From assembly GCA_900321605.1 (NCBI GenBank), contig ONWR01000007.1, forward strand, positions 88,376 to 152,375: a DNA stretch of 64,000 bases, read 5' to 3'. Source of the DNA: an uncultured Bacteroidales bacterium. Lineage in GTDB: Bacteria > Bacteroidota > Bacteroidia > Bacteroidales > Paludibacteraceae. Positions 1 to 64,000 of the stretch are shown here, piece after piece. Position 1 is the first letter of the stretch, and every line of letters starts with the position of its first letter. The position numbers were made by a program, and so were the translations under genes. Below the pieces are notes generated by a model, which ran no database searches, was not told the origin of the DNA, and was given only the letters and a program-made list of their open reading frames with translations.

Positions 1-1568
1 TCTTTATGGAAGACGATGAGGTCATCGATGTCGGAGCAATCGAAGAGGTATTCGTCCTTCTTGAGGCTCGTACCGATGAAACCTTCCTCACGGTTGATAT
101 AGAGTTTCTCGTTGTTCTCAACAACCGCTTTGACGTTGATAGCGCCGAAGTTACGCACCTCGGTGCGACGCGGCCACGCATCGCCGTATTTGGCTTTGAG
201 CATCTCAAACCAAGCGATGGTATAATCCGTGAGGTGGTTGAGGTTCTTGATGCAAGCTTTGATCTTCTTCTCCAAGTCCTTCATCAGTTCGTCCGCTTTC
301 TTGGAGTCGAACTTGGTGATTCGAATCATGCGGATCTCGAAGAGCTTCTCGATATCTTCGGTACGCACCTCGCGGATGAGTTGCGGTTTGAACGGCGTGA
401 GGGCACTGTCCACAAACTCGATGAGTTTCTCCTTGTTCGGCGCGTTCTCGTAACCCTCCTGCTTATAGATGCGGTTCTCGATGAAGATCTTCTCCAAAGA
501 GGTATAGAAATACTTCTCTTCGAGTTCGGATTTCTCGATCTCGAGTTCCCATTTGAGGAGCGCTTTGGTGTTATCGCAGGACAGTTTGAGGAGGTTAGAG
601 ACGGATGTAAAGATCGGCTTGCGGTTCTCCACCACACAGCAGTTCGGCGAGATATTCACCTCGCAATCGGTGAAAGCATAGAGCGCATCGATCGCTTTGT
701 CCGAGGACGAGCCCGGTGCGAGCTGCACTACAATACGTGCGGTGTCTGCCGTAAAATCGTCGATCTTCTTGATCTTGATCTTCCCTTTCTGGTTTGCCTT
801 GAGGATGGTCTCGATGATTTTCGAGGTGGTAGTACCGTAAGGTATCTCCGTGATGATCAGGGTCTTGTTGTCGTCCGCCTTCTGAATACGGGCACGGATC
901 TTCACTACTCCACCTCGCTCACCGTCGTTGTAACGGGTGACATCAATGACACCTCCTGTGGGGAAATCGGGATATAAGGAAAACTCCTGATTGCGGAGGT
1001 ACGCCAAAGAGGCGTCGCACAACTCGTTGAAGTTATGAGGCAATATCTTCGAGTTCAGACCGACCGCAATACCCTCCACACCTTGGGCAAGGAGCAGCGG
1101 AAACTTAATCGGCAGATGAATAGGCTCGTTCTTACGACCGTCATAGGATTTCATCCACTCGGTGGTCTTGGCATTGAAGACCGTCTCCAGCGCGAACTTG
1201 GAGAGGCGCGCCTCGATATAACGAGGAGCCGCAGCTCCATCGCCTGTGAGGACGTTTCCCCAGTTACCCTGACAGTCAATGAGCAGATCTTTCTGGCCGA
1301 GCTGGACGAGTGCGTCTCCGATAGAGGCATCGCCGTGCGGGTGGTACTGCATGGTCTGACCGACGATGTTCGCCACCTTGTTGTACTTACCGTCATCCAC
1401 CTGCTTCATAGCATGTAGAATACGGCGCTGCACGGGTTTGAGACCATCCTCAACCGCGGGCACAGCACGCTCCAATATCACATACGAGGCATAATCAAGG
1501 AACCAGTCCTGATACATACCCGTCAAGTGATACTTCACAGCATCATTGAAACCACCCTGACCTGCCAT
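1..1568 (-). CDS. parC: DNA topoisomerase IV / gyrase-type subunit A, N-terminal part (cut by window edge)
   Basis: The minus strand reads open from ATG at 1568 to the left edge, so the 3' end is missing. The protein is the DNA-breaking and rejoining subunit of a type II topoisomerase. The start reads MAGQGGFNDA, then DWFLDYASYVILERAVP, DGLKPVQRRILHAM and YHPHGDASIGDALVQLGQ. The active-site tyrosine is about residue 117 in GAAAPRYIEARLS. This GAAA(x)RY form is what I know from the Bacteroidetes ParC-like A subunit rather than classical GyrA, so ParC is preferred. An in-frame stop lies just upstream of the chosen ATG. The gene lies 33 bases after the small membrane-protein gene and probably shares its promoter at 1814-1845. 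Confidence 0.9.
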   Translation of the reverse strand, partial: MAGQGGFNDAVKYHLTGMYQDWFLDYASYVILERAVPAVEDGLKPVQRRILHAMKQVDDGKYNKVANIVGQTMQYHPHGDASIGDALVQLGQKDLLIDCQGNWGNVLTGDGAAAPRYIEARLSKFALETVFNAKTTEWMKSYDGRKNEPIHLPIKFPLLLAQGVEGIAVGLNSKILPHNFNELCDASLAYLRNQEFSLYPDFPTGGVIDVTRYNDGERGGVVKIRARIQKADDNKTLIITEIPYGTTTSKIIETILKANQKGKIKIKKIDDFTADTARIVVQLAPGSSSDKAIDALYAFTDCEVNISPNCCVVENRKPIFTSVSNLLKLSCDNTKALLKWELEIEKSELEEKYFYTSLEKIFIENRIYKQEGYENAPNKEKLIEFVDSALTPFKPQLIREVRTEDIEKLFEIRMIRITKFDSKKADELMKDLEKKIKACIKNLNHLTDYTIAWFEMLKAKYGDAWPRRTEVRNFGAINVKAVVENNEKLYINREEGFIGTSLKKDEYLFDCSDIDDLIVFHK

Positions 1569-1601
1569 GTGATTCAGTTTGCCTTACGAGCTCAGGCTGC
1601 G

Positions 1602-1763
1602 TTAAGCCTTTTTGTTCACAAAAATGTACGTAAAAATACCGCCAAGCTCCAATACCATCGAGGCTGCCAAGAGCCAGTTCTCCGGAACAGCGAATCTGTA
1701 AAGCACCAAGCACACAACGCCCAGCAGCAACAGGATAACTCCCAAATACTTCATTGAATTCAT
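1602..1763 (-). CDS. small membrane protein (53 aa), function unknown
   Basis: A 53-codon frame on the minus strand starts at ATG 1763 and stops at 1602-1604. It reads MNSMKYLGVILLLLGVVCLV, a charged turn near FAVPENW, then a second hydrophobic stretch ending FTYIFVNKKA. This predicts two transmembrane helices with a short loop and a basic tail. A second ATG three codons in (1754) is an alternative start. It sits between a good promoter (1814-1845) and the topoisomerase gene, which supports real expression. I do not assign a function. Confidence 0.7.
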   Translation of the reverse strand: MNSMKYLGVILLLLGVVCLVLYRFAVPENWLLAASMVLELGGIFTYIFVNKKA

Positions 1764-1813
1764 GATTATTTATGATTAAACGATTTACGATAGTTGTTTT
1801 TCAAAATCGGCTG

Positions 1814-1845
1814 CAAAGTTACTAAAAATTTTGCATATATGCAAA
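1814..1845 (-). promoter_or_regulatory. Bacteroidetes-type promoter for the membrane protein/topoisomerase unit
   Basis: On the minus strand the -33 TTTG (1842-1845) is followed after 20 bases by TAACTTTG (1814-1821). The -33 box is one half of the palindrome TTTGCATATATGCAAA. No -7 box is found for the opposite direction. Confidence 0.75.
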
Positions 1846-1880
1846 TAAAAGCGCGTTTTTTTTAGGAATTGTCCCAAAAA

Positions 1881-2957
1881 TCACCGAACGAGGCGGTATA
1901 TACCGCCCGGCAGGGATCGGATGAGGCCTTGCAGCTCGAGAGAAACCAGATCGGAAGAGACATCCGAATACGCCCGTTCGGTCTCCATGACGAGGAGGTT
2001 GATATGCAGTCCTTCTTCGGCTTCGTTGAGTTTGGAGAGAAGGATCTGCTGATCAGGTGTGAGGTCATCCAAGAGACCGACCATCGTCGTTTGTGTATCC
2101 GCGGGGTGGTGAGAGACGGTAGTCGTTTTCCACTGCATGGTCTCAATGAGATCATCGGCAGAGGTGATGAGTTGCGCCTTGGAGGACTGAATGAGTTGAT
2201 TACATCCCGCCGAAGAGATGTCATCGGGTCTGCCGGGGAAAGCAAAGAGTTCGCGGTTATAATCCGACGCCATGCGGGCAGTGATAAGACTGCCGCCTCT
2301 ATCCCGCGACTCCACGACCACTACTGCGTCCGCCAGACCCGCCACGATTCGGTTGCGTTGCACAAAATTAGAGGCGATGGGTTCGGTACCGGACGGAAAC
2401 TCCGTGAGGATGCCTCCCCGTTCGAGCGAAGCTATAGCTTCGGGACGGTGTCTGAACGGATAGATGCGATCCAGACCGTGCGCCGGAATGATGATCGTCG
2501 GGACACCGTATTGTAGGGCTGCACGATGGGCTGCTATGTCTATACCATACGCGCCTCCGGACACTATCGTGAGGGAGTCCAGACGGGCAGCCAGATCACG
2601 CACGAAAGCGTTGGTCAGTTCCTTGCCGCGCTCCGTGGGACGACGTGTGCCAACGATGGACACTACATGACCCTCCGAAGGATGCACATTGCCTTTAGAA
2701 TAGAGGACAAGCGGTCTGTCGGGACACTGACGCAGACGATACGGATAATCCTCATCGGTAAGCGTCCACACGCGAATCCCGTGGGCATTGATCCAATTCC
2801 ATTCGCGCTCGGCTTGCGCCAAAGCCTCGTTCATACCCGGTTCGTTCAGATGACGCCAAGCCTCTTCGGCAGAACCATAATGTCCGACCAAAGAGAGCGA
2901 CTGCCGTAAGCGAGAACGGAAGAGCAGACTCAATGCTATGTCAAATAATTTGTTCAT
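1881..2957 (-). CDS. dprA: DNA-processing protein DprA
   Basis: DprA/Smf protects incoming single-stranded DNA and loads RecA during natural transformation. The 358-residue protein has an N-terminal helical segment, then a Rossmann-like DprA domain with VSIVGTRRPTERGKEL (about 90-105), TIVSGGAYGIDIAAHRAAL, GGILTEFPSGTEP and QRNRIVAGLADAVVVVE. It ends with a small winged-helix-like domain (about 280-358). The length fits the family. It is the last gene of a upp-VanZ-dprA run. The spacer upstream (2958-3028) is made of repeats of the cattttcgcattt type, so it carries no separate promoter that I can see. Confidence 0.93.
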   Translation of the reverse strand: MNKLFDIALSLLFRSRLRQSLSLVGHYGSAEEAWRHLNEPGMNEALAQAEREWNWINAHGIRVWTLTDEDYPYRLRQCPDRPLVLYSKGNVHPSEGHVVSIVGTRRPTERGKELTNAFVRDLAARLDSLTIVSGGAYGIDIAAHRAALQYGVPTIIIPAHGLDRIYPFRHRPEAIASLERGGILTEFPSGTEPIASNFVQRNRIVAGLADAVVVVESRDRGGSLITARMASDYNRELFAFPGRPDDISSAGCNQLIQSSKAQLITSADDLIETMQWKTTTVSHHPADTQTTMVGLLDDLTPDQQILLSKLNEAEEGLHINLLVMETERAYSDVSSDLVSLELQGLIRSLPGGIYRLVR

Positions 2958-3055
2958 TTACCCATTTTCGCATTTTCGCATTTTCACATTTTCGCATTTT
3001 CTCATTTTCTCATGTACCCATTTACCATTTATTTTCGCATTTTCGCATGTAACCG
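2955..3055. repeat. short repeat tract, catttt(c/t)gcat-type units
   Basis: About ten imperfect copies of a 10-base word of the form cattttcgca or catttaccat fill the space between dprA and the VanZ gene. The tract runs into the VanZ reading frame and encodes its last residues (AKMRK then stop). It is related to the tracts at 18520-18565, 25357-25420 and 35126-35180. Confidence 0.8.
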
Positions 3056-3364
3056 TTGGAAAAGGATCATGAGAAGGACACCAAGGAGAGCACCGAGGAA
3101 ATCCGCAAGAAGGTCGATCCATTCACCCGAACGGGTGAGGGTACAGGCATACTGAAGGAGTTCCAACAACGCGCCGTAGAGCGTCACCGCCACACAGACC
3201 CACACCGGACGGCGAACGGGGATCATCCATGAGACCGCCAAGAGCAGGTACATCACACCATGCATCAGCTTATCACTGACAGAGACGGCGGGCATATGGG
3301 TGCTCTCCGTCAGGCTGAGAATAGCAATGCCTGCCGTTAGAAGCACGGCAGGCATGAAAGTCAT
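3029..3364 (-). CDS. VanZ-like integral membrane protein
   Basis: A 111-residue protein with about four hydrophobic helices. It carries the VanZ-family signature VSDKLMHGVMYLLLAVSWM near the first third and YGALLELLQYACTLTRSGEW with DLLADFLGALLGVLLM further on. VanZ-like proteins are small membrane proteins whose role outside glycopeptide resistance is not settled. The gene begins 7 bases after the stop of upp. The last five codons come from a short repeat tract (2955-3055), so the C-terminus looks recently replaced. Confidence 0.8.
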   Translation of the reverse strand: MTFMPAVLLTAGIAILSLTESTHMPAVSVSDKLMHGVMYLLLAVSWMIPVRRPVWVCVAVTLYGALLELLQYACTLTRSGEWIDLLADFLGALLGVLLMILFQRLHAKMRK

Positions 3365-3371
3365 ATATGAT

Positions 3372-4046
3372 TTACGGACGCTCAGAGAGGTGGATTTTTA
3401 CTCCGTAACACAGATCTCCGGCATCGCCCAGACCGGGAACGATATATTTCTTCTCATTGAGAATCGGATCAACGGCAGCGCACCAGAGGGTAACATCGGG
3501 ACTGTCGTTGAGCGCCTTACGCACCGCTTCAATCGCCTGCGGCGTAGCAATCGCGCAACAGAGGTGAGCATGAGAAGGATGACCGTGCTTGAGCAGCGCC
3601 TGATAACCGACCTCCATAGACATACCGGTAGCCAACATCGGATCCGCTACAATCAGCGTCTTGCCATCTATTGACGGAGCTGCCATGTACTCCGCAACGA
3701 TCTCCAGTTCACCGGCAGCATTGAGCTGACGGTACGCACTGAGGAACGCATTCTCCGCACGGTCGAAGACATTCAGAAAACCATGGTGCAAAGGCATACC
3801 TGCACGCAGGATAGTAGCCAATACCAGTTGGTCAGAGATCACATTCACCGGCGCAACGCCAAGGGGCGTCTGTACTTCCGTCGGCTCATAATGAAGCTTC
3901 TTGCTGACCTCGATAGCCATGAATTCACCGATTCGCTCAATATTACGACGGAAACGGAGAGGATCCTTCTGAATATTCACATCGCGGATTTCACGAAGAT
4001 AGTGGTTGAGCACGCTGTTTTGCTCGGAGAGATTGATAACATCCAT
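3372..4046 (-). CDS. upp: uracil phosphoribosyltransferase
   Basis: Upp makes UMP from uracil and PRPP in pyrimidine salvage. The 224-residue sequence shows ATILRAGMPLHHGFLNVF, the PRPP loop in TLIVADPMLATGMSM (about residues 128-142), and the C-terminal uracil-binding loop PGLGDAGDLCYG. The length is slightly above the usual 208-217. It is first in the minus-strand unit with the VanZ-like gene and dprA, driven by the promoter at 4136-4167. A short tract of atttgaag repeats fills the leader (4050-4115). Confidence 0.96.
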   Translation of the reverse strand: MDVINLSEQNSVLNHYLREIRDVNIQKDPLRFRRNIERIGEFMAIEVSKKLHYEPTEVQTPLGVAPVNVISDQLVLATILRAGMPLHHGFLNVFDRAENAFLSAYRQLNAAGELEIVAEYMAAPSIDGKTLIVADPMLATGMSMEVGYQALLKHGHPSHAHLCCAIATPQAIEAVRKALNDSPDVTLWCAAVDPILNEKKYIVPGLGDAGDLCYGVKIHLSERP

Positions 4047-4049
4047 ATA

Positions 4050-4115
4050 TATTTAAAATTTGAAGATTTACAATTTGAAGATTTGATTATTAACAATTTG
4101 ATGATTTGAAGATTG
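4050..4115. repeat. atttgaag-type short repeats in the upp leader
   Basis: About seven degenerate copies of an 8-base word related to atttgaag. It is the same family as the clean array at 28604-28718. Confidence 0.7.
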
Positions 4116-4135
4116 AGGGTCTCAAAAAAATCGTG

Positions 4136-4167
4136 CAAAGTTACGCATTTTTTTGCATATATGCAAA
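4136..4167 (-). promoter_or_regulatory. promoter for upp-VanZ-dprA
   Basis: On the minus strand TTTG (4164-4167), 20 bases, then TAACTTTG (4136-4143). The -33 box lies in the same palindrome as the divergent plus-strand promoter. Confidence 0.85.
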
Positions 4168-4183
4168 TTTTTTTGTACCTTTG
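4152..4183 (+). promoter_or_regulatory. promoter for the DUF5063 gene
   Basis: TTTG at 4152-4155, 20 bases, then TACCTTTG at 4176-4183, about 20 bases before the ATG at 4204. It shares the palindromic TTTGCATATATGCAAA with the minus-strand promoter. Confidence 0.85.
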
Positions 4184-4203
4184 CGCTGTTTTTTGAAATA
4201 ATT

Positions 4204-4710
4204 ATGGAAAGTTTAGTATATAAAGAGTCCACTATTGCTTTTGTGACCGCTGCAGCGCAGACCTGTCTGCTGGTAGAAAAAGCCAATGAGCACACGCGCG
4301 AAGAATGGCGTGAACAGTTATTACGTCTGCTGCCGATATTGTACCTGCGCACGCGGTTAGTAGAAGAGGAAGAGCCGATTATGGAAGACGAGCCGCAGCG
4401 GTTCGTGACCGAAGAGGACTACAACTATGTGTTAGTGGGAATGCGTGAGTTATTAGGTTCGGACGACGCCTATTTGGACGTATTCGTAGATCAAGGCATC
4501 TACACCGATGAGGTGCAGACAGCGTATATCTCGGAAGGTTTGGCGGACATCTACCAAGAGTTGAAAGACTTAGCGGCAGCCTTCCAGACCGGCGAGGAGC
4601 CGATCATGCACGATGCAGTGGTGGTTTGCAAAGAGGCGTTTGAGGCTCACTGGGGGCTGAAAGTACTCGCGGTGATGAGAGCGTTGCATGAGATGAGAGT
4701 TGAGAGTTGA
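4204..4710 (+). CDS. DUF5063 domain-containing protein
   Basis: A 168-residue acidic, mainly helical protein matching what I know of the DUF5063 family: REEWREQLLRLLPILYLR, a glutamate-rich segment, then EEDYNYVLVGMRELLGSDD and YISEGLADIYQELKDLAAAF. Function is unknown. ATG 4204 is chosen over the in-frame ATG at 4153 because the latter lies inside the promoter. The C-terminus (HEMRVES) runs into a tract of ttgatag 7-mers (4701-4736). The neighbouring 3'-5' exonuclease gene is, from memory, a usual partner of this family in Bacteroidales. Confidence 0.85.
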   Translation: MESLVYKESTIAFVTAAAQTCLLVEKANEHTREEWREQLLRLLPILYLRTRLVEEEEPIMEDEPQRFVTEEDYNYVLVGMRELLGSDDAYLDVFVDQGIYTDEVQTAYISEGLADIYQELKDLAAAFQTGEEPIMHDAVVVCKEAFEAHWGLKVLAVMRALHEMRVES

Positions 4711-4738
4711 TAGTTGATAGTTGATAGTTGATAGTTAT
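4700..4738. repeat. tandem ttgatag-like 7-mers
   Basis: About five tandem copies of a 7-base unit (gttgata) lie between the DUF5063 gene and the exonuclease gene. The first copies are read as the last codons of the DUF5063 gene. Confidence 0.8.
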
Positions 4739-4740
4739 AC

Positions 4741-5550
4741 GTGGAAGAAAATCATTATATACATAGAATCAATAAGGATCTGCTGCAATGGATGCCGGTA
4801 GTAGCCTTTGAGGGCGAGGTGATTGTAGTGGATCGCGAGGAACAGGTGGCGGACGCTGTAGCATACCTGAAGCAACAACGTGTATTAGGTGTGGACACAG
4901 AGGCTCGTCCGAGTTTCCAGAGAGGGATACACTACCCCACGGCGTTGGTGCAGATCGCTACGCATGAGCGGTGCTACCTCTTCAGGCTGACCCATATAGG
5001 TATGCCCGAAGCTTTGGCACAGGTATTCGCCGACCCGAAGATCTGCAAGGTGGGATTGGCGTTCAAGGACGACATCAACGGTCTGAGACGCAGGCATGAT
5101 TTCACTCCTGCCAATTGTGTGGACGTACAATCGATGGTAGCGCAATACGGCATCCTCGATATGGGTTTGCAGAAGATCTTCGCTATCTGTTTCAACAAGA
5201 AGATCTCCAAAGCCCAGCAGTTGACCAATTGGGAGAACAGCCATCTGACTCCGGAGCAGGCACGGTACGCCAGTACGGACGCTTGGGCTACGCTGCTGAT
5301 CTACGAAGATTTGTTGGCTCATGAGCCGCTACGTCAAGAAGAAATCATTGCCCTCAAGCGCAAGGACAAAGAGCGCATGATCGAACACCAACAGGAGATC
5401 CAAGACCAGCGTTTGCGCGAACAAGGGATTGAACCACCGCCCCACCTCACCTTAGAGGAACGCGAAGCCAAACAGGCAGCCAAACGCCGAGAAGCCAGAA
5501 GGCGGAAGAGACACAAGAAAAGGACAAATAATGTACAAAGGGACAAATAA
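4741..5550 (+). CDS. DEDD-family 3'-5' exonuclease (RNase D-like)
   Basis: A 269-residue protein with a single exonuclease domain. Exo I is VLGVDTEARPSF (about 50-61), Exo II is in VGLAFKDDINGLRR, and Exo III is ARYASTDAWATLLIYEDL. The tyrosine in the last motif places it in the DEDDy group. A strongly basic C-terminal tail (KRREARRRKRHKKR) could bind nucleic acid. No HRDC domain follows, so this is not full-length RNase D. It begins with GTG at 4741. The final residues NNVQRDK come from the first unit of a tgtacaaagg-type repeat tract, so the stop codon lies inside a repeat. Confidence 0.88.
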   Translation: MEENHYIHRINKDLLQWMPVVAFEGEVIVVDREEQVADAVAYLKQQRVLGVDTEARPSFQRGIHYPTALVQIATHERCYLFRLTHIGMPEALAQVFADPKICKVGLAFKDDINGLRRRHDFTPANCVDVQSMVAQYGILDMGLQKIFAICFNKKISKAQQLTNWENSHLTPEQARYASTDAWATLLIYEDLLAHEPLRQEEIIALKRKDKERMIEHQQEIQDQRLREQGIEPPPHLTLEEREAKQAAKRREARRRKRHKKRTNNVQRDK

Positions 5551-5606
5551 TGTACGAAGGAACAATGTACGATGTACAATTTATGGACAATAGATAATAG
5601 ACAATA
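5528..5606. repeat. tgtacgaagg-type repeat tract
   Basis: Imperfect copies of aatgtac(g/a)aagg and gacaatagata words fill the gap between the exonuclease gene and the phosphatase gene. They overlap the last codons of the exonuclease. Confidence 0.8.
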
Positions 5607-7028
5607 ATGAAAAGAATTTTATTAGCAGTGCTGCTGATTGTAGCAGTCGCAGCAAACGCAGAGATTAAGTACGTCTTTTACTTCATTGGAGATGGTATGG
5701 GTTCCAACCAAGTATTAGGCGCAGAGATGTACCGCTCGGCGATACAGGGCACACCGCTGGGAAGGGTGCAGAGTCTGATGAGCACTTTTCCGTATTCGGG
5801 AAGCGCCTCGACGTATTCCAAGAGCAACGGCATCACCGATAGTGCGGCGGCAGGAACGTGTCTGGCAACGGGCAGCAAGACCACGAACGGCACGTTGGGT
5901 CTGGACGAGAACGGCAAACAGCTGAGTACGATTGCCGAAGAGTTGAAACAAAAAGGCTGGGGAATCGGTATCATGACGACGGTCGCGATTGATCATGCTA
6001 CTCCGGCTGCCTTCTACGCGCACGTGCGCGAGCGCAATCATTATTATACTATAGGCCAGCAGCTGAGTGAGAGCGGTTTTGATTTCTTCGGAGGCGCAGG
6101 TTTTCATCATCCGGAGGGAAAGAAAGACGATGAGGCAGTGAACCTCTACCGTTTGGCAGAGCAGAAAGGCTACACCATCGCCCACGGTTACGAAGAGGCA
6201 CAAAAAGTGCTGCTGAACGATCAGCCGCAAAGCACCATGCCGGTACAAGAAACCAAGCTGATCATGGTGCAGAAAGACGATGACCAAGGTGCGAAGCACG
6301 GTTCTAATCTCCCTTACGCCATCGACCGCAAAGAGGGCGACTTGACCTTAGCGCAGATAGTAAGCACCGCTATACCGTTTTTGGACAACCGCTACGAGCG
6401 TTTCTTTATGATGGTAGAGGGCGGCATGATCGATTATGCGTGTCACGCAGACGACGCTGCTACGGCTTTTGGTGAGGTTTGGGACATGAACGAAGCGATG
6501 GAAGTAGCTTATAAGTTCTACCAAGCGCACCCCGATGAGACGCTTATCCTCGTGACAGCAGACCATGAGACAGGCGGTTTGGCACTCGGTAACAGCGACT
6601 ACACGCTGTATCTGGATATCCTCCAAAATCAGCAATGCTCGGCTTGGTTCTTGAGCGATCTCTTCACGCAGTTATTCAAAGAGAACAAGAAACCGAGTTG
6701 GGAGGCAGTGAAGAAGATCTACAAAGAGCAGTTGGGTTTCTGGGAGAAAGTGGAGATCAGCGCAGACGAAGAGAAAGAGCTGAAGGAGATCTACAAGAAA
6801 GCGTGTCACGGCAAAGCCAAAGACGCCAAGAATATGTATAAGTCCGTAAACGCCTTAGGCAACGAGGGTATCGCGTTGCTGAACAAGAAAGCACATATAG
6901 GATGGACCACCCGCGCTCACAGCGCACATGCAGTGCCTATTTTTGCAATCGGCAAGAAGGCTCATCTGTTCAGCGGATGGCACGATAATACGGAGATTGT
7001 TCCGCTGCTTCGCAAAGCGCTGAAATAG
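5607..7028 (+). CDS. alkaline phosphatase, secreted
   Basis: A periplasmic or exported phosphomonoesterase of the alkaline phosphatase superfamily, 473 residues. It has a signal peptide (MKRILLAVLLIVAVAANA), a metal-binding loop YFIGDGMGSNQ, the nucleophile serine in ITDSAAAGTCLATGSK (about 82-97), MMVEGGMIDYACHADD, LVTADHETGGLALG, and the late histidine ligands in TRAHSAHAVPIFAIG. All expected metal ligands appear present. A stretch near residues 345-425 (lysine- and glutamate-rich) is the usual crown-like insertion region. It probably serves phosphate scavenging. No separate promoter is visible in the repeat-filled upstream gap. Confidence 0.94.
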   Translation: MKRILLAVLLIVAVAANAEIKYVFYFIGDGMGSNQVLGAEMYRSAIQGTPLGRVQSLMSTFPYSGSASTYSKSNGITDSAAAGTCLATGSKTTNGTLGLDENGKQLSTIAEELKQKGWGIGIMTTVAIDHATPAAFYAHVRERNHYYTIGQQLSESGFDFFGGAGFHHPEGKKDDEAVNLYRLAEQKGYTIAHGYEEAQKVLLNDQPQSTMPVQETKLIMVQKDDDQGAKHGSNLPYAIDRKEGDLTLAQIVSTAIPFLDNRYERFFMMVEGGMIDYACHADDAATAFGEVWDMNEAMEVAYKFYQAHPDETLILVTADHETGGLALGNSDYTLYLDILQNQQCSAWFLSDLFTQLFKENKKPSWEAVKKIYKEQLGFWEKVEISADEEKELKEIYKKACHGKAKDAKNMYKSVNALGNEGIALLNKKAHIGWTTRAHSAHAVPIFAIGKKAHLFSGWHDNTEIVPLLRKALK

Positions 7029-7235
7029 TAGCTATTAACGAGAACTAAAAGGAGGCGGAAAGGACTCAGAAAGGAGGCGGAAAGGAGGCAAGTGCTATCT
7101 AAAAGCCGGATTAAGGGTTCTCTGCTTCACAAAAAAAATGAGTGTGTCAAAAATCGAAGTTGATTTTTTAATAAGTCCAAAATTACCAAAAATTATCCAA
7201 AAATTATTTATATAGAGCTACAATTATTGATAAAA

Positions 7236-7274
7236 AGGGGGTGTGCCAATAGTTTTGACACACCCGCTTTTCAT
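7236..7274. terminator. bidirectional hairpin terminator
   Basis: GGGTGTG and CACACCC arms flanked by complementary A- and T-rich ends (AAAAG/CTTTT) form a hairpin between the converging phosphatase gene and the 1153-residue secreted protein gene. U-rich ends are present in both directions. Confidence 0.75.
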
Positions 7275-7290
7275 TATAGAGATTGTTTGG

Positions 7291-10200
7291 TTATTTCACC
7301 ATCTGACCCATTACGTTATAGGTCTTGTTGTTCTTCTCGATGACGAGGATACCATTCTTGAGGACTTTAACAGCCTTTGCGTCCACAGCGGTGTTCTCGA
7401 AGCCCACAGTGCTGGTCGGAACGAGGTAGAAGTAGCCGCCAAATGCGCTCCAATCCGAGTTGTACTCCGGACGGAAGTACATGGTGGTTGGTCCATTGTG
7501 GTGGTCATCCACAATATAGTTACCCTCTTTCGGATACCAAGTAGTGATCTCATCTTCTGCTACGTAAACCACCTTGATCTCATCGTCAACAGCTAGGTCG
7601 ATAGAGAGTTGGTACTCCTCGACTTCGGAGTCCGGATTAGCAGTAAAGAGGTTCGTAGCAACCGGATACCAAGCATCCACACCGCCGAATTTACCGACGA
7701 GGTAGTAACCGTTGGTAAGTACGGGTTCCGGTTTCTCAGGATAAATGATAGCCAGTGAGTCGTTAGCGAAGTACCATTTGAAGGTATAAGCACCCTCTAC
7801 GTCGATTACAATAGTCATGTTTGCATCCGCATTGCCGGTAATACCAGCACAACCCGGGAAGCCACGATGGAACTCATAGCCGTTCGAACGCCAATCACCA
7901 TTGATAATCATCTTGAAGGCATAGGTACCTTTCTTGATATTGTCGTTGTAGAGCGTAGCAAACGTTTTATCCTCTGAGAGTTCAAACGGAATAGGCTCAC
8001 CCCACTCTGTCATGTCACCTGTAACAGCAGCCGTCGGAACAACCGGCGTCGGATCTACGTAGAAGTTACCGATTACGCGGAAGACGCTATCATTGTAAAC
8101 AACAGCTACATCACCTGCTTCGGCAAGAGTGAAGAGGATGTTGTTATCGTTATTAGCGGACAATCCTTCTGTTTTCTCGGTCAAGTCCGAATAGCCTTTG
8201 GTATTCTCCCAATTGCCATTCTCCAATGCTACACGGAACATATAATCTCCAGCAGCCAAATCAGGCAATTTGAATGTATCTTGCATAACGGGAACAAACG
8301 ACCACTCGCCAAATGCTTCTCCTGCACCGATGATATAGTATTTCGGTGTCGGCTCTACGTAGAAGTCACCGATGAGTTTGAAGATCTCCGGATTCTCGCC
8401 TTCTGCGGCAATGTAAACTACTTGTACTTCGCCTGCCTCAGCGAGACTGAAACCGATGCTGTGGTTTCCGAACTCGTCGGGTAGCTCGATCAAACCGGCA
8501 GCCGTATCGGTGAGGTGACGGAAGTCTCGATGGTTCTCCCATGTGCCTTCCAACGAGAGTCGCATGATATAGTTCACACCAGCCTTGAGGTTGAGGACGG
8601 TAGTATCCTGGAAAGAAGGAATAGCGTCCGGCGTCCAAGCCTTGTCAGCGGTTGCGCCTGCGTCAACAACGAATGCGGAGTCACCGATGAGGTAGTAGTT
8701 CGGTTTTGCCGGAGCCTCCGGGAAGGTTACAACGAGCGAGCTGTCTGCGTAGGTCCAAGTGAAGGTATATGCACCCTCTACATCGGTGATGAGTTTGATG
8801 TTGTCACCGGTGTTGATCAAATCAAGATGATCCACATGGTTCCAATCGCGGTGCATCGTATAGAGATCGCCGTCACCGGCTTTTGAGAGCCAGTTATCGT
8901 CAGAAACGACCTTGAGTTGATAGTTGTCAATGCCGAGGTTAAGAGTCACACTTGCGCTAAGGCTGTCTTCTGCATTTACCATCAGAGCGGGCTCCGACCA
9001 AGAAGTGAGCGAACCTGCGAGTTTAACAACCGGCAGCACGATCTCTTCGGGAGTGTCACCACCTTGGTTCTTCGGATAAACGCGAATGTTACGCAAATAG
9101 ATGCGTTCGGTACCGGATTGAGCAATCGTGATAACGCTAACTGCGCCCTCCGGAGTGATCTTGCTATCCTGTGGAACTTTGTTACCTGCGGTCAAATCGA
9201 ACTCTGTACCGTTGACCGTGATTTTTGCAGCATTGTTTCCATACTGGGTAGCATTGACGATGATCGAATCCACCTCGATAGCTTGTGCTAAAGTGAATGC
9301 GAGCGATCCTGCTGCAGAGGAAGTACCAAACTTAACGCTGGAGTTGTCATCTGCAATCGGGCGACCTGCAAATACTTTGGTAGCCGTCTCAACAGATTCT
9401 ACGTACGGAGCACTAGCGGCATCAAAGATAGCAGCAACGTCTGCGGCGAAAGCTGTGGAAGCATCTTTACCGGACTCACCGGTTCCGTTGAACTTCAATA
9501 CGAACGGTTGAGTAAAGTCAGCTACAGGAGCCGGTTGGTTCTCTCCCATCCAGATATATCCACCGAACTCAGCCCATGCCTCGTTACCGGCAGGACGGAA
9601 ATAGATATCTTTCTCACCTGCGTGCAGTGCGTCAACGATGTAGTTACCACCTTCAGCAGGATACCACGTAGTAGTTTCACCTTCCACTTTAATGACTTTG
9701 ATCTCGTCATTTTCAGCAAGGGTTGTATGGAGAAGATACTCACCCTCAGCCTCAGCCGGAGCGAATTTGTAAGCCTCAGCAGCTTGCCAGCTATTCATGG
9801 TACCTACGAGGTAGTATGCAGCCTCAACAGGAGTCGGAGGTTCGGGCGTGTCGCCACCTTCACCATAAACGGACCACTCGCCTGCTACGCCCGGGTCACC
9901 CCAAACGGCAGCAGTAGAAGTAATGGTGTAGAGGTCTTTGTCTGCCGGAACAGTCAAGTCAGCTGTCTTTGCACCCCAGTCTGCAATGTCACCGGAAGCG
10001 TTAACGCGGGTGAAGATAATTTTTGCATACATCGCGGTGTCGATGTCCGCTTTCCAGAGGTCGGTTTCGCCTTCCACAGCAGTCATACGTACGCCGGGCC
10101 AAGCAGCATTTTGCACATCGCCATCAGCAAAAGCGTAAACACCAACAGCTGCACCGTCTGTTTTCCACCAGTCTTGAGCTGCCTTGCAGTAAACTGTCTT

Positions 10201-10752
10201 AACCGTCGAAATGGTCTCACCACCTTCGCCGCCTTGGGAAGTCTCGTATTGAACCTCGATGTAACTCCAGTAAGAAGCTTGCGCTACTTCGTACGAAACC
10301 TCCAAAGTGCCGCCATTACCCGTAACTCCGGTAGCGGTCAGTGCGGTCCAAGTAGTTCCAAATTCCTCAGAAGCCGTTCCGATTGTTGTTTCGCCTTGTT
10401 TTACCGTTAAGGTACCTGTTTTCTTACCATTATTAAGCACATACAATGTTACGCTTTTAACATTGTAGTCCTCGTAATAGTCAGTTGACAAAGTTACCTT
10501 GCTGAAATACTCGGCTGCTTTTGCTCCGAACTTCAGGCATTCGATTTGGGAGTTTTTTCCCGTGGTGTAAGACGGTGTACCTGCCCCCACTTCCGTAGCG
10601 ATAGACCAAGTAACCACTCCTTCCAGATCGGTAACTGCGTCGTTCGCAGGAGTTGTTGCCTTTGTGAAGGTACTTTTCACCGTCACAAGGTCAGCAGCCA
10701 TCATGGAACCTGCAAATAGAATTGCAGTCAAAAAAGAAAAAATCTTTCTCAT
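7291..10752 (-). CDS. large secreted multi-module protein with carbohydrate-binding-like domains and type IX-like C-terminal tail
   Basis: A 1153-residue protein with signal peptide MRKIFSFLTAILFAGSMMAA. After an N-terminal beta-rich domain comes a starch-binding-like module (about 180-290; WWKTDGAAVGVYAF, AAWPGVRM). There is then a repeated SusE/F-like pattern, seen as YYLVGTMNSWQ and again near the end as GYYLVGKFGGVDAW, each followed by DEIKVV, TTWYP, GNYIVD and YFRP. Two other paired modules recur (NYYLIG/KYYIIG and LAGSLTSW/VTGDMTEW). The tail AVKVLKNGILVIEKNNKTYNV ends in MGQMVK, close to those of two other window proteins. It is likely surface-bound and glycan-binding; the ligand is not known. 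The terminator at 7236-7274 lies just downstream. No clear own promoter was found. Confidence 0.8.
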   Translation of the reverse strand: MRKIFSFLTAILFAGSMMAADLVTVKSTFTKATTPANDAVTDLEGVVTWSIATEVGAGTPSYTTGKNSQIECLKFGAKAAEYFSKVTLSTDYYEDYNVKSVTLYVLNNGKKTGTLTVKQGETTIGTASEEFGTTWTALTATGVTGNGGTLEVSYEVAQASYWSYIEVQYETSQGGEGGETISTVKTVYCKAAQDWWKTDGAAVGVYAFADGDVQNAAWPGVRMTAVEGETDLWKADIDTAMYAKIIFTRVNASGDIADWGAKTADLTVPADKDLYTITSTAAVWGDPGVAGEWSVYGEGGDTPEPPTPVEAAYYLVGTMNSWQAAEAYKFAPAEAEGEYLLHTTLAENDEIKVIKVEGETTTWYPAEGGNYIVDALHAGEKDIYFRPAGNEAWAEFGGYIWMGENQPAPVADFTQPFVLKFNGTGESGKDASTAFAADVAAIFDAASAPYVESVETATKVFAGRPIADDNSSVKFGTSSAAGSLAFTLAQAIEVDSIIVNATQYGNNAAKITVNGTEFDLTAGNKVPQDSKITPEGAVSVITIAQSGTERIYLRNIRVYPKNQGGDTPEEIVLPVVKLAGSLTSWSEPALMVNAEDSLSASVTLNLGIDNYQLKVVSDDNWLSKAGDGDLYTMHRDWNHVDHLDLINTGDNIKLITDVEGAYTFTWTYADSSLVVTFPEAPAKPNYYLIGDSAFVVDAGATADKAWTPDAIPSFQDTTVLNLKAGVNYIMRLSLEGTWENHRDFRHLTDTAAGLIELPDEFGNHSIGFSLAEAGEVQVVYIAAEGENPEIFKLIGDFYVEPTPKYYIIGAGEAFGEWSFVPVMQDTFKLPDLAAGDYMFRVALENGNWENTKGYSDLTEKTEGLSANNDNNILFTLAEAGDVAVVYNDSVFRVIGNFYVDPTPVVPTAAVTGDMTEWGEPIPFELSEDKTFATLYNDNIKKGTYAFKMIINGDWRSNGYEFHRGFPGCAGITGNADANMTIVIDVEGAYTFKWYFANDSLAIIYPEKPEPVLTNGYYLVGKFGGVDAWYPVATNLFTANPDSEVEEYQLSIDLAVDDEIKVVYVAEDEITTWYPKEGNYIVDDHHNGPTTMYFRPEYNSDWSAFGGYFYLVPTSTVGFENTAVDAKAVKVLKNGILVIEKNNKTYNVMGQMVK

Positions 10753-10806
10753 GATACTTTGATTTTGGTTAATAATGTTAATTAAATAAAGGGTTTTTGT
10801 TTCGAG

Positions 10807-10910
10807 ATATCGAAATATCGAAATATCGAGGTATCGAGATATCGAAATATCGAGGTATCGAGATATCGAGGTATCGAGGTATCGAGGTATCGAGGTATCG
10901 AGATATCGAA
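10807..10910. repeat. 13 tandem copies of an 8-bp unit (RTATCGAR)
   Basis: Thirteen consecutive 8-base units, alternating gtatcgag and atatcgaa/g forms, give exactly 104 bases. They sit between the two large secreted-protein genes, about 55 bases upstream of the start of the second one on the minus strand. Confidence 0.9.
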
Positions 10911-10918
10911 ATTTGTAA

Positions 10919-10944
10919 GAGAGGGAACGATCAGGTTCCCTCTC
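10919..10944 (-). terminator. hairpin after the 999-residue secreted protein gene
   Basis: GAGAGGGAAC and GTTCCCTCTC form a perfect 10-bp stem with a 6-base loop, 14 bases past the stop codon. The following bases are not a strong T run, so it may be an mRNA-end stabiliser rather than a strong terminator. Confidence 0.55.
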
Positions 10945-10957
10945 CTAAGAGTGCTAA

Positions 10958-13957
10958 TTAGCGAATAACAGCACCGTTGATGTTGTAATGAACGCCGTTC
11001 TTGATGATCACTACTTGACCGTTCTGGATCATCTTCACAGCCTTCTGAGCAGCCTCTACAGCGTTGATACCCTCACCAATGGTTGTAGTAACGTGATAGA
11101 GGGTGTTGTTGAGGCAGAGGATGTCCATCGTAATGATAGCACGTTGTGCATCGCTTGCGTTTACAGTAACGTCCATCGAGTAGATAGCCTTGTATTTACC
11201 ACCCACTTCGATACCTGTAGCAGTGGGTAACATATCATCGTACGTGAAGGTTCCAATCGGGTTGTTACCAAGCACTACGAACTGGATATAGGTGCCATCT
11301 GCAGCTTCACCATAGAAGAGTGTACCGGTGTAACTATAAATCTCAGCAGCGTCTGCAACTCCCCAATTCGGGATCTCTACGTTTACGGTAGTCTCGGCAG
11401 TCGGGATTCTGAAGACGAGCTTGATGTCGTAGATGTTGCCATCATCTCCGATCATCACACCTTCGATCGTGCGAGAACCATCCTCACCTTCGGTCAGCTC
11501 GAACGAACCTTCTACGAAATGAACTTCTGTCGAATCAGCCTTGATGAATACATATGTGTATTTTGCGTCCAGATCAGCTACGGTGTAAACACCAGCAGCC
11601 TGCGTAGTAGAAACATTCGAGATAGAGATCTCATACTCATCGTTCTCCGCCATGAACTGCCACCAACCAGCTTGAGCTACGTAGTCAGTGTACTGAACTT
11701 CTTGCTCAATGTCAATAACAATGGTGTCAGCAACAACCGGAGCCTCCGGATAAACTACTTCAAGAACCTGAGTCTCATAGGTATAGGTAAATACATAGTC
11801 ACCAGCTACGTCAGCAGCGATATGCATGTTACCCGAACCTTCAGCAAGGTTAGTAGTGTTTGCCTCGCGAGTGAGATTAGCGCCGTTAGCAGTCCAGTTG
11901 CCAGAACCACCGATACGCATACCGAACTCATAGTTACCTTCAGCCAACGTGAGTGTAAGAGAAGCAGATGCATTATCCTGAGCGATAGCAAAGTTCTCAG
12001 TATCAGCCCAGCTACCCAAGAAGTTACCGTGCATAGCTACAGTCGGGATAACAACAGCCTCACCGGTCTTGGTTGCAACTGCGTTAACAGCGTTGTCGTT
12101 TGCCGGATCGAAAGTGATGGTGATGGTATAGATACCAGCCTCAGGGATATTCAACTCATAGTTCTGTGCAGGATAAGCAGTCGTCCAAGCGTGATCCTCA
12201 CAAACCTTGAACAAAATGTTACCGGCAGCAAGAGTCAACTCACTCTTCTCCCAAGTGTAGAGCCCCTCAACGAGCGCCATGTCATTAGCCGTGTTAGCCG
12301 GATCCCAAGTTGTACCGAAGAGCACATCCGAACTACCAGCAACGGTATAGGTATGCTCCGGAGTCGGAGGAACTTCGCCACCTTCGCGAACGACCTTCAG
12401 CATCGTTACGAACATACCGGTGTTACCATAACGGCCGAGGAAGAGAGAATCCTGATCAGCCTCCAGGGTATAAGTCTGAACGATAGGCTCAGCAGCAGAA
12501 GTACGACCGTTGATTGTCGAAGCAGAGTCAGACAGCCAAATGCGGGTGTCACCATTAGCTGCGCGCAGATCTATCTGTGCATACTTGGTGTCATCTGCGT
12601 TGTTGAATACTACAGCTACGCTGAGTACGTCACCTGCATGGAAACCACCCTCAGCCGGCTTGATAGCAATCCACTTGCCTTCATCATATACAAACGAGCT
12701 ACCGAACTTGATAGCCGGAACAGCATCGGTGTTGGTGTGAATCTTAACGGTAGAAACTTCTACGCCAGTAGCACCAAGAACAGTCGTACCGATCTCGCCA
12801 GCCCAATCGTAGATTACATCGTCTTCCTCAACCGGAGCATCTTCCGGATGCTTGATTTCGGTCAGATAGCAACCGGTATTGAGCTCATGAGTCTCATTGT
12901 ACAGTTTGTACTTACCGAAAGCGATAACAGTATCACCTACGTGAATTGCATTTCCGTTCTCGTCAGCAACTTCATCAAACTCAGCCCAAGCAGTGCTTTC
13001 TGCATCGTAAGCCGGATCAGAAGTACGGAAGGTATCTGCATTGAGCGAGTAGCAGTTATAGAACTCAAACGCACCCTCTGCACCTGTTGCATCAGCAACG
13101 TAGATGTTTACAGAACCGAATTTCGCGAAGTTCTTACCCTTGAACTCCATCTTGGTGATGACACCGCGAACGAGGATCTCGTCGTTCTCAGCTAAGCCAG
13201 CAGCGATAGCCTCAGCTACTTCGTATTGCGGGATCACTTTCTTAACAGCTTCAGCAGCTACAGCCTCGGTAGTCGGATCGAAAGTGATCGTGAGGGTGTA
13301 TTCGCCTGCCTCAGCGATGTTTACAACATAGTTCTGAGCCGGATAAGCGATATCCCAGCTGTGGTTCTTAACGACCTTGAACTGGATTTCTGTACCAGCG
13401 GTCAGGTTCAAGTTAGCCTTTGTCCAGGTATAAACACCATCAGCCAGCGTCATGTCGTTAGCAGCAAGAGCAGGGTTCCAAGCCTCACCGAAGATAGCGG
13501 CATCGCTACCTGCTACAGTGTAGGTGTCAGTAACAACCGGTGCACCACCCTCAAGGGTAACTACGATTTGGGTAGCACGTACTTGGTTCGTAGAAGCCGT
13601 GAAAGATACGCTGGTAGCAGAACCTGTCCATGTACCGGTTTTTCCTTCAGCCTCAAAGGTGTAACCGTCCTGTGCAGCAAAGCAGCCGGGACCATACTTA
13701 GCTTCACCGTTAGCAGTGCAAGTAAACACAATGCTCGTAATGTTCGACTCAGCCGAAATAGTAATCGTCTGATTCTTAAAAATACGAATTTGGTCAGCAG
13801 TAACCGTACCCTGAGTAATGTTCAGCGATACACCCTCGATAGTAGCGCTGATCTCGGTGCTTTCAGCAGCAGTAATCGCACTCGGAGTAATCGTTACCTG
13901 AGCCATCATGCTACCTGCGAAGAGCAGAGCAGCGAAAAAAGAAAAGAATTTCTTCAT
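10958..13957 (-). CDS. large secreted multi-module protein (999 aa), paralogous in layout to the neighbour
   Basis: Signal peptide MKKFFSFFAALLFAGSMMAQ fixes the start; the frame is open further up but only through promoter sequence. Two copies of a roughly 100-residue module occur, each with TYTVAGS, FG..W.P, NDM, YTW, HSW or HAW, AYPAQNY, and ends in TITFDP (about 185-285 and 575-675). A beta-rich domain (MHGNFLGSWADTENF) and a final domain with DIEQEVQYTDYVAQAGWW follow. The tail KAVKMIQNGQVVIIKNGVHY then INGAVIR matches the neighbour's tail and suggests type IX export with surface attachment. The modules look like adhesion or carbohydrate-binding units. Ligand unknown. Confidence 0.78.
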   Translation of the reverse strand: MKKFFSFFAALLFAGSMMAQVTITPSAITAAESTEISATIEGVSLNITQGTVTADQIRIFKNQTITISAESNITSIVFTCTANGEAKYGPGCFAAQDGYTFEAEGKTGTWTGSATSVSFTASTNQVRATQIVVTLEGGAPVVTDTYTVAGSDAAIFGEAWNPALAANDMTLADGVYTWTKANLNLTAGTEIQFKVVKNHSWDIAYPAQNYVVNIAEAGEYTLTITFDPTTEAVAAEAVKKVIPQYEVAEAIAAGLAENDEILVRGVITKMEFKGKNFAKFGSVNIYVADATGAEGAFEFYNCYSLNADTFRTSDPAYDAESTAWAEFDEVADENGNAIHVGDTVIAFGKYKLYNETHELNTGCYLTEIKHPEDAPVEEDDVIYDWAGEIGTTVLGATGVEVSTVKIHTNTDAVPAIKFGSSFVYDEGKWIAIKPAEGGFHAGDVLSVAVVFNNADDTKYAQIDLRAANGDTRIWLSDSASTINGRTSAAEPIVQTYTLEADQDSLFLGRYGNTGMFVTMLKVVREGGEVPPTPEHTYTVAGSSDVLFGTTWDPANTANDMALVEGLYTWEKSELTLAAGNILFKVCEDHAWTTAYPAQNYELNIPEAGIYTITITFDPANDNAVNAVATKTGEAVVIPTVAMHGNFLGSWADTENFAIAQDNASASLTLTLAEGNYEFGMRIGGSGNWTANGANLTREANTTNLAEGSGNMHIAADVAGDYVFTYTYETQVLEVVYPEAPVVADTIVIDIEQEVQYTDYVAQAGWWQFMAENDEYEISISNVSTTQAAGVYTVADLDAKYTYVFIKADSTEVHFVEGSFELTEGEDGSRTIEGVMIGDDGNIYDIKLVFRIPTAETTVNVEIPNWGVADAAEIYSYTGTLFYGEAADGTYIQFVVLGNNPIGTFTYDDMLPTATGIEVGGKYKAIYSMDVTVNASDAQRAIITMDILCLNNTLYHVTTTIGEGINAVEAAQKAVKMIQNGQVVIIKNGVHYNINGAVIR

Positions 13958-14015
13958 GATGATTTGAAATTTAGTTAAACAAAAAGTTAATTGGTTGATA
14001 TTGATATCTATTTTA

Positions 14016-14040
14016 GATCGCCCAATATAGGTCGATGCAA
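14016..14040. repeat. palindromic element, TCGCCC-AATATA-GGTCGA form
   Basis: One copy of a small interspersed palindrome with arms ATCGCCC and GGTCGAT around a variable 6-base core. Other copies are at 15451-15470, 16581-16600 and 16625-16645. Confidence 0.7.
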
Positions 14041-14058
14041 TATTTTTCAAAACCGGTG

Positions 14059-14090
14059 CAAAGTTACAAAGAAATTTTGATATATGCAAA
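14059..14090 (-). promoter_or_regulatory. promoter for the 999-residue secreted protein
   Basis: Minus-strand TTTG and TAACTTTG separated by 20 bases, in the standard form with TTTGCATATATC at the -33 end. The position is good to one or two bases. Confidence 0.8.
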
Positions 14091-14268
14091 TAAAAAATGA
14101 TTTTTTTTTATTTTGGTGCTATAGAGCATACAAAAGACATCCTGAAAAGGAGGGCGAAGGAAGTACTTAAATTGCCCGTAAAAACCCCGAGTCAATACCG
14201 AAAACGACGTACTTACCTCGCACTTACGACGCACTAACAACGCACTATTTATTGCATGTAAACGCTTA

Positions 14269-14294
14269 GTATTATATACTAAAGTATATAATAC
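14269..14294. repeat. perfect 12-bp AT-rich inverted repeat
   Basis: GTATTATATACT and AGTATATAATAC separated by AA lie 11 bases past the stop of the transporter gene. It may stop or protect that transcript. No T run follows. Confidence 0.5.
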
Positions 14295-14304
14295 CAATGA
14301 AACG

Positions 14305-15426
14305 CTATTTTTTGCGTGCGGCGAAGAAGAGTTGGGCGGAGTTAAAGACATTTTGCCAGATGATATACGCCGCCGCTCCGAGGGAAGCCATGGGATCGAG
14401 ATACGTATTCGCCATCCAGACTCCGAGCGAGGTGTTTTTTTGTCCGAAAGCTTGTCCGGCAGTGATGGAAGAGACCCCCTGCATAGTAGAAGGAGCCGCC
14501 GCAGGGTTGATGAGGACATCTTGGTAGTCACGCCCTTTGCTGGCAGCAGGGAAATACCATCCGATGAGTTTGCCGAGGCTGAACTGCAACAAGCAAGCGA
14601 AGAAAGAACATACTAATAAAATTAGTATATTGGTCGTTAGTCGATGGTCATTGGTCGATGGCGATTGGTATTCTAAGACTATTGTAGAGGTGACGACGGC
14701 AGTAAGGACGAGGATGGAGGCGACCCAGAGGTAGAAGGGGATTTGTGCTAATCCGGGGGACAGGTTGAATTCTTTTTTATGACCGCCTTCGGCTGTAAGA
14801 CCACTATCGTTGTAAGACCGCTGCGCTGTAAGACCGGCTTCGCCTGTAAGATATTTTCTTCGTTGATAGAAATTATAGCCAAGGCGGAGGAGCCAAGCGG
14901 CAAAGAAAGGTCCGAGGAGAAGAGGTGCTACCCGGCTGAGAATGAGCCAGAAAGCAGGCCAGAAAGTCATGTTAGTTGCAGGATTGATGAGCGGGAAAGT
15001 GGCAGGGACGATGATGGCTGTAGCAAAATTGGAGAGAAGGGTAAACGTGGTGAGGTTTTGGATAGAACCACCGAGTTTGCCTGCGATGATGGGAGCAGCT
15101 GTAGCTGTGGGCATAATAAAACACATAAGGATACCTTGCGCAAGGACGGTATTACCTGATACATAGAGAGTTAGCCAATAAGTTGCGAAACTGAAAAAGA
15201 GCTGAAGCGCCAAAACGACTATATGCCATTTATGAAGACGCAGATCCATCGGATCGACCTTGCAAAAGGTAAAAAAGAGCATGAAGAAAATAAGCCAAGG
15301 GAGAATCGGCGCAAGAGGAAGGAAGAGTTGATAACCCACGGCTCCAATAAGCATGGAGAGCCAGAGGGAGGAAGAATCAAAGAATTTACGAAGGGACAAT
15401 GTACGATGTACAAAGGATTTTTTCAT
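14305..15426 (-). CDS. bile acid:sodium symporter (BASS) family transporter, carrying repeat-derived insertions
   Basis: A 373-residue polytopic membrane protein with about nine or ten hydrophobic helices. The core shows GILMCFIMPTATAAPIIAGK and NPAAAPSTMQGVSSITAGQ, as expected for the BASS/SBF fold that moves organic anions with sodium. Substrate unknown. Three segments are encoded by short repeats: the N-terminal SFVHRTLSLRKF (tgtacgaagg family), a loop starting YLTGEAGLTAQRSY at about residue 190 (element at 14781-14856), and SPSTNDHRLTTN at about 256 (tggtcgttgg family). Each falls at a helix boundary, so the protein could still fold. The gene follows the dihydrouridine synthase gene after a 50-base repeat-filled gap. 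Confidence 0.82.
   Translation of the reverse strand: MKKSFVHRTLSLRKFFDSSSLWLSMLIGAVGYQLFLPLAPILPWLIFFMLFFTFCKVDPMDLRLHKWHIVVLALQLFFSFATYWLTLYVSGNTVLAQGILMCFIMPTATAAPIIAGKLGGSIQNLTTFTLLSNFATAIIVPATFPLINPATNMTFWPAFWLILSRVAPLLLGPFFAAWLLRLGYNFYQRRKYLTGEAGLTAQRSYNDSGLTAEGGHKKEFNLSPGLAQIPFYLWVASILVLTAVVTSTIVLEYQSPSTNDHRLTTNILILLVCSFFACLLQFSLGKLIGWYFPAASKGRDYQDVLINPAAAPSTMQGVSSITAGQAFGQKNTSLGVWMANTYLDPMASLGAAAYIIWQNVFNSAQLFFAARKK
14634..14672. repeat. tggtcgttag/ttggtcgatgg repeat inside the transporter gene
   Basis: About four imperfect 9-10 base units of the ttggtcgatgg kind, translated on the minus strand as SPSTNDHRLTTN. The same family is inside the dihydrouridine synthase and gldD genes. Confidence 0.75.
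14781..14856 (+). repeat. modular hairpin repeat (GACCG...CTGTAA units), copy inside transporter gene
   Basis: Four head-to-tail units, each starting GACC and ending TGTAA with a variable core that is often a mini-palindrome (for example GGCTTCGCC), ended by GATATTTTC. The antisense strand is translated in the transporter as YLTGEAGLTAQRSYNDSGLT. Confidence 0.85.
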
Positions 15427-15450
15427 TTTCTCATTTACTCATTTATTTAA

Positions 15451-15470
15451 TCGCCCAATATTGGTCGATA
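15451..15470. repeat. palindromic element, TCGCCC-AATATT-GGTCGA form
   Basis: Arms TCGCCC/GGTCGA flank the core AATATT between the transporter gene and dusB. Confidence 0.7.
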
Positions 15471-15476
15471 GTATGT

Positions 15477-16559
15477 TTAACCCCATTTGGCGACGATGTC
15501 ATCCATGATCGCGAAGACCTCGGAGAGGGTTTCGGCACGGAGGAGGGCGATGCGGGTCTGCTTGAAGTTATCAAGACCTTTGAAGACCGGCGAGGCAGCA
15601 AAATGACGACGCGAATGAACGATGCCTTTGCGTTCGTCGTTGCCACACCAAGCGATGGAGGCAAGGACGTGCTCTTTCAAGACCGCGACCTTTTCCTCCA
15701 TTGACCGCGGCGGAGCCGCTGTAAGACCGCTACGCTGTAAGACCGCTGACGCTGTAAGACCGGCTTCGCCTGTAAGACAAGTATTGCCAGTAAGATATTC
15801 TTTCATTTCGGCGAAGAGCCATGGGGCACCAAAGGTAGCACGGCCGACCATGATGGCGTCCACGCCGTAACGATCAAAACACTCCTTCGCGCGCTCGGGC
15901 GTACACACGTCCCCGTTCCCTATTATAGGGATATGCATACGCGGGTTGTTCTTCACTTCTCCGATGAGGGTCCAATCTGCCTCTCCACGGTACATCTGTG
16001 AACGAGTGCGCCCATGGATAGCGAGTTCGGTGATGCCTTCATCTTGTAACCGCTCCGCGAGTTCCAAGATGAAAGTCGTTGGTCGTTGGTCTTTTGTCGT
16101 TAGTCCGGAAAGCCCGAGGGGATTGACGCGGGGATGAAGATCGGCATCATCCCAGCCCAGACGAGTCTTGGCGGTAACGGGTGTATGGACGGCGTTAACG
16201 ACTGCACGCGTTATTTCGAGCATTTTAGGCACATCGCGAAGGAGACCAGCTCCTGCTCCTTTGCCAGCTACTTTCTTGACCGGACAGCCGAAATTGATGT
16301 CGATGAAGTCGGGTTTGGCTTGCTCAACGATGAGGGCAGCATCCCGCATCGCTTCAGGTTCGCGACCATAGATCTGTATAGCCACGGGTCGTTCGGCATC
16401 GGAGATGGTCAGTTTGCGGGTAGTAGAAGCGATGTCCCGAACGAGTGCGTCGGCATTGACGAACTCGGTATAGACGCGATCAGCTCCGTAGCGTTTGCAG
16501 AGCGCACGGAAAGCCGGATCGGTAACGTCCTCCATGGGAGCCAAGTATAATTTATTCAT
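15477..16559 (-). CDS. dusB: tRNA-dihydrouridine synthase (DusB family), with two repeat-derived insertions
   Basis: This FMN enzyme reduces specific uridines in tRNA. The 360-residue protein shows MNKLYLAPMEDVTDPAFR, RPVAIQIYGREPEAM, FIDINFGCPVKKVAGKGAGA with the catalytic cysteine near residue 94, PVTAKTRLGWDD, ELAIHGRTRSQMY, IPIIGNGDV and DAIMVGRATFGAPW. Two extra segments are low-complexity and repeat-encoded: LTTKDQRPTTF (about 151-161, tggtcgttgg family) and LTGNTCLTGEAGLT onward (about 253-286, GACCG/CTGTAA element). Both lie outside the recognised motifs. It stands in a minus-strand run with the HD phosphohydrolase upstream. Confidence 0.92.
   Translation of the reverse strand: MNKLYLAPMEDVTDPAFRALCKRYGADRVYTEFVNADALVRDIASTTRKLTISDAERPVAIQIYGREPEAMRDAALIVEQAKPDFIDINFGCPVKKVAGKGAGAGLLRDVPKMLEITRAVVNAVHTPVTAKTRLGWDDADLHPRVNPLGLSGLTTKDQRPTTFILELAERLQDEGITELAIHGRTRSQMYRGEADWTLIGEVKNNPRMHIPIIGNGDVCTPERAKECFDRYGVDAIMVGRATFGAPWLFAEMKEYLTGNTCLTGEAGLTASAVLQRSGLTAAPPRSMEEKVAVLKEHVLASIAWCGNDERKGIVHSRRHFAASPVFKGLDNFKQTRIALLRAETLSEVFAIMDDIVAKWG
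15703..15799 (+). repeat. modular hairpin repeat (GACCG...CTGTAA), copy inside dusB
   Basis: Five units with cores including GCGGCGGAGCCGC, CTACGC, CTGACGC and GGCTTCGCC, ending in TAAGATATTC as in the transporter copy. The antisense strand is translated without a stop. Confidence 0.85.
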
Positions 16560-16578
16560 TTTCTTATTTTCTCATTTG

Positions 16579-16668
16579 GATCGCCCATGCATGGTCGATG
16601 CTATTTTTCAAGGTGGGGTACGAATCGCCCATGCATGGTCGATGCTATTTGTTCAAGGTGGGGTACGA
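16579..16668. repeat. tandem duplication of a 44-45 bp unit with TCGCCC-ATGCAT-GGTCGA palindrome
   Basis: Two nearly identical copies (16580-16623 and 16624-16668), each with the palindrome then ctattt, tcaaggtggggtacga. The second copy encodes the last residues (SYPTLNK) and stop of the HD protein. Confidence 0.85.
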
Positions 16669-18579
16669 AATACGATGATGGTTCATGGCGGTGAGACGAG
16701 CGACGAAGACACGGCGGATGTCCTCTACATCCTTGAAGGAGAGAGGTGTCTCGGAGAACTGTCCATCGGCTATCTGTGCATCGATCATCTGATTCACCGC
16801 TGCCGCAATCGACTCTTCGGAGAAATCCGAGAGGCTGCGTGAACGTGCTTCGACAGCATCTGCCATCATGAGGATAGCTGCCTCTTTGGTAGTGGGTTTG
16901 GGTCCCGGATAGCGGAAGAGCGACTCATCGACGTTCTCTTTCGGATGCGCGTTACACCATGTGTTATAGAAATAACGAACCAGCGAGTTGCCATGATGAG
17001 TGGTGATGAAATTGATAATCACCTCCGGCAGATGATGCTTACGCGCCAGTTTCTCTCCTTCGGTCACATGCGAGATGACGACCTTAGCCGCTTCACGGGG
17101 ATCCATCTCCAAGAGCGGGTTCTCCACGCCGACTTGGTTCTCCACGAAGAAGAAGGGATTCGCCATTTTGCCTATATCGTGATAGAGGGCACCTGTGCGG
17201 ACAAGGAGCGAATGTGCACCAATGACTTTCGCAGCTTCGGCCGCCAAGTTAGAGACTTGCATGGAGTGCTGGAACGTACCCGGAGCTTTCTCCGCCAAGG
17301 CGTGCAGGAGCTCGGAGTTGATGTCCGTGAGTTCAACAAGGGTCAGCGAAGAGATGAAACGGAACATTTTCTCAAAGGCGAAGATGAGTCCGTAGCAACC
17401 GATGGTGAGCAGTCCTGTGACGAAGAAATAGAAATACGTCCAAGGCTCGATAGCGCGCCACGTACCGGTTTGGGCAATGATGAGGGCGGTGTACATGAGT
17501 GCTTGGATCCAGAAGTTCCAAGTTGCAGTACGGAGCAGTTGTGCCCGGCGGGTCATGTCATTCAAGACGGAAATGGTAGCAAAGCCGACACCCAATTCGA
17601 TGAAGAGGAACTCCGTCGGCACCGGAACGACAATAGAGGTGATGAAGATCGTGATGAGATGGATAACCACCGCTGTACGGGAGTCGATGAAGACACGCGT
17701 AAGGATCGGAACCCACACAAAAGGCACAAGGTAAACCGACAATCCGAAATGCAAGCAGAGGCACGCCAAACCGATGACGAGGAACATCTGCAAGCAGAAG
17801 AACAGGACTTTCGAAAGCGAATCGAAGTACTGCCGCCGGAAGACTACGAGATAGAGCACAAAAAGGGCAAGGAAAAGAAGAACCAAGAGGGTCTTGCCGA
17901 AGAGCGCCCAACTACGTTGGCTATGTCCGAGCGCCTCACTCTCGTACGCCCGGCGAAGCGATTGAAGGGTTTGGTAGTCGCTCTCGGAGACGATCTCACC
18001 TTTCTCTATGATTTTCTCCCCTTTCTGGACAAGCCCTTGTGTGGGCGAGAGAGAAGAGAGGTGTTTCAATCGCATCCGGTCGGTCAGAAGGGTGTCGCGC
18101 ACGAGGTTCTGAGCGCAGTCATAGTTGAAATGCTCGAAAGCCGATTTGGGCGTATAGACCGACGAGAGGGGGTACGTCTTTTGCACTTTGCCCTGCGTGA
18201 CAGCAATGCGGCTGTATTCGTTTTCCTGCAGCCACTCCATCTCTTGAAGCGAGACGACGAGGACTTGGCGTTGCACCTGTGGGATGTATTTATAGCAAGG
18301 CACGAAGACGGAGAGGAGCTGTTTCTGCTCCTTGGCGAGTTGGTCGTCGGTTTTGTAGATGGGGAAATCAAAATCCGCTTCGAGCGTAGCGTACCCCCAC
18401 GGTTTGCCGACCTCAAAATGGTAGCGGAAAGTGTTGTCGTAGCGCGGGAAGAGGAGGACAATCACAGCCGCAAGTACCGCAAAAATGCCTAAGCGTAAGA
18501 AGACTGAGGCATATTTGGCATTTACCATTTTCTCATTTACCATTTGGTCATTTATTAGACCATTTAGCCATTTTATCAT
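16645..18579 (-). CDS. 7TM-HD family phosphohydrolase (PgpH-like)
   Basis: A 644-residue membrane enzyme. An N-terminal helix (FLRLGIFAVLAAVIVLL), an extracytoplasmic domain (about 50-230), about seven transmembrane helices (230-440), then a cytosolic HD domain with the characteristic histidines in ALYHDIGKMANPFFF and ITTHHGNSLVRYFY and with VISHVTEGEKLARKHHLP. In other phyla this family degrades cyclic di-AMP. The first residues MIKWLNGLINDQMVNEKM are encoded by a short repeat tract (18520-18565). The natural start may be the later methionine of MVNAKYASV (about residue 19). The C-terminus is also repeat-derived. It overlaps the upstream fusion gene by 4 bases (ATGA). Confidence 0.9.
   Translation of the reverse strand: MIKWLNGLINDQMVNEKMVNAKYASVFLRLGIFAVLAAVIVLLFPRYDNTFRYHFEVGKPWGYATLEADFDFPIYKTDDQLAKEQKQLLSVFVPCYKYIPQVQRQVLVVSLQEMEWLQENEYSRIAVTQGKVQKTYPLSSVYTPKSAFEHFNYDCAQNLVRDTLLTDRMRLKHLSSLSPTQGLVQKGEKIIEKGEIVSESDYQTLQSLRRAYESEALGHSQRSWALFGKTLLVLLFLALFVLYLVVFRRQYFDSLSKVLFFCLQMFLVIGLACLCLHFGLSVYLVPFVWVPILTRVFIDSRTAVVIHLITIFITSIVVPVPTEFLFIELGVGFATISVLNDMTRRAQLLRTATWNFWIQALMYTALIIAQTGTWRAIEPWTYFYFFVTGLLTIGCYGLIFAFEKMFRFISSLTLVELTDINSELLHALAEKAPGTFQHSMQVSNLAAEAAKVIGAHSLLVRTGALYHDIGKMANPFFFVENQVGVENPLLEMDPREAAKVVISHVTEGEKLARKHHLPEVIINFITTHHGNSLVRYFYNTWCNAHPKENVDESLFRYPGPKPTTKEAAILMMADAVEARSRSLSDFSEESIAAAVNQMIDAQIADGQFSETPLSFKDVEDIRRVFVARLTAMNHHRISYPTLNK
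18520..18572. repeat. catttaccatttggtcat-type repeat at an operon junction
   Basis: About five 10-base units of the form catttaccatt or tttggtcatt overlap the start of the HD protein gene and encode its first residues. Confidence 0.8.
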
Positions 18580-19850
18580 GATCTTTTGGATTTAAAAAAT
18601 TCTTGAATTAAGGACCTGCATTCGTCTTCGAGGACGCCGGAAGTGACGGTAGCTTTGGGATGAAAGACCCGTGGCGCGTACGTGGCGTAGCCTCTCTTGG
18701 GATCCGGTGCACCGTACACGATGCGGCTTATCTGCGACCACCCTATAGCTCCTGCGCACATGGGGCAGGGTTCGACGGTGACATAGAGGGTTGCGTCCGG
18801 CAGGTATTTGCCGCCAAGGGTTTGCGCAGCGGCTGTGATCGCTTGTATCTCTGCGTGCGCGGTAACATCCGAAAGGGTCTCGGTGAGGTTATGTCCGCGT
18901 CCGATGATCCGGTTATTAGAGACGATGACGCAACCGATGGGGATCTCGTCGGCTTCGAGTGCCTTTTGCGCCTCTAAGAGGGCGAGGCGCATGAAGCGCA
19001 CATCTGTTGACCGCTGCGCTGTAAGACCGGCTTCGCCTGTAGGACCGCTGACGCTGTAAGACCGCTCACTTTCGTTCGCTGTAAGATATTTTGAACGAAC
19101 AAAGTTCGTGAGTTCTTCGGGATGCGACTCGAAATGGTTGCCAATGACGACGATGTCAGCTCCTGCGGAATAGGCGGTGTTCATCGCTTCTGGCGTACGG
19201 ATGCCTCCACCGACGATGAGGGTGATAGAGGTGTTTTGTCGCACCGCGCGGATGATGTCGGGCGAGACGGGCACTTTGGCACCGGAACCAGCCTCCAGAT
19301 AGATCGCTTTCTTGCCCATCAGTTCGGCAGCGATGCAGGTGTCGATGATGGTTGGCAGGTCTGAAGGGTTGAGGGGTTTCGTTCCCGTTACGCGCATGGT
19401 GGAGGTCTCTACCCCACCGTCGATGAGGATATAAGCCGTGGGGATCACCTCTACCGATGAATTATGAATACGCCGTGCAGAGCGAATCTGCTGAGTAACA
19501 AGGTATTCGGGGTTGTCTCCGGAAAGCAAAGAGAGGTAAAGGATAGCGTCCGCTTCGGGCGTAAACTGTGCGGCGTTGCCGGGGAAGAGGATGATGGGCG
19601 GACGCCCATGACCGGCTTCGCCTGTAAGACCGCTTTGCTGTAGGACCGCTTCGCTGTAAGACCGCTCACATTCGTTCGCTGTAAGACGGTCTTTGAGGGC
19701 GCGGACGAAAGGCGTAGTGTCACCGCCGGTGGAGCCACCGACGAAGATATAATCGGGGCAGCAGTCCGCCGAGAGCGGAAGGGCGAATAGATCGGCTTTC
19801 TCGGGATCGAGGAGAAGCGCTAAGGCTTTATTTTTATTGACGATTGACAA
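18576..19850 (-). CDS. fusion: GGGP synthase (N-terminal) plus tRNA-specific adenosine deaminase TadA (C-terminal)
   Basis: One 424-residue frame joins two complete enzymes. Residues about 1-252 are a geranylgeranylglyceryl-phosphate synthase-type TIM barrel: LALLLDPEKADL, DYIFVGGSTGGDTTPF, IYLEAGSGAKVPV, IVGGGIRTPE and VIGNHFE. Bacteroidetes members of this family make prenyl ether lipid precursors. Residues about 283-424 are TadA, which edits A34 of tRNA to inosine: AHAEIQAI supplies the zinc histidine and catalytic glutamate and EPCPMCAGAI the two cysteines. The linker (about 253-281) is a translated GACCG/CTGTAA element, and another copy sits at about 55-80. An element inserted across a lost stop codon would explain the fusion. 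Neighbours are gldD upstream and the HD gene downstream. Confidence 0.9.
   Translation of the reverse strand: MSIVNKNKALALLLDPEKADLFALPLSADCCPDYIFVGGSTGGDTTPFVRALKDRLTANECERSYSEAVLQQSGLTGEAGHGRPPIILFPGNAAQFTPEADAILYLSLLSGDNPEYLVTQQIRSARRIHNSSVEVIPTAYILIDGGVETSTMRVTGTKPLNPSDLPTIIDTCIAAELMGKKAIYLEAGSGAKVPVSPDIIRAVRQNTSITLIVGGGIRTPEAMNTAYSAGADIVVIGNHFESHPEELTNFVRSKYLTANESERSYSVSGPTGEAGLTAQRSTDVRFMRLALLEAQKALEADEIPIGCVIVSNNRIIGRGHNLTETLSDVTAHAEIQAITAAAQTLGGKYLPDATLYVTVEPCPMCAGAIGWSQISRIVYGAPDPKRGYATYAPRVFHPKATVTSGVLEDECRSLIQEFFKSKRS
19009..19092 (+). repeat. modular hairpin repeat, copy forming the GGGPS-TadA linker
   Basis: Four units (cores CTGCGC, GGCTTCGCC, CTGACGC and CTCACTTTCGTTCGC), ended by TAAGATATTTTG. 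The antisense strand is translated as KYLTANESERSYSV then SGPTGEAGLTAQRS. Confidence 0.85.
19610..19687 (+). repeat. modular hairpin repeat, copy inside the GGGPS domain
   Basis: Four units with cores GGCTTCGCC, CTTTGC, CTTCGC and CTCACATTCGTTCGC. It is translated on the antisense strand as RLTANECERSYSEAVLQQ followed by SGLTGEAG. Confidence 0.85.
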
Positions 19851-19893
19851 ATTTACGATGTACGATTTATTGACGATTTATAATATTGACGAT
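19845..19893. repeat. ttgacgattta-type repeat tract
   Basis: Imperfect copies of attgacgattta and tacgatgtac between gldD and the fusion gene. The first codons of the fusion gene (MSIVNK) overlap it. Confidence 0.65.
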
Positions 19894-20550
19894 TTATTTC
19901 CAGCGGAAGGTCTCTACCATTTTGACGATATCCGTGCGGAGATAGTTATATACAGGCGCTAAGGAATCAGCGTTCGGACGACAGTTACAATAGACCGATG
20001 CGCGGAAGAAATGATGCGTAGAATCGGTAATAAAGAACTGGCAGGAGGACGCTGTATTTCCCTCTAAATCAAAGAGTAAGCCATATACTTTTGCTTCGGG
20101 GTGCGCGTATTCGCGTTCGGGTATCGCATTGGCAAAAGAGGCGTTGCGGTACACAAACTCGAGAGCATCTTCGGTGAGCTCGCGCAGATTATTACGAACG
20201 GGTTTGTAGGAGCAATGGATAGTAGCATCAAAGACAGGATAATAGATGTTGATCCAATAGGGTTCATCGACATCCTTGCGGGGTTTGACTACTGCGTTTT
20301 TCGAGAGGGCGAAGGTGTAAGGGTAGTTGGTCGATGGTCGTTGGTCGTTGGTCGATGGTCGTTGGTCGTTGCGGGACAGAGCCTGTCGTTGGGCAAGTTG
20401 AAAATCCGTATAGGCAGTGTCGGGAACGGAGATGCGGTAGTAACCATACGGACGGGGAGTATAGTTATTGCTGCATGAGACACACAATAATATTAAATTA
20501 AAAATTAAAAATTCAAAATTAAAAAATCTATTTTTTTGTAAAAAGCCCAT
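19894..20550 (-). CDS. gldD: gliding motility / type IX secretion lipoprotein GldD
   Basis: GldD is an inner-membrane-anchored lipoprotein needed for gliding and type IX secretion in Bacteroidetes. ATG 20550 gives 218 residues with a lipoprotein signal ending LLCVSC, then the family pattern NYTPRPYGYYRISVP, YWINIYYPVFDATIHCSY, and the C-terminal VKMVETFRWK. Earlier in-frame ATGs would put the promoter inside the gene and are rejected. Residues about 57-75 (NDQRPSTNDQRPSTN) are a tandem repeat encoded by the tggtcgttgg family and are not a family feature. GldD fits with the secreted proteins with type IX-like tails elsewhere in the window. Confidence 0.9.
   Translation of the reverse strand: MGFLQKNRFFNFEFLIFNLILLCVSCSNNYTPRPYGYYRISVPDTAYTDFQLAQRQALSRNDQRPSTNDQRPSTNYPYTFALSKNAVVKPRKDVDEPYWINIYYPVFDATIHCSYKPVRNNLRELTEDALEFVYRNASFANAIPEREYAHPEAKVYGLLFDLEGNTASSCQFFITDSTHHFFRASVYCNCRPNADSLAPVYNYLRTDIVKMVETFRWK
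20325..20380. repeat. tandem ttggtcg(t/a)tgg repeat inside gldD
   Basis: Six consecutive 9-base units give a repeated 18-base pattern that is translated as two copies of NDQRPST. Confidence 0.85.
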
Positions 20551-20569
20551 AATCTTCCAAATTAGGGTA

Positions 20570-20616
20570 CAAAGGTACAAAAAAAAGTTGAAAGTTGAAA
20601 GTTGAAAGTTGAAAGA
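20570..20616 (-). promoter_or_regulatory. gldD promoter with 7-mer repeats over the -33 region
   Basis: The -7 box TACCTTTG (minus strand, 20570-20577) is intact. The -33 position falls in four tandem copies of a 7-mer (gttgaaa, 20587-20614), giving CTTT instead of TTTG. Confidence 0.55.
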
Positions 20617-20668
20617 TTTCACTTTTTTGCATAAAAATGCACTTTTTTATAAAAAATGTACGTGCGCG

Positions 20669-20700
20669 CTTGCGTATATAAAAAAAAAGTTGTAACTTTG
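20669..20700 (+). promoter_or_regulatory. promoter for manC and possibly the glycogen genes
   Basis: CTTG (20669-20672), 20 bases, TAACTTTG (20693-20700). The transcript would have a leader of about 160 bases before ATG 20871. The leader holds gcgcaaatatgcgc, a short palindrome, and nothing else that I recognise. Confidence 0.75.
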
Positions 20701-20870
20701 TGCGCTTTTAGAGAACGAGTGTGCCTTTTAAGCCCCGAAAAGTAGACAGAAGGATGCGGGGTTCGCGCAAATATGCGCGAAAAATGAAAAATGGAAAATG
20801 AAAGAAAGGCACGGAGCTAAGCACGAAGATTAATAAGAATAAAACCATAAAAAACACACCCAATATCATT

Positions 20871-22100
20871 ATGACAAAGAAAGAAAATAACTATTGTGTA
20901 ATCATGGCGGGCGGCATAGGAAGCCGTTTCTGGCCGTTCAGCCGAGAAGAAAAACCGAAACAGTTCTTGGACTTTTTCGGCACAGGTAAGAGTTTATTGC
21001 AGATGACGGTGGATCGTTTTCGTCCCATCGTTCCCATCGAGAATATGTTCATTGTGACGAACGTAGCGTACAAGCAGATCATCATGGAGCAGATACCGGA
21101 TTTGGCAGACGTGCAGATCTTATGCGAACCGGCGAGAAGGAACACAGCTCCGTGTATTGCTTATGCAACGGCGCATATCCGTGCGTTGTGTTTGCAGAAA
21201 GCCTATAAATGGACGAAAGACGAATGTACGCAGTACGAAGGATATACCAAAGAAGGAAGCATGAAAGGAAACAAGAACCTTCCCAAGTATCAGGATATCG
21301 ATTGGAGTAAGCCGGAGATGCAGGCGAATATCGTAGTAGCAGCAAGTGACCATTTGATTTTAGAGGAAGAGAAATTCCGTGACACTATCTGCAAGGCGTT
21401 TGAGTTCGTGAGCCAAAACAAGGCGATCGCTACTTTGGGCATGCAGCCGACAAGACCGGAGACAGGATACGGATATATTCAGTATCTTAATGTACAAGGG
21501 GACAATGTACAATGTACAAAGGGGATTTATCCGGTGAAGACGTTTACGGAGAAGCCGAATTTGGAGATGGCCAAAGTGTTCTTGGAGAGCGGCGATTTTC
21601 TGTGGAACTCGGGAATCTTCATTTGGAACTTACAGACCATTAGTGAGGCGTTCCGTTATTTGCTGCCGGAAGTGGCAGACCGTTTCCGCGAAGGCGAGTT
21701 GCTGATGGGAACTGAGAAAGAGGAAGCGTTCATCGAAGAGATCTTCCCGAAATGTCCGAATATCTCGATTGACTACGGTATCATGGAGAAAGCGGAGAAC
21801 GTGTTCGTGCTGCCGAGCAGTTTCGGATGGAGCGATTTGGGCACATGGGGCAGTTTGTATGAGTTGAGCGAGAAAGACGAGGCAGGCAATGTGAGTCTGC
21901 ACAGCGAGGCTCTGTTCTACGAGGCAAACGGTAATGTAGTGACCTTGGAGCCGGGTAAGTTAGCGGTAGTACAAGGTGTGGACGACATGATCATTGCGGA
22001 GCAGAAGGGTGTTCTGCTGGTTTGCAAGAAAGCCGAGGAGCAGCGCATCAAACAGTTTGTAGCAGATGCCAAAAACAAATTTGCCGGACAATTTAATTAA
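20871..22100 (+). CDS. manC: mannose-1-phosphate guanylyltransferase
   Basis: This enzyme makes GDP-mannose from mannose-1-phosphate and GTP for polysaccharide synthesis. Signature sequences are VIMAGGIGSRFWPFSREEKP, QILCEPARRNTAPCIAYAT, VVAASDHLI, ETGYGYIQY, FTEKPNLEMAK, WNSGIFIW and SIDYGIMEKA. At 409 residues it is about 50 longer than the usual single-domain enzyme. The excess is a lysine- and tyrosine-rich insertion at about 107-143 and a short NVQGDNVQCTKG at about 207-218. The second is plainly a translated tgtacaaagg repeat, and the first contains related words. It is followed 32 bases later by the debranching enzyme gene. Confidence 0.94.
   Translation: MTKKENNYCVIMAGGIGSRFWPFSREEKPKQFLDFFGTGKSLLQMTVDRFRPIVPIENMFIVTNVAYKQIIMEQIPDLADVQILCEPARRNTAPCIAYATAHIRALCLQKAYKWTKDECTQYEGYTKEGSMKGNKNLPKYQDIDWSKPEMQANIVVAASDHLILEEEKFRDTICKAFEFVSQNKAIATLGMQPTRPETGYGYIQYLNVQGDNVQCTKGIYPVKTFTEKPNLEMAKVFLESGDFLWNSGIFIWNLQTISEAFRYLLPEVADRFREGELLMGTEKEEAFIEEIFPKCPNISIDYGIMEKAENVFVLPSSFGWSDLGTWGSLYELSEKDEAGNVSLHSEALFYEANGNVVTLEPGKLAVVQGVDDMIIAEQKGVLLVCKKAEEQRIKQFVADAKNKFAGQFN
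21488..21526. repeat. tgtacaagg-type repeat inside manC
   Basis: Three units of the form aatgtacaa(a)ggg are inserted in frame and translated as NVQGDNVQCTKG. Confidence 0.8.
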
Positions 22101-22132
22101 AAATAATCCTACTTAATACTTAATCAAACATC

Positions 22133-24097
22133 ATGAGTTATCTTAATTTTGACAAGACGGTGCTTGTTAATCTGGAGCGATCGCTTCAGAAAGAGATGAT
22201 TCGAACGAACCGTGCAGGCGTGTACAACTCAACCACGCTGGTTGACTGTAACACACGTAAGTACCACGGTCAGTTGGTGATGCCGTTGCCTCATCTCAGC
22301 GACGACAACTATGTGTTGCTCAGTTCGCTGGACGAGACGGTGATCCAACATGGCGCGGAGTTCAACTTAGGTCTGCACGAGTATGACGAGAACCATTTCA
22401 GTCCGAACGGACACAAGTACATCCGTGAGTTCGATTGCGAGTTGATCTCTCGCACAACGTACCGTGTCGGCGCTGTGGTACTACAGAAAGAGCGCATGTT
22501 GGTTAGTTTCGAGCCTCGCGTGCTGATCCGCTACACGTTATTGGAGAGCGGCAGCCCGACGACTCTTCGTTTCCGTCCGTTCTTGGCATTCCGCAGCGTG
22601 AACGAGTTGACGCACGAGAACCCGTTAGCGAACGCGAACATGGAGGATTGTGAGAATGGTCGTTACAACCGCATGTATCCGGGATTCCCGAATCTGTACA
22701 TGCAGTTCAGCAAGGCGGTAGAGTACCACCACGACCCGCAGTGGTACAAAGACATCGAGTACCGCAAGGAGCGTGAGCGTGGTTATGCCCACAAGGAGGA
22801 CTTGCTCGTACCGGGTTATTTCGAGTTGCCGATGAAGAAAGGCGAAAGCATCATCTTCGCAGCCGGCGTAACGGAAGTGAAGACCGACACGCTGAAAGCG
22901 ACTTGGAAGAAAGAGTTGGTACGTCGAATCCGTCGTGAGGACATGTTCTCCACGCTGAAGAACAGCGCAAGCCAGTTCTACAAACGCGAGGATGACAAGT
23001 GCTATCTGCTTGCCGGTTTCCCGTGGTTCAAGGCAGATGCACGCGCGACATTCTTCTCGGTAGCCAGCTGTACGCTGGATATCGATCGTCCGGAGTACTG
23101 GGATGCTATCATCAACAAGACGGCTGTGGGAGAGATCTTGAACTTCATGAACGGTCGTGGTAACGAGAACAAGATGACGGGCATGGACGAGCCGGATGTA
23201 CTGCTTTGGTTCATTCGCGCTGCACAGAAATATGCCCATAAATATACAGTTCGTGAGGCAGCGGATTTATATGGTCAGCTCTGTCAGGATATCATCGTAT
23301 GGTATCGCAAGCAGAATCATCCGCGTGCCAAACTGCATCAGAACGGTCTGCTTTGGGTAGATGGTACTCAACGTCCGGCTACATGGATGAACGCTACCAA
23401 CTGCGGATGGCCGATAGTACCGCGTACAGGCTACGTGGTAGAGATCAACGCACTGTGGTACAACGCTATGCGTTTCACGGCAGAGATGCTTCGTGAGATG
23501 GGCAAAGAGACGAGTGCCGACCTGATGGAGTATCAAGCAGAGATCACCAAGGATGCGTTTGTGAAGACGTTCTGGAATGGTCTGTATCTGAACGATTATG
23601 TCATCGACGGTTATGCCGACAAAGAGGTACGTCCGAACATGATCTGGGCAGCGGGTCTGCCGTACAGTCCGCTGGATAAGAAACAGCAGAAAGCAGTAGT
23701 GGATATCTGCACGAAAGAGTTATTGACGCCGAAAGGTCTGCGCAGTCTGAGTCCGAAGAGCGGTTTGTATCATCCGTACTACGGCAGCAACGCGCAAGAA
23801 CGTGAACGTGCGTTGTACAACGGTATCGTTTGGCCGTCCACCATCACCGCTTACTCGCGCGCATATATGAACATATACAAATACAGCGGTGCAAGCTTCA
23901 TGGAGCGTCTGTTGGTCGGTTTCGAAGCCGAGATGGACGAGCTGTGTATCGGTACGTTGAATGAGTTCTACGAGCCAAACCCGCCTTACAGAGGACGCGG
24001 CGGCATGAGTAGTGCGCCGAGCGTAGCAGCTGTCATCAGTCTGTTAGATACGCTGAAGAAGTATCAGAATTCAGAAGAAAAGGAGGCACAACAATGA
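22133..24097 (+). CDS. glycogen debranching enzyme (amylo-alpha-1,6-glucosidase type)
   Basis: A 654-residue enzyme that removes alpha-1,6 branch points. The N-terminal beta-sandwich domain (about 1-250) shows NRAGVYNSTTLVDCNTRKYH and FLAFRSVNELTHENP. The (alpha/alpha)6 barrel (about 300-640) contains YLLAGFPWFKADARAT, NGLLWVDGTQRPATWMNATN, VEINALWYNAMRF, NMIWAAGLPYSPLDKKQ and YNGIVWPSTITAYSRAY. It is the first of three consecutive glycogen genes and overlaps the next by 4 bases (ATGA), so translation is probably coupled. Confidence 0.93.
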   Translation: MSYLNFDKTVLVNLERSLQKEMIRTNRAGVYNSTTLVDCNTRKYHGQLVMPLPHLSDDNYVLLSSLDETVIQHGAEFNLGLHEYDENHFSPNGHKYIREFDCELISRTTYRVGAVVLQKERMLVSFEPRVLIRYTLLESGSPTTLRFRPFLAFRSVNELTHENPLANANMEDCENGRYNRMYPGFPNLYMQFSKAVEYHHDPQWYKDIEYRKERERGYAHKEDLLVPGYFELPMKKGESIIFAAGVTEVKTDTLKATWKKELVRRIRREDMFSTLKNSASQFYKREDDKCYLLAGFPWFKADARATFFSVASCTLDIDRPEYWDAIINKTAVGEILNFMNGRGNENKMTGMDEPDVLLWFIRAAQKYAHKYTVREAADLYGQLCQDIIVWYRKQNHPRAKLHQNGLLWVDGTQRPATWMNATNCGWPIVPRTGYVVEINALWYNAMRFTAEMLREMGKETSADLMEYQAEITKDAFVKTFWNGLYLNDYVIDGYADKEVRPNMIWAAGLPYSPLDKKQQKAVVDICTKELLTPKGLRSLSPKSGLYHPYYGSNAQERERALYNGIVWPSTITAYSRAYMNIYKYSGASFMERLLVGFEAEMDELCIGTLNEFYEPNPPYRGRGGMSSAPSVAAVISLLDTLKKYQNSEEKEAQQ

Positions 24098-25356
24098 AAG
24101 CGTTAATGTTCGGTTGGGAGTTTCCCCCTCATATCTTAGGCGGTTTAGGAACAGCCAGCTATGGTCTGACCCGTGGTATGGCTCAACAGCCAGACATGGA
24201 GATCACATTCGTCATTCCCAAACCATGGGGCGACGAGGATCAGTCGTTCCTGCGTATCATTGGCGCCAACAGCGTGCCGGTCGTATGGAAAGATGTCGAT
24301 TACAACTACGTTAAACAGCGCATGGAAGGCAGGATGAGTCCTGAGGACTACTACCGTTTCCGTGACGGAATCCGTTATGACTACCGTCGTATCGGCACAG
24401 ACGACCTCGGTTGCATCGGTTTCTCGGGTCGCTATCCCGATAACTTGATCGAAGAGATCAGCAACTACGAGGCTGTAGCATCCGTGCTCGCGCACACCTT
24501 GGATTTCGATATCATCCACAGCCATGACTGGTTGACGTATCCAGCTGGCGTCTTCGCCAAGCAGATCAGCGGCAAGCCACTGGTGATACACGTACACGCT
24601 ACGGATTTCGACAGAAGTCGCGGTAACGTCAATCCGACGGTTTTCTCTATTGAGAAACGCGGCATGGAGATGGCAGATCATATCATATGCGTAAGTAACC
24701 TGACTCGTAACACGGTCATTGAGAAATACGGAATTGACCCGCGTAAGGTAAGCACCGTACACAATGCCGTAGAGCCGTTGGCTCATCCGGAAGAGTTCAC
24801 CAAGCCTGCGCGCAAAGACAAACTCGTCACTTTCTTGGGTCGTATCACGATGCAGAAAGGACCGGAGTATTTCGTAGAGGCAGCAGCACGCGTATTGAGC
24901 AAGACCGACGGCGTACGATTCGTGATGGCGGGTAGCGGCGACAAGATGGCAGAGATGATTGATCTCGTAGCCAAACGCGGTATCGCCGATAAGTTCCACT
25001 TCCCGGGCTTCATGCGCGGCAAGCAGGTACAAGAGATGCTCGCTATGAGTGATGTCTATATCATGCCGAGTGTGAGTGAGCCGTTCGGTATCAGTCCGTT
25101 GGAGGCTATGCAGGTCGGCTGTCCGTCGATCATCTCCCATCAGTCGGGTTGCGCAGAGATTCTCCAGCACGCGATCAAGACCGATTACTGGGACATCGAC
25201 GCGATGGCAGATGCTATCTATGCGATCGTCAAGTATCCGGCGCTGTACAAGAGCTTGCATGAACTCGGTATCGCTGAGGTGAACAACATCAAGTGGTCCG
25301 ACGCAGGATTGAAAGTGCGCAGGATCTACGACGGTGTGATCAATCATACGTTGTGA
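24094..25356 (+). CDS. GT4-family glycosyltransferase, probable glycogen synthase
   Basis: A 420-residue GT-B fold enzyme. The N-terminal domain starts MKALMFGWEFPPHILGGLGT, the typical donor-site glycine loop of starch and glycogen synthase-like proteins, with FDIIHSHDWLTYPAGVFA. The C-terminal domain has VTFLGRITMQKGPEYFVEAA, FHFPGFMRGKQVQEML and the nucleotide-sugar motif MPSVSEPFGISPLEAM. Its place between a debranching enzyme and a GH57 protein supports an alpha-glucan product. A GT4 maltodextrin or other alpha-glucan synthase is an alternative. Confidence 0.88.
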   Translation: MKALMFGWEFPPHILGGLGTASYGLTRGMAQQPDMEITFVIPKPWGDEDQSFLRIIGANSVPVVWKDVDYNYVKQRMEGRMSPEDYYRFRDGIRYDYRRIGTDDLGCIGFSGRYPDNLIEEISNYEAVASVLAHTLDFDIIHSHDWLTYPAGVFAKQISGKPLVIHVHATDFDRSRGNVNPTVFSIEKRGMEMADHIICVSNLTRNTVIEKYGIDPRKVSTVHNAVEPLAHPEEFTKPARKDKLVTFLGRITMQKGPEYFVEAAARVLSKTDGVRFVMAGSGDKMAEMIDLVAKRGIADKFHFPGFMRGKQVQEMLAMSDVYIMPSVSEPFGISPLEAMQVGCPSIISHQSGCAEILQHAIKTDYWDIDAMADAIYAIVKYPALYKSLHELGIAEVNNIKWSDAGLKVRRIYDGVINHTL

Positions 25357-25422
25357 TTTACCATTTGGTCATTTACCATTTGGTCATTTATTTAGTTATT
25401 TAACCATTTAGTAATTTATAGA
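25357..25422. repeat. atttaccatttggtc-type repeat tract
   Basis: About six 10-base units of the tttaccattt, tttggtcatt and tttagttatt kind fill the whole spacer between the GT4 and GH57 genes. Confidence 0.85.
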
Positions 25423-25425
25423 ATT

Positions 25426-26691
25426 ATGAAAAATATATGTTTTTGCTTCCAGATGCACAGTCCTTACCGTCTGAAGCGATATCGTTTCTTTGAAATCGGT
25501 CATGACCATTACTACTACGATGATTTGGCTACAGAGGAACATGTTAACTGGCTTGTACAGACTTCGTATCTGCCGCTTTGTCAGACCATCAAAGACATGA
25601 TCAACCTGAGTAAGGGTAAGTTCCATTGCTCTATCAGCATCAGCGGAACAATGATTGAGATGTTCGAGCAGTTCAACCCTGAGATGATCGACATCCTTAA
25701 GGAGTTGGCATCCACCAAGTGCGTGGAGTTCCTCGCTACTACGTACAGCTACACTTTGGCATCGGAGTACGATCAGGACGAGTTCAAGAAACAACTCAAG
25801 CTGCAAGGCGAGTTGTTGGAGAGCATCTTCGGTGTAAAGGCTCAGACCGTTTGGAACACCGAGTTGCTGTACACCGACGAGACTGCATTTAACCTGAACA
25901 AGATGGGTTACAAAGTGATGATGACCGAAGGAGCCAAGCATGTGATCAGCTGGAAGAGCCCGAACCGTGTATTCCAGTCGGCAGGTTCTCCGAAGATGAA
26001 AGTGCTGCTGCGTAACACGAACCTGAGCGATGAACTCAGTTTCCATTTCTCGGATCCTAACTGGGCTAATTTCCCGATAGACGCAGAGAAATATGCGAAC
26101 CAGCTTCAGGCTCTGCCGGAAGGTGAGGACATCATCAATATCTGGGTCGGCGCCGAGACCTTTGGTGTTCGTCAGAATGCCGGAACCGGTATCTTCGACT
26201 TCCTTAAGGCGCTGCCGTACTACGCTATGGAGCGTGAGATCGGCTTTATGACACCTTCGGAGGCTGCGAAGAAATTGTCCGCTGAAGATGTATTGTCGAG
26301 CCCGTATCCGTTGACTTGGAGCGGTGAGGCAAAAGACCTGAGCATCTTCACCGGTAATGATTTGCAGCAAGAAGCTATCCATAAACTGTTTGCTGTAGCA
26401 GAGCGTGTGCATCTTTGCCAAGACAAAGCGCTGAAGACCAATTGGCTGCGTCTGCAGGATGCGAACTACCTGCATAACATGAACCACATCGACCAAGGCG
26501 AGACGCAGTACGAATCGGCTTACGATGCGTTCATCAACTATATGAATATCCTGTCCGACTTCCTGCAGACCGTGGAAGAGCAGTATCCGACAACTATCGA
26601 GAACGAGGAACTCAACGAACTGCTCAAGACGATCCGCAACCAAGAAGAGGAGATTCAGGAACTTCAGGCTAAACTGAAGAAGAAGAAATAA
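25426..26691 (+). CDS. GH57-family alpha-amylase-like protein, catalytic acid/base apparently missing
   Basis: A 421-residue GH57 protein. The N-terminal histidine of region 1 is in CFCFQMHSPYRLKRYR. The expected nucleophile glutamate is present in TVWNTELLYTDE (about residue 146). In the region-4 motif, active alpha-amylases have an Asp two residues before the Glu (DYETFG). Here the sequence is WVGAETFGVRQNAGTGIFDF, so Gly replaces that Asp. This predicts a binding or regulatory protein, or unusual chemistry. The C-terminal 35 residues form a Glu/Lys-rich coiled coil (NEELNELLKTIRNQEEEIQE). It lies last in the glycogen gene block, followed by a GC-rich hairpin and the porin gene. Confidence 0.88.
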   Translation: MKNICFCFQMHSPYRLKRYRFFEIGHDHYYYDDLATEEHVNWLVQTSYLPLCQTIKDMINLSKGKFHCSISISGTMIEMFEQFNPEMIDILKELASTKCVEFLATTYSYTLASEYDQDEFKKQLKLQGELLESIFGVKAQTVWNTELLYTDETAFNLNKMGYKVMMTEGAKHVISWKSPNRVFQSAGSPKMKVLLRNTNLSDELSFHFSDPNWANFPIDAEKYANQLQALPEGEDIINIWVGAETFGVRQNAGTGIFDFLKALPYYAMEREIGFMTPSEAAKKLSAEDVLSSPYPLTWSGEAKDLSIFTGNDLQQEAIHKLFAVAERVHLCQDKALKTNWLRLQDANYLHNMNHIDQGETQYESAYDAFINYMNILSDFLQTVEEQYPTTIENEELNELLKTIRNQEEEIQELQAKLKKKK

Positions 26692-26705
26692 AGAACCCCA
26701 CCCCG

Positions 26706-26725
26706 CCCTCCCCACAAGGGGAGGG
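26706..26725. repeat. GC-rich hairpin CCCTCCCC-ACAA-GGGGAGGG
   Basis: A perfect 8-bp stem with a 4-base loop lies 14 bases after the GH57 stop. It is followed by a purine run (ggaggagg) that may serve as ribosome binding site for the porin gene. A similar cctccct...gagggg word is inside mpl near 47434. Confidence 0.6.
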
Positions 26726-26743
26726 GGAGGAGGATACGCTATT

Positions 26744-28603
26744 TTGTACAAACGATTATTCATAGTATTAGTGCTGTTGGCAGCGACCCTTGTGGCCGCT
26801 GCCAAACCGCCGCGTTTCGATATCGACATACAGACGCGGTACTCGACGAGCAGCGCCTTCAACGGCAACGTGCTCGTTTCGCCTATCGAGAGCCGTATCG
26901 TACAAGAGCGACTGACGACGATTGATGATCCACTTGCCGCCAGTTGGCAGGCATATGTGGTGACACCGCAGCAACAACGGTATTTCAACACCACTACTCC
27001 CTTCTCCACCATCTCCTACAAGCGAGGATTTACCAACGGGCACGAGGAGAACGATGTCAGTTTTCTGTTCACCGGAAATATCAACCGGCGTCTGAACTTA
27101 GGCACAGAGATGGAGTATCTGAATTCAGCCGGTCACTACGCCAACACCGCAGGCAAGCTGTTTAGAGGAAGCGTTTGGGGCAGTTATGACGGCAATCACT
27201 ATAGTATGCATGCCGCATTGAGTTGGAGTCAGCTCAGTTCGTTTGACAATGGTGGTGTACAAGACGTAAATGAGTTGAGCGGTAAACTGTCTCCGGGCGA
27301 TATACCGGTACGACTGAACGCTATGACACGGTACCGGTACATCAGCGGGTACCTGCATAACCAATATGCTATCACCCGCCAACGCGAGTATATCGATTCG
27401 ATAGAGGTCAAGGTGGACGGCAAACGTGTGAAGCGTGATACAGTAAAGATACAGCATATCCCGCTTATCACTTTCTCGCATATCTTCGAGACCAACAACT
27501 CCAACAGGCGCTATATAGAGAAAGAGACGGACACCACGTTCTATCCCGTGACGTACTACGACTCGATCAGTACGCATGACACGACGGACGTGCTGACGAT
27601 ACGGAATACCGTTGCTGTCACGTTCTGCGAGGCATACAACACCAAGCTCAAGTTCGGTGCTACTGTCTTTGCCATGAACGAGTGTCAGCGGTTCTTACAT
27701 GACTCCGAGCCGTATGACAGCGCAGGGGTCTATGACTACCGATGGAAGAACAACACGTTTGTGGGAGGATCGATCCACAAGCACAGCGGAGCCAATGTGC
27801 TCTACACCATCGAGGGACAAGTATGTCTGCTGGGTTACAAGATAGGTGAGTTCGATGTACATGGCAAATTAGATACGAAATTCAATGTGGGCGGTAACAC
27901 CTTATATATAGGCGCGCGTGCATACGCGAAGAGCATAGCTCCGAGTCCGTATTGGCAACGTTTCCGCTCGAACCATATATGCTGGGATAATAACTTCGGG
28001 TTCACTTACCGCTTCCTTGGAGGAGCGACTATCGCTTACCCCACCAAATGGATCAAGCCCAGTATCGATTTCAGTTTTGAGAATCAAACTCATCCGATCT
28101 ACACTTCCGCAGAGGACTGGAAACCAAGGCAATACGGCGGAAGTGTACAACTTATCACAGGCGATATAGGTCTGGATCTGACCACGCCTTGGATTAACTT
28201 GGAGAACCGCGTGGTGATCCAACATAGTACCAACGACAGCGTGATGCCGGTACCTCTGGTCATCCTGCAAAACCGCCTCTACTACCACGGCGTATGGTTT
28301 AGACGAGCGATGGAGGCACAAATAGGTGTGGATCTGCGTTATTTCACGCGTTACCACTCGCCGGTTCTATGTCCTGCAACGGGTCTTTTTGCTACCCAGC
28401 AGGAAGTGAAGACCGGTAATTACCCGTGGATGAGCGTATATGCCAATTTCTACGTACGCTCTATCCGTCTGCGTTTCTTTGCGCAGTATCAACATCTTAA
28501 CCATTTATTCATGAAAAAGAGTAATGAATATTTGGCAATGCCGGGCTACCCCACTAACCACGATGTCTTTAGAGCAGGACTTGCTTGGCACTTTTATAAT
28601 TGA
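26744..28603 (+). CDS. putative outer membrane porin (Porin_10-type)
   Basis: A 619-residue exported protein with signal peptide MYKRLFIVLVLLAATLVAAA. The rest is rich in alternating aromatic and polar strands (GNINRRLNLGTEMEYL, GSVWGSYDGNHYSMHAAL, DIGLDLTTPWINLENRV) and ends in an aromatic C-terminus (AGLAWHFYN), as in beta-barrel outer membrane proteins. It matches my memory of the Bacteroidetes putative porin family. TTG at 26744 is the only start that keeps the full signal peptide, and it follows a purine-rich ribosome site by about 11 bases. The link to the glycogen genes is only by position. Confidence 0.78.
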   Translation: MYKRLFIVLVLLAATLVAAAKPPRFDIDIQTRYSTSSAFNGNVLVSPIESRIVQERLTTIDDPLAASWQAYVVTPQQQRYFNTTTPFSTISYKRGFTNGHEENDVSFLFTGNINRRLNLGTEMEYLNSAGHYANTAGKLFRGSVWGSYDGNHYSMHAALSWSQLSSFDNGGVQDVNELSGKLSPGDIPVRLNAMTRYRYISGYLHNQYAITRQREYIDSIEVKVDGKRVKRDTVKIQHIPLITFSHIFETNNSNRRYIEKETDTTFYPVTYYDSISTHDTTDVLTIRNTVAVTFCEAYNTKLKFGATVFAMNECQRFLHDSEPYDSAGVYDYRWKNNTFVGGSIHKHSGANVLYTIEGQVCLLGYKIGEFDVHGKLDTKFNVGGNTLYIGARAYAKSIAPSPYWQRFRSNHICWDNNFGFTYRFLGGATIAYPTKWIKPSIDFSFENQTHPIYTSAEDWKPRQYGGSVQLITGDIGLDLTTPWINLENRVVIQHSTNDSVMPVPLVILQNRLYYHGVWFRRAMEAQIGVDLRYFTRYHSPVLCPATGLFATQQEVKTGNYPWMSVYANFYVRSIRLRFFAQYQHLNHLFMKKSNEYLAMPGYPTNHDVFRAGLAWHFYN

Positions 28604-28718
28604 AAATTTGAAGATTTGAAAATTTGAAAATTTGAAGATTTGAAGATTTGAAGATTTGAAAATTTGAAGATTTGAAGATTTGAAGATTTGAAGATTTGAA
28701 AATTTGAAAATTTGAAAA
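28604..28718. repeat. about 14 tandem 8-bp units (atttgaag/aatttgaa)
   Basis: An almost perfect array of 8-mers begins at the porin stop codon and ends about 22 bases before clpC. The same family appears in the upp leader. Confidence 0.9.
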
Positions 28719-28740
28719 TACGTATTAGTCAATTAATATA

Positions 28741-31014
28741 ATGATTGTTACACAGAATTTAAATAAGGTTCTTGTATATATGCAGGAGGAGGCAGAGCGT
28801 TTATGCAGTCCTGCTATCGAACCGGAGCATATGCTGCTGGCTATCATCCGTTTGGGTGAAGGTTCGGCGTATGACTTGCTGCTCCGTGCCGATTTCCGAG
28901 CAGAAGAGGCGAAAGCATCTATTGAGAACAACATACGAGGAGAAGAACATCCGGAGAAACTGCTACGTAACGCACAAGTAGACCGGATTTTACGAATTGC
29001 GGAGTCTATCAGCCGCGAATACAAGGCAGAGGTGGTTTGTACCGCTCATGTGCTGTTGGCTATTTTGCGCGAACAGATCAACAAGGCAGCTTCGTATTTA
29101 GAAGATGTATGGGGTATCAGTTATGAGCAGTTAGTGGAGATATACGGTCAGCCGCACTATACCTTCCAGACGCCGACTAACGGAGCTAACCAAATGGGAG
29201 ATGTCAACGATGCTCCTTGGCAACCGCAACAACCGCAACAGAAAGGAAAGAAGAACAGCACTTCTGCACTGGACAAATACGGGAGGGACTTGACGAAGTT
29301 GGCTGAAAACGGCAAACTGGATCCTGTAGTGGGACGCGAAGATGAGATTGAACGCGTGCTGCAGATCCTGAGCCGACGCAAGAAGAACAACCCTATCCTC
29401 ATCGGCGAACCCGGTGTGGGTAAGTCTGCCATCGTCGAAGGCTTGGCACTGCGGATCATGGCGGACAAGACCGGAGCACTGCAGGGCAAACGTATCGTGA
29501 CCCTCGACATCGCTTCTATGGTAGCCGGTACGACGTACCGCGGTCAGTTCGAAGAGCGCATGAAAAACGTCCTTACCGAACTGCGTGAGCATCCCGAGAT
29601 CATCCTTTTCATCGATGAGATACATACGATCATCGGCGCCGGAAACGCGTCGGGTTCGTTGGATGCAGCTAACATCCTCAAGCCTGCTTTGGCGCGAGGC
29701 GAAGTACAGTGCATCGGCGCTACCACCACGGCTGAGTACGCTAAGTCGATAGAGAAAGACGGCGCACTCGAACGCCGATTCCAGAAAGTGACCGTAAGAC
29801 CGACCACAGGCGATGAGACCTTTAAAATCCTCACGAGGCTTAGCGAACACTATGCACACTATCATCATGTGATCTACACGCGCGAAGTGCTCAAGGCTTG
29901 TGTGGGACTGAGCGAACGATACCTCACCGACCGTTCATTCCCTGACAAAGCGATCGATGTCATGGACGAAGTGGGCGCACGCAGTCATGCGCAGCAGATC
30001 AGCCCCAAAGAGACTGACCCGGCATATACTATCACCACCGACGATGTAGCAGGGGTAGTGAGCATGATGTCCGGTGTACCGGTTCAACGGGTAGCGACCG
30101 CCGAGAACGAACGACTCCGTACGATGGGCGAGACCTTGAGAAGACGCATCATCGGACAGGACAAAGCCGTAGAGACCGTCGTCAAAGCTATTCAGCGAAG
30201 CCGTCTCGGACTGAGAGACCCCAAACGACCGATAGGCACGTTCTTCTTCTTGGGACAAACGGGTGTCGGCAAGACCTATCTGGCACAATGTCTGGCAGAA
30301 GAGCTGTTCGGAAGCAAAGATGCGCTTATCCGGTTCGACATGTCCGAATATATGGAGAAACATACGGTGAGTCTGCTCGTGGGTGCTCCTCCGGGATACG
30401 TAGCACACGAAGAAGGAGGCAAACTGACCGAAGCAGTACGGCGCAAACCCTACTCCATCGTGCTCTTTGACGAGATAGAGAAAGCACATCCGGATATCTT
30501 CAACATCCTGCTGCAGGTATTGGACGAAGGCCGTCTTACTGATCGTCAGGGACATATCGTCGATTTCCGCAATACCATCATCGTGCTGACCAGCAACGTG
30601 GGAACGAGACAAGTCATGGAGTTCGGAGGAGGTGTCGGATTCAACTCCGGAGCGATGGATCAGAAAGAGACGAACCGCATGCTGCTCAAAGCGCTGCAGA
30701 AGCAGTTCCCGCCGGAGTTCGTCAACCGTATCGATAATGTCGTTACTTTCGAGCCGCTCAACAAAGAGACCATCGGTCAAATTGTCCGCATCGAGATCGG
30801 TCTGCTGCAACAACGTCTGAAGACACACGGTCATCAGCTCAGCGTCACACCGGAGGCAGTAGGCGAGATCGTGGAGAAGAGTTACGATACCAAAAACGGC
30901 GCACGCCCCGTCAAACGTGCTGTGCAGACCTATCTCGAAGACCCGCTCACAGAGATATTACTGCGCAAACCAAATCAAAAACGTATAACCATAAAAAAAA
31001 TAGAACAAGTATGA
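28741..31014 (+). CDS. clpC: ATP-dependent Clp protease ATP-binding subunit (ClpA/ClpC type)
   Basis: A 757-residue AAA+ unfoldase that feeds substrates to ClpP. Residues 1-145 are the double Clp-N repeat (PAIEPEHMLLAIIRLGEG, CTAHVLLAILREQINKA). The first ATPase domain has Walker A GEPGVGKSAIVEG (about 220) and ILFIDEIHTIIGAG. The second has LGQTGVGKTYLAQ (about 505), VVLFDEIEKAHPD and a C-terminal D2-small domain. It is shorter than B. subtilis ClpC because the middle region is brief. It overlaps the thioredoxin gene by 4 bases (ATGA). Confidence 0.93.
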   Translation: MIVTQNLNKVLVYMQEEAERLCSPAIEPEHMLLAIIRLGEGSAYDLLLRADFRAEEAKASIENNIRGEEHPEKLLRNAQVDRILRIAESISREYKAEVVCTAHVLLAILREQINKAASYLEDVWGISYEQLVEIYGQPHYTFQTPTNGANQMGDVNDAPWQPQQPQQKGKKNSTSALDKYGRDLTKLAENGKLDPVVGREDEIERVLQILSRRKKNNPILIGEPGVGKSAIVEGLALRIMADKTGALQGKRIVTLDIASMVAGTTYRGQFEERMKNVLTELREHPEIILFIDEIHTIIGAGNASGSLDAANILKPALARGEVQCIGATTTAEYAKSIEKDGALERRFQKVTVRPTTGDETFKILTRLSEHYAHYHHVIYTREVLKACVGLSERYLTDRSFPDKAIDVMDEVGARSHAQQISPKETDPAYTITTDDVAGVVSMMSGVPVQRVATAENERLRTMGETLRRRIIGQDKAVETVVKAIQRSRLGLRDPKRPIGTFFFLGQTGVGKTYLAQCLAEELFGSKDALIRFDMSEYMEKHTVSLLVGAPPGYVAHEEGGKLTEAVRRKPYSIVLFDEIEKAHPDIFNILLQVLDEGRLTDRQGHIVDFRNTIIVLTSNVGTRQVMEFGGGVGFNSGAMDQKETNRMLLKALQKQFPPEFVNRIDNVVTFEPLNKETIGQIVRIEIGLLQQRLKTHGHQLSVTPEAVGEIVEKSYDTKNGARPVKRAVQTYLEDPLTEILLRKPNQKRITIKKIEQV

Positions 31015-31325
31015 CAGTAGAAATTACAGACGCTAACATCAAGGATGTGATTGCGTCAGGCAAACCGTTAGTAGTAGATTTTTGGGCAGCATGGTGCGGT
31101 CCATGCAAAATGATGCTGCCTATTTTAGAGGAATTGAGCAACGAGTATGAAGGTAAAGTGGTAGTAGGCAAACTCAATGTAGATGATAACCCTGATACAT
31201 GCGAAGAGTACGGTATTATGAATATCCCGACGATGCTCTTCTTCCAGAACGGTGAATTGGTAAATCGCCACGTTGGAGCATGCAGAAAACAGGATTTAGC
31301 ACAACTTTTTGACAGTTTATTGTAA
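31011..31325 (+). CDS. trxA: thioredoxin
   Basis: A 104-residue single-domain thioredoxin, the cytosolic disulfide reductant. The active site is WAAWCGPCKMMLPIL (about 24-38), with the cis-proline loop NIPTMLFFQNGE. No signal peptide. It is translationally coupled to clpC (ATGA overlap), which suggests a joint role in protein quality control. A terminator follows directly. Confidence 0.96.
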   Translation: MTVEITDANIKDVIASGKPLVVDFWAAWCGPCKMMLPILEELSNEYEGKVVVGKLNVDDNPDTCEEYGIMNIPTMLFFQNGELVNRHVGACRKQDLAQLFDSLL

Positions 31326-31350
31326 AAAAACGCAGAAAAATGCGTTTTTA
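31326..31350 (+). terminator. terminator of the clpC-trxA unit
   Basis: AAAAACGCA and TGCGTTTTT form a 9-bp stem with a 6-base loop ending in a T run, starting at the trxA stop codon. Confidence 0.85.
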
Positions 31351-31382
31351 TTTGCACATGTCAAAAAAAAGCAGTACCTTTG
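31351..31382 (+). promoter_or_regulatory. promoter for the leader/tRNA-Arg/rpoD region
   Basis: TTTG (31351-31354), 20 bases, TACCTTTG (31375-31382). The spacer CACATGTCAAAAAAAAGCAG is nearly identical to those at 40104-40123 and 43490-43509. Confidence 0.9.
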
Positions 31383-31393
31383 CACGCTAATTG

Positions 31394-31544
31394 CCTATTT
31401 AGGCACGTTTTTTGTGTGCCAATAGGACATAGAAAGGAGAGTTGTAAGACCCTCCTAGGCGGAAGCAAACAACAAAAAAAGTGAAGGGGAGTTAAAACCC
31501 CTTCCGGCGGAGGCCGGTTTCCCCGTTTAACGGGGACACCTCCG
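31394..31544 (+). ncRNA. structured leader ahead of tRNA-Arg, three hairpins
   Basis: Three stem-loops follow the promoter: CCTATT..GGCAC with GTGCC..AATAGG (31394-31426), GAAGGGG with CCCCTTC (31483-31504), and CGGAGG..CCCCG with CGGGG..CCTCCG (31508-31544). The last ends exactly at the first base of the tRNA. It is probably a 5' leader removed by RNase P. I recognise no known RNA family. Confidence 0.55.
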
Positions 31545-31618
31545 GGTCCGGTAGCTCAGCTGGATAGAGCAACAGCCTTCTAAGCTGTGGGTCTCGGGTT
31601 CGAATCCCGACCGGATCA
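31545..31618 (+). tRNA. tRNA-Arg (anticodon TCT)
   Basis: A 74-base cloverleaf. The acceptor arms are GGTCCGG and CCGGATC with discriminator A. The D arm is GCTC..GAGC. The anticodon arm ACAGC-CTTCTAA-GCTGT gives anticodon TCT. The T arm is TCGGG-TTCGAAT-CCCGA. CCA is not encoded. It decodes AGA and possibly AGG. Confidence 0.96.
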
Positions 31619-31627
31619 CTCGCGTTC

Positions 31628-31684
31628 GGCAATCGGTGTGCAAAGGTCGATACCGCTCTGCTAAATCGACAGGCAACCGATGCC
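31628..31684 (+). ncRNA. nested hairpin between tRNA-Arg and rpoD
   Basis: GGC and ATCGGT pair with ACCGAT and GCC around an inner stem GTCGAT/ATCGAC. This gives a 57-base nested structure starting 10 bases after the tRNA. It may be a processing signal or part of the rpoD leader. Confidence 0.5.
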
Positions 31685-31693
31685 TCCGCTCTC

Positions 31694-31729
31694 CCCACCG
31701 GACGCACTACGTTAGCGTCCGTCGGGGAC
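31694..31729. repeat. 35-bp palindromic element, copy 1 (CCGGACG...CGTCCGTCGG)
   Basis: An interrupted palindrome CCCC-CCGGACGC-acta-cgtta-GCGTCCGTCGGGG in the rpoD leader. A near-identical copy is at 60715-60750. Confidence 0.8.
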
Positions 31730-31776
31730 CCCGAAAGGGAGAACATTATAAGAACATCGTATATTACTTATTATAG

Positions 31777-32637
31777 ATGCGTCAATTAAAGATTACAAAA
31801 TCAATCACCAACCGTGAGTCAGCAAGTCTGGACAAGTATCTTCAAGAGATCGGTCGTGAGGAGCTGATAACCGTTGACCGTGAGGTAGAATTGGCAGGTC
31901 GTATCCGTAATGGAGACCGCGCAGCACTGGAGGAACTTGTCCGGAGTAACCTACGCTTTGTAGTGTCTGTAGCCAAGCAATACCAGAACCAAGGATTGAG
32001 TCTGCCCGATTTGATTAACGAGGGCAACCTTGGACTGATTAAGGCTGCAGAGAAATTCGACGAGACCCGTGGATTCAAGTTCATCTCCTATGCCGTATGG
32101 TGGATTCGTCAATCTATTCTCCAAGCACTCGCCGAGCAAAGCCGTATCGTGCGTCTGCCGCTCAATCAGGTCGGTTCGCTTAACAAGATCAACAAGGCTT
32201 ATCAGCGTTTCGAGCAAGAACACGAGCGCAAGCCGAGTGCTGAGGAGTTAGCGGAAGAGCTGGACATGCCGGTAGATAAGATCGCGGACACGCTCAAGAT
32301 GTCGGGTCGTCACGTGAGTGTCGATGCGCCGTTTGTAGAAGGCGAGGACAACAGCTTGATCGATGTGATGGTCAACGAAGATTCCCCGAATGCGGACCGA
32401 GGTCTGATTAACGAATCGCTCTCTACCGAGATCAGCCGTGCTTTGGCTACGCTTACACCGCGTGAAGCGGACATCCTGCGTAAGTTCTTCGGCATCGGCA
32501 CTCCCGAGAAAACGCTCGAAGAGATCGGCGATGAACTGCACCTCACCCGTGAGCGTGTACGTCAGATCAAAGAGAAAGCAATCCGCAAACTCAATCAAGG
32601 CCAACGCAGCCACATTCTCATGACTTACTTAGGTTGA
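31777..32637 (+). CDS. rpoD: RNA polymerase primary sigma factor RpoD (short Bacteroidetes form)
   Basis: A 286-residue sigma-70. Region 1.2 is [20 protein letters not shown]. Region 2 has [21 protein letters not shown] and [16 protein letters not shown]. Region 3 has [23 protein letters not shown]. Region 4 has [14 protein letters not shown] and the helix-turn-helix [20 protein letters not shown]. Region 1.1 is absent, as usual in this phylum. It is the expected reader of the TTTG/TAnnTTTG promoters found throughout the window. No promoter was found between the tRNA and rpoD, so rpoD may be co-transcribed with tRNA-Arg. A strong terminator follows. Confidence 0.97.
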
Positions 32638-32648
32638 TGAAAATGGTA

Positions 32649-32674
32649 ACGCCTCCTTTCCGGAGGCGTTTTTC
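32649..32674 (+). terminator. rpoD terminator
   Basis: ACGCCTCC and GGAGGCGT form an 8-bp stem with a 5-base loop, followed by TTTT, 11 bases after the stop. Confidence 0.9.
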
Positions 32675-32685
32675 GTTTCATATAA

Positions 32686-32762
32686 AGGGTTAGAGGATTA
32701 GTGGGTTAGTGGGTTAGTGGGTTAGTGGGTTAGAGGGTTAGAGGTTAGAGGTTAGGGGGTTA
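32686..32762. repeat. tandem gttagtggg/gttagaggg units
   Basis: About eight 9-base units between the rpoD terminator and the small DNA-binding protein gene. The stop codon of that gene falls at the end of the array. Confidence 0.85.
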
Positions 32763-32936
32763 ATCGAACAAAGTGGGTTCGTCGGATTCGATTTTCCGGA
32801 GTATTGCCCGCATCAAGGACTCACGCACCAGACGACTGCGGTTCGTGACGTTATACCGTTCGCAGAAATGCTCCAATGCCCGTTGTTCTTTCTCATTGAG
32901 CAAGATCGTGATTCTATTGTTGCGGGGAGTTTTCAT
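32760..32936 (-). CDS. ribbon-helix-helix (CopG/Arc-like) DNA-binding protein, 58 aa
   Basis: A 58-residue frame from ATG 32936 to the stop at 32760-32762. It starts MKTPRNNRITILLNEKEQRA, continues LEHFCERYNVTNRSRLVRES and ends MRAILRKIESDEPTLFD. One beta strand (RITILL) followed by two helices with the N-R-S-R-L-V-R-E turn is the ribbon-helix-helix pattern. These proteins usually bind operators as dimers and are often autorepressors. It starts 2 bases after the stop of the outer membrane protein gene, so they are one operon. Its target is unknown. Confidence 0.75.
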   Translation of the reverse strand: MKTPRNNRITILLNEKEQRALEHFCERYNVTNRSRLVRESLMRAILRKIESDEPTLFD

Positions 32937-32938
32937 CG

Positions 32939-33676
32939 TTAGAAATAGAGGGTGAACTTAGCACCAAAAGAAATAAAGTTACGACCTGTCTTGTGGGTAT
33001 AATCATGTCCTTCCACCGTCTCTACGACTTCCACTTTCGCCTGCTGAAAACGAGCGAAGAATACGGCTCCGATTGCAGTCTTGGGATTCAGTTGGTAGCG
33101 ATACCCCAAATCGAGTCCGGCATAGAGACCACCGGTGTAAGACTTAGACATAGCGATACCATAACCGATAGAAGCGCCGAAGACCGGTGCATGCTTCTGC
33201 TCCAAGATCGGCATACGCAATGCCGCTTGAATAGGCACGAAATGGTATTTATTAGCGCCCATAAACATCCCGTGATAACCTATTCCACCGCCGATGAAAA
33301 TATGACGTTCGCCGATATGATGCGAACCTACCATAAAATCAACACTGGCAAAAGCACCCATTTTCTCACGAGGAAGATAAACAGTACCGGCTCCGACTTC
33401 GAGCAAGACGGACGCTTTCTTGGTAGCCGTTTTCTCCTGCTCTTCGGGCTGCGCCTCCTGCGTAGCTTCCAGCGCATCGTCCGTCAGGATATTTTCGACA
33501 TCGGCACGCGGATACTGAAAACGCGCACCGCCTTCATCGCGAACAATGACCACTTCTTCGTTCTGAAAGACGATGGAGCCTCGTACGCGTGCGCCTGTAC
33601 GTAATACTATAGTTTCCGCGTACACGCACGTACACGTAAGGAGTAAGAAAGCTATGAGGACTATACGATTTTTCAT
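32939..33676 (-). CDS. outer membrane beta-barrel protein, exported
   Basis: 245 residues from ATG 33676, which gives signal peptide MKNRIVLIAFLLLTCTCVYA. A short beta domain follows (TIVLRTGARVRGSIVFQNEE, resembling the tip of an LSm-like or SH3-like fold). After a Glu/Gln-rich linker (about 75-90) an eight-strand-type barrel (about 95-245) shows SVLLEVGAGTVYLP, GGGIGYHGMF, GLYAGLDLGYRYQL, AVFFARFQQAKV and a terminal GAKFTLYF. The upstream in-frame ATG lies inside the promoter and is rejected. Function unknown. Operon with the small ribbon-helix-helix gene. Confidence 0.75.
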   Translation of the reverse strand: MKNRIVLIAFLLLTCTCVYAETIVLRTGARVRGSIVFQNEEVVIVRDEGGARFQYPRADVENILTDDALEATQEAQPEEQEKTATKKASVLLEVGAGTVYLPREKMGAFASVDFMVGSHHIGERHIFIGGGIGYHGMFMGANKYHFVPIQAALRMPILEQKHAPVFGASIGYGIAMSKSYTGGLYAGLDLGYRYQLNPKTAIGAVFFARFQQAKVEVVETVEGHDYTHKTGRNFISFGAKFTLYF

Positions 33677-33695
33677 GACGCTATGAATTTGGGTG

Positions 33696-33727
33696 CAAAG
33701 GTACGAAAAAAAATTGATATATGCAAA
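33696..33727 (-). promoter_or_regulatory. promoter for the outer membrane protein/RHH operon
   Basis: Minus-strand TTTG (33724-33727), 20 bases, TACCTTTG (33696-33703). It overlaps the last codon and stop of the RNase R gene (stop at 33729). Confidence 0.85.
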
Positions 33728-33728
33728 T

Positions 33729-35291
33729 TTATGCGAACTCAAAATCAATTTGTGCGCGATTTACATCTGCGCGCACCACTTTTACGGTAACCGGATCGCC
33801 CAAGGTATAAGACTTCGGGCTTTCGGGAGAAGTATGGTTTTTGTTTTCGCAGACGAGTCGGAAATTCTTCTCATCGTACTGCCAATACTCACCCTGTTCG
33901 CCGATGTTGGAGACATGAATCAGTCCTTCGCAGCGCGATTCGTCCAGCTGCACAAACAATCCAAAATCGGTTACGCCGGAGATATGTCCGGGCAGCACCT
34001 CGCCTATATGGTCGGACATCCACATGGCTTGAAAGAGTTTGATGGAGTCCCGTTCGGCTTGTGCTGCTTCCTGCTCGCAAGCGGAGCAATGTTCGCATTT
34101 CTCTTCCAGCTCTTCGCGGGTCAAGGACTCTTTCTTGCCGGTCAGGATATATTTCTCCACGAGCCGATGCACCATCAGGTCGGGGTAACGACGGATAGGC
34201 GAGGTGAAATGGGTATAGTGGGTAAAGGCGAGACCGTAGTGACCGATGTTATAGGTCGAATAGACAGCTTTGGCTTGCGCACGGATAGTAAGCAGGTCTA
34301 TAGCACGCTGCAGGTTCGGGAAGCGTTTTCGGAAGGAAGACACCGCCTCTAATTTCTCTCCGTCAGGCAGGTCATGCACGCGATAGACAAACGGTCTGCC
34401 GGAACCCACTGCTTTAGCGACCGTGCGGTTCGCTAAGAGCATGAACTCCTCAATGAGATGATGAGCTTCGTTGGGGTGCTCGAAGTAGATCTCAGTCGGA
34501 TGCCCATGTTCGTCCAGACGAAAACGCATCTCGTCCTGCTCAATAGTGAGTGCGCCGTTGGCGATACGCTCGGCACGAAGCTTGGATGCGATATTATTGA
34601 GGACAAGAATCGCCTCTGATAATTGTGTATTACCCTCGTGTTGCGTCCGATGCGCCTCCGTTCCGCCTCCGATCCGATTCTCTCTCGATTGTGTGTCGTT
34701 AGTCTGATTTGCGCATATAACATGCTCAATCATCGTACGACACGTCTCGGTCGGCTCGGACTCCCCGTCCGCCTTCCCTTTTCGAAGCCAAAAGTCAATT
34801 GGCTTCTCCACATTAGTCTGATTTGCCGTAATGATCTGCTGCGCTTCGTCATAGTTGAGACGGGCATTGGAGCGAATGACGGTACGACATATCTTATATT
34901 TAAGTACGCGCGCGTCCGCGTCCATGGTAAAGATGACAGACATACAGAGTTTGTCTTCGTTCGGACGGAGCGAACATTTGTCGTTACACAGTTCCTCGGG
35001 CAACATCGGCAGCACGCGATCGACGAGATAGACGGACGTACCGCGTTTATAGGCGTCCTCATCCGTTTTGGTACCCGGGCGGACATAGAAAGAGACATCG
35101 GCTATGTGGACTCCGATCTGATAATTTACCATTTGGTCATTTACCATTTGACCATTTATTTGGTCATTTGGCAAATTAATCATCTCAAACGAAAGGGCAT
35201 CATCAAAGTCCTTGGCATCTGCCGGATCGATGGTAAAAGTGAAGACATCTCGCATGTCCCGACGACGTAGTATTTCCGATTGTTCTATCAT
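33729..35291 (-). CDS. rnr: RNase R/RNase II family exoribonuclease, short form lacking the N-terminal cold-shock domains
   Basis: A 520-residue 3'-5' exoribonuclease. It starts almost at the RNB catalytic domain: DPADAKDFDDALSF with the metal-binding aspartates (about 22-35), GVHIADVSFYVRPGTKTDEDAY, and further on AFTHYTHFTSPIRRYPDLMVHR. A C-terminal S1 domain follows (GHISGVTDFGLFVQLDESRC). Normal RNase R is about 700 residues or more and begins with two cold-shock-like domains; they are absent. A good promoter 41 bases upstream of ATG 35291 argues that this short protein is the real product. Residues about 37-55 (MINLPNDQINGQMVNDQMVN) and a roughly 60-residue region near 157-214 with two ANQTN words look repeat-derived. 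Confidence 0.9.
   Translation of the reverse strand: MIEQSEILRRRDMRDVFTFTIDPADAKDFDDALSFEMINLPNDQINGQMVNDQMVNYQIGVHIADVSFYVRPGTKTDEDAYKRGTSVYLVDRVLPMLPEELCNDKCSLRPNEDKLCMSVIFTMDADARVLKYKICRTVIRSNARLNYDEAQQIITANQTNVEKPIDFWLRKGKADGESEPTETCRTMIEHVICANQTNDTQSRENRIGGGTEAHRTQHEGNTQLSEAILVLNNIASKLRAERIANGALTIEQDEMRFRLDEHGHPTEIYFEHPNEAHHLIEEFMLLANRTVAKAVGSGRPFVYRVHDLPDGEKLEAVSSFRKRFPNLQRAIDLLTIRAQAKAVYSTYNIGHYGLAFTHYTHFTSPIRRYPDLMVHRLVEKYILTGKKESLTREELEEKCEHCSACEQEAAQAERDSIKLFQAMWMSDHIGEVLPGHISGVTDFGLFVQLDESRCEGLIHVSNIGEQGEYWQYDEKNFRLVCENKNHTSPESPKSYTLGDPVTVKVVRADVNRAQIDFEFA
35126..35182. repeat. catttaccatttggtcattt repeat inside the RNase R gene
   Basis: Five or six 10-base units inserted in frame within the catalytic domain region and translated as NDQINGQMVNDQMVNYQ. 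They are identical in type to the intergenic tract at 25357-25422. Confidence 0.9.
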
Positions 35292-35331
35292 TTTCTGCTA
35301 ATTTTAATAAACAAAATCATAAAATCCGGTG

Positions 35332-35363
35332 CAAAATTACAAAAATTCTTGCATATGTGCAAA
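35332..35363 (-). promoter_or_regulatory. promoter for the short RNase R gene
   Basis: Minus strand: -33 TTTG (35360-35363), 20 bases, TAATTTTG (35332-35339). It shares the palindromic TTGCATATGTGCAA with the divergent glgP promoter. Confidence 0.85.
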
Positions 35364-35379
35364 AAAAGTTGTAACTTTG
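35348..35379 (+). promoter_or_regulatory. promoter for glgP
   Basis: CTTG (35348-35351), 20 bases, TAACTTTG (35372-35379), about 68 bases upstream of ATG 35448. Confidence 0.85.
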
Positions 35380-35447
35380 CACGCTTTTTTTCTGAAAATC
35401 AGGAAAAGAAAATAAATTAGGAAATAATAAAAATAAAATATAGTGTT

Positions 35448-38012
35448 ATGAAAATTAAAGTAAGTCAAGTTAATCAGCCTAACTTCAAAGAGTGCAATAT
35501 CCATGCAACTCTTCCTGCTGAGCTGAGCAAACTACAAGAGATTGCCTACAATCTTTGGTGGTGTTGGAATGGTGATGCCAAGGATCTGTTCCGCTACATT
35601 GACCTTGATGCATGGCATCGCGCAGGTTCGAACCCGATTATGATGATCAATACGATCAGTTATGACCGCATGATTGAACTCACGAAGGACAAGAAGTTCC
35701 TCAATAAGCTGAATGAGATCTACCTCGATTTCCGCGCCTATATGGACGCTCCGAAGGACAAGAGCAAACCGTCTATCGCTTATTTCTCGATGGAGTACGG
35801 TCTGACTCATATTCTGAAGATCTATTCGGGTGGTCTGGGTATTCTTGCCGGTGACTATATCAAAGAGGCTTCGGATTGCAACGTAGATATGACGGCTATC
35901 GGTTTCCTCTATCGTTACGGTTATTTCACACAGACGCTGAGTCCGGAAGGCCAGCAGATCGCTAATTACGAGGCACAGAACTTCTCTAACCTGCCTATTA
36001 CGCAGGTGAAAGAGGCAGACGGAACGAACATGGTTGTCGAAGTGCCGTATCCGGATCGTACGGTGAAAGCATACCTCTGGAAGGTAGCCGTAGGACGTAT
36101 GGATCTGTATCTCTTGGATACTGATAATGAGCTTAATAGCGAGTGGGATCGTCAGATCACCCACCAGCTCTACGGTGGAGACTGGGAGAACCGTATCAAG
36201 CAGGAGATTTTGCTCGGTATCGGTGGTATGTTGGCTCTGAAGAAACTCGGTATCAAGAAGGATGTATATCATTGCAACGAGGGTCACGCAGCGTTCATGG
36301 GATTGCAGCGTCTGGTGGATCTGGTGCAGGAGGAAGGTCTCAGTTTCAACGAGGCGAAAGAGGTGGTACGCGCAAGCGGTCTCTATACCTGCCACACGCC
36401 GGTACCTGCCGGTCACGACTATTTCGAGGAGGGTCTGTTCTACAAATACATGAGTTCGTATGCAGAGAAACTCGGTATCGAATGGAATGACCTGATCGGT
36501 ATGGGTCGTACGAACCCCGATGATCATAACGAGAAGTTCTCGATGTCTGTCTTTGCCCTCAACACCTGCCAAGAGGCAAACGGTGTATCGTGGTTGCACG
36601 GCGAGGTATCGAGGAAGATGTTCGCTCCCGTTTGGCCGGGTTACTATCCGGAGGAGTTGCACGTGGGCTATGTCACCAACGGTGTGCATATGCCGACATG
36701 GGCAGCATCGGAATGGAAGGATATCTACCGCAAGTACCTGCCGGAAGGATGGTATAACGATCAGTCCAATATGGATATGTGGAAGCCGTATGCAGATATT
36801 CCGGATGATGTCATCTGGGGTGCACGTATGAGCTTGAAACGCAAGATGATGCAATATATCAAGGAGCAGTTCCGTGAGGACTGGATGAAGAACCAAGGAG
36901 ACCCGGGACGTATCATCGAGGCGCTGAACGAGATGAACCCGAACCACCTTGTGATCGGTTTCGGTCGTCGTTTTGCAACCTACAAACGTGCTCACCTGCT
37001 CTTCACCGATCTGGAGCGTCTGGATAAGTTGGTAAACAACCCGAACTACCCTGTTCTGTTCCTGTTCTCCGGTAAGGCACACCCTGCTGATGGTGGTGGT
37101 CAAGGTCTGATCAAGCGTATCGTCGAGATCAGCCGTATGCCGCAGTTCCTCGGTAAGATCATCTTCTTGGAGAACTACGATATGCGTCTGGCTAAGCGTC
37201 TGATCTCCGGTGTGGATATCTGGCTGAACACGCCTACTCGTCCGCTGGAGGCTTCCGGTACGTCTGGTGAGAAAGCGCAGATGAACGGTGTGCTCAACTT
37301 CTCCGTTAAGGACGGTTGGTGGTACGAGGGTTACGTAGAGAAAGCAGGTTGGTATCTGACCGAGAAGCGCACCTACGAGAACCAAGCTCACCAAGATCAG
37401 CTCGATGCAGCTACTATCTATTCGCTCTTGGAGCGTGAGATCATCCCGCTGTATTACGCAAAGAACAGCAAGGGTTACAGCCCTGAGTGGATCCAATATA
37501 TCAAGAACTCCGTAACGAAGATCACTCCGCGTTTCACTATGAAACGTATGATCGATGACTACTTCGCTAAGTTCTATAACAAGCTCGCTAAACGTCATGC
37601 CCTCCTTGAGGCAGACAACTACAAGATCGCTAAATCCATCGCTAAATGGAAAGAGAATGTAGCTGCGCACTGGGATGAGATCGAGGTAGTGAAGATCCAA
37701 GGCGCGGAGAACAACTTCATGAACCTCAACGTAGGTGACAAGTTCAAAGTAGCAGTAGAGCTTGATACAAAGGGTCTGAACGACAAGGGTATCGGCGTAG
37801 AGCTTGTAGCTATCCGTACTTCGACCCACAACAACGACAAACTCTATGAGGTAGAGCCGCTGAAGTTGGTGAAGAGCGAAGGAAGCCACTTGTTCTTCGA
37901 ACTGACCTACCAGCTCGACTATGCCGGAGGAATGAAGTTCGGTCTGCGTATGTATCCGTATCATGAGCTCCTACCGCACAGAATGGACTTCTGCTACGTT
38001 CGCTGGCTCTAA
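35448..38012 (+). CDS. glgP: alpha-glucan (glycogen) phosphorylase
   Basis: GlgP releases glucose-1-phosphate from glycogen using pyridoxal phosphate. The 854-residue protein belongs to the short GT35 type common in Bacteroidetes: [20 protein letters not shown] (about 108-127), [63 protein letters not shown], and the cofactor region [19 protein letters not shown]. The lysine of GEKA is the expected cofactor attachment site. A C-terminal beta-rich extension of about 120 residues follows. It fits functionally with the debranching enzyme and synthase at 22133-25356. Confidence 0.95.
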
Positions 38013-38021
38013 TTGTACTTT

Positions 38022-39971
38022 ATGAAACAAAATATAGTTAACTTTAGTACCGGTACGAGATGTGCCGGTACTATTTTTTCGCCTTTTAGTGAGCAAACGC
38101 CCTCGGATATGAGCAGTATCGGTTCCAGTATGAACTCCGCCACCGTCCGCCGTGCGCCTATCGCTTCCGGAGGGTCAGGTTGGACTTCCAAACCGGACGC
38201 CGGAGGCACTTCCTTATCTCGTAATAGCACTCCTATCGGCGAACCATGGGTGCTTTTCCTCTTGGCTTTACTGTTCGCGGTATGGAGAGGATCTCGCCGT
38301 AAAAGAGCCTTAGCGGCTGTCCTCCTTTGCGCTACGGGCTTGCATGCAGGTATCAGCTCCTTGTCCATCAGTCCTGCCGCAGCGGGGCAGACAGTGTCCG
38401 TGCTGCCCACTGTCGCTTCCTTACCGGACGGGATGGTATCCATCTGTTGGAGTGCGTACTACGACGCCGAAGCAGAAAACGCAATAGAGGATATCCGTTT
38501 CCAAGCGGATGCAGAGACAGGCATCAATGCCGTTCGTTTTACGGCGCCATCTGCTCCCGGGACGTATTATCTCAAGGCGCTCATGCAGACCGGTCGTTTC
38601 TGCGGTGGGTCGATGGACAGCTACGTCATTTGCCCCTTCACCGTCTATCCGGCGGATGCGGATATCGTCCTCAGACGCGATGCGCAAGAGAGCGGTACGC
38701 GCATCGACATCCGTGACGGAGGAGCTATGCAGGCATATGGCGCCATGCGCTTCCACCGCACTACGCTGAACGATGATAACTTGAGCGAATACGAGCGGTA
38801 TAACTACTTCATTTCCTTTCCTTTCGATGTACAGGTGGCGGATATCTACGGTATCGGCGAAGTGGGCACGCATTGGCGGATCTTCTTCTACGACGGCAAA
38901 GGGCGCGCAGAGGAAGGCTATTTCGCCGAACGAACGGACAACTGGGTCATGATCGACGACACGGACTCGATCCTTCATGCCGGACAAGGCTATCTGCTCC
39001 AATTGAACGCCCTGCAGATGGCGGAGACGAATGAAGCCATCTGGAGCAACCACACCGATGTTGCCACGCTCTATTTTCCTGCCCTGTCGAAGATCACAGG
39101 CGTGACCCTTACCAACGAGACTATTCCTGCGCTCAGCGAGGCCTATCAATGTACCATCGACCTCTCTTCGAGCCTCGGCAGCGAAGCAGACCGACGGACG
39201 AAAGACAGTTATTGGCGGTGCATCGGTGTGCCGGGTTTTGACGCTCCGACAAGTATCAGCGGTCTGCCCTATCTGTACGAATGGAATATGTCCGACAACT
39301 CGCTCAAAGTCGTCTCCTGCGAAGCATACACTTTCCTGCCGACACACGCCTATCTGGTGCAGAACGGCGGCGAGATCGTCTGGACGAACATCTCCAAACC
39401 CGTCCGCGGCATCGTAGCGCAGCATCAGAACAGACACCGAGAATTTCGTTTGGAGCTTCTGCATGACGACAAGACAGCCGACCACACGTATGTGCGGCTG
39501 ACGGAAAACGAACAGGTCACCAATGCTTTCGATTTCGGACAAGACCTCAGCAAAGAACTCAATGCCGGACAGCCGAATATCTATACGAAAATCGGCTACG
39601 AACGTCTGGCTGCCAACTGCCTGCCGGACAGCAGCAAAAGCGTGACGATCCCTGTTGGTGTCGAGATCCCTGTGGACGGAACGTACACCTTTGCCTTGCC
39701 CGATGGCAACCAAGACAGGCAGGTGGTATTGTCAGACACCCAGACTGGCACGCGAACCCACCTGACTTCCGACAGCAGCTATTCCGTGACCTTACCCGCA
39801 GGAACGCATGACGATCGTTTGGTTTTGGAGATCTCCGAGCTCTCCTCCACTCCGACCGCACTTATCCCTCTCGCAGCTCCTGACCTGCCCACCAAGATCC
39901 TCCAAAACGGTCAGATCTTCATTCTTCGCGGAGAGAATATCTACACCCTCACGGGACAAGAGGTAAAATAA
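38022..39971 (+). CDS. secreted protein with type IX-like tail and an internal signal-peptide-like segment
   Basis: 649 residues from ATG 38022. The first 70 residues are Ser/Thr/Pro-rich with no signal peptide. Then TPIGEPWVLFLLALLFAVW (a membrane helix) is followed by RGSRRKR, and at once by a second segment RALAAVLLCATGLHA with the form of a signal peptide. The mature part (about 105-649) is beta-rich (YNYFISFPFDVQVADIYGIG, GQGYLLQLNALQM). It ends LPTKILQNGQIFILRGENIY then TLTGQEVK, matching the tails of the proteins at 7291 and 10958. It looks like a fusion of a small membrane protein gene with a normal exported-protein gene. It follows glgP by 9 bases. Function unknown. Confidence 0.72.
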   Translation: MKQNIVNFSTGTRCAGTIFSPFSEQTPSDMSSIGSSMNSATVRRAPIASGGSGWTSKPDAGGTSLSRNSTPIGEPWVLFLLALLFAVWRGSRRKRALAAVLLCATGLHAGISSLSISPAAAGQTVSVLPTVASLPDGMVSICWSAYYDAEAENAIEDIRFQADAETGINAVRFTAPSAPGTYYLKALMQTGRFCGGSMDSYVICPFTVYPADADIVLRRDAQESGTRIDIRDGGAMQAYGAMRFHRTTLNDDNLSEYERYNYFISFPFDVQVADIYGIGEVGTHWRIFFYDGKGRAEEGYFAERTDNWVMIDDTDSILHAGQGYLLQLNALQMAETNEAIWSNHTDVATLYFPALSKITGVTLTNETIPALSEAYQCTIDLSSSLGSEADRRTKDSYWRCIGVPGFDAPTSISGLPYLYEWNMSDNSLKVVSCEAYTFLPTHAYLVQNGGEIVWTNISKPVRGIVAQHQNRHREFRLELLHDDKTADHTYVRLTENEQVTNAFDFGQDLSKELNAGQPNIYTKIGYERLAANCLPDSSKSVTIPVGVEIPVDGTYTFALPDGNQDRQVVLSDTQTGTRTHLTSDSSYSVTLPAGTHDDRLVLEISELSSTPTALIPLAAPDLPTKILQNGQIFILRGENIYTLTGQEVK

Positions 39972-40099
39972 TATTCAAACTGTACGCGCACGTCCGTAAT
40001 GGTAACGAGATGGTAACGCAATGCGAACGAGAATGAAAGCTAAATAGATGCTAAATACATGCAAAATTTGCGCAAAAAAGCAACAAAAAAGCCTCTTCT

Positions 40100-40131
40100 C
40101 TTGCATATGTCAAAAAAAAGCAGTAATTTTG
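40100..40131 (+). promoter_or_regulatory. promoter for panD-tgt-lptFG
   Basis: CTTG (40100-40103), 20 bases, TAATTTTG (40124-40131), 20 bases upstream of ATG 40151. Confidence 0.85.
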
Positions 40132-40150
40132 TGCGCTAATTTGGTGTATT

Positions 40151-40501
40151 ATGCTTTTAAACATACTAAAATCGAAGATTCATCGGGTGCAAGTGACAGA
40201 GGCGAACTTGGAGTATATCGGTTCGATCACGATTGACGAGGCACTGATGGAAGCGGCGAACATCTACGCCGGTGAACGCGTGCAGGTGGTGGATAACACC
40301 AACGGCGCACGGTTGGAGACCTATGTTATCCCGGGTAAACGAGGAAGCGGATGCATCTGCATCAACGGGGCAGCCGCACATCTGGTGAAGGTGGGAGACA
40401 CCGTCATCATCATGGCGTACGCGCTGATGGACGAAAACGAAGCACGTTCGTTTAAGCCGAGTATTGTGTTTCCGGGAGAGGGAAACAGGTTAAAGAGTTA
40501 A
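40151..40501 (+). CDS. panD: aspartate 1-decarboxylase
   Basis: PanD makes beta-alanine for pantothenate and CoA. It is made as a proenzyme that cleaves itself between Gly and Ser to form a pyruvoyl cofactor. The 116-residue sequence shows [20 protein letters not shown] with the cleavage site at GS (about 24-25), [34 protein letters not shown] and [10 protein letters not shown]. It overlaps the tgt start by one base (TAATG). Confidence 0.96.
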
Positions 40502-41634
40502 TGGCATTTTTTGAATTACATAGCGAAGCGAAGGGTGTCGGCGCACGAGCAGGTGTGCTACACACGGATCATGGGGATATACTGACCCCTATTTTCATGC
40601 CGGTGGGTACAGTGGGCACGGTGAAAGGTGTGCAGCGTAAGGAGCTGGAAGACGACATCAAAGCGCAGATCATCCTTGGCAACACGTACCATCTCTTCCT
40701 TCGTCCGGGCACCGAGATCCTCCGCAAAGCCGGCGGCTTGCATCGTTTCGAGGGCTGGAACAGACCCATCTTGACGGACTCCGGCGGTTTTCAGGTCTTC
40801 AGCCTGACCGACATCCGCAAGATGAACGAAGAGGGTGTGCGTTTCAGCAGTCACATCGACGGACGCAAACTGCTCTTCACGCCGGAGAGCGTGATGGACA
40901 TAGAGCGCGAGATAGGCGCAGACATCATGATGGCTTTTGACGAGTGCTGTCCGGGCACGGCGGACAAGAAATACGCCAAGGACTCGATGGACAGGACTCA
41001 TCGGTGGTTAGACCGCTGCATCGCTCGCTTTGACGGGACGGAGGACTTATACGGCTACAAGCAACACCTGTTCCCTATTGTGCAGGGCTGCACGTATTCC
41101 GATCTGCGTCAAGAGGCATGCAAACGGCTGCGGGACTTGGATCGCGACGGTTACGCTATCGGCGGTTTGGCTGTGGGCGAACCGACCGAAGTCATGTACG
41201 ACATGATCGAGGTCTGCAACGACATCCTGCCGCAAGACAAACCACGTTACCTGATGGGTGTGGGTACGCCTTGGAACATCCTCGAGGCTATCGAACGAGG
41301 CGTGGACATGTTCGATTGCGTGATGCCGACGCGCAACGGAAGGAACGGTATGATCTTCACATGGCAGGGTGTGATGAATATGCGCAATAAGAAATGGGAG
41401 GACGACTTCACGGAACTCGATCCTTGCGGCACCTCGTACGTCGATCACGCATACACACGTGCGTACGCAAGACATTTAATACACGCGCAAGAGATGCTCG
41501 GTCTGGAGATTCTCTCGATCCACAACCTCGCTTTCTATCTGGATCTGGTGACAAAAGCACGGGAACATATTTTGGCAGGGGATTTTAGTAGCTGGAAGGC
41601 TTCTGTTTTGCCGAACATCATGCAACGACTGTGA
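40501..41634 (+). CDS. tgt: queuine/preQ1 tRNA-guanine transglycosylase
   Basis: Tgt exchanges guanine 34 in GUN-anticodon tRNAs for the queuosine precursor. The 377-residue TIM barrel shows TPIFMPVGTVGTVKGV, ILTDSGGFQVFSL with the catalytic Asp, FPIVQGCTYSDLRQEA, GYAIGGLAVGEP, and the nucleophile Asp in MFDCVMPTRNGRNG. The C-terminal zinc site of well-studied enzymes (CxCxxC) is not visible: the region reads LDPCGTSYVDHAYTRAYARH, with one Cys. The later His in SIHNLAFYL remains. I believe this is a lineage feature but cannot check it here. It overlaps lptFG by 4 bases (GTGA). Confidence 0.94.
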   Translation: MAFFELHSEAKGVGARAGVLHTDHGDILTPIFMPVGTVGTVKGVQRKELEDDIKAQIILGNTYHLFLRPGTEILRKAGGLHRFEGWNRPILTDSGGFQVFSLTDIRKMNEEGVRFSSHIDGRKLLFTPESVMDIEREIGADIMMAFDECCPGTADKKYAKDSMDRTHRWLDRCIARFDGTEDLYGYKQHLFPIVQGCTYSDLRQEACKRLRDLDRDGYAIGGLAVGEPTEVMYDMIEVCNDILPQDKPRYLMGVGTPWNILEAIERGVDMFDCVMPTRNGRNGMIFTWQGVMNMRNKKWEDDFTELDPCGTSYVDHAYTRAYARHLIHAQEMLGLEILSIHNLAFYLDLVTKAREHILAGDFSSWKASVLPNIMQRL

Positions 41635-42704
41635 AACTGTTAGACTGGTACATAGTAAAGAAGTTCTTGGGAACGTTTTTCTTCTCCATCGTGTTGGTGC
41701 TATCCATCGCGATCGTTTTTGATTTGACGGAGAAGATGGACGATTTCTTCGAGGAACAAGTGCCCTTCCGCGAGATTGTCCTCGATTACTATCTGCCTTT
41801 TCTACCCTATTACATGAACATGTTCAGTTCGCTGTTCATCTTCATTTCCGTCATTTTCTTCACCAGTAAATTAGCCGGCAACTCGGAGATCATCGCCATG
41901 CACGCCACGGGTATGAGTTACCACCGGATGATGCGTCCCTATGCCTTCTCCGCGACTGTGCTTTTTCTGCTCGGCATCTATTTGGGAGGCTGGGTCATCC
42001 CCAAGAGTTCGGAACGAATGCTCAACTTCACGGACAAGTACATTGACCACTTCACAAGCGATCATGCGCGTAACATGCAGTTGGAGGTCGAACCGGGCAC
42101 AGTGCTCTTCATCGAGTCTTTTCAACGCCGCAGTAACATCGGTTACCGCTGCTCCATCGAACATTTTAACGGGAAGAGTCTGACCTCGCGAACGATTGCT
42201 GACCGCATCTATTACGATTCGCTCTATAACTGGCATCTGGACAACTACACGCAGCGTACGTTCACGGGTCTGAAAGAGGAGATGACGCAAGGCGAACGAA
42301 TGGACATCGTCATGCCCATTACGCCGGATGAGATGTTCGTCACGGCGATGCAGGCCCAGCAGATGACGACGCCGGAGTTGCGTCATTACATGGAGCGTCA
42401 GCGCGAACGCGGTAGCGGTAACGTCAAAGCGTTCGAAGTGGAGTACCACAAGCGTTGGGCAAGTCCTGTCGGTGCATTTATCATGACGCTCTTAGGAGTG
42501 ACGATGTCGAGCCGCAAAGTGCGCGGAGGTATGGGTAAAAACCTCGGTATGGGTATCGTCCTGACGGCAGGATATATACTCTTCTCCACGGTCAGTACCA
42601 CTTTCTCTGTCAACAACGTCATGTCGTCCTTCTCGGCAGCATGGCTCCCGAACTTCGTCTTCCTCGCTATTTCCATCCCATTATATATCCGAGCAAGCAA
42701 GTAA
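41631..42704 (+). CDS. LptF/LptG family lipopolysaccharide export permease
   Basis: A 357-residue YjgP/YjgQ-type permease of the ABC system that moves LPS from the inner membrane to the outer membrane. It has transmembrane helices at both ends (YIVKKFLGTFFFSIVLVLSI; SSLFIFISVIFFTSKLA; LGMGIVLTAGYILFSTV). A periplasmic beta-jellyroll region (about 130-260) includes QLEVEPGTVLFIESFQ. The start is GTG 41631, overlapping the tgt stop. Whether it is LptF or LptG is not resolved. Confidence 0.9.
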   Translation: MKLLDWYIVKKFLGTFFFSIVLVLSIAIVFDLTEKMDDFFEEQVPFREIVLDYYLPFLPYYMNMFSSLFIFISVIFFTSKLAGNSEIIAMHATGMSYHRMMRPYAFSATVLFLLGIYLGGWVIPKSSERMLNFTDKYIDHFTSDHARNMQLEVEPGTVLFIESFQRRSNIGYRCSIEHFNGKSLTSRTIADRIYYDSLYNWHLDNYTQRTFTGLKEEMTQGERMDIVMPITPDEMFVTAMQAQQMTTPELRHYMERQRERGSGNVKAFEVEYHKRWASPVGAFIMTLLGVTMSSRKVRGGMGKNLGMGIVLTAGYILFSTVSTTFSVNNVMSSFSAAWLPNFVFLAISIPLYIRASK

Positions 42705-42709
42705 AAATA

Positions 42710-42752
42710 ATTGACGATTTGACGATTGACGAGGTACGATTGATTGACGATT
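42710..42752. repeat. attgacgatt-type repeat tract
   Basis: Four or five imperfect ttgacgatt units directly after the permease stop. Related words lie at 19845-19893. Confidence 0.7.
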
Positions 42753-42803
42753 GAAAGAAAGGGACGATTGACCATACCACGAACAATTGTAAAGTCGAAA
42801 TAG

Positions 42804-42841
42804 CAAAATGTCAGAAATCGGGGACGGTTTCTGATATTTTG
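42804..42841 (+). terminator. hairpin after the panD-tgt-lptFG operon
   Basis: CAAAAT-g-TCAGAAA pairs with TTTCTGA-t-ATTTTG around a 10-base loop: 13 pairs with one mismatch and a T-rich descending arm. It lies 100 bases past the stop. Confidence 0.65.
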
Positions 42842-42891
42842 TAAAATGGAGTGCTCATTTTGAAGAAATTTATCATTTTATGTACAATTTA

Positions 42892-42923
42892 TTTGCAGGT
42901 TTCCCAAAAAGGCAGTACCTTTG
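42892..42923 (+). promoter_or_regulatory. promoter for the orphan tail protein
   Basis: TTTG (42892-42895), 20 bases, TACCTTTG (42916-42923). A leader of about 150 bases filled with tgtacgaagg-type repeats (42952-43025) precedes ATG 43083. Confidence 0.85.
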
Positions 42924-42949
42924 CACCGTTTTTCGATGACACCTGATAT

Positions 42950-43026
42950 GATGTACGAAGGAACAAATGTATGATGTAAGATGTACAAGGTACAATTTAC
43001 AATTTACAATGGACAATGTACAACGT
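42950..43026. repeat. tgtacgaagg/caatttaca repeat tract in a leader
   Basis: Imperfect copies of gatgtacgaagg, gatgtacaagg and acaatttac words. This lies in the transcribed leader of the small secreted protein. Confidence 0.75.
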
Positions 43027-43082
43027 ATTATTGGTGCGAACGAAAAACAGGTATTATCTGTTATAAAAAGAAAGGACTAACT

Positions 43083-43379
43083 ATGAAAAAGATGTTGAAC
43101 AAAGTTAGTTTGGTATTGGTACTCGTTTGCAGCCTGTTCGCAGGCGTAAACATGGCGGACGCCGCAAAGAACAATGATGAATTGCGTATACGTTTCCGCG
43201 AGAACACATTGGTAGTAACCTCAAGTCAGATGGAAGAGGCACGGCTCTACTCTATGCAGGGCAAACTGCTTCAGAAAGAAAAAGGCCACTTCGTCGAATT
43301 TGAATTAGACCGTGGTACATACCGTTTGTATGCAAAGGTCAAAGGTGAAACAGTGAGCCGCAAGATTGAGTTGCGGTAA
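43083..43379 (+). CDS. small secreted protein that is little more than a type IX-like sorting tail
   Basis: 98 residues from ATG 43083, with a signal peptide (LVLVCSLFAGVNMADA) and then about 70 residues: LRIRFRENTLVVTSSQ, ARLYSMQGKLLQKEKG, FELDRGTYRLYAKVKGET and the end SRKIELR. The second half follows the common type IX tail pattern (VxxYNxxGxxV...LxxGxYxV...K). A normal cargo domain is missing. It has its own promoter and terminator, so it is a stand-alone gene. It could be a free peptide that uses the secretion machine, or a surface scaffold. Confidence 0.75.
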   Translation: MKKMLNKVSLVLVLVCSLFAGVNMADAAKNNDELRIRFRENTLVVTSSQMEEARLYSMQGKLLQKEKGHFVEFELDRGTYRLYAKVKGETVSRKIELR

Positions 43380-43386
43380 AAGCAAG

Positions 43387-43416
43387 AAGGACTCCTGTTC
43401 GGGAGTCCTTTTTTTT
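43387..43416 (+). terminator. terminator of the orphan tail protein gene
   Basis: AAGGACTCC and GGAGTCCTT form a 9-bp stem followed by six or more T, 8 bases past the stop. Confidence 0.9.
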
Positions 43417-43485
43417 ATGTCTCCCTCTGCAAAACGAACAAAAAGCACACAAAAACTACAAATAAAGCAGAAAAATGCCCAAAAA

Positions 43486-43517
43486 CTTGCGTATGTCAAA
43501 AAAAAGCAGTACCTTTG
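43486..43517 (+). promoter_or_regulatory. promoter for typA
   Basis: CTTG (43486-43489), 20 bases, TACCTTTG (43510-43517). The short leader contains GTGCG...CGCAC, a small hairpin. Confidence 0.88.
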
Positions 43518-43571
43518 CGCGATAATTTTGTAATATGTGCGCGTCATACGCACGCAATACGATATTAAAGT

Positions 43572-45386
43572 ATGCAAAACATTCGAAATATAGCAATCAT
43601 TGCGCATGTGGACCACGGAAAAACGACCTTGGTCGATAAGATGCTTTATACGGCTAAAGTCGTCAGCAATCAGCGTTCAGAGTTCAGCAATCAGCCACAA
43701 GAGTTGATCTTGGACAACAACGACCTCGAGCGTGAGCGTGGAATCACTATTCTTGCCAAGAACGTAGCCATCGACTACAAAGGCACTAAAATCAATATTA
43801 TTGACACTCCGGGGCACGCGGACTTCGGCGGCGAAGTAGAGCGTGTGTTGAACATGGCGGACGGCGTACTGCTGCTCGTTGATGCGTTCGAGGGTGCGAT
43901 GCCGCAGACCCGTTTTGTGCTGCAAAAAGCACTCGAACTCGGGCTCAAACCCATCGTAGTGATCAATAAAGTGGACAAACTGAACTGCCGTCCGGACGAG
44001 GTACAAGAAGAGGTGTTCGACCTCATGTGTAACCTCAACGCTACCGATGACCAGTTGGATTTCCAGACGCTGTACGGCTCGGCTAAACAAGGCTGGATGT
44101 CGCGGGACTGGAGAAAACCGACGACGGACCTGACCGACCTCATGGACGCTATCATCGAGTATATCCCTGCTCCGGTTGACAACCCGGGTACACCGCAGAT
44201 GCTCGTCACCTCGCTGGACTACAACAGCTACGTCGGACGAATCTGTATCGGTCGTGTACACCGCGGTGAGTTCAAGGACGGACAGGCAGTGACGCTGGCT
44301 AAGAAAGACGGTACGATGGTCAAAACGAAGATCAAAGAGTTGCATACGTTCTCGGGTATGGGTCACGTGAAGACCGATGTGGTCAAGAACGGTGACATCT
44401 GTGCCATGATCGGTATTGACGGCTTTGAGATCGGTGACACGATCTGCGATGCAGAGAACCCCGAACCGCTCAAACCGATTGCTATCGACGAGCCGACGAT
44501 GAGCATGACCTTCTGCATCAACGACAGTCCTTTCTTCGGTCAGGACGGTAAGTTCGTTACCTCCCGTCATATCCAAGACCGTCTGAACAAAGAGCTGGAG
44601 AAGAACCTCGCTCTTCGTGTAGAGAAAGGTGCAGAGGAGAGCAGTTGGCGCGTGTTCGGACGTGGCGTGCTGCATCTGTCGGTGCTCATCGAGACCATGC
44701 GTCGCGAGGGATACGAGCTGCAAGTGGGTCAGCCGCAAGTGATCATCAAAGAGATTAACGGCGTCAAGTGCGAGCCGGTAGAGTCTCTGACGGTCAACAC
44801 GCCCGAAGAGTGCTCGGGTAAGATCATCGAGTTCGTCTCTACCCACAAAGGTGAGATGACGAAGATGGAGATGGTCAACGACCGAGTACACCTTGAGTTC
44901 ACTATCCCGAGCCGTGGTATCATGGGTATGCGTACCTATGTGATGAACGTCTCTGCCGGAGAAGCCATCATGGCACACCGTTTCCTCGAGTATCAGCCGT
45001 GGAAAGGTGAGATCGTGAAGCGTAACAACGGTTCGCTGATCGCAATGGAAGCCGGAACAGCTTATGCCTATGCGCTGGACAAACTGCAAGACCGCGGTAA
45101 GTTCTTCATCGATCCGCAGGAAGAGGTCTATGCCGGACAGGTAGTGGGCGAGAACGCCAAGGAAGGTGATATCGTCATCAACGTAACCAAATCCAAGAAA
45201 CTGACGAACATGCGTTCCAAATCCGCGGATGACAAAGCCGTTCTGCCGCCTCCTGTACGCATGAGCCTCGAAGAGGCACTCGAATACATCAAAGAGGATG
45301 AGTACGTAGAGGTTACTCCGCACGCTATGCGAATCCGTAAGATCATCCTCGACGAACTGGAGAGGAAGAGAGCGGGGAGAGTGTGA
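43572..45386 (+). CDS. typA: ribosome-associated GTPase TypA/BipA
   Basis: TypA is a translational GTPase of the EF-G group that helps 50S assembly and stress responses. The 604-residue protein has G1 AHVDHGKTTL, the switch region ERERGITI, G3 DTPGHADFG, G4 NKVD, and later domains with SGMGHVKTDVV and SRGIMGMRTYVMNVSAGEA. Between helix 1 and the ERERGITI switch it carries KVVSNQRSEFSNQPQELI. The usual sequence there is a short loop; the extra 7 or so residues are encoded by a cagcaatcagcgttcagag repeat. The loop is close to the GTP site but before the conserved threonine. Confidence 0.95.
   Translation: MQNIRNIAIIAHVDHGKTTLVDKMLYTAKVVSNQRSEFSNQPQELILDNNDLERERGITILAKNVAIDYKGTKINIIDTPGHADFGGEVERVLNMADGVLLLVDAFEGAMPQTRFVLQKALELGLKPIVVINKVDKLNCRPDEVQEEVFDLMCNLNATDDQLDFQTLYGSAKQGWMSRDWRKPTTDLTDLMDAIIEYIPAPVDNPGTPQMLVTSLDYNSYVGRICIGRVHRGEFKDGQAVTLAKKDGTMVKTKIKELHTFSGMGHVKTDVVKNGDICAMIGIDGFEIGDTICDAENPEPLKPIAIDEPTMSMTFCINDSPFFGQDGKFVTSRHIQDRLNKELEKNLALRVEKGAEESSWRVFGRGVLHLSVLIETMRREGYELQVGQPQVIIKEINGVKCEPVESLTVNTPEECSGKIIEFVSTHKGEMTKMEMVNDRVHLEFTIPSRGIMGMRTYVMNVSAGEAIMAHRFLEYQPWKGEIVKRNNGSLIAMEAGTAYAYALDKLQDRGKFFIDPQEEVYAGQVVGENAKEGDIVINVTKSKKLTNMRSKSADDKAVLPPPVRMSLEEALEYIKEDEYVEVTPHAMRIRKIILDELERKRAGRV
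43660..43698. repeat. ttcagcaatcagc-type repeat inside typA
   Basis: Three imperfect words (gtcagcaatcagc, gttcagag, ttcagcaatcagc) in frame, translated as VSNQRSEFSNQ. A second copy of the family is inside mpl at 47980-48004. Confidence 0.75.
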
Positions 45387-45391
45387 GCGAA

Positions 45392-45499
45392 CTAGATACA
45401 CTAGACGCACTAGACGCTCTAGACGCTCTAGACGCACTAGACGCTCTAGACGCACTAGATCAACTAGATCAACTAGACAGACTAGATAAACTAGATAAA
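45392..45499. repeat. 12 tandem 9-bp units, all starting CTAG
   Basis: Twelve consecutive 9-mers (ctagacgca, ctagacgct, ctagatcaa, ctagataaa and similar) occupy the whole typA-tig spacer. Every unit begins with the tetranucleotide CTAG, which is usually under-represented in bacteria. Confidence 0.92.
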
Positions 45500-45510
45500 A
45501 CAAATATATT

Positions 45511-46593
45511 ATGAAAATTGAACAATCTGAATTGAAAGACCTGAAGGCAGTAGTAACGCTGACTATTGAGCCTGCTGACTATCAGGAAGAAGTAGCAAAA
45601 CAACTGAAAGAAGTGCGCCACAAAGCGCAGATGCCGGGATTCCGTCCGGGTATGGTACCTGCCGGTTTGGTAAAGAAGATGTACGGTAAGGGCATCTTGG
45701 CTGATGTGCTGAACAAGAAAGTGGGCGAAGGCCTGCAGAAGCACATCGAGGACAACAAATTGGCTATCTTAGGCGATCCTCTGCCCAACGCAGAGCAAGG
45801 TCACGTAGATCTCGATCACGAGGAGACCTTCACTTTCGCTTTCGACATCGCTGTAGCACCGGAGTTCGATGCTAAACTGAACGGTAAGAACAAACTGCCG
45901 GAGTACACCATCGAGGCAACCGAAGAGATGGTAGACAAGCAGGTAGAGGCGTATGCAAACCGCTTCGGAGAGTACATCCCCGAGGACAAAGAGAAAGGTA
46001 CGAAAGCCGAAGTAAAACCTTGCGCTGTGGACGCTGAGTTGTTCGCAAAAGTATATGGTGCAGAGGCTCCGAAAGATGAGAAAGCTTTCCGTGCACGCAT
46101 CAAAGAGGATATCGAGCGCAGCTTGGCTGAGGAGTCCAAATACCGCTTCGGTGTGGATGTCAAAGCCGCTGTGATGAAGAAGATGGAGAAGATCGAGTTC
46201 CCGGTTGATTTCCTCAAACGTTGGGTATTGGAGACCAACGAGAAGATGACCCAAGAGGAACTGGACAAAGACTTCGATAAGATGCTCGATGAGCTCAAAT
46301 GGCACCTCGCGAAAGATCAACTCATGAAAGAGTACAAGATCGACGTGCAGAAAGAGGAAGTAGAAGCGTTTGCAAAACGTATTGCCCAGATGCAGTTCAT
46401 GCAGTACGGTCTGATGAACGTACAGGACGATATGCTCGCTAACTACGCTCAGGAGATGCTCAAGAACGAAGACCAACTGCGTAACATCGTTGAGCGCGTC
46501 GTTGAAGACAAGATCTTCGCTGCTATCAAGGGCATCGTTAAAATCGAGCCCAAGACAGTTAGCCAAGAGGAGTTCGATAAACTGTTTAAATAA
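45511..46593 (+). CDS. tig: trigger factor, apparently without the PPIase domain
   Basis: Trigger factor is the ribosome-bound chaperone at the peptide exit tunnel. The 360-residue protein has the ribosome-docking loop in MPGFRPGMVPAGLVKKMYG (about residues 41-59; canonical GFRxGxxP). The N-terminal fold continues to about 145, then a C-terminal helical chaperone domain with IKEDIERSLAEESKYRFGVD and PVDFLKRWVLETNEKMTQEE. Normal trigger factors are about 430-450 residues with an FKBP-type domain in the middle. Here only about 25 residues (GEYIPEDKEKGTKAEVKPCA) stand in its place. The repeat array 45392-45499 is directly upstream. Confidence 0.92.
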   Translation: MKIEQSELKDLKAVVTLTIEPADYQEEVAKQLKEVRHKAQMPGFRPGMVPAGLVKKMYGKGILADVLNKKVGEGLQKHIEDNKLAILGDPLPNAEQGHVDLDHEETFTFAFDIAVAPEFDAKLNGKNKLPEYTIEATEEMVDKQVEAYANRFGEYIPEDKEKGTKAEVKPCAVDAELFAKVYGAEAPKDEKAFRARIKEDIERSLAEESKYRFGVDVKAAVMKKMEKIEFPVDFLKRWVLETNEKMTQEELDKDFDKMLDELKWHLAKDQLMKEYKIDVQKEEVEAFAKRIAQMQFMQYGLMNVQDDMLANYAQEMLKNEDQLRNIVERVVEDKIFAAIKGIVKIEPKTVSQEEFDKLFK

Positions 46594-46718
46594 TGGACGA
46601 AGGACAAATGTACCATGTACGAAGGATTTACGAAGGAACAAAAGTACGAAGGTCGCGCAAATCGTCCTTAAATACAATCTTACATAAATCATACATCGTA
46701 CATGATTAAATCGTACAT
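46594..46718. repeat. tgtacgaagg/tacatcgtaca repeat spacer
   Basis: At least seven imperfect gtacgaagg, gtacatg and cgtacat words fill the tig-mpl spacer. No promoter is recognised in it. Confidence 0.75.
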
Positions 46719-46721
46719 TAA

Positions 46722-48086
46722 ATGACACATATTCATTTCATAGCTATCGGTGGCGCGGCAATGCATAATTTGGCATTGGCCGTTGCCTCCAAAGCGGGAT
46801 ACCAAGTGACCGGTTCGGATGACGAGATCTTCGATCCGGCACTTACCCACTTGCGCGATGCCGGTCTGCTGCCGGACAAGATGGGCTGGTATCCGGAGCG
46901 TATCACCAAGGATATAGATGCTATCATCTTAGGAATGCACGCCCGTGAGGACAATCCAGAATTGGTGCGTGCCCGCGAGTTAGGAATCAAGATATACTCG
47001 TTCCCCGAGTACCTCTACGAGCAAACGAAAGACAAGATCCGCATCGTCGTCGGCGGTTCGCACGGCAAGACCACCACGACCTCCATGATCCTCTATGTAC
47101 TCAACCGTCTCGGCATCGAAGCTGACTATATGGTGGGTGCGCAGATAGAGGGCTTCGAGCGTATGGTACGGCTCTCCGACACCGCCAAATACGCGGTCTT
47201 CGAGGGCGATGAGTACCTCACTTCCCCGCTCGACCTGCGCTCTAAATTCCTGTGGTATCACCCGCATGTAGCTATCCTGACGGGTATAGCGTGGGATCAT
47301 ATCAATGTCTTCCCCACTTTCCCGCAATACGTGGACACTTTCCGGAAGTTCGTCCACAGTATCGAGCCCAACGGCTCATTCATCTATTTCAAAGGCGATG
47401 AAAACCTCTGCCTCTTGGCAGAGGAATTAAAGCAATCCTCCTCCCTAGAGGGGAAGTCGGGAAGGGTTTCCGTTATTCCTTACGACGCGTACGATGGGAA
47501 TGTCCCGATGCAGGTTTTCGGCAAACATAATATGCAGAACCTTCAGGCAGCGATGCTCGCATGTCATTGTATAGGCGTTGCACCGGAGGATTTCTACCGC
47601 GAGATCAGTACGTTCACCGGCGCTTCTAACCGTCTGGAGAAGATTTGCGAGACCGAGAACTCGGTTGCGTACAAAGACTTCGCGCACAGCCCCTCCAAAC
47701 TAAAGGCTACCATCAATGCCGTTCGTGAGCGTTACCCCGAGAAGAAACTCATCGCTTGCATGGAGCTCCATACCTTCTCGTCCCTCATGGCGGATTTTCT
47801 GCCGCAATACAAAGATTGCATGAAGGAGGCGGACGTCGCTTACGTATATTTCAACCCCAAAGTGATCGAGCATAAACGGCTCACCCCCATCTCTGCGGAA
47901 GACGTACGAAAAGCGTTTGGCACGAAAAATGTAGAGGTTTTCACATCCTCCGAAGCCTTGCAGAAAGCCATCTGCCGTCAGTATTCAGCATTCAGCCATC
48001 AGGGCGTAGCCCTGCTGATGATGTCTTCGGGCACGTTCGACGGCATCGACGTCAAGTCTTTCGCCGCAGAGTTGCTACAAAAATAA
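46722..48086 (+). CDS. mpl: Mpl/MurC-type UDP-MurNAc peptide ligase
   Basis: A 454-residue Mur ligase that probably attaches recycled tripeptide to UDP-MurNAc. It has the N-terminal loop HFIAIGGAAMHNLALAVA, P-loop VVGGSHGKTTTTSMI (about 107-121), VFEGDEYLTSPLD, AWDHINVFPTF and the C-terminal DFAHSPSKLKATI. DFAHSP and the lack of a longer N-domain favour Mpl over MurC. Two short segments look repeat-derived: KQSSSLEGKSGRVS (about 237-249, a CCTCCCT/GAGGGG word) and RQYSAFSHQG (about 420-428, ttcagcattcagc word). Both are in loops by position. It is followed by the holin-like gene. Confidence 0.88.
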   Translation: MTHIHFIAIGGAAMHNLALAVASKAGYQVTGSDDEIFDPALTHLRDAGLLPDKMGWYPERITKDIDAIILGMHAREDNPELVRARELGIKIYSFPEYLYEQTKDKIRIVVGGSHGKTTTTSMILYVLNRLGIEADYMVGAQIEGFERMVRLSDTAKYAVFEGDEYLTSPLDLRSKFLWYHPHVAILTGIAWDHINVFPTFPQYVDTFRKFVHSIEPNGSFIYFKGDENLCLLAEELKQSSSLEGKSGRVSVIPYDAYDGNVPMQVFGKHNMQNLQAAMLACHCIGVAPEDFYREISTFTGASNRLEKICETENSVAYKDFAHSPSKLKATINAVRERYPEKKLIACMELHTFSSLMADFLPQYKDCMKEADVAYVYFNPKVIEHKRLTPISAEDVRKAFGTKNVEVFTSSEALQKAICRQYSAFSHQGVALLMMSSGTFDGIDVKSFAAELLQK

Positions 48087-48106
48087 CGAAAAACAACCCA
48101 AAACCA

Positions 48107-48601
48107 ATGAAGAACGATTATTTCGAGGGACTCAAGCAAGAGATTACCTCCTACGGTAAATCCGTAGGAGAAATAGGCAGACTGCGCCTCATCGGCATCG
48201 TAAGTCGTATTCTGGGACTTTTCCTGCTGATCTTCACTGTCGTTTTATGTGTCTTTGCGCTACTGGCTTTCGGCTCTGTAGCAGCGCTTCACGCGATGAC
48301 GAATGTGATGCCGCTGTGGGCAGCCGCGCTGATTCTGGGAGCCGGGTATATCATCATCATCTTCGTGGTGATTGCCTGTAGGAAACCCTTGTTCATCCAC
48401 CCCTTTATCCGACTCATGTCCAAGCAGCTCGGCACCGAAGAGGAGTTGGCGCTGAAGACACTCGAGGCGGAGCATCAGGCGGAGATAGACTACCTGCGCA
48501 TCGAGAATCGCGTGACGAACACTACCCGCGAGATTAACCTCTATATAGCCTCCATCAGGCGCGTATGGTCCTGGCTATCGAGCTTGCTACATAAAAAATG
48601 A
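48107..48601 (+). CDS. phage-holin-like membrane protein (Holin-X type)
   Basis: A 164-residue protein with two strong transmembrane helices (LLIFTVVLCVFALLAFGSVA and ALILGAGYIIIIFVVIAC), an N-terminal amphipathic helix and a C-terminal helical region (about 100-164). The layout matches the chromosomal holin-X-like family common in Bacteroidetes. It is a housekeeping membrane protein of unknown role, not evidence of a prophage. The spacing to the neighbours is short. Confidence 0.7.
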   Translation: MKNDYFEGLKQEITSYGKSVGEIGRLRLIGIVSRILGLFLLIFTVVLCVFALLAFGSVAALHAMTNVMPLWAAALILGAGYIIIIFVVIACRKPLFIHPFIRLMSKQLGTEEELALKTLEAEHQAEIDYLRIENRVTNTTREINLYIASIRRVWSWLSSLLHKK

Positions 48602-48612
48602 CCAAATAGCGC

Positions 48613-49044
48613 ATGATTAGGGATAAACAACAAAAACGCGACTACCTCTATATGCGCATGGCGCGCACGTGGGCGGAAAATAGTTATTGTGTGCGCCGCA
48701 AAGTAGGGGCACTGCTCGTGAAAGACCAGATGATCATCTCCGACGGCTACAACGGTACCCCTTCGGGCTTTGAGAACATCTGCGAGGACGAGAACAACGT
48801 CTCCAAACCATACGTACTGCACGCCGAAGCCAACGCACTGACCAAAGTAGCACGATCCAACAACTCCTCCGACGGCGCTACCCTCTACGTGACCGCCTCA
48901 CCTTGCCTCGAATGCTCCAAACTGATCATTCAGTCGGGAATCAAACGGGTCGTGTACGGCGAAGAATACCGTATCATGGACGGTGTGGAGCTGCTCAAAA
49001 GAGCCGGTATCGAAGTGCAGTTCCTCAATGACAGAAACGAATAA
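48613..49044 (+). CDS. deoxycytidylate (dCMP) deaminase family protein
   Basis: A 143-residue zinc deaminase that converts dCMP to dUMP for dTMP synthesis. The active site is VLHAEANALTKVA (His and catalytic Glu) and ASPCLECSKLIIQSG (two Cys). GYNGTPSGFENICEDENN is the substrate loop typical of dCMP deaminases rather than cytidine deaminases. The start ATG 48613 is 11 bases after the upstream stop. Confidence 0.9.
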   Translation: MIRDKQQKRDYLYMRMARTWAENSYCVRRKVGALLVKDQMIISDGYNGTPSGFENICEDENNVSKPYVLHAEANALTKVARSNNSSDGATLYVTASPCLECSKLIIQSGIKRVVYGEEYRIMDGVELLKRAGIEVQFLNDRNE

Positions 49045-49097
49045 TGGAATAACGTGATCACGATATCACGTAATCCCGTAATAACGAAAGGATTAGT

Positions 49098-50726
49098 ATG
49101 AAAAAGTATATTCTTCCTACTCTGACGGTTATCGCGGTAGCTTTGGGTATCTTCATTGGCTCTGCCTTGACCCAGAAAGCAAACGCGCAACGTATCATCT
49201 ATCAGAACGGTCAGTGGTCTATCGAACCCACCAAAGTGGACCGTTTGCTGGAACTCATGGAGTCTGCCTATGTGGACGAGATCAACGTGGACAGCATCAC
49301 CGATGAGGTGATGTCCGAACTCGTGCAGAAACTCGACCCGCATAGCTCCTATATCCCCAAAGAAGATCTGGAGATGGTTAACTCCGAATTAGCCGGTTCG
49401 TTCTCCGGCATCGGCGTTCAGTTCACTATCCAGCAGGACACCGTACGCATCGTAGCGGTGATTGCAGGCGGACCGAGTGAAGGCGTCGGCGTGTTAGCCG
49501 GAGACAAACTGGTTGAAGTGGATGACAGTACGTTCACCGGCAAGAAGATGAACAACGAGAAGGTGATGAAGACCCTGCGCGGACCAAAAGGCACGAAAGT
49601 CAAATTAGGCATCTTGCGTGCAGGCACGTCCGAAATGCTCCATTTCACCATCACCCGTGGAGACATTCCTGTGAACTCCGTGGATGCGAAATTCATTATT
49701 GAGCCGAAAGTCGAAAGTCAAAAGTCGAAAGACAAGATCGGTTTCGTACGCGTCAATAAGTTCGGAGAGAACACCTATCGCGAGTTCCTCACCGCTCTTG
49801 CCGAACTCAAAGTGCAAGGAGCTACACGGTATATCGTGGATCTGCGCGAGAACAGCGGCGGATATATGGATCAAGCAATCCGTATGGCAAACGAGTTCCT
49901 CCAACGCGGAGAGATGATCGTCTATGCCGAAGGTCGTGCGTATCCCCGTTATGAGGCGAAAGCCGATGGTAGCGGACGATTCAAAGACGTGCCGCTGACC
50001 GTCCTCATCGATGATTTCTCGGCTTCTGCATCCGAGATCTTCTCCGGCGCTATGCAGGATAATGACCGTGCTACGATCATCGGTCGCCGTTCCTTCGGTA
50101 AGGGTCTTGTGCAGCAACAGATGCCCTTTAGCGACGGCAGTGCCGTACGGCTCACCGTAGCGCGCTACTACACCCCTTCGGGTCGCTGCATCCAGAAACC
50201 CTATACGCTCGGAGAGCAGAAAGACTACGAGAAAGAGCTCCTTGAGCGTTTCGAGCACGGAGAGCAGTTCTCGGCGGATAGCATCCACCTCAACGACACC
50301 ACCACCTATCGCACCAAGAAAGGACGTATCGTTCATGGCGGCGGAGGTATCATGCCGGACATCTTCGTCGGACGCGACACCACGCTCAACACCCCTTGGT
50401 ACAACAAGTGCGTCAACCTCGCTTTCACCTACCAGTTTGCGTACCAATATACGGACAAACACCGCAAGGAGTTAGCGAAATACAAAGACTGGCAGTCTCT
50501 CGAGCAATACCTCAATAGCCGGAATATCCTGCGTGAGTTCGTGGCTTTTGCTGCCGAGAAAGATGTAGCGCCGAATGAGGAACAGATCGCCAAATCGAAG
50601 CCGCTCATCACGCGTCTTCTGAACGCCTACATCGTTCGCGATGTCTTGGGTGACGAGGGTTTCTTCCCGCTCTTCGAACGAGACGACGAAATCACCAAGA
50701 AAGCAATAGAGGTTCTCAGCAAATGA
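49098..50726 (+). CDS. S41-family C-terminal processing protease
   Basis: A 542-residue periplasmic serine protease with an N-terminal signal anchor (ILPTLTVIAVALGIFIGSAL). A PDZ domain (about 95-185) shows FSGIGVQFTIQQDTVRIVAV. The tail-specific protease core has YIVDLRENSGGYMDQAIRM, the catalytic Ser in DDFSASASEIFSGAMQD and the catalytic Lys in RSFGKGLVQQQMPF. A C-terminal 150-residue extension follows. EPKVESQKSKDKIGF (about 202-216) contains a gaaagtcaaaagtcg repeat translated in frame at the PDZ-protease junction. The terminator hairpin overlaps its stop codon. Confidence 0.93.
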   Translation: MKKYILPTLTVIAVALGIFIGSALTQKANAQRIIYQNGQWSIEPTKVDRLLELMESAYVDEINVDSITDEVMSELVQKLDPHSSYIPKEDLEMVNSELAGSFSGIGVQFTIQQDTVRIVAVIAGGPSEGVGVLAGDKLVEVDDSTFTGKKMNNEKVMKTLRGPKGTKVKLGILRAGTSEMLHFTITRGDIPVNSVDAKFIIEPKVESQKSKDKIGFVRVNKFGENTYREFLTALAELKVQGATRYIVDLRENSGGYMDQAIRMANEFLQRGEMIVYAEGRAYPRYEAKADGSGRFKDVPLTVLIDDFSASASEIFSGAMQDNDRATIIGRRSFGKGLVQQQMPFSDGSAVRLTVARYYTPSGRCIQKPYTLGEQKDYEKELLERFEHGEQFSADSIHLNDTTTYRTKKGRIVHGGGGIMPDIFVGRDTTLNTPWYNKCVNLAFTYQFAYQYTDKHRKELAKYKDWQSLEQYLNSRNILREFVAFAAEKDVAPNEEQIAKSKPLITRLLNAYIVRDVLGDEGFFPLFERDDEITKKAIEVLSK

Positions 50727-50740
50727 GAACCTCTATTTTT
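50705..50740 (+). terminator. terminator hairpin overlapping the S41 protease stop codon
   Basis: AATAGAGGTTCTC and GAGAACCTCTATT pair over 13 bp with a 7-base loop that holds most of the last codons. A T run follows. The TGA is at the start of the descending arm. Confidence 0.88.
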
Positions 50741-50743
50741 CTA

Positions 50744-50761
50744 TCCGCCAATATTGGCGGA
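50744..50761. repeat. palindrome CCGCCAATATTGGCGG
   Basis: A perfect palindrome between the converging S41 and pepD genes. It shares the AATATT core with the TCGCCC palindromes, and a degenerate copy (CCGCCAAGATTGACGG) is at 61725-61740. Confidence 0.65.
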
Positions 50762-50764
50762 TTA

Positions 50765-52210
50765 TCACAGTGCCTTCAGCGCTGCTTGTACGTAGCGGTA
50801 GAACTTCTGCACGGTAGCGATGTTCACGCGCTCGTCAGGGCTGTGCGGATGCTCGATAGTCGGACCGAACGAGATCATCTCCATGCCCTCGTATTTGGAA
50901 CCGATGATACCGCACTCCAAACCGGCATGAATAGTGATGATACGCGGCTCGGTGCCAAACTCTTTCTCATACGTCTCCTTCATCGTCTTGAGCAGACCGC
51001 TCTTGAAGTTCGGTTTCCAACCCGGGTAAGCACCGTCAAACTTCACCTCTGCGCCAGCTAACGAGAACGCCGACTGAATGACGGAAGCCAACTCTTCCTT
51101 GCGGCTCTCTACGCTCGAACGAGCGAGACAGATGACCTTGACGGTATTCTCTTTGGTCTCGATGATAGCGAGGTTATTACTGGTCTCTACGATGTCCGGC
51201 ATCTCGGGAATGACGCGATACACGCCATGCGGGCAGAGTGTGATAGCATGGATCAGGAAATCCTGCACATCCTCCGGCATCTCCATCTTCGGGCACTCTA
51301 CCTCCTCAGCCGTGAAATGCAGGTCGGTCTCCACACCGTCGTACTCACGCAGCCAGAGATCCTCGTAACGGTCAACCAGATCTTGTACGTCCTGATAGCT
51401 CTCTTCCGGAATAGTGATGACTGCCGACGCCTCACGCGGGATAGAATTACGCATGTTACCGCCTTCCACACACGCCAAACGTGCCTCGAAATTAGCAACC
51501 GCATCCTTGAGGAAACGGAACAGCAACTTGATCGCATTCGCCCGTTGCAGATGGATATCGCAACCCGAGTGACCGCCTTTGCAACCTCTCAGCGTCACTT
51601 TCAGCGCTATATCACCCTCTTCGGTCTCTACCGGCTGATAAGCGAACGTAGCTTCCGCATCGATACCTCCGGCGCAACCCACGTATAACTCACCCTCCGT
51701 CTCGGAATCCAAGTTCAGCAGGTATTTGCCTTTCAACCAACCGCTCTTCAGATCATTAGCGCCGTACATACCGGTCTCCTCATCGACCGTGAAGAATGCC
51801 TCCAAAGGCGGATGAACAGCGTTCTTGTCCGCAAGGATTGACATCGCAGTAGCTACACCGATACCATTGTCCGCACCAAGGGTCGTGCCATCAGCCGTAA
51901 CCCACTGTCCGTTGTCCTCGATATATGCCTCAATCGGGTCTTTCTCAAAATCGAACTGCTTATCGCTGTTCTTCTGTGGTACCATATCCATGTGTCCCTG
52001 CAGGATGACACCCGGGTGATTCTCATACCCTGCCGAAGCCGGTTTACGAATCAGCACATTGCCGATCTCGTCCTGAAGGGTCTCCAAACCGAGACTCTTT
52101 CCGTAATTCACTAAGAAGTCCGCAATCTCTTTGCGTTTACCGCTCGGACGCGGGATCTGCGTAAGGCTGTAGAAACTGCTCCACAAACCTTTGGGTTCTA
52201 AGTTTTTCAT
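50765..52210 (-). CDS. pepD: aminoacyl-histidine dipeptidase (M20 family)
   Basis: 481 residues from ATG 52210 (MKNLEPKGLW). This zinc peptidase cleaves Xaa-His dipeptides in the cytosol. Ligands and catalytic residues are seen in VILQGHMDMVPQK, TLGADNGIGVATAM, FTVDEETGMYGANDL, LLNLDSETEGELYVG and the late His of FGPTIEHPHSPDERVN. A lid/dimer domain occupies about 185-350. The 12 codons upstream of ATG 52210 are open but lack family similarity. It follows ansA on the minus strand with a repeat-bearing spacer. Confidence 0.94.
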   Translation of the reverse strand: MKNLEPKGLWSSFYSLTQIPRPSGKRKEIADFLVNYGKSLGLETLQDEIGNVLIRKPASAGYENHPGVILQGHMDMVPQKNSDKQFDFEKDPIEAYIEDNGQWVTADGTTLGADNGIGVATAMSILADKNAVHPPLEAFFTVDEETGMYGANDLKSGWLKGKYLLNLDSETEGELYVGCAGGIDAEATFAYQPVETEEGDIALKVTLRGCKGGHSGCDIHLQRANAIKLLFRFLKDAVANFEARLACVEGGNMRNSIPREASAVITIPEESYQDVQDLVDRYEDLWLREYDGVETDLHFTAEEVECPKMEMPEDVQDFLIHAITLCPHGVYRVIPEMPDIVETSNNLAIIETKENTVKVICLARSSVESRKEELASVIQSAFSLAGAEVKFDGAYPGWKPNFKSGLLKTMKETYEKEFGTEPRIITIHAGLECGIIGSKYEGMEMISFGPTIEHPHSPDERVNIATVQKFYRYVQAALKAL

Positions 52211-52261
52211 ATTATTCGCTTTTTGATTAATGATCGTTCGTTTCACTCACTGAAGGCCGTT

Positions 52262-52318
52262 TTGTCTTTACTCTTTCAGCGCAGCGGTCTTTATTCTTTC
52301 AGCGTAGCAGTCTAATCC
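52262..52318. repeat. 23-bp repeat related to the GACCG hairpin units
   Basis: Two tandem copies of a 23-base unit (minus strand GAC, C/T, GCT, G/A, CGCTGAAAGA, G/A, TAAA). The core GACCGCTGCGCTG is the same as in the GACCG/CTGTAA elements but with a longer tail. It lies at the ansA stop codon. Confidence 0.7.
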
Positions 52319-53334
52319 ACCGTCATCTCTCCGCATAGATCTTTGCCCAACAACTCTCGTGCCTGCTCGGGACGTTCGCTGAGGAGCAGCATCATCTTCG
52401 TCAGCAAAGCTTCGGTGGTGATATCGTATCCCGAGAGTACACCGGCTTTCATCAGATTGAGCGACACCGCATATAGTCCCATCTCCACAGAACCGGTGTT
52501 GCATTGCGTCTTATTGACGATGATGATACCTCTGTCCACCGCCGCTTTCAGCTCACGGTAGAGCCATTTGTCGGTTGGGGCATTACCGGCTCCGAAAGTC
52601 TCCAAGACCACACCTTTCAATCCGCGCGTACGCAGTAGCGCGCGAACTACCGACTGTTGGATACCCGGAAACAGCTTAAGCACCGCTACGTTGGTATCAA
52701 ACGAATCATGGAGCGTCAGCGGCAGTCTGGGATCGTTATAATGCACTAAATGAGGCTGATACGTGATATGCACACCTGCTTTTGCCAATGCCGGATAGTT
52801 ATAGCTGTTAAACGCCGAGAAATGCTCTGCATTGCGTTTGGTCGTACGGTTAGCGCGGAACAGACGATCCTCGAAATAGATAGTCACCTCGGGTACGATG
52901 GCATTGCCGTCCTCATCTTTGGCAGCCGCTATCTCAATCGCCGTCAGCAGGTTCTCCTTCGCATCGCTGCGCAGCACACCCACCGGCAACTGACTACCCG
53001 TGAACACCACCGGCTTGCCTAAGTTCTCCAACATAAACGACAGTGCCGAAGCCGAATAACTCATGGTATCCGTGCCGTGCAGTACGACAAAACCGTCGTA
53101 TTCATCGTAATGCGCCACCACCATATGCGCCATCTTTCGCCAACTGTCAGGACCTATATCCGACGAATCGATAAGCGGCGTAAATGCCTGAATATCAACC
53201 TTTACATCGCTGGCAAACAGTTCCGGCATAAAGGCCTTGAACGTCTCTATGTCAGCCGGTACCAACGCGTTCGTCCCTTTCTGACGAACCATCGTAATCG
53301 TACCACCGGTAGATATCAAAAGTACTTTGCTCAT
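52312..53334 (-). CDS. ansA: type I (cytosolic) L-asparaginase
   Basis: 340 residues from ATG 53334. The N-terminal catalytic threonine is in LLISTGGTITMV and the second in VLHGTDTMSYSASAL, with GSQLPVGVLRSDAKENLL between them. A C-terminal domain (about 210-340) shows KGVVLETFGAGNAP and NKTQCNTGSVEMGLY. No signal peptide, so it is cytosolic. An upstream in-frame ATG is inside the promoter. It is followed by pepD, and both act in amino acid recovery. Confidence 0.94.
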   Translation of the reverse strand: MSKVLLISTGGTITMVRQKGTNALVPADIETFKAFMPELFASDVKVDIQAFTPLIDSSDIGPDSWRKMAHMVVAHYDEYDGFVVLHGTDTMSYSASALSFMLENLGKPVVFTGSQLPVGVLRSDAKENLLTAIEIAAAKDEDGNAIVPEVTIYFEDRLFRANRTTKRNAEHFSAFNSYNYPALAKAGVHITYQPHLVHYNDPRLPLTLHDSFDTNVAVLKLFPGIQQSVVRALLRTRGLKGVVLETFGAGNAPTDKWLYRELKAAVDRGIIIVNKTQCNTGSVEMGLYAVSLNLMKAGVLSGYDITTEALLTKMMLLLSERPEQARELLGKDLCGEMTVD

Positions 53335-53357
53335 TGCTTTTACTATATTTTCAGGTG

Positions 53358-53389
53358 CAAAATTACAAAAAAGATTTGACATATGCAAA
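53358..53389 (-). promoter_or_regulatory. promoter for ansA-pepD
   Basis: Minus-strand TTTG (53386-53389), 20 bases, TAATTTTG (53358-53365), about 25 bases before ATG 53334. Confidence 0.85.
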
Positions 53390-53420
53390 TTTTACCGTTA
53401 TTTTTGGTCTTTTTGGACAA

Positions 53421-53495
53421 AAAGACACCGGTTTCCGTGATTTCGGTGATCCCGACTACCTCCGCCGCATCATCGCCATGTTCCCCAATGTGTGA
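53421..53495 (+). pseudogene. possible 3' remnant of a lost gene
   Basis: A short GC-rich plus-strand stretch reads KDTGFRDFGDPDYLRRIIAM then FPNV and a stop, with protein-like composition, between AT-rich flanks. No start exists upstream. It may be the end of a gene removed by deletion. I do not recognise the family, and chance cannot be excluded. Confidence 0.25.
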
Positions 53496-53523
53496 TAGTA
53501 TGTATGGTGTTTAATTTTTCTTA

Positions 53524-54942
53524 TTATTCTTTAAACAAGTCATCCATGGTGATTTGGGAGTTGATTCCGTTTGCCAATGCGTTTCTCTTGAGTCCATAGG
53601 ATGTTATCATCACAATGCTTACTCCTTTGCGCGTTTTGGTTTTCGCTTGGAAGGTGCCCACTTTGTTACGTAACTCCAAATCGTATTTCTCGGTCAGTTC
53701 ATATTCACCTTGCGAAAACTTCATCTCACATATATTGATCACATTATCGTCACGGTCAATAAGCATATCAATCTGCGCACCCTTTTCGTCTGGAGTTCTC
53801 GGGATATATACCCACGAATAAACATTGCTTATAATACCAGATATACCCAAAGCACGCTTGATTTGGTCAATATGTTGGAAACATACGCGCTCAAATGCCA
53901 ATCCGCTCCATGCGTTGTAAATTGGCTTTGATATTGTACGCGACCAGAAATCTTTCTCGTTGATATTTCCATTGGCCATGAACTTGAAGTAGAACAGAGT
54001 AAAGTTGTCTATCAACTGATAGATAGTTTCTTTCTTGGTTTTCCCAATAGAGTTATATGAACGAATAAACCCACATTGCTCCAGTTCACGAAGAGTCTTT
54101 GTCAGTGTACCACCACTCTCTTCTCCAAGCGCAGCCATTAACTCATTTCGTGTCATGCCGACTTTCTTTGTGCCAAGAACTGAGACGACATCAATATAAG
54201 TTTTGGGTGAACGAAAAAGCGATTTATATAGCGCCTCAAACTCATTCCGCATCTTGCCATTGGGATAGAAGAACATACGGTCGATATTTTGCGCCCAAGA
54301 TAAATCTTTACGAATCATATCCCAGTAGAAAGGGATACCGCCAAGAATCATATATGTCTCTAGGATATTGCGGCGACTCATACCCAAATTGCGCTCCGTC
54401 GCATATTGCTCACACTCGTGCAGTGTGAACGGACGTAAATAGATTTGTTCCGTCAAGCGATTATGCAAACCGCCATAGTTCATAACGATTTTGTCTATGA
54501 TCCAAGAAGTTGCACTTCCGCATACCACCAAAACAATATCCTTTCGAGCTGTCGCCCATCCATTCCAAAAATGATCAAGTGCGGAAACAAATTTTGAGTT
54601 AGGAGTATCCAACCAAGGGAGTTCATCAATAAAGATTACCTTCTTCCCTTCTGGCATTGTACTCAAGTGCTGACTTAACATAAAAAACGCCTGTGACCAG
54701 TTTGAAGGGCGCTTTACCTTTTTCATGCCTGCAATAATCAAAGAATTAGCAAATTCCTCTAATTGTTCCCGGATTGTAGCTTCTTGCAAACCTGTGTGCT
54801 GGAAGGCAAAGTTGTAGTTGAACGTCTCACGCACAAGATACGTTTTGCCGACACGGCGACGTCCATAGACTGCTACAAACTCGGACTTATCGCTCTCTAA
54901 CAGCGATAGTAATACTCGTTTTTCTTCCTCTCTGCCAAACAT
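53524..54942 (-). CDS. AAA ATPase with DUF234-like C-terminal domain
   Basis: A 472-residue protein of the archaeal-ATPase-like group common in Bacteroidetes. Walker A is VYGRRRVGKTYLV (about 25-37), Walker B is KVIFIDELPWLD, and sensor-like VVCGSATSWI follows. The middle has a winged-helix (VGMTRNELMAALGEES). The C-terminal third (about 330-472) has a PD-(D/E)XK-like pattern: GAQIDMLIDRDDNVINICEM then KFSQ. Role unknown; such genes are patchily distributed. The coding sequence is visibly more AT-rich than most neighbours, which suggests horizontal acquisition. It has its own promoter. Confidence 0.85.
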   Translation of the reverse strand: MFGREEEKRVLLSLLESDKSEFVAVYGRRRVGKTYLVRETFNYNFAFQHTGLQEATIREQLEEFANSLIIAGMKKVKRPSNWSQAFFMLSQHLSTMPEGKKVIFIDELPWLDTPNSKFVSALDHFWNGWATARKDIVLVVCGSATSWIIDKIVMNYGGLHNRLTEQIYLRPFTLHECEQYATERNLGMSRRNILETYMILGGIPFYWDMIRKDLSWAQNIDRMFFYPNGKMRNEFEALYKSLFRSPKTYIDVVSVLGTKKVGMTRNELMAALGEESGGTLTKTLRELEQCGFIRSYNSIGKTKKETIYQLIDNFTLFYFKFMANGNINEKDFWSRTISKPIYNAWSGLAFERVCFQHIDQIKRALGISGIISNVYSWVYIPRTPDEKGAQIDMLIDRDDNVINICEMKFSQGEYELTEKYDLELRNKVGTFQAKTKTRKGVSIVMITSYGLKRNALANGINSQITMDDLFKE

Positions 54943-54971
54943 AATGTGTGGTACATTTTATTTTTCGGGTG

Positions 54972-55003
54972 CAAAGGTACGAAAAAAAAATGATATACGC
55001 AAC
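54972..55003 (-). promoter_or_regulatory. promoter for the AAA ATPase gene
   Basis: -7 TACCTTTG (54972-54979, minus strand) with a weaker -33 GTTG (55000-55003) 20 bases away. Confidence 0.7.
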
Positions 55004-55365
55004 CAAATCGCGCATTTTTTTTAAGATTTGGCTAAAAATCGCTTAGTTTTCATGCTTACATTCAGCCAAATCTGCGTTTTTTTTGTAGATTTGGAGAAAG
55101 GTCTGCGTGTTTTGTGGGTATGCAGCGGAGAGAAACCGGTTTACCGGTAGCTACTTTTCAAAAATGATTGACTATTGCGTGGACGCGCGTTGGGGACGCG
55201 TGTAATAGTTAAGAAAATTTGCGTATGCAATGATGCTCGTGGAGACGTCAACACCAAGTTACGATAGTTTTTTTACATAGGCAAAAATATTCCGATTTAT
55301 AAGACAAGACTACATGATATATCAGGCACACCATATCTCACACACACATATAAATCCCAAAATTA
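55004..55365. other. intergenic region without a recognisable gene
   Basis: About 360 AT-rich bases between divergent units. I see a repeated word around TAAGATTTGGCTAAAA and TTTTTGTAGATTTGG, and a GGTTTACCGGTAG word near 55138, but no open frame with protein-like composition and no RNA gene that I recognise. Confidence 0.5.
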
Positions 55366-55397
55366 TTTGCATATCTCGAAAAAATATTGTACCTTTG
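55366..55397 (+). promoter_or_regulatory. promoter for the ECF sigma operon
   Basis: TTTG (55366-55369), 20 bases, TACCTTTG (55390-55397). The leader of about 170 bases has no gene. Because it is a primary-sigma promoter, the operon is not purely self-activated. Confidence 0.85.
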
Positions 55398-55576
55398 TGC
55401 AGTTTTTCGGAAAAAAAATGAAGTGTGGTTGTAAGATTTGGGCGGGAAAATCGTATTACATATAGAGAGGCTCTACAGATGGTGGCAAATGGCACATGAT
55501 TTGAGGGCAAAAATAATACAATAACAAAACTAAAATAAAAAAACATACAAACGCACGAAAACAGTTCTAAATTCCC

Positions 55577-56062
55577 ATGACGCACGAGCAGTTTACGCAA
55601 ATATATTTACCGTATAGCGGAAAGATGTATGCACTGGCATACAACTTACTCCGTAACCGTGACGAGGCGCGAGACTGCGTGCAAGATGTGTACTCCGAGT
55701 TATGGGTCAAACGGGACACGATAGAACCCGACAAACCACCACTTCCGCTTGTTTTAACGATGGTGCGAAACAACTGCCTTGACCGTCTCAAGTCCAGAAG
55801 TGCACAAGCAGATGACGAAACTCTTGAGACGCTTTTAGACCACAACACCGAAAATCAGATTGAAGCGGCAAGTGACCTCAACGCAGTAATACAACTGATT
55901 GACAAACTGCCAAGCAACCAACAAATCATAATTCGGTTACGCACCATTGACGGACTGGAAATCGAACAGATACAAGAACTGACCCATTTCAGTCGCGAAA
56001 ACATTTACACCTTGCTATCGAGAGCAAGAAAAACATTAAAAGAACTGACTGCAAAACTATGA
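55577..56062 (+). CDS. ECF-type RNA polymerase sigma factor
   Basis: A 161-residue sigma factor with region 2 (LPYSGKMYALAYNLLRNRDE, ARDCVQDVYSELW) and region 4 with a helix-turn-helix (LPSNQQIIIRLRTIDGLEIE then QIQELTHFSRENIYTLLSRA). It heads an operon with a membrane protein, a DUF4252 protein and an outer-membrane receptor. The next gene overlaps by 4 bases (ATGA). This order is a known regulatory cassette in Bacteroidales; the signal is unknown. A truncated relative lies at 59469. Confidence 0.92.
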   Translation: MTHEQFTQIYLPYSGKMYALAYNLLRNRDEARDCVQDVYSELWVKRDTIEPDKPPLPLVLTMVRNNCLDRLKSRSAQADDETLETLLDHNTENQIEAASDLNAVIQLIDKLPSNQQIIIRLRTIDGLEIEQIQELTHFSRENIYTLLSRARKTLKELTAKL

Positions 56063-56661
56063 CATACGATATGAAAAACGTCGTTCGAATGAAAAGAGAT
56101 AAGAACATAGAACAAATCAAATCGTTACTCGCTCGTTTCTACGAGGGGCAAACGACACCGGAAGAAGAAAGACTGCTGGCTGATTTCTTCCGTCGTGAGG
56201 ATGTGCCGGAAGATTTGCAGGAAGACAAGCAACTCTTCCTATTGCTTGCACAGACATCCGACCAAGAGATGCCGCAAGACATAGCCGAGGAAATCACCGC
56301 TTTTGTGAACAACCTCGGGCAAACGAAGATACAACCACTTATCCCGGAAGACAAACAGCGCAAAGGTGTGATTTTCCGTTTGAAAACGCCTCCGAAGATG
56401 TGGTATCGCGTAGCGGCAACGGTGGCTATTCTTCTCGCGATAGGTGGCGGCATGTTCGTGCATCAGCAGCGAACATTAGTGAAAGACCCATTCCGCGATA
56501 CATGTAGCACACCAGAAGAAGCTGCGGACGCGATTTTCTATGCCAATGACATCATCAATCGTTCAACGGCTCCGTTCTTGCGTTCAACGATGATTGCTAC
56601 CGAGCAAGTGAACGACATCAATCAGACATTAGGTAAAATTCAACCATATATTAACCGATAA
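56059..56661 (+). CDS. single-pass membrane protein, putative anti-sigma factor
   Basis: 200 residues. The N-terminal cytosolic part (IEQIKSLLARFYEGQTTPEE then ERLLADFF) is short and helical, as in anti-sigma regions. One transmembrane helix (YRVAATVAILLAIGGGMFV) lies near 117-135, followed by a periplasmic region of about 65 residues. No FecR or zinc anti-sigma motif is seen, so the role is inferred from position: it overlaps the sigma gene by 4 bases. ATG at 56071 or later is also possible. Confidence 0.72.
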   Translation: MTYDMKNVVRMKRDKNIEQIKSLLARFYEGQTTPEEERLLADFFRREDVPEDLQEDKQLFLLLAQTSDQEMPQDIAEEITAFVNNLGQTKIQPLIPEDKQRKGVIFRLKTPPKMWYRVAATVAILLAIGGGMFVHQQRTLVKDPFRDTCSTPEEAADAIFYANDIINRSTAPFLRSTMIATEQVNDINQTLGKIQPYINR

Positions 56662-56673
56662 AGAATAGAAATT

Positions 56674-57108
56674 ATGAAACGAATTCTTTTAGTAGCAGTC
56701 ATCGCCCTTTGCGGCATCGCTGCACAAGCCCAAAATAAGATATTTGAAAAGTACGCCAAGATGGAAGGTGTGGAATATGTTTGCATCAACAAGGCTATGT
56801 TCACAGCCGGTTTGTCTTTGGCTACGGCAGGACAAGTTGTTTTTGACAGCATAGATACCAAAGGCACTGACCTTGAGAAATTCGCCAATTTCAACCGAAT
56901 GCTTATCATTACCGCCAAAGGAGACAAGAAGCAACAACTCTCCAAAGACATTCAAAAGTTATCAAAAGAGAAAGACTACGAAATCCTTATGGAGTCGCAC
57001 TCCAACGGCAACGATGATGCGATATTTCTGTCTTCCGATACAGAGTTTATCATCTGCAATACCCGCGAAGAAGATTGCTCGGTAGTGCTGATGCTCAAAG
57101 ACAAATAA
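56674..57108 (+). CDS. DUF4252 domain-containing exported protein
   Basis: 144 residues with signal peptide MKRILLVAVIALCGIAAQAQ, then a compact domain with KIFEKYAKMEGVEYVCINKA, FKNFNRM-like ANFNRMLIITAKGD and YEILMESHSNGNDDAIFLS. This fits the DUF4252 family, which is often found beside ECF sigma factors in Bacteroidales. Function unknown, probably periplasmic. Confidence 0.85.
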   Translation: MKRILLVAVIALCGIAAQAQNKIFEKYAKMEGVEYVCINKAMFTAGLSLATAGQVVFDSIDTKGTDLEKFANFNRMLIITAKGDKKQQLSKDIQKLSKEKDYEILMESHSNGNDDAIFLSSDTEFIICNTREEDCSVVLMLKDK

Positions 57109-57131
57109 CACTCCCTAAAACATAGTGTAAC

Positions 57132-59459
57132 ATGAAAACACGTGTGCTATTTGTAGCACTGGCAATCGTCAGTGCAGGGGCGTCGTATGCCCAAAACAAA
57201 GTGAATGGAACCGTAATAGACAGGACGGACAACTCCAAACTAATTGGTGTCAATGTGACGCTAAGCAATGATAGCGGTCAGGTTGCAGGTACCACCACAG
57301 ACAACAACGGCAAATTCACGCTAAATGCCGAGAAGGGCGATTATATTCTGGAACTTTCTTATATCGGTTATGAAACAATCCGCATGGCTCTTACCGTGAA
57401 CGACAATACGCATATAGGCACGATACAAATGCAAGAAGGCGCAACGGAACTGGGCGAAGTGGTTGTGGAAAGTCAAGCCGTTATTCAGAAAGTAGATCGG
57501 CAAATCCTTCTGCCATCAAAAGAGCAGATGCAGGCTTCGTCGGATGGCGTTTCCCTGCTACAGAACTTGCAAATTCCGCGTATCGTGATTAACCCGATTG
57601 ACAACTCCGTCAAAACTCTTTCTGACGAGAGCGTGCAACTGCGTATCAACGGTATCGAGGCAAGCACGGCAGATGTCAAAGCCATCAACCCGAAAGATAT
57701 TATCCGCGTGGAGTACCACGACCAACCGGGCGTGCGATACAACGGTGCGGCGGCTGTAGTTGATTATATTGTCAAACACCGCGACACAGGCGGTTCGCTC
57801 ATGCTTGCAGGTACAAACGGATTGACCCTGCCGGGTATCGGCAATTACTATCTGGCAGGTAAGGTGCATTTTGGCAAATCGTCTTTACAAGCAGTCGCCA
57901 CTTATGCGCCGTACGATATTTATTGGACGCGTACCAATAATGAGACCTACCATTTTTCGACAGGCAAGATAGAGAACAACGAAGTAGGCGAACCGACGCG
58001 TTACAAGACTTATCCGGTTAATGTTTCACTGAACTACAACTGGACGAACGGCGACAAGAATATGCTGAACATCCATTTACGTGATAATATGGCATATACA
58101 CCATACGGAGCATCCGACCGCGACAGCCGTTTGTTTCAGCCGACGGATTCATTTGAGATACACGATCATGACAAAAGCAGCAGTCAGTCACCGTCATTAG
58201 ACATTTACTATCAGCATAACCTGCCGCACAAGCAACACTTGTATTTTGATGTGGTAGGCACGTATATTAACACCCACAGCGACCGCCGTTTTCTGCAAAC
58301 TCCGCTTTTCGGCTCCGTCTCAACCGACACAACTGATGTACTTTCGTCCGTGAGGGGTGACAAGTGGTCACTCATTGGCGAAGCTATCTATGAAAAGGAA
58401 TGGGAAAATATCATGCTGACCGTAGGTGCGCGGCATAACCAACAATGGGTGAAAAATACGTATTTAGGCAGCACCGAAGCGACCGTAAACATGACCACCG
58501 GAGAGACATACGCGTTTGCGGAGATGCGGCACAGAGTAGATAAGTTCTCGTATGTGGTAGGTATCGGAGTTATGCACACTCTCATTGACCAAGCCGGACA
58601 GAAACAAAGCACTTGGATTGCCCGTCCGCAGTTGACCATGAGTTATGATTTTGGAAAAGGTTGGTTCTGGAAATACAAAGGCTATGTGTCCGGCTACCAA
58701 CCCTCTTTGTCGCAGTTGTCGGATATTACGCAACAGATTGACAAGTACCAAATGAGGCGAGGCAACCCAAACCTGAGATCTGTCATGTATGTATCGAACG
58801 AAATGGAATTGTCATGGCAGTCCAAACATGTCAATCTCAACCTTTGGGCAAACTATAGTTATGACCACAAGCCTATTATGGAAGAAACCTTTGAGGAAAT
58901 CATAGACGGATCGCCTTATGCCATCCGCATGTATGACAACCAGCGCGGCTATCACAAATTGCATGTCTCGCCGAGTGTGCAGGTAAAACTGCTTGATAAC
59001 AAACTGATGTTCAATGTCACGCCATTTGTCAAATACATGGTCAGTCAAGGCAACATATACAACCATGAGCATGTCAATTACGGTGTGCGTGGCGGCATTT
59101 TCTACCTGCTGAAAGGTTGGCGGTTCTATGCCGATGTAGTCACAGCGCAACATAACTTGTGGGGCGAAACGCTGACCCTCGGCGAATTGACGCATGATAT
59201 AGGCATCAATTATAACTCGGAGCATTTTGGCTTTGGTGTTATGATGGTCAATCCGTTCTCTCCGCACGGCTCCAGAACCGTCACAAAGGACTTGTCTGCC
59301 CTTGCCCCGACATCCAATACCGCCGTTATGCAGAACTATCACCAAGTGCTGATGCTCAATTTCAACGTCAATCTGGACTTCGGTACCAAGCACAACGAGG
59401 GCTGGCAACGTCTCAACAATGAAGATACCGAAAGCGGTATTTTGAGTGGCGCAAAATAA
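57132..59459 (+). CDS. outer membrane receptor with carboxypeptidase-regulatory-like domain (TonB-dependent receptor group)
   Basis: 775 residues with signal peptide MKTRVLFVALAIVSAGASYA. A regulatory-like beta domain (about 22-105; GVNVTLSNDSGQVAGTTTDN then NGKF) precedes a plug-like domain (about 110-220; LLQNLQIPRIVINPIDNSVK, LRINGIEA, IIRVEYHDQPGVRYNG). A long beta-barrel with many aromatic strands makes up the rest. It resembles the outer-membrane barrel family related to TonB receptors. A TonB box is not obvious. It is last in the ECF operon and is the likely regulated output or surface sensor. Confidence 0.88.
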   Translation: MKTRVLFVALAIVSAGASYAQNKVNGTVIDRTDNSKLIGVNVTLSNDSGQVAGTTTDNNGKFTLNAEKGDYILELSYIGYETIRMALTVNDNTHIGTIQMQEGATELGEVVVESQAVIQKVDRQILLPSKEQMQASSDGVSLLQNLQIPRIVINPIDNSVKTLSDESVQLRINGIEASTADVKAINPKDIIRVEYHDQPGVRYNGAAAVVDYIVKHRDTGGSLMLAGTNGLTLPGIGNYYLAGKVHFGKSSLQAVATYAPYDIYWTRTNNETYHFSTGKIENNEVGEPTRYKTYPVNVSLNYNWTNGDKNMLNIHLRDNMAYTPYGASDRDSRLFQPTDSFEIHDHDKSSSQSPSLDIYYQHNLPHKQHLYFDVVGTYINTHSDRRFLQTPLFGSVSTDTTDVLSSVRGDKWSLIGEAIYEKEWENIMLTVGARHNQQWVKNTYLGSTEATVNMTTGETYAFAEMRHRVDKFSYVVGIGVMHTLIDQAGQKQSTWIARPQLTMSYDFGKGWFWKYKGYVSGYQPSLSQLSDITQQIDKYQMRRGNPNLRSVMYVSNEMELSWQSKHVNLNLWANYSYDHKPIMEETFEEIIDGSPYAIRMYDNQRGYHKLHVSPSVQVKLLDNKLMFNVTPFVKYMVSQGNIYNHEHVNYGVRGGIFYLLKGWRFYADVVTAQHNLWGETLTLGELTHDIGINYNSEHFGFGVMMVNPFSPHGSRTVTKDLSALAPTSNTAVMQNYHQVLMLNFNVNLDFGTKHNEGWQRLNNEDTESGILSGAK

Positions 59460-59468
59460 CAGCACACC

Positions 59469-59822
59469 ATGACGCACGAACAGTTTACACGCCAATATTT
59501 ACCGTTATGTGGGAAGATGTACGCACTTGCGTATAATCTTCTCCGTGACCGTAATGAGGCGCGTGACTGCGTGCAAGATGTGTATGCGGAACTATGGGAG
59601 AATCGTGATACTATGGAAACCAGTAATGCGCTACTTCCGCGCGTTTTGAATATGGTTCGCAATAATTGTCGCGACCGATTATGTGCTGGTGGTGAGCATG
59701 TTTGTGATAGTAATACCACGGACGCGCCCATCGTCATCGTGAATGTAATCGTAAATGAGGAGCATCATTATCACGAAGGCTCAATTCATATGGATATTCG
59801 TGATAGTTTTATAACAGAATAA
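59469..59822 (+). CDS. truncated ECF sigma factor (region 2 only) with an unrelated tail
   Basis: 117 residues. Residues 1-72 are a clear copy of the sigma factor at 55577 (MTHEQFTRQYLP, MYALAYNLLRDRNEARDCVQ, LNMVRNNCRDRL), identical at most positions. After RDRL the similarity stops. Region 4 is missing and is replaced by about 45 residues, APIVIVNVIVNEEHHYHEGS then IHMDIRDSFITE. That tail resembles the start of the next gene's product (GAVHLDIRHSNI). It starts 7 bases after the receptor stop, so it is probably still in the operon. It could titrate core polymerase or anti-sigma, or be a recombination relic. Confidence 0.75.
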   Translation: MTHEQFTRQYLPLCGKMYALAYNLLRDRNEARDCVQDVYAELWENRDTMETSNALLPRVLNMVRNNCRDRLCAGGEHVCDSNTTDAPIVIVNVIVNEEHHYHEGSIHMDIRDSFITE

Positions 59823-59841
59823 CGTCAAATTTCAAATTTTA

Positions 59842-59873
59842 TTTGCATATATGAGAAAAATTTAGTAATTTTG
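59842..59873 (+). promoter_or_regulatory. promoter for the switched leader and the 137-residue protein
   Basis: TTTG (59842-59845), 20 bases, TAATTTTG (59866-59873). Transcription would start near 59880, giving a 235-base leader. Confidence 0.85.
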
Positions 59874-59883
59874 CACCCGAAAT

Positions 59884-60119
59884 CGTCGCGGACTTCTCGA
59901 CGTTAAATAGAAGAACATATTGAAAATGCGCATTTGCGCAAGAAGGCATATAGCTTCGTTAACAAAGTCGGCTAAAACTTATAGAACAGAAAGAGATATG
60001 TCCCTATTATTCGTGTCTTGGCATGAGTATGTGGGATTTCTGTTTAATATAAGTTTTAGCCGACTAAGTTAACGGCTCCCACATACTCATGCTTTTTTCA
60101 AAAAACATAAAAGCATGAG
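59884..60119 (+). promoter_or_regulatory. structured leader with mutually exclusive pairings, candidate RNA switch
   Basis: A small hairpin (CGTCG/CGACG, 59884-59902) is followed by a long hairpin. GTTAAC (59958-59963) and 18 bases at 59966-59983 pair perfectly with 60048-60065 and GTTAAC (60068-60073). An inner 8-bp stem (59985-59992 with 60037-60044) closes a 44-base loop. In the loop GCATGAGTATGTGGGA (60021-60036) is the exact complement of TCCCACATACTCATGC (60077-60092). The latter also pairs over 11 bp with 60109-60119 (AAAAGCATGAG), which contains the start codon at 60115. The two pairings of 60087-60092 cannot coexist. No family is recognised. Confidence 0.7.
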
Positions 60120-60528
60120 CACTTATAATTATGCACCCGGAGCGGTGCACCTTGATATTCGTCATAGTAACATTAACATGTCGGCAGCGAGCCTTGCGGA
60201 ATTGGTACGTTCTGTAAGATCTAATGCTACCAACGAAAACACGACAAGAGATGCGGAGGACATAACTCCGGTTAACACCTCGTTCTTCTGTACCACTCGC
60301 TTCACATCTGACATCATTGAGAAGAATTTGCGGCAAGCCATCAAATCTGCTTCAAGCAAAGCCGATGCGTGTAGGCGCGTCATGGATTTGGAGCCGTTGG
60401 GTTACGTAGTATTAAGTAACGTGACCGATGCCCGCAAAGCCGAATTGATCAATCCCTTTGCCACTCCCAAATATATTTTATGCGGTGACGATTTCACAAA
60501 AGCACGCAACCGACGCACGAAGCAATAA
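60115..60528 (+). CDS. hypothetical protein (137 aa) under a structured leader
   Basis: The N-terminus reads MSTYNYAPGAVHLDIRHSNI and the rest is helical: ASLAELVRSVRSNATNENTT, SDIIEKNLRQAIKSASSKAD, LGYVVLSNVTDARKAELINP and a basic end (ARNRRTKQ). No signal peptide or membrane helix. I do not recognise the family. The VHLDIRHS motif recurs as IHMDIRDS in the truncated sigma protein upstream. The gene has its own promoter and terminator, and its ATG lies in the pairing region of the leader, so its synthesis is probably controlled at translation. Confidence 0.7.
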   Translation: MSTYNYAPGAVHLDIRHSNINMSAASLAELVRSVRSNATNENTTRDAEDITPVNTSFFCTTRFTSDIIEKNLRQAIKSASSKADACRRVMDLEPLGYVVLSNVTDARKAELINPFATPKYILCGDDFTKARNRRTKQ

Positions 60529-60603
60529 GTGTCCGAAAGTGTCCGAGGACAAATAACCGATTTACGGCAGTTTGTCCGAAAGTTTGTCCTAATCTGTCCG
60601 AAT

Positions 60604-60634
60604 ATGAGACCTCTTTTTGCAGGTCTCATTTTTT
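60604..60634 (+). terminator. terminator of the 137-residue protein gene
   Basis: ATGAGACCT and AGGTCTCAT form a 9-bp stem with an 8-base loop followed by a T run. The next promoter's -33 box lies in its loop. Confidence 0.88.
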
Positions 60635-60647
60635 GTATGTACCTTTG
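60616..60647 (+). promoter_or_regulatory. promoter overlapping the preceding terminator
   Basis: TTTG (60616-60619) in the terminator loop, 20 bases, TACCTTTG (60640-60647). It would give a leader of about 280 bases before ATG 60936. Confidence 0.75.
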
Positions 60648-60649
60648 TC

Positions 60650-60708
60650 GTCGGAATTGGAGATCAATGACTGCGTTACTACGTAACTTGTATAATTGTC
60701 TCAATTCC
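60650..60708 (+). ncRNA. hairpin at the start of the second leader
   Basis: GGAATTG.AG pairs with CTCAATTCC around an inner stem GTTAC/GTAAC. It begins at the predicted transcription start. Probably a 5' UTR structure. Confidence 0.45.
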
Positions 60709-60714
60709 TCCTCT

Positions 60715-60752
60715 CCCCATCGGACGCACTGCGTTAGCGCCCGTCGGGGGCC
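60715..60752. repeat. 35-bp palindromic element, copy 2
   Basis: Near-identical to 31694-31729: CCCC-TCGGACGC-actg-cgtta-GCGCCCGTCGGGG. Both copies are in leaders. Confidence 0.8.
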
Positions 60753-60860
60753 CCAATGTGGGAAAAGAATAAGACAACGACCGCAAAAAGAAAAGAAACA
60801 AAAGAAAAATTAAAAATTGTACAAAAGGGTGTTACGTACTGCGCGTATGAGTAGCACCAT

Positions 60861-60923
60861 ATGTAACACCTTTATGTAACACCTTTATGTAACACCTTTA
60901 TGTAACACCCTTTATGTAACACC
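60861..60923. repeat. five direct repeats of 13-14 bp (atgtaacaccttt)
   Basis: Units at 60861-60873, 60874-60886, 60887-60899, 60900-60913 and 60914-60923, with an inverted partial copy (gggtgttacgt) near 60827-60837. Spaced directly upstream of the gene at 60936, they look like iterons or a multi-site operator. Confidence 0.85.
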
Positions 60924-60935
60924 AATTAATAATTT

Positions 60936-61309
60936 ATGAATGATTTTCAACCATTATGGGCGCTGCTTCGTGAACATGGTTCGAGCGCCAAACGAGAAAC
61001 CGAATGTTTCAGCAGCGAGTGTATGACACCATTCGCTCCAAACTGGAGCAAGGCAAGTTTGTTCATTACGATCCTCTGCGTGCCATGGAGGAGAATGCGC
61101 GCCCTCCACGGCTACAGACCCTCAGTTACGCCGATTATTACGCCCGCTATCACACCACCGTTACCAAACGACGCATCGAAGCAGGAGACACACGGAGACG
61201 GCAACTGATCTTCAAAGAAGTCTATGCTTCCCTCAAAAAACAACTATCGCACCGGGAGCGGAACGGGAGCGGAACGAGAGCGGAAAGGGGGCAAGTGCTA
61301 ACTAAATAG
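60936..61309 (+). pseudogene. small protein gene with an apparent one-base frameshift
   Basis: The frame from ATG 60936 begins MNDFQPLWALLREHG and then turns into low-quality sequence. The other frame continues ERQTRNRMFQQRVYDTIRSK, EQGKFVHYDPLRAMEEN and LQTLSYADYYARYHTTVTKR to a stop at 61307. Joining them by adding one T at the run near 60980 gives one 124-residue protein with plausible composition throughout, resembling a Bacteroidales family of small proteins I know only as hypothetical. It may be a real mutation, programmed shift or assembly error in a T run. Confidence 0.65.
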
Positions 61310-61316
61310 TCTAACG

Positions 61317-61547
61317 ATGAAAAAAAAGTATTATTTTACGGACATTATCCGCCGTCTCGAAACTCTCGAAACCCTCCTGCAATGGGAGGTCGGTATGCAA
61401 GGATTCAAGATCCTCTTGTACGGCTGGCGTATCAAACATCATTTTCCGGAATACCAGTTCTATGGTCGCCAGTACATGAATGGTACGGAGATACTTTCCT
61501 TCTCCGAATATGCAGGATACGACCTCTCCCAAGACCCTCAAAACTAA
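61317..61547 (+). CDS. hypothetical protein (76 aa)
   Basis: A 76-residue basic protein, MKKKYYFTDIIRRLETLETL then LQWEVGMQGFKILLYGWR, rich in aromatic residues, ending in an acidic tail. It follows the frameshifted gene by 7 bases and may be in the same unit. No family recognised. No signal peptide. Confidence 0.5.
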   Translation: MKKKYYFTDIIRRLETLETLLQWEVGMQGFKILLYGWRIKHHFPEYQFYGRQYMNGTEILSFSEYAGYDLSQDPQN

Positions 61548-61583
61548 AAATCAAGGGTTTTACTGGATTTCCAAATGCGTTTA

Positions 61584-61615
61584 TTTGGTCATGTCCTAAA
61601 AAAGCAGTACCTTTG
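61584..61615 (+). promoter_or_regulatory. promoter for the small lipoprotein gene
   Basis: TTTG (61584-61587), 20 bases, TACCTTTG (61608-61615). A leader of about 145 bases includes the palindrome near 61725. Confidence 0.88.
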
Positions 61616-61761
61616 CACTCGCTTTCGGAAAGATAGGATAATGAGCGGTTCGGGCGTCTATCGTCTGTCCTCAGTCCGGACGGCTCAGAAAGGGACATTC
61701 CGAAAGTAGCGCGCTTAAATTCATCCGCCAAGATTGACGGATTCCAAAACCACCCTTAACT

Positions 61762-61959
61762 ATGAGCAAGAATCAGATTTACAAGATGGTAGCGACCATC
61801 GCGACGGCAATCGTGACCTGTGTTGCTATCGCGTTAGGGTTGCAGTCCTGCACCGCCACGCGAGTAGTGAGTACCGCGGCATCGTATGTGCAGCACGGCG
61901 ACACCACAACCACCATCATGACCAAGACCACGGAGACCTACCGTGGCGAGAAACACTAA
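61762..61959 (+). CDS. small lipoprotein (65 aa)
   Basis: MSKNQIYKMVATIATAIVTC then VAIALGLQSC gives a hydrophobic leader with a lipobox (LQSC) at about residue 30. The mature peptide is 36 residues, rich in Thr with TTTTIMTKTTETYRG. It resembles the very small Bacteroidales lipoprotein-like proteins with a K-x-x-x-x-I-A-T-A-I leader seen in accessory regions. Function unknown. Confidence 0.65.
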   Translation: MSKNQIYKMVATIATAIVTCVAIALGLQSCTATRVVSTAASYVQHGDTTTTIMTKTTETYRGEKH

Positions 61960-62010
61960 TCGTTAAACCTAACCTCCCTCACGGCGTAGGGGATCGAGCA
62001 GACAAAATCA

Positions 62011-62084
62011 GTCTTACAGGCGAAGCCGGTCTTACAGCGTAGCGATCCTACAGTGTAAGCGGTCTTACAGCCCAAAGGGCGGTC
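62011..62084 (-). repeat. modular hairpin repeat (GACCG...CTGTAA), intergenic copy in opposite orientation
   Basis: Four units with cores CCCTTTGGG, CTTACA, CTACGC and GGCTTCGCC, read on the minus strand. It is the only one of the five copies that is not inside a gene. Confidence 0.85.
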
Positions 62085-62107
62085 TGTTCGGCAAACGCCG
62101 AACATTT

Positions 62108-62500
62108 ATGGCAAAAGCAAAAGTAGGCGCCGCAGGAATTGAGTATATCCAAGGCGCATTGAAACGACCGAAAAAGATGAACGGTCACAATCACGGAAAT
62201 TATCTGGTGGCGACCCACCGCAGTGCTCCGACCGAGAGCCCGGACTGCCAGCGTCTGTACACGTTCGACTCCGACCGCTACAAACGCAGTACGCCGGCAA
62301 GTGCTAATGAGGTAGCGAAACGTAACCGTTTTGCAGCCGTTCGTGCAGCCGTGGCAGCCCGCGCAAAGGATCTGATGAAGATCAGTGCCGACCAAGCGGC
62401 ATTCGCAGCGCAGAAGGACGCCCCGAACGGCAAAAAGACCATGCGTGCCTTCCTCTGGAAGCTGGAGAAAGAGGCGTACGATCAGGCACACCAAGGGTAA
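62108..62500 (+). CDS. hypothetical protein (130 aa), conserved Bacteroidales type
   Basis: A basic, probably cytosolic protein: IEYIQGALKRPKKMNGHNHG, YLVATHRSAPTESPDCQRLY, ANEVAKRNRFAAVRAAVAAR, AQKDAPNGKKTMRAFLWKLE. The DAPNGKKTM and FAAV words look like a conserved fold. I recall similar proteins of unknown function in Bacteroidales genomes but no activity. A degenerate partial copy of its C-terminus lies at 62720-62783. It is probably transcribed from 61584 with the small lipoprotein gene. Confidence 0.65.
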   Translation: MAKAKVGAAGIEYIQGALKRPKKMNGHNHGNYLVATHRSAPTESPDCQRLYTFDSDRYKRSTPASANEVAKRNRFAAVRAAVAARAKDLMKISADQAAFAAQKDAPNGKKTMRAFLWKLEKEAYDQAHQG

Positions 62501-62530
62501 GCTGTCGAAACCCTCTAAGCAGGGCAAAAG

Positions 62531-62555
62531 AAAAGCGTCCGAAAGGGCGCTTTTC
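62531..62555 (+). terminator. terminator after the 130-residue protein gene
   Basis: AAAAGCGTCC and GGGCGCTTTT pair around GAAA with one G-T pair, ending in a T run, 30 bases after the stop. Confidence 0.8.
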
Positions 62556-62561
62556 CTATGT

Positions 62562-62783
62562 AACTCCGACGGTGCGAAAGTGTTCATCATCACCAAAGCA
62601 GCCAATGATTGGAGCCGCTATGTGGATCGGAGACGCTATTCTGCTGAAAACCTTCGTACAGGGAGACATCATCGAAGTACCGATGGCATCAACACTTCTT
62701 GTAATAACATCTATCTCCGTGATATGGTGGAGCGTTCGTTCCTCTGGTCGTTGGAGAAAGCCGCCTACGAGGCAAACCATTGA
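62562..62783 (+). pseudogene. remnant related to the 130-residue protein gene
   Basis: There is no usable start after the terminator. The frame ends with ERSFLWSLEKAAYEANH, which matches the end of the preceding protein (RAFLWKLEKEAYDQAH) at residue and base level. The earlier part (LFLCNSDGAKVFIITKAAND) does not match. It looks like a decayed tandem copy or a relic of an insertion. Confidence 0.55.
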
Positions 62784-62958
62784 TGACCAATCACCAATCA
62801 CAAATCACCTTGCTCTTGTCAGTGACTGAAGGAAGGAATATGCATCAGAGCGGTGTAAAAGGCTTCGGGAGAAAGACCGTGTCCGCTCCGCCTAAAAGGG
62901 ATAAAAATTCATAGTATCGGATACTATCCGAAATTTTTTGATACCAAGAGGTGCGTGT
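62784..62958. other. spacer between converging genes
   Basis: Contains a caatcaccaatcacaaatcac repeat word at the start and an AT-rich stretch (atagtatcggatactat, a short palindrome near 62912). No gene seen. Confidence 0.5.
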
Positions 62959-63816
62959 TTAAAATCGTTCGCGGAACTCGGAGGGAGTACAGCCTTTGGA
63001 CTCCCGGAAGAGACGGTTAAAATGGCTGAGTGTGTTGAAACCACAGGAGAAACCAATCTCGGAAACAGGGTGCTGTGTCGTCAGTAACAACCGTGCTGCT
63101 ATACCCAACCGGTAATCAATGAGATAACGGTTGGGTGTGCGGCCGGTCTTGTTTCGGAAGAAACGCGAGAAAGATTCCAGTGCCATGCATGCCAAATCTG
63201 CCATTTCTTTCAACCCTATATCGTTCATGTAATTTTTTGCGATAAACTCTTTTACCTGCTTTACCCGTTCGTCCTCATTCTCTTCTTTGGCATTTACAAA
63301 AGAGGAGGAGGATAGTTCGTGTGCATCTTCCACTAATGACAACCGGTACAGCAGATTGAACAGCCGGATGACAGAGGCAAAACTATCGTTGCTCTGCGCC
63401 AGATTGATAATATCCTCGCGCAATAAACGGATGGCGGGTTCCGGAAAGGCAAGCCCTCTTTGGGCGCGCTCTATCATACGCCGAATGGACGCTAACGCGC
63501 GCTTGTCCATTAAGGCGCCTCTGAAAATATCCGGGTCTATGTGGATCGTGATTTCATGTATGTCCTGCTCCGGGCATGTGCCCTGCTCCCAAATGTGCAC
63601 CAACTTACTGCCGGTGATAAGCACCAGATCCAAATCTCCGATCTGCTCGTGACTGTCACCTATGGTGCGTACCACACCGGCGGCATTCTCTACGAAATTC
63701 AATTCAAATACCTCATGGCAGTGCGCCGGGTATTCAAAGTAGGTCTTGTGACGGTCACCTATATAAAAAATGTCTAATGGCTCCAAATGAGTGATTTCGT
63801 TGAAAATTTCTTTCAT
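62959..63816 (-). CDS. AraC-family transcriptional regulator
   Basis: 285 residues. The N-terminal cupin-like sensing domain (about 15-150) has YFEYPAHCHEVFELNFVENA and DLDLVLITGSKLVHIWEQG. The C-terminal AraC domain (about 185-285) has two helix-turn-helices: IGLKEMADLACMALESFSRF and PVSEIGFSCGFNTLSHFNRL, ending CTPSEFRERF. The HCHEVFELN pattern is typical of sugar-sensing members, but the ligand is unknown. Its promoter is back to back with another at the window's right edge, so it may regulate the unseen gene there. Confidence 0.92.
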   Translation of the reverse strand: MKEIFNEITHLEPLDIFYIGDRHKTYFEYPAHCHEVFELNFVENAAGVVRTIGDSHEQIGDLDLVLITGSKLVHIWEQGTCPEQDIHEITIHIDPDIFRGALMDKRALASIRRMIERAQRGLAFPEPAIRLLREDIINLAQSNDSFASVIRLFNLLYRLSLVEDAHELSSSSFVNAKEENEDERVKQVKEFIAKNYMNDIGLKEMADLACMALESFSRFFRNKTGRTPNRYLIDYRLGIAARLLLTTQHPVSEIGFSCGFNTLSHFNRLFRESKGCTPSEFRERF

Positions 63817-63843
63817 CGCTGTGTGTTATATGAAAATTTGCTG

Positions 63844-63875
63844 CAAAATTACTATAAAAAACTGAATTTTGCAAA
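63844..63875 (-). promoter_or_regulatory. promoter for the AraC regulator
   Basis: Minus-strand TTTG (63872-63875), 20 bases, TAATTTTG (63844-63851), 28 bases before ATG 63816. Confidence 0.85.
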
Positions 63876-63924
63876 CTGAATTTGGCATTTTGGTAAAAAA
63901 TGCAAAAAATCAGTCGGTTTTGTA

Positions 63925-63956
63925 TTAGTCTGTTTGCGAAAAAAGCAGTAATTTTG
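63925..63956 (+). promoter_or_regulatory. promoter for a gene beyond the right edge
   Basis: TAATTTTG (63949-63956) preceded by AAAAAAGCAG as in other strong promoters, with a weak -33 (TTAG). It is divergent from the AraC promoter. Confidence 0.65.
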
Positions 63957-64000
63957 CACCGGAATTTCAAAGACTACTAACCAAGACAAATGACTAATAC

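Follow-up and report, generated by a model that had tools for sequence, protein, structure and literature searches.

Short hairpin-repeat arrays within protein-coding genes of a Paludibacteraceae genus

A 64,000-nucleotide stretch of DNA from an uncultured Bacteroidales bacterium (the window) raises the question of how a palindromic repeat can come to lie in many unrelated genes, in frame and free of stop codons. On the coding strand, the repeat unit reads TTACA-hairpin-GGTC, and its elevated copy number is evident from simple pattern counts. The pattern TTACAGN{3,25}GGTC matched the window 19 times against 1.94 expected, a count of at least 19 being reached in 0 of 100 dinucleotide shuffles, and GGTCTTACAG, with at most one mismatch, matched 21 times against 2.58 expected.

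Arrays in the window and their host genes

Inspection of the sequence located all five copies listed in the preliminary description (Table 1). The four intragenic arrays lie in three minus-strand ORFs, two of them in the PcrB-TadA fusion, and are sense-oriented and open, bearing out the claim of a single, stop-free orientation relative to transcription. The fifth copy had been called intergenic, which is only partly settled: by appearance the array is intergenic, lying ahead of an ATG near 62107, but an open frame crosses it into the next ORF, and an upstream start taking it in is not excluded.

Table 1 Repeat arrays of the window and the genes that carry them
Feature	Position	Strand	Basis or remark
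4-unit array in SBF-like transporter ORF	14781..14849	-	peptide LTGEAGLTAQRSYNDSGLTAEGG
4-unit array in DusB ORF, residues ~262-286, after the catalytic part	15703..15775	-	sequence
Putative degenerate extra unit TTACT..TGTC adjoining the DusB array	15776..15793 (end ~15793)	-	inference from sequence
4-unit array forming the PcrB/TadA linker, residues ~256-280	19009..19084	-	between aligned blocks 83-243 and 281-423
4-unit array within the PcrB part, residues ~56-80	19610..19684	-	just ahead of aligned block 83-243
~4-unit array, apparently intergenic	62014..62084	+	upstream of ORF starting near 62107
Host gene, SBF/BASS-like transporter	14305..15426	-	Pfam match below family cut-off
Host gene, tRNA-dihydrouridine synthase (DusB; Dus, PF01207)	15477..16559	-	Pfam
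Host gene, PcrB (GGGP synthase family) fused to TadA-like deaminase	18576..19850	-	Pfam and structure alignment

Mapping against domain boundaries, as had been proposed, showed that in PcrB, where PcrB meets TadA, and at site B of RecF, a further host gene in this genome, arrays occupy stretches separating the blocks that align with solved structures. At RecF site A, solved structures align through the array with gaps. In DusB, alignments to solved structures reach only to residue 258, immediately ahead of the array, and are not picked up again beyond it.

Structure of the unit and anatomy of the array

The hairpin was assessed on 402 units, parsed without pairing as a condition; the parsers required GGTC or AGTC, leaving CGTC variants uncounted. 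The second stem position was Watson-Crick paired in 188 of 194 seven-base cores (shuffle mean 139, maximum 152), 60 of 64 eight-base cores (mean 48, maximum 54), 52 of 55 nine-base cores (mean 29.6, maximum 39) and 21 of 22 eleven-base cores (mean 8.7, maximum 16), which establishes a hairpin constraint. Covariation is lacking at some nearly invariant stem positions, such as the third pair of the nine-base cores (51 against 51.1 expected). Loops are of the GNA type in 144/194 seven-base, 49/55 nine-base and 16/22 eleven-base cores and of the GNNA type in 58/64 eight-base cores, 35 of these 58 not being GNRA. GNA or GNNA loops thus occur in 267 of the 335 cores of 7, 8, 9 or 11 bases, on stems that are mostly G-C with a minority containing an A-T pair; the remaining 67 of the 402 units were not classed by loop. 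All eight 16-base cores contain tandem GA/AG mismatches. Stems measure 2-5 bp in nearly all units, and the first pair is G-C in most.

Folding energies of the five whole window arrays were no better than those of shuffles, either as DNA (z from -2.0 to +1.5 in Vienna, with z below -1 for the intergenic array only and not for the other four) or as RNA (z from -0.7 to +2.4). The structural claim therefore rests on covariation and loop type, and an RNA function was rejected in the absence of excess RNA folding in these five arrays. That the structure acts in single-stranded DNA is inferred from the loop type.

The arrays themselves have a regular anatomy. Among 62 arrays of at least three units, 40 contain exactly four, the outer hairpins are longer (p = 0.0006 for the first, 0.011 for the last), T precedes the array in 60 and C likewise in 60. 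As regards the terminal inverted repeats and target-site duplication that characterize a MITE, the ends are TC...GGTC in direct order. No clean insertion junction with a target duplication was found, including at the empty sites of the compared loci.

Reading frame, spread and turnover

Wherever orthologous coding arrays differ in length (17 of 17 non-zero differences), the difference is divisible by three, even though most units measure 16-18 nt; the arrays are thus almost certainly translated, an expression inferred from frame conservation, without proteomics. Frame conservation is equally apparent at the window sites, where 10 of 10 length differences from three relatives are multiples of three, some relatives having another filler and one keeping a single unit. 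Among 106 entries from 12 genomes, both flanks scored best in a sense frame in 63, and one open frame was kept in 56 of these 63; of these 56, only 9 had both flanks above the confidence threshold. Sense orientation, likewise observed directly, is explained at least in part by stops on the opposite strand: read antisense, most units contain TAA or TAG, and 41 of 77 arrays of at least three units are closed in all three antisense frames, compared with 2 of 77 in the sense direction. These data also bear on the idea that the array is spliced from the RNA or skipped by the ribosome, leaving the protein unchanged. The presence of hairpins interrupting conserved genes would suit such removal or bypass, but an insert that never reached the protein would be free to vary in length and to contain stops, whereas the lengths are in fact multiples of three and the frames open, and the RNA folding described above lends the idea no support; we regard it as very improbable.

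Further copies had been anticipated, and they exist. GGTCTTACAG matched the whole MAG 32 times, against once for the reversed control. Ten arrays in this genome are sense-oriented and open in genes (DusB, PcrB-TadA, RecF, LpxB, GSCFA and others), one more lies at the N-terminus of an LptE-like gene, and 10 or 11 of ~17 copies are in a coding frame. The tandem pattern occurs in 50 of 178 genomes of the genus, that is, in 49 besides this one; the genus was placed in Paludibacteraceae by its named relatives. In an order-level sample, 15 of 393 genomes matched, 13 of them outside the genus, and these 13 had one or two isolated matches each, without paired cores as judged by eye. In a scan of species genomes, 11 loci from 8 genomes, among the 80 loci listed, bore real arrays, all titled Paludibacteraceae or Bacteroidales (13 loci passed the filter, and L104 and L157, whose units lacked stems, were dropped by eye). 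The other 69 of the 80 look like chance matches, and a wide taxonomic spread was rejected on the loci listed. Spread by phages was set aside as well, none of the 83 matches in the 80 viral-contig loci listed having hairpins in both neighbouring units. It is likely, as part of the reading that we favour, that the arrays multiplied within one genus of Paludibacteraceae.

Recent gain and loss at fixed sites is seen most directly in G146, a genome with 90% identical DNA, in which the four intragenic window arrays are missing, replaced or reduced to one unit, always in frame. The aligned transporter region is 84 nt shorter there (with weak flank alignment), the DusB array is absent (a difference of 78 nt), the PcrB-TadA linker holds another repeat of the NDQMVNE type, and the site within PcrB retains a single TGTCA-type unit and is 48 nt shorter. 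RecF site B of G146 is occupied by a GAATCAG heptad, the flanks of these sites in this genome being 90-97% identical. The suggested check of orthologues thus returned near relatives without the segments or with other content at the same place. Across species, the same loops are filled by differing sequences, several of which are other short repeats; across the best 30 RecF loci, drawn from 30 genomes, 28 distinct fillers occur at site A and 26 at site B.

This variety of fillers, the two foreign repeats of G146 and the abundance of the heptad GTTGAAAGTTGAAAGTT (at most two mismatches: 133 matches in this genome, 121 in G161 and 3 in G004) also suit a different, tentative explanation, which dispenses with a mobile element: loops and linkers of this genus would turn over through template switching, or through ectopic conversion, among dispersed short repeats from several unrelated families, the hairpin array being one of them, with hairpins stalling replication and supplying microhomology. 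Such turnover alone does not account for arrays most often having four units, for their outer hairpins being longer or for their constant TC/GGTC ends; moreover, the repeat nature has been demonstrated for some fillers only, and the reversed-pattern controls for the heptad carried no information, since reversal leaves the heptad repeat almost unchanged. It is similarly conceivable, but not established, that fixed loops and interdomain linkers of core proteins act as slots, repeatedly emptied and refilled in frame by whichever short repeat family is active in the lineage (mini-hairpin arrays, heptad repeats or GC-rich palindromes). If so, a group-specific mutational process would be continuously rewriting protein linkers genome-wide.

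Selection of the peptides themselves, as flexible linkers or interaction motifs, is improbable. The recurrent loop and linker positions and the similar peptide words (LTAxRSYSxSGLT) would be expected of functional protein modules, but the resemblance among peptides is a consequence of the DNA, the sites in orthologues are empty or hold unrelated fillers, and noncoding copies exist. Nor did the arrays emerge as a general cause of gene fusion: PcrB-TadA is one ORF in all of the best 30 loci, and the linker carries an array in only ~10 of them as judged by eye, three of these being degenerate or of the TGTCA type.

Unit order was shared by 5 pairs of non-orthologous arrays against 6.5 expected, which is not above chance and argues against the copying of whole cassettes as a general rule; copying of the whole four-unit cassette is therefore not supported by this test. 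As a separate observation, the window linker and L246:3280 have nearly the same cassette in different places. The L099 array, 88.6% like the DusB array, was rejected as its orthologue on account of its different location.

Known palindromic elements and a model of spread

The preliminary description had likened the arrays to the in-frame palindromic elements of Rickettsia while noting a different unit, and this comparison is supported. According to PMC3733652, RPE-1, RPE-4 and RPE-6 are palindromic repeats found in frame in unrelated protein genes, proteins bearing RPE-1 are reported to be expressed, and repeat clusters are translated into tens of residues. The arrays described here share the in-frame, stop-free placement of palindromes in unrelated genes, but they belong to another phylum, their units are far shorter (mostly 16-25 nt) and come in chains of about four, and their flanks are GGTC/TTACA, unlike the CGTC tag given for RPE-4 and RPE-6. 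The same source defines CGTC REPs, including RPE-4 and RPE-6, by CGTC at one end, an 8-9 bp stem whose first two pairs are A-T and a loop of 4-5 nt. Our units do not meet this definition, the tag being GGTC and the stems 2-5 bp in nearly all cases, with CGTC variants outside the parser; nor do they have GTAG or GTGG beside the hairpins, the adjoining bases being TTACA and GGTC. The remark that no description was known for the phylum needs qualification: Bacteroidetes CGTC-type palindromic repeats have been reported (PMC3733652), but the present family was not found described.

REP and BIME elements resemble the arrays in being short hairpins with a fixed tetranucleotide, some of them intragenic. 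Some intragenic GTAG or CGTC REPs lie in repair genes, uvrA among them, and a dimer or group of them can encode 20-30 residues (PMC3733652). The arrays differ in lacking the GTAG/CGTC tag and a RAYT match in their own genome and in being largely coding in that genome, whereas REPs are mostly intergenic. The arrays thus work like Rickettsia in-frame elements and intragenic REPs, yet fail their tag and stem tests.

The units could be REPs mobilised by a RAYT, an IS200/IS605-like Y1 transposase, missed in this draft genome. The short palindromes, fixed flanking bases, single-strand hairpin character and tandem layout agree with this, as does the report that members of TnpAREP subclass 2.6, found mostly in Bacteroidetes, have atypical secondary structures on their flanks, copies of which lie elsewhere in the genome (PMC6006769). 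A PF01797 match (E <= 0.001) was present in 68 of the 178 genus genomes, above the cut-off in 48, but was absent from this MAG (95% complete; as a draft it makes the absence provisional) and from the array-rich G026, G076 and G086. Such matches occurred in 23 of 50 array-positive and 45 of 128 array-negative genomes (Fisher p = 0.23), and the flanks are GGTC/TTACA instead of GTAG. With no match in its own genome and no association with arrays across the 178 genomes searched, RAYT was rejected as the driver, and we consider this origin unlikely.

A structural parallel is provided by extraordinarily stable DNA mini-hairpins, defined in PMC4686876 by a GNA or GNNA loop with at least two G-C pairs and exemplified by GCGAAGC, which melts at 78 C. 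Most natural units match d(GCGAAGC) in core sequence, loop type and G-C stem; such mini-hairpins were encountered only as isolated oligonucleotides or aptamer parts, and a search of the literature, seen in part, revealed no dispersed genomic family. Inverted repeats that lie in coding sequence or are regarded as selfish DNA are also reported from Nematomorpha mitochondria (coding palindromes) and Volvox mitochondria but, as far as the partial sources go, they are long inverted repeats or organelle DNA without hairpin chains.

We thus favour, with good though not complete confidence, the interpretation that these are non-autonomous, REP-like mini-hairpin arrays, spread in one Paludibacteraceae genus and translated when in frame. 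The elements would be single-strand DNA mini-hairpins, TTACA-hairpin-GGTC, mostly in runs of four preceded by TC, and their spread by a replication-linked or HUH-type process is inferred, the enzyme not having been identified. Genic copies would persist mainly where the insertion is in the sense orientation and keeps the frame and where the receiving loop or domain linker can accommodate additional residues; they would then be translated as ordinary protein sequence, and later gain, loss or change of units would be limited to combinations that keep the frame.

These results widen the range of translated palindromic elements to include an uncultured Bacteroidota lineage of the gut and tie a dispersed genomic repeat to the DNA-specific mini-hairpin of biophysics, making a single-strand DNA mechanism directly testable. 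The arrays are predicted to lengthen loops and linkers encoded by housekeeping genes by 20-30 amino acids, and loops in RecF, DusB, LpxB and others appear to tolerate such additions; linkers in proteins of such MAGs should be viewed with caution, as they may be repeat-derived. The genomes that match the pattern, 50 among 178, amount to a large natural experiment in which non-coding repeats become protein, an example of repetitive DNA absorbed into working proteins.

Tandem hairpin units and their anatomy

The positions that the preliminary description had reported for five copies of the repeat in the window were confirmed. The repeat consists of head-to-tail units that read TTACA-core-GGTC on the coding strand; the window contains 19 matches to this pattern versus 1.94 expected. 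The whole-genome scan suggested at that stage revealed more copies: GGTCTTACAG has 32 matches in the MAG to which the window belongs (2.32 Mb, 64 contigs, 94.9% complete) versus one for the same pattern reversed, and we grouped these 32 into approximately 17 arrays or single units.

For structural analysis of the unit, 402 units with distinct surroundings were extracted without a pairing requirement; they are partly linked by orthology, and the counts are therefore not independent. The stems covary. Pairs at stem position 2 are formed by 188/194 cores of seven bases (mean of shuffles 139, maximum 152), 60/64 of eight bases (mean 48.4, maximum 54), 52/55 of nine bases (mean 29.6, maximum 39) and 21/22 of eleven bases (mean 8.7, maximum 16). 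Near-invariant stem positions show no pairing excess, for example pair 3 of nine-base cores (51 versus 51.1). GNA loops are found in 144 of the 194 seven-base, 49 of the 55 nine-base and 16 of the 22 eleven-base cores, and GNNA loops in 58 of the 64 eight-base cores, 35 of these 58 not being GNRA. The other 67 of the 402 units have different core lengths and their loops were not classed; tandem GA/AG mismatches occur in all eight sixteen-base cores. DNA mini-hairpins that have two or more G-C pairs and a loop of GNA or GNNA type are described as extraordinarily stable and nuclease-resistant, GCGAAGC melting at 78 C (PMC4686876). Against such stability, the energies that Vienna gives for the five arrays of the window are no better than those of shuffles as DNA or RNA, except for the intergenic array as DNA (z -2.0).

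Among 62 arrays with at least three units, some of them mutually orthologous, four is the commonest unit number (40 arrays), followed by three (15), five (4) and six (3). Long hairpins (cores of at least nine bases) take the first place in 30 arrays and the last in 27, versus 19.2 expected for each from within-array order shuffles (p 0.0006 and 0.011, respectively). The bases ahead of the first unit are T (60/62) and C (60/62), and the final GGTC is followed by A or T in 54/62. Identical cores account for 34/370 pairs within arrays, about twice the 0.040 between arrays; a unit order common to arrays at different loci was not found beyond chance (5 pairs versus 6.5 expected).

Other dispersed short repeats, GGTCGTT/GGTCATT heptads and AATGGTNAATGACC-like types, lie at window positions 14635-14675, 18520-18580, 19836-19896 and 20558-20700; the last three match many places in relatives. 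Some are translated, giving NDQRPST and NDQMVNE words.

Host genes and reading frame

Ten arrays of this genome lie inside genes in sense orientation and open frame, with hosts assigned from ORFs and Pfam; the SBF-like call rests on a Pfam match below the family cut-off. That four window copies are in genes, in sense and without a stop, as originally proposed, held up. The fifth, described as intergenic, is non-coding or unclear, as are the other arrays of the genome apart from an eleventh and one in UvrA. The eleventh array lies in an open frame ahead of an LptE-like domain, with an uncertain translation start upstream of it; codon scoring put its two flanks in different frames, and likewise those of the DUF4861 array.

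Arrays of the window and array-bearing genes elsewhere in its genome
Host	Window position	Strand	Orientation and frame
SBF-like transporter	14781-14849	-	sense, open
DusB	15703-15775	-	sense, open
PcrB-TadA	19009-19084	-	sense, open
PcrB-TadA	19610-19684	-	sense, open
	62014-62084	+	non-coding or unclear
RecF (two arrays, sites A and B)			sense, open
LpxB			sense, open
GSCFA			sense, open
DUF4861 protein			sense, open
FAD-dependent protein			sense, open

Codon usage was scored on two 210-nt flanks with the array left out. The flank frames of 106 entries were sense on both sides in 63, antisense on both sides in 28 and mixed in 15. A single open frame crosses the array in 56 of the 63 sense-flanked entries (broken in seven) and in only 5 of the 28 antisense-flanked ones. 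Many codon scores are low, and only 9 of the 56 open sense entries met the threshold on both flanks. Of 77 arrays with at least three units, 75 have at least one open frame on the sense strand and 36 on the antisense strand. At coding sites with alignable flanks, coding here meaning an open sense frame across array and flanks, all 17 non-zero length differences are multiples of three and five further comparisons gave zero; at non-coding sites the differences were 32, -3 and, in two cases, zero. A pair whose coding status is uncertain differed by -9. These comparisons have the base array in common and so are not independent. The arrays are real and translated by every test applied, all of them indirect.

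In this clade PcrB and TadA form one ORF (window 18576-19850) in roughly 36 of 101 genomes searched and are seemingly separate in most of the rest. The linker of the fusion differs between species, several versions being repeats. At three further loci (L225, L238 and L155) the array-bearing ORF continues into a LIEKGETVFLP-like sequence, from which we infer a putative RibB-RibA fusion with the array in its linker; L225 aligns with L155 at 75% and is orthologous to L238. In the window's own genome, the UvrA array (L019, G000:C39:85822) is antisense, yet open in frame.

Turnover at fixed sites

The related genome G146 is 90% identical to the window region over 4.5 kb and 97% identical beside RecF site A. 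In it the DusB array is absent (78 nt difference), the PcrB-TadA linker has another repeat instead (24 nt), the PcrB site has a single TGTCA-type unit (48 nt), and the transporter site, with weakly aligned flanks, is shorter by 84 nt. Three sites each in G194 and G167 also differ by multiples of three, which makes 10/10 with G146.

We compared RecF in the best 30 of 116 genomes with a match, one locus per genome. Among these 30, site A has 28 distinct fillers (5-32 residues) and site B 26 (3-44 residues), with the shortest filler in three genomes at each site. By eye, hairpin arrays fill these sites only in the window's own genome, and one other (L380) has a single unit; several other fillers are different kinds of repeat, GAATCAG and GTTGAAA heptads or CCCTCCC/GGGAGGG palindromes. 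By eye, DusB and PcrB-TadA show a similar variety. In alignments to solved structures, the matched blocks leave the arrays of PcrB, the PcrB-TadA junction and RecF site B in the intervals between them, the DusB alignments stop just ahead of the array, and the alignment at RecF site A runs through, gapped.

An array in UBA4295 (L099:2718-2795) is 88.6% like the window DusB array and lies in a different place; its window counterpart, 22060-22110, has no array. Two near-identical three-unit arrays approximately 2 kb apart with identical flanking bases (L247:3220 and L247:5260) suggest a local duplication.

Distribution and relation to known elements

Within the genus, 50 of 178 genomes match the tandem pattern, seven of them once only; the reversed control matched twice in total. 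In a sample of the order, 15 of 393 genomes match: the window's own, one congener and 13 more in which the matches are isolated, one or two per genome. Among 80 loci listed for named species genomes, 11, from eight genomes such as UBA4295, carry real arrays; all bear the title Paludibacteraceae, a family within Bacteroidales, or Bacteroidales. The UBA4295 locus (L099) gives a 4.7-kb alignment with the window at 81%, and three loci titled Paludibacteraceae (L117, L119, L155) align at 70-76% to loci of the window's genus. The placement of the window in Paludibacteraceae is an inference from these relationships. Translations suggest a related unit with TGTCA replacing TTACA and the peptide LSAKRSVSETVC at five loci of relatives (L319, L321, L352, L360, L536).

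Di Nocera and others (PMC3733652) report that GTAG and CGTC REPs occur inside genes, many of them repair genes, with dimers or groups encoding 20-30 residues and clusters 43-82, and that CGTC repeats lack a dedicated transposase and occur in phyla including Bacteroidetes. A mostly Bacteroidetes TnpAREP subclass has atypical flanking structures (PMC6006769). Y1/RAYT (PF01797) had no match in the window's MAG or in the array-rich G026, G076 and G086, and over the 178 genomes was not associated with arrays (23/50 array-positive versus 45/128 array-negative, p 0.23). Single-strand DNA hairpins may be what is recognised or formed, an inference.

Searches of open-licence literature returned no description of such arrays in this group that we recognised, which is not proof of absence. 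The arrays behave like GTAG/CGTC REPs but differ in tag and stem, which agrees with the preliminary reading of in-frame palindromic elements with a different unit. The arrays are a structured repeat in many copies, with conserved sense and frame and rapid gain and loss, and we regard them as a variant form of in-frame palindromic elements. The most surprising part is the apparent refilling of the same protein loops by several families of repeats.
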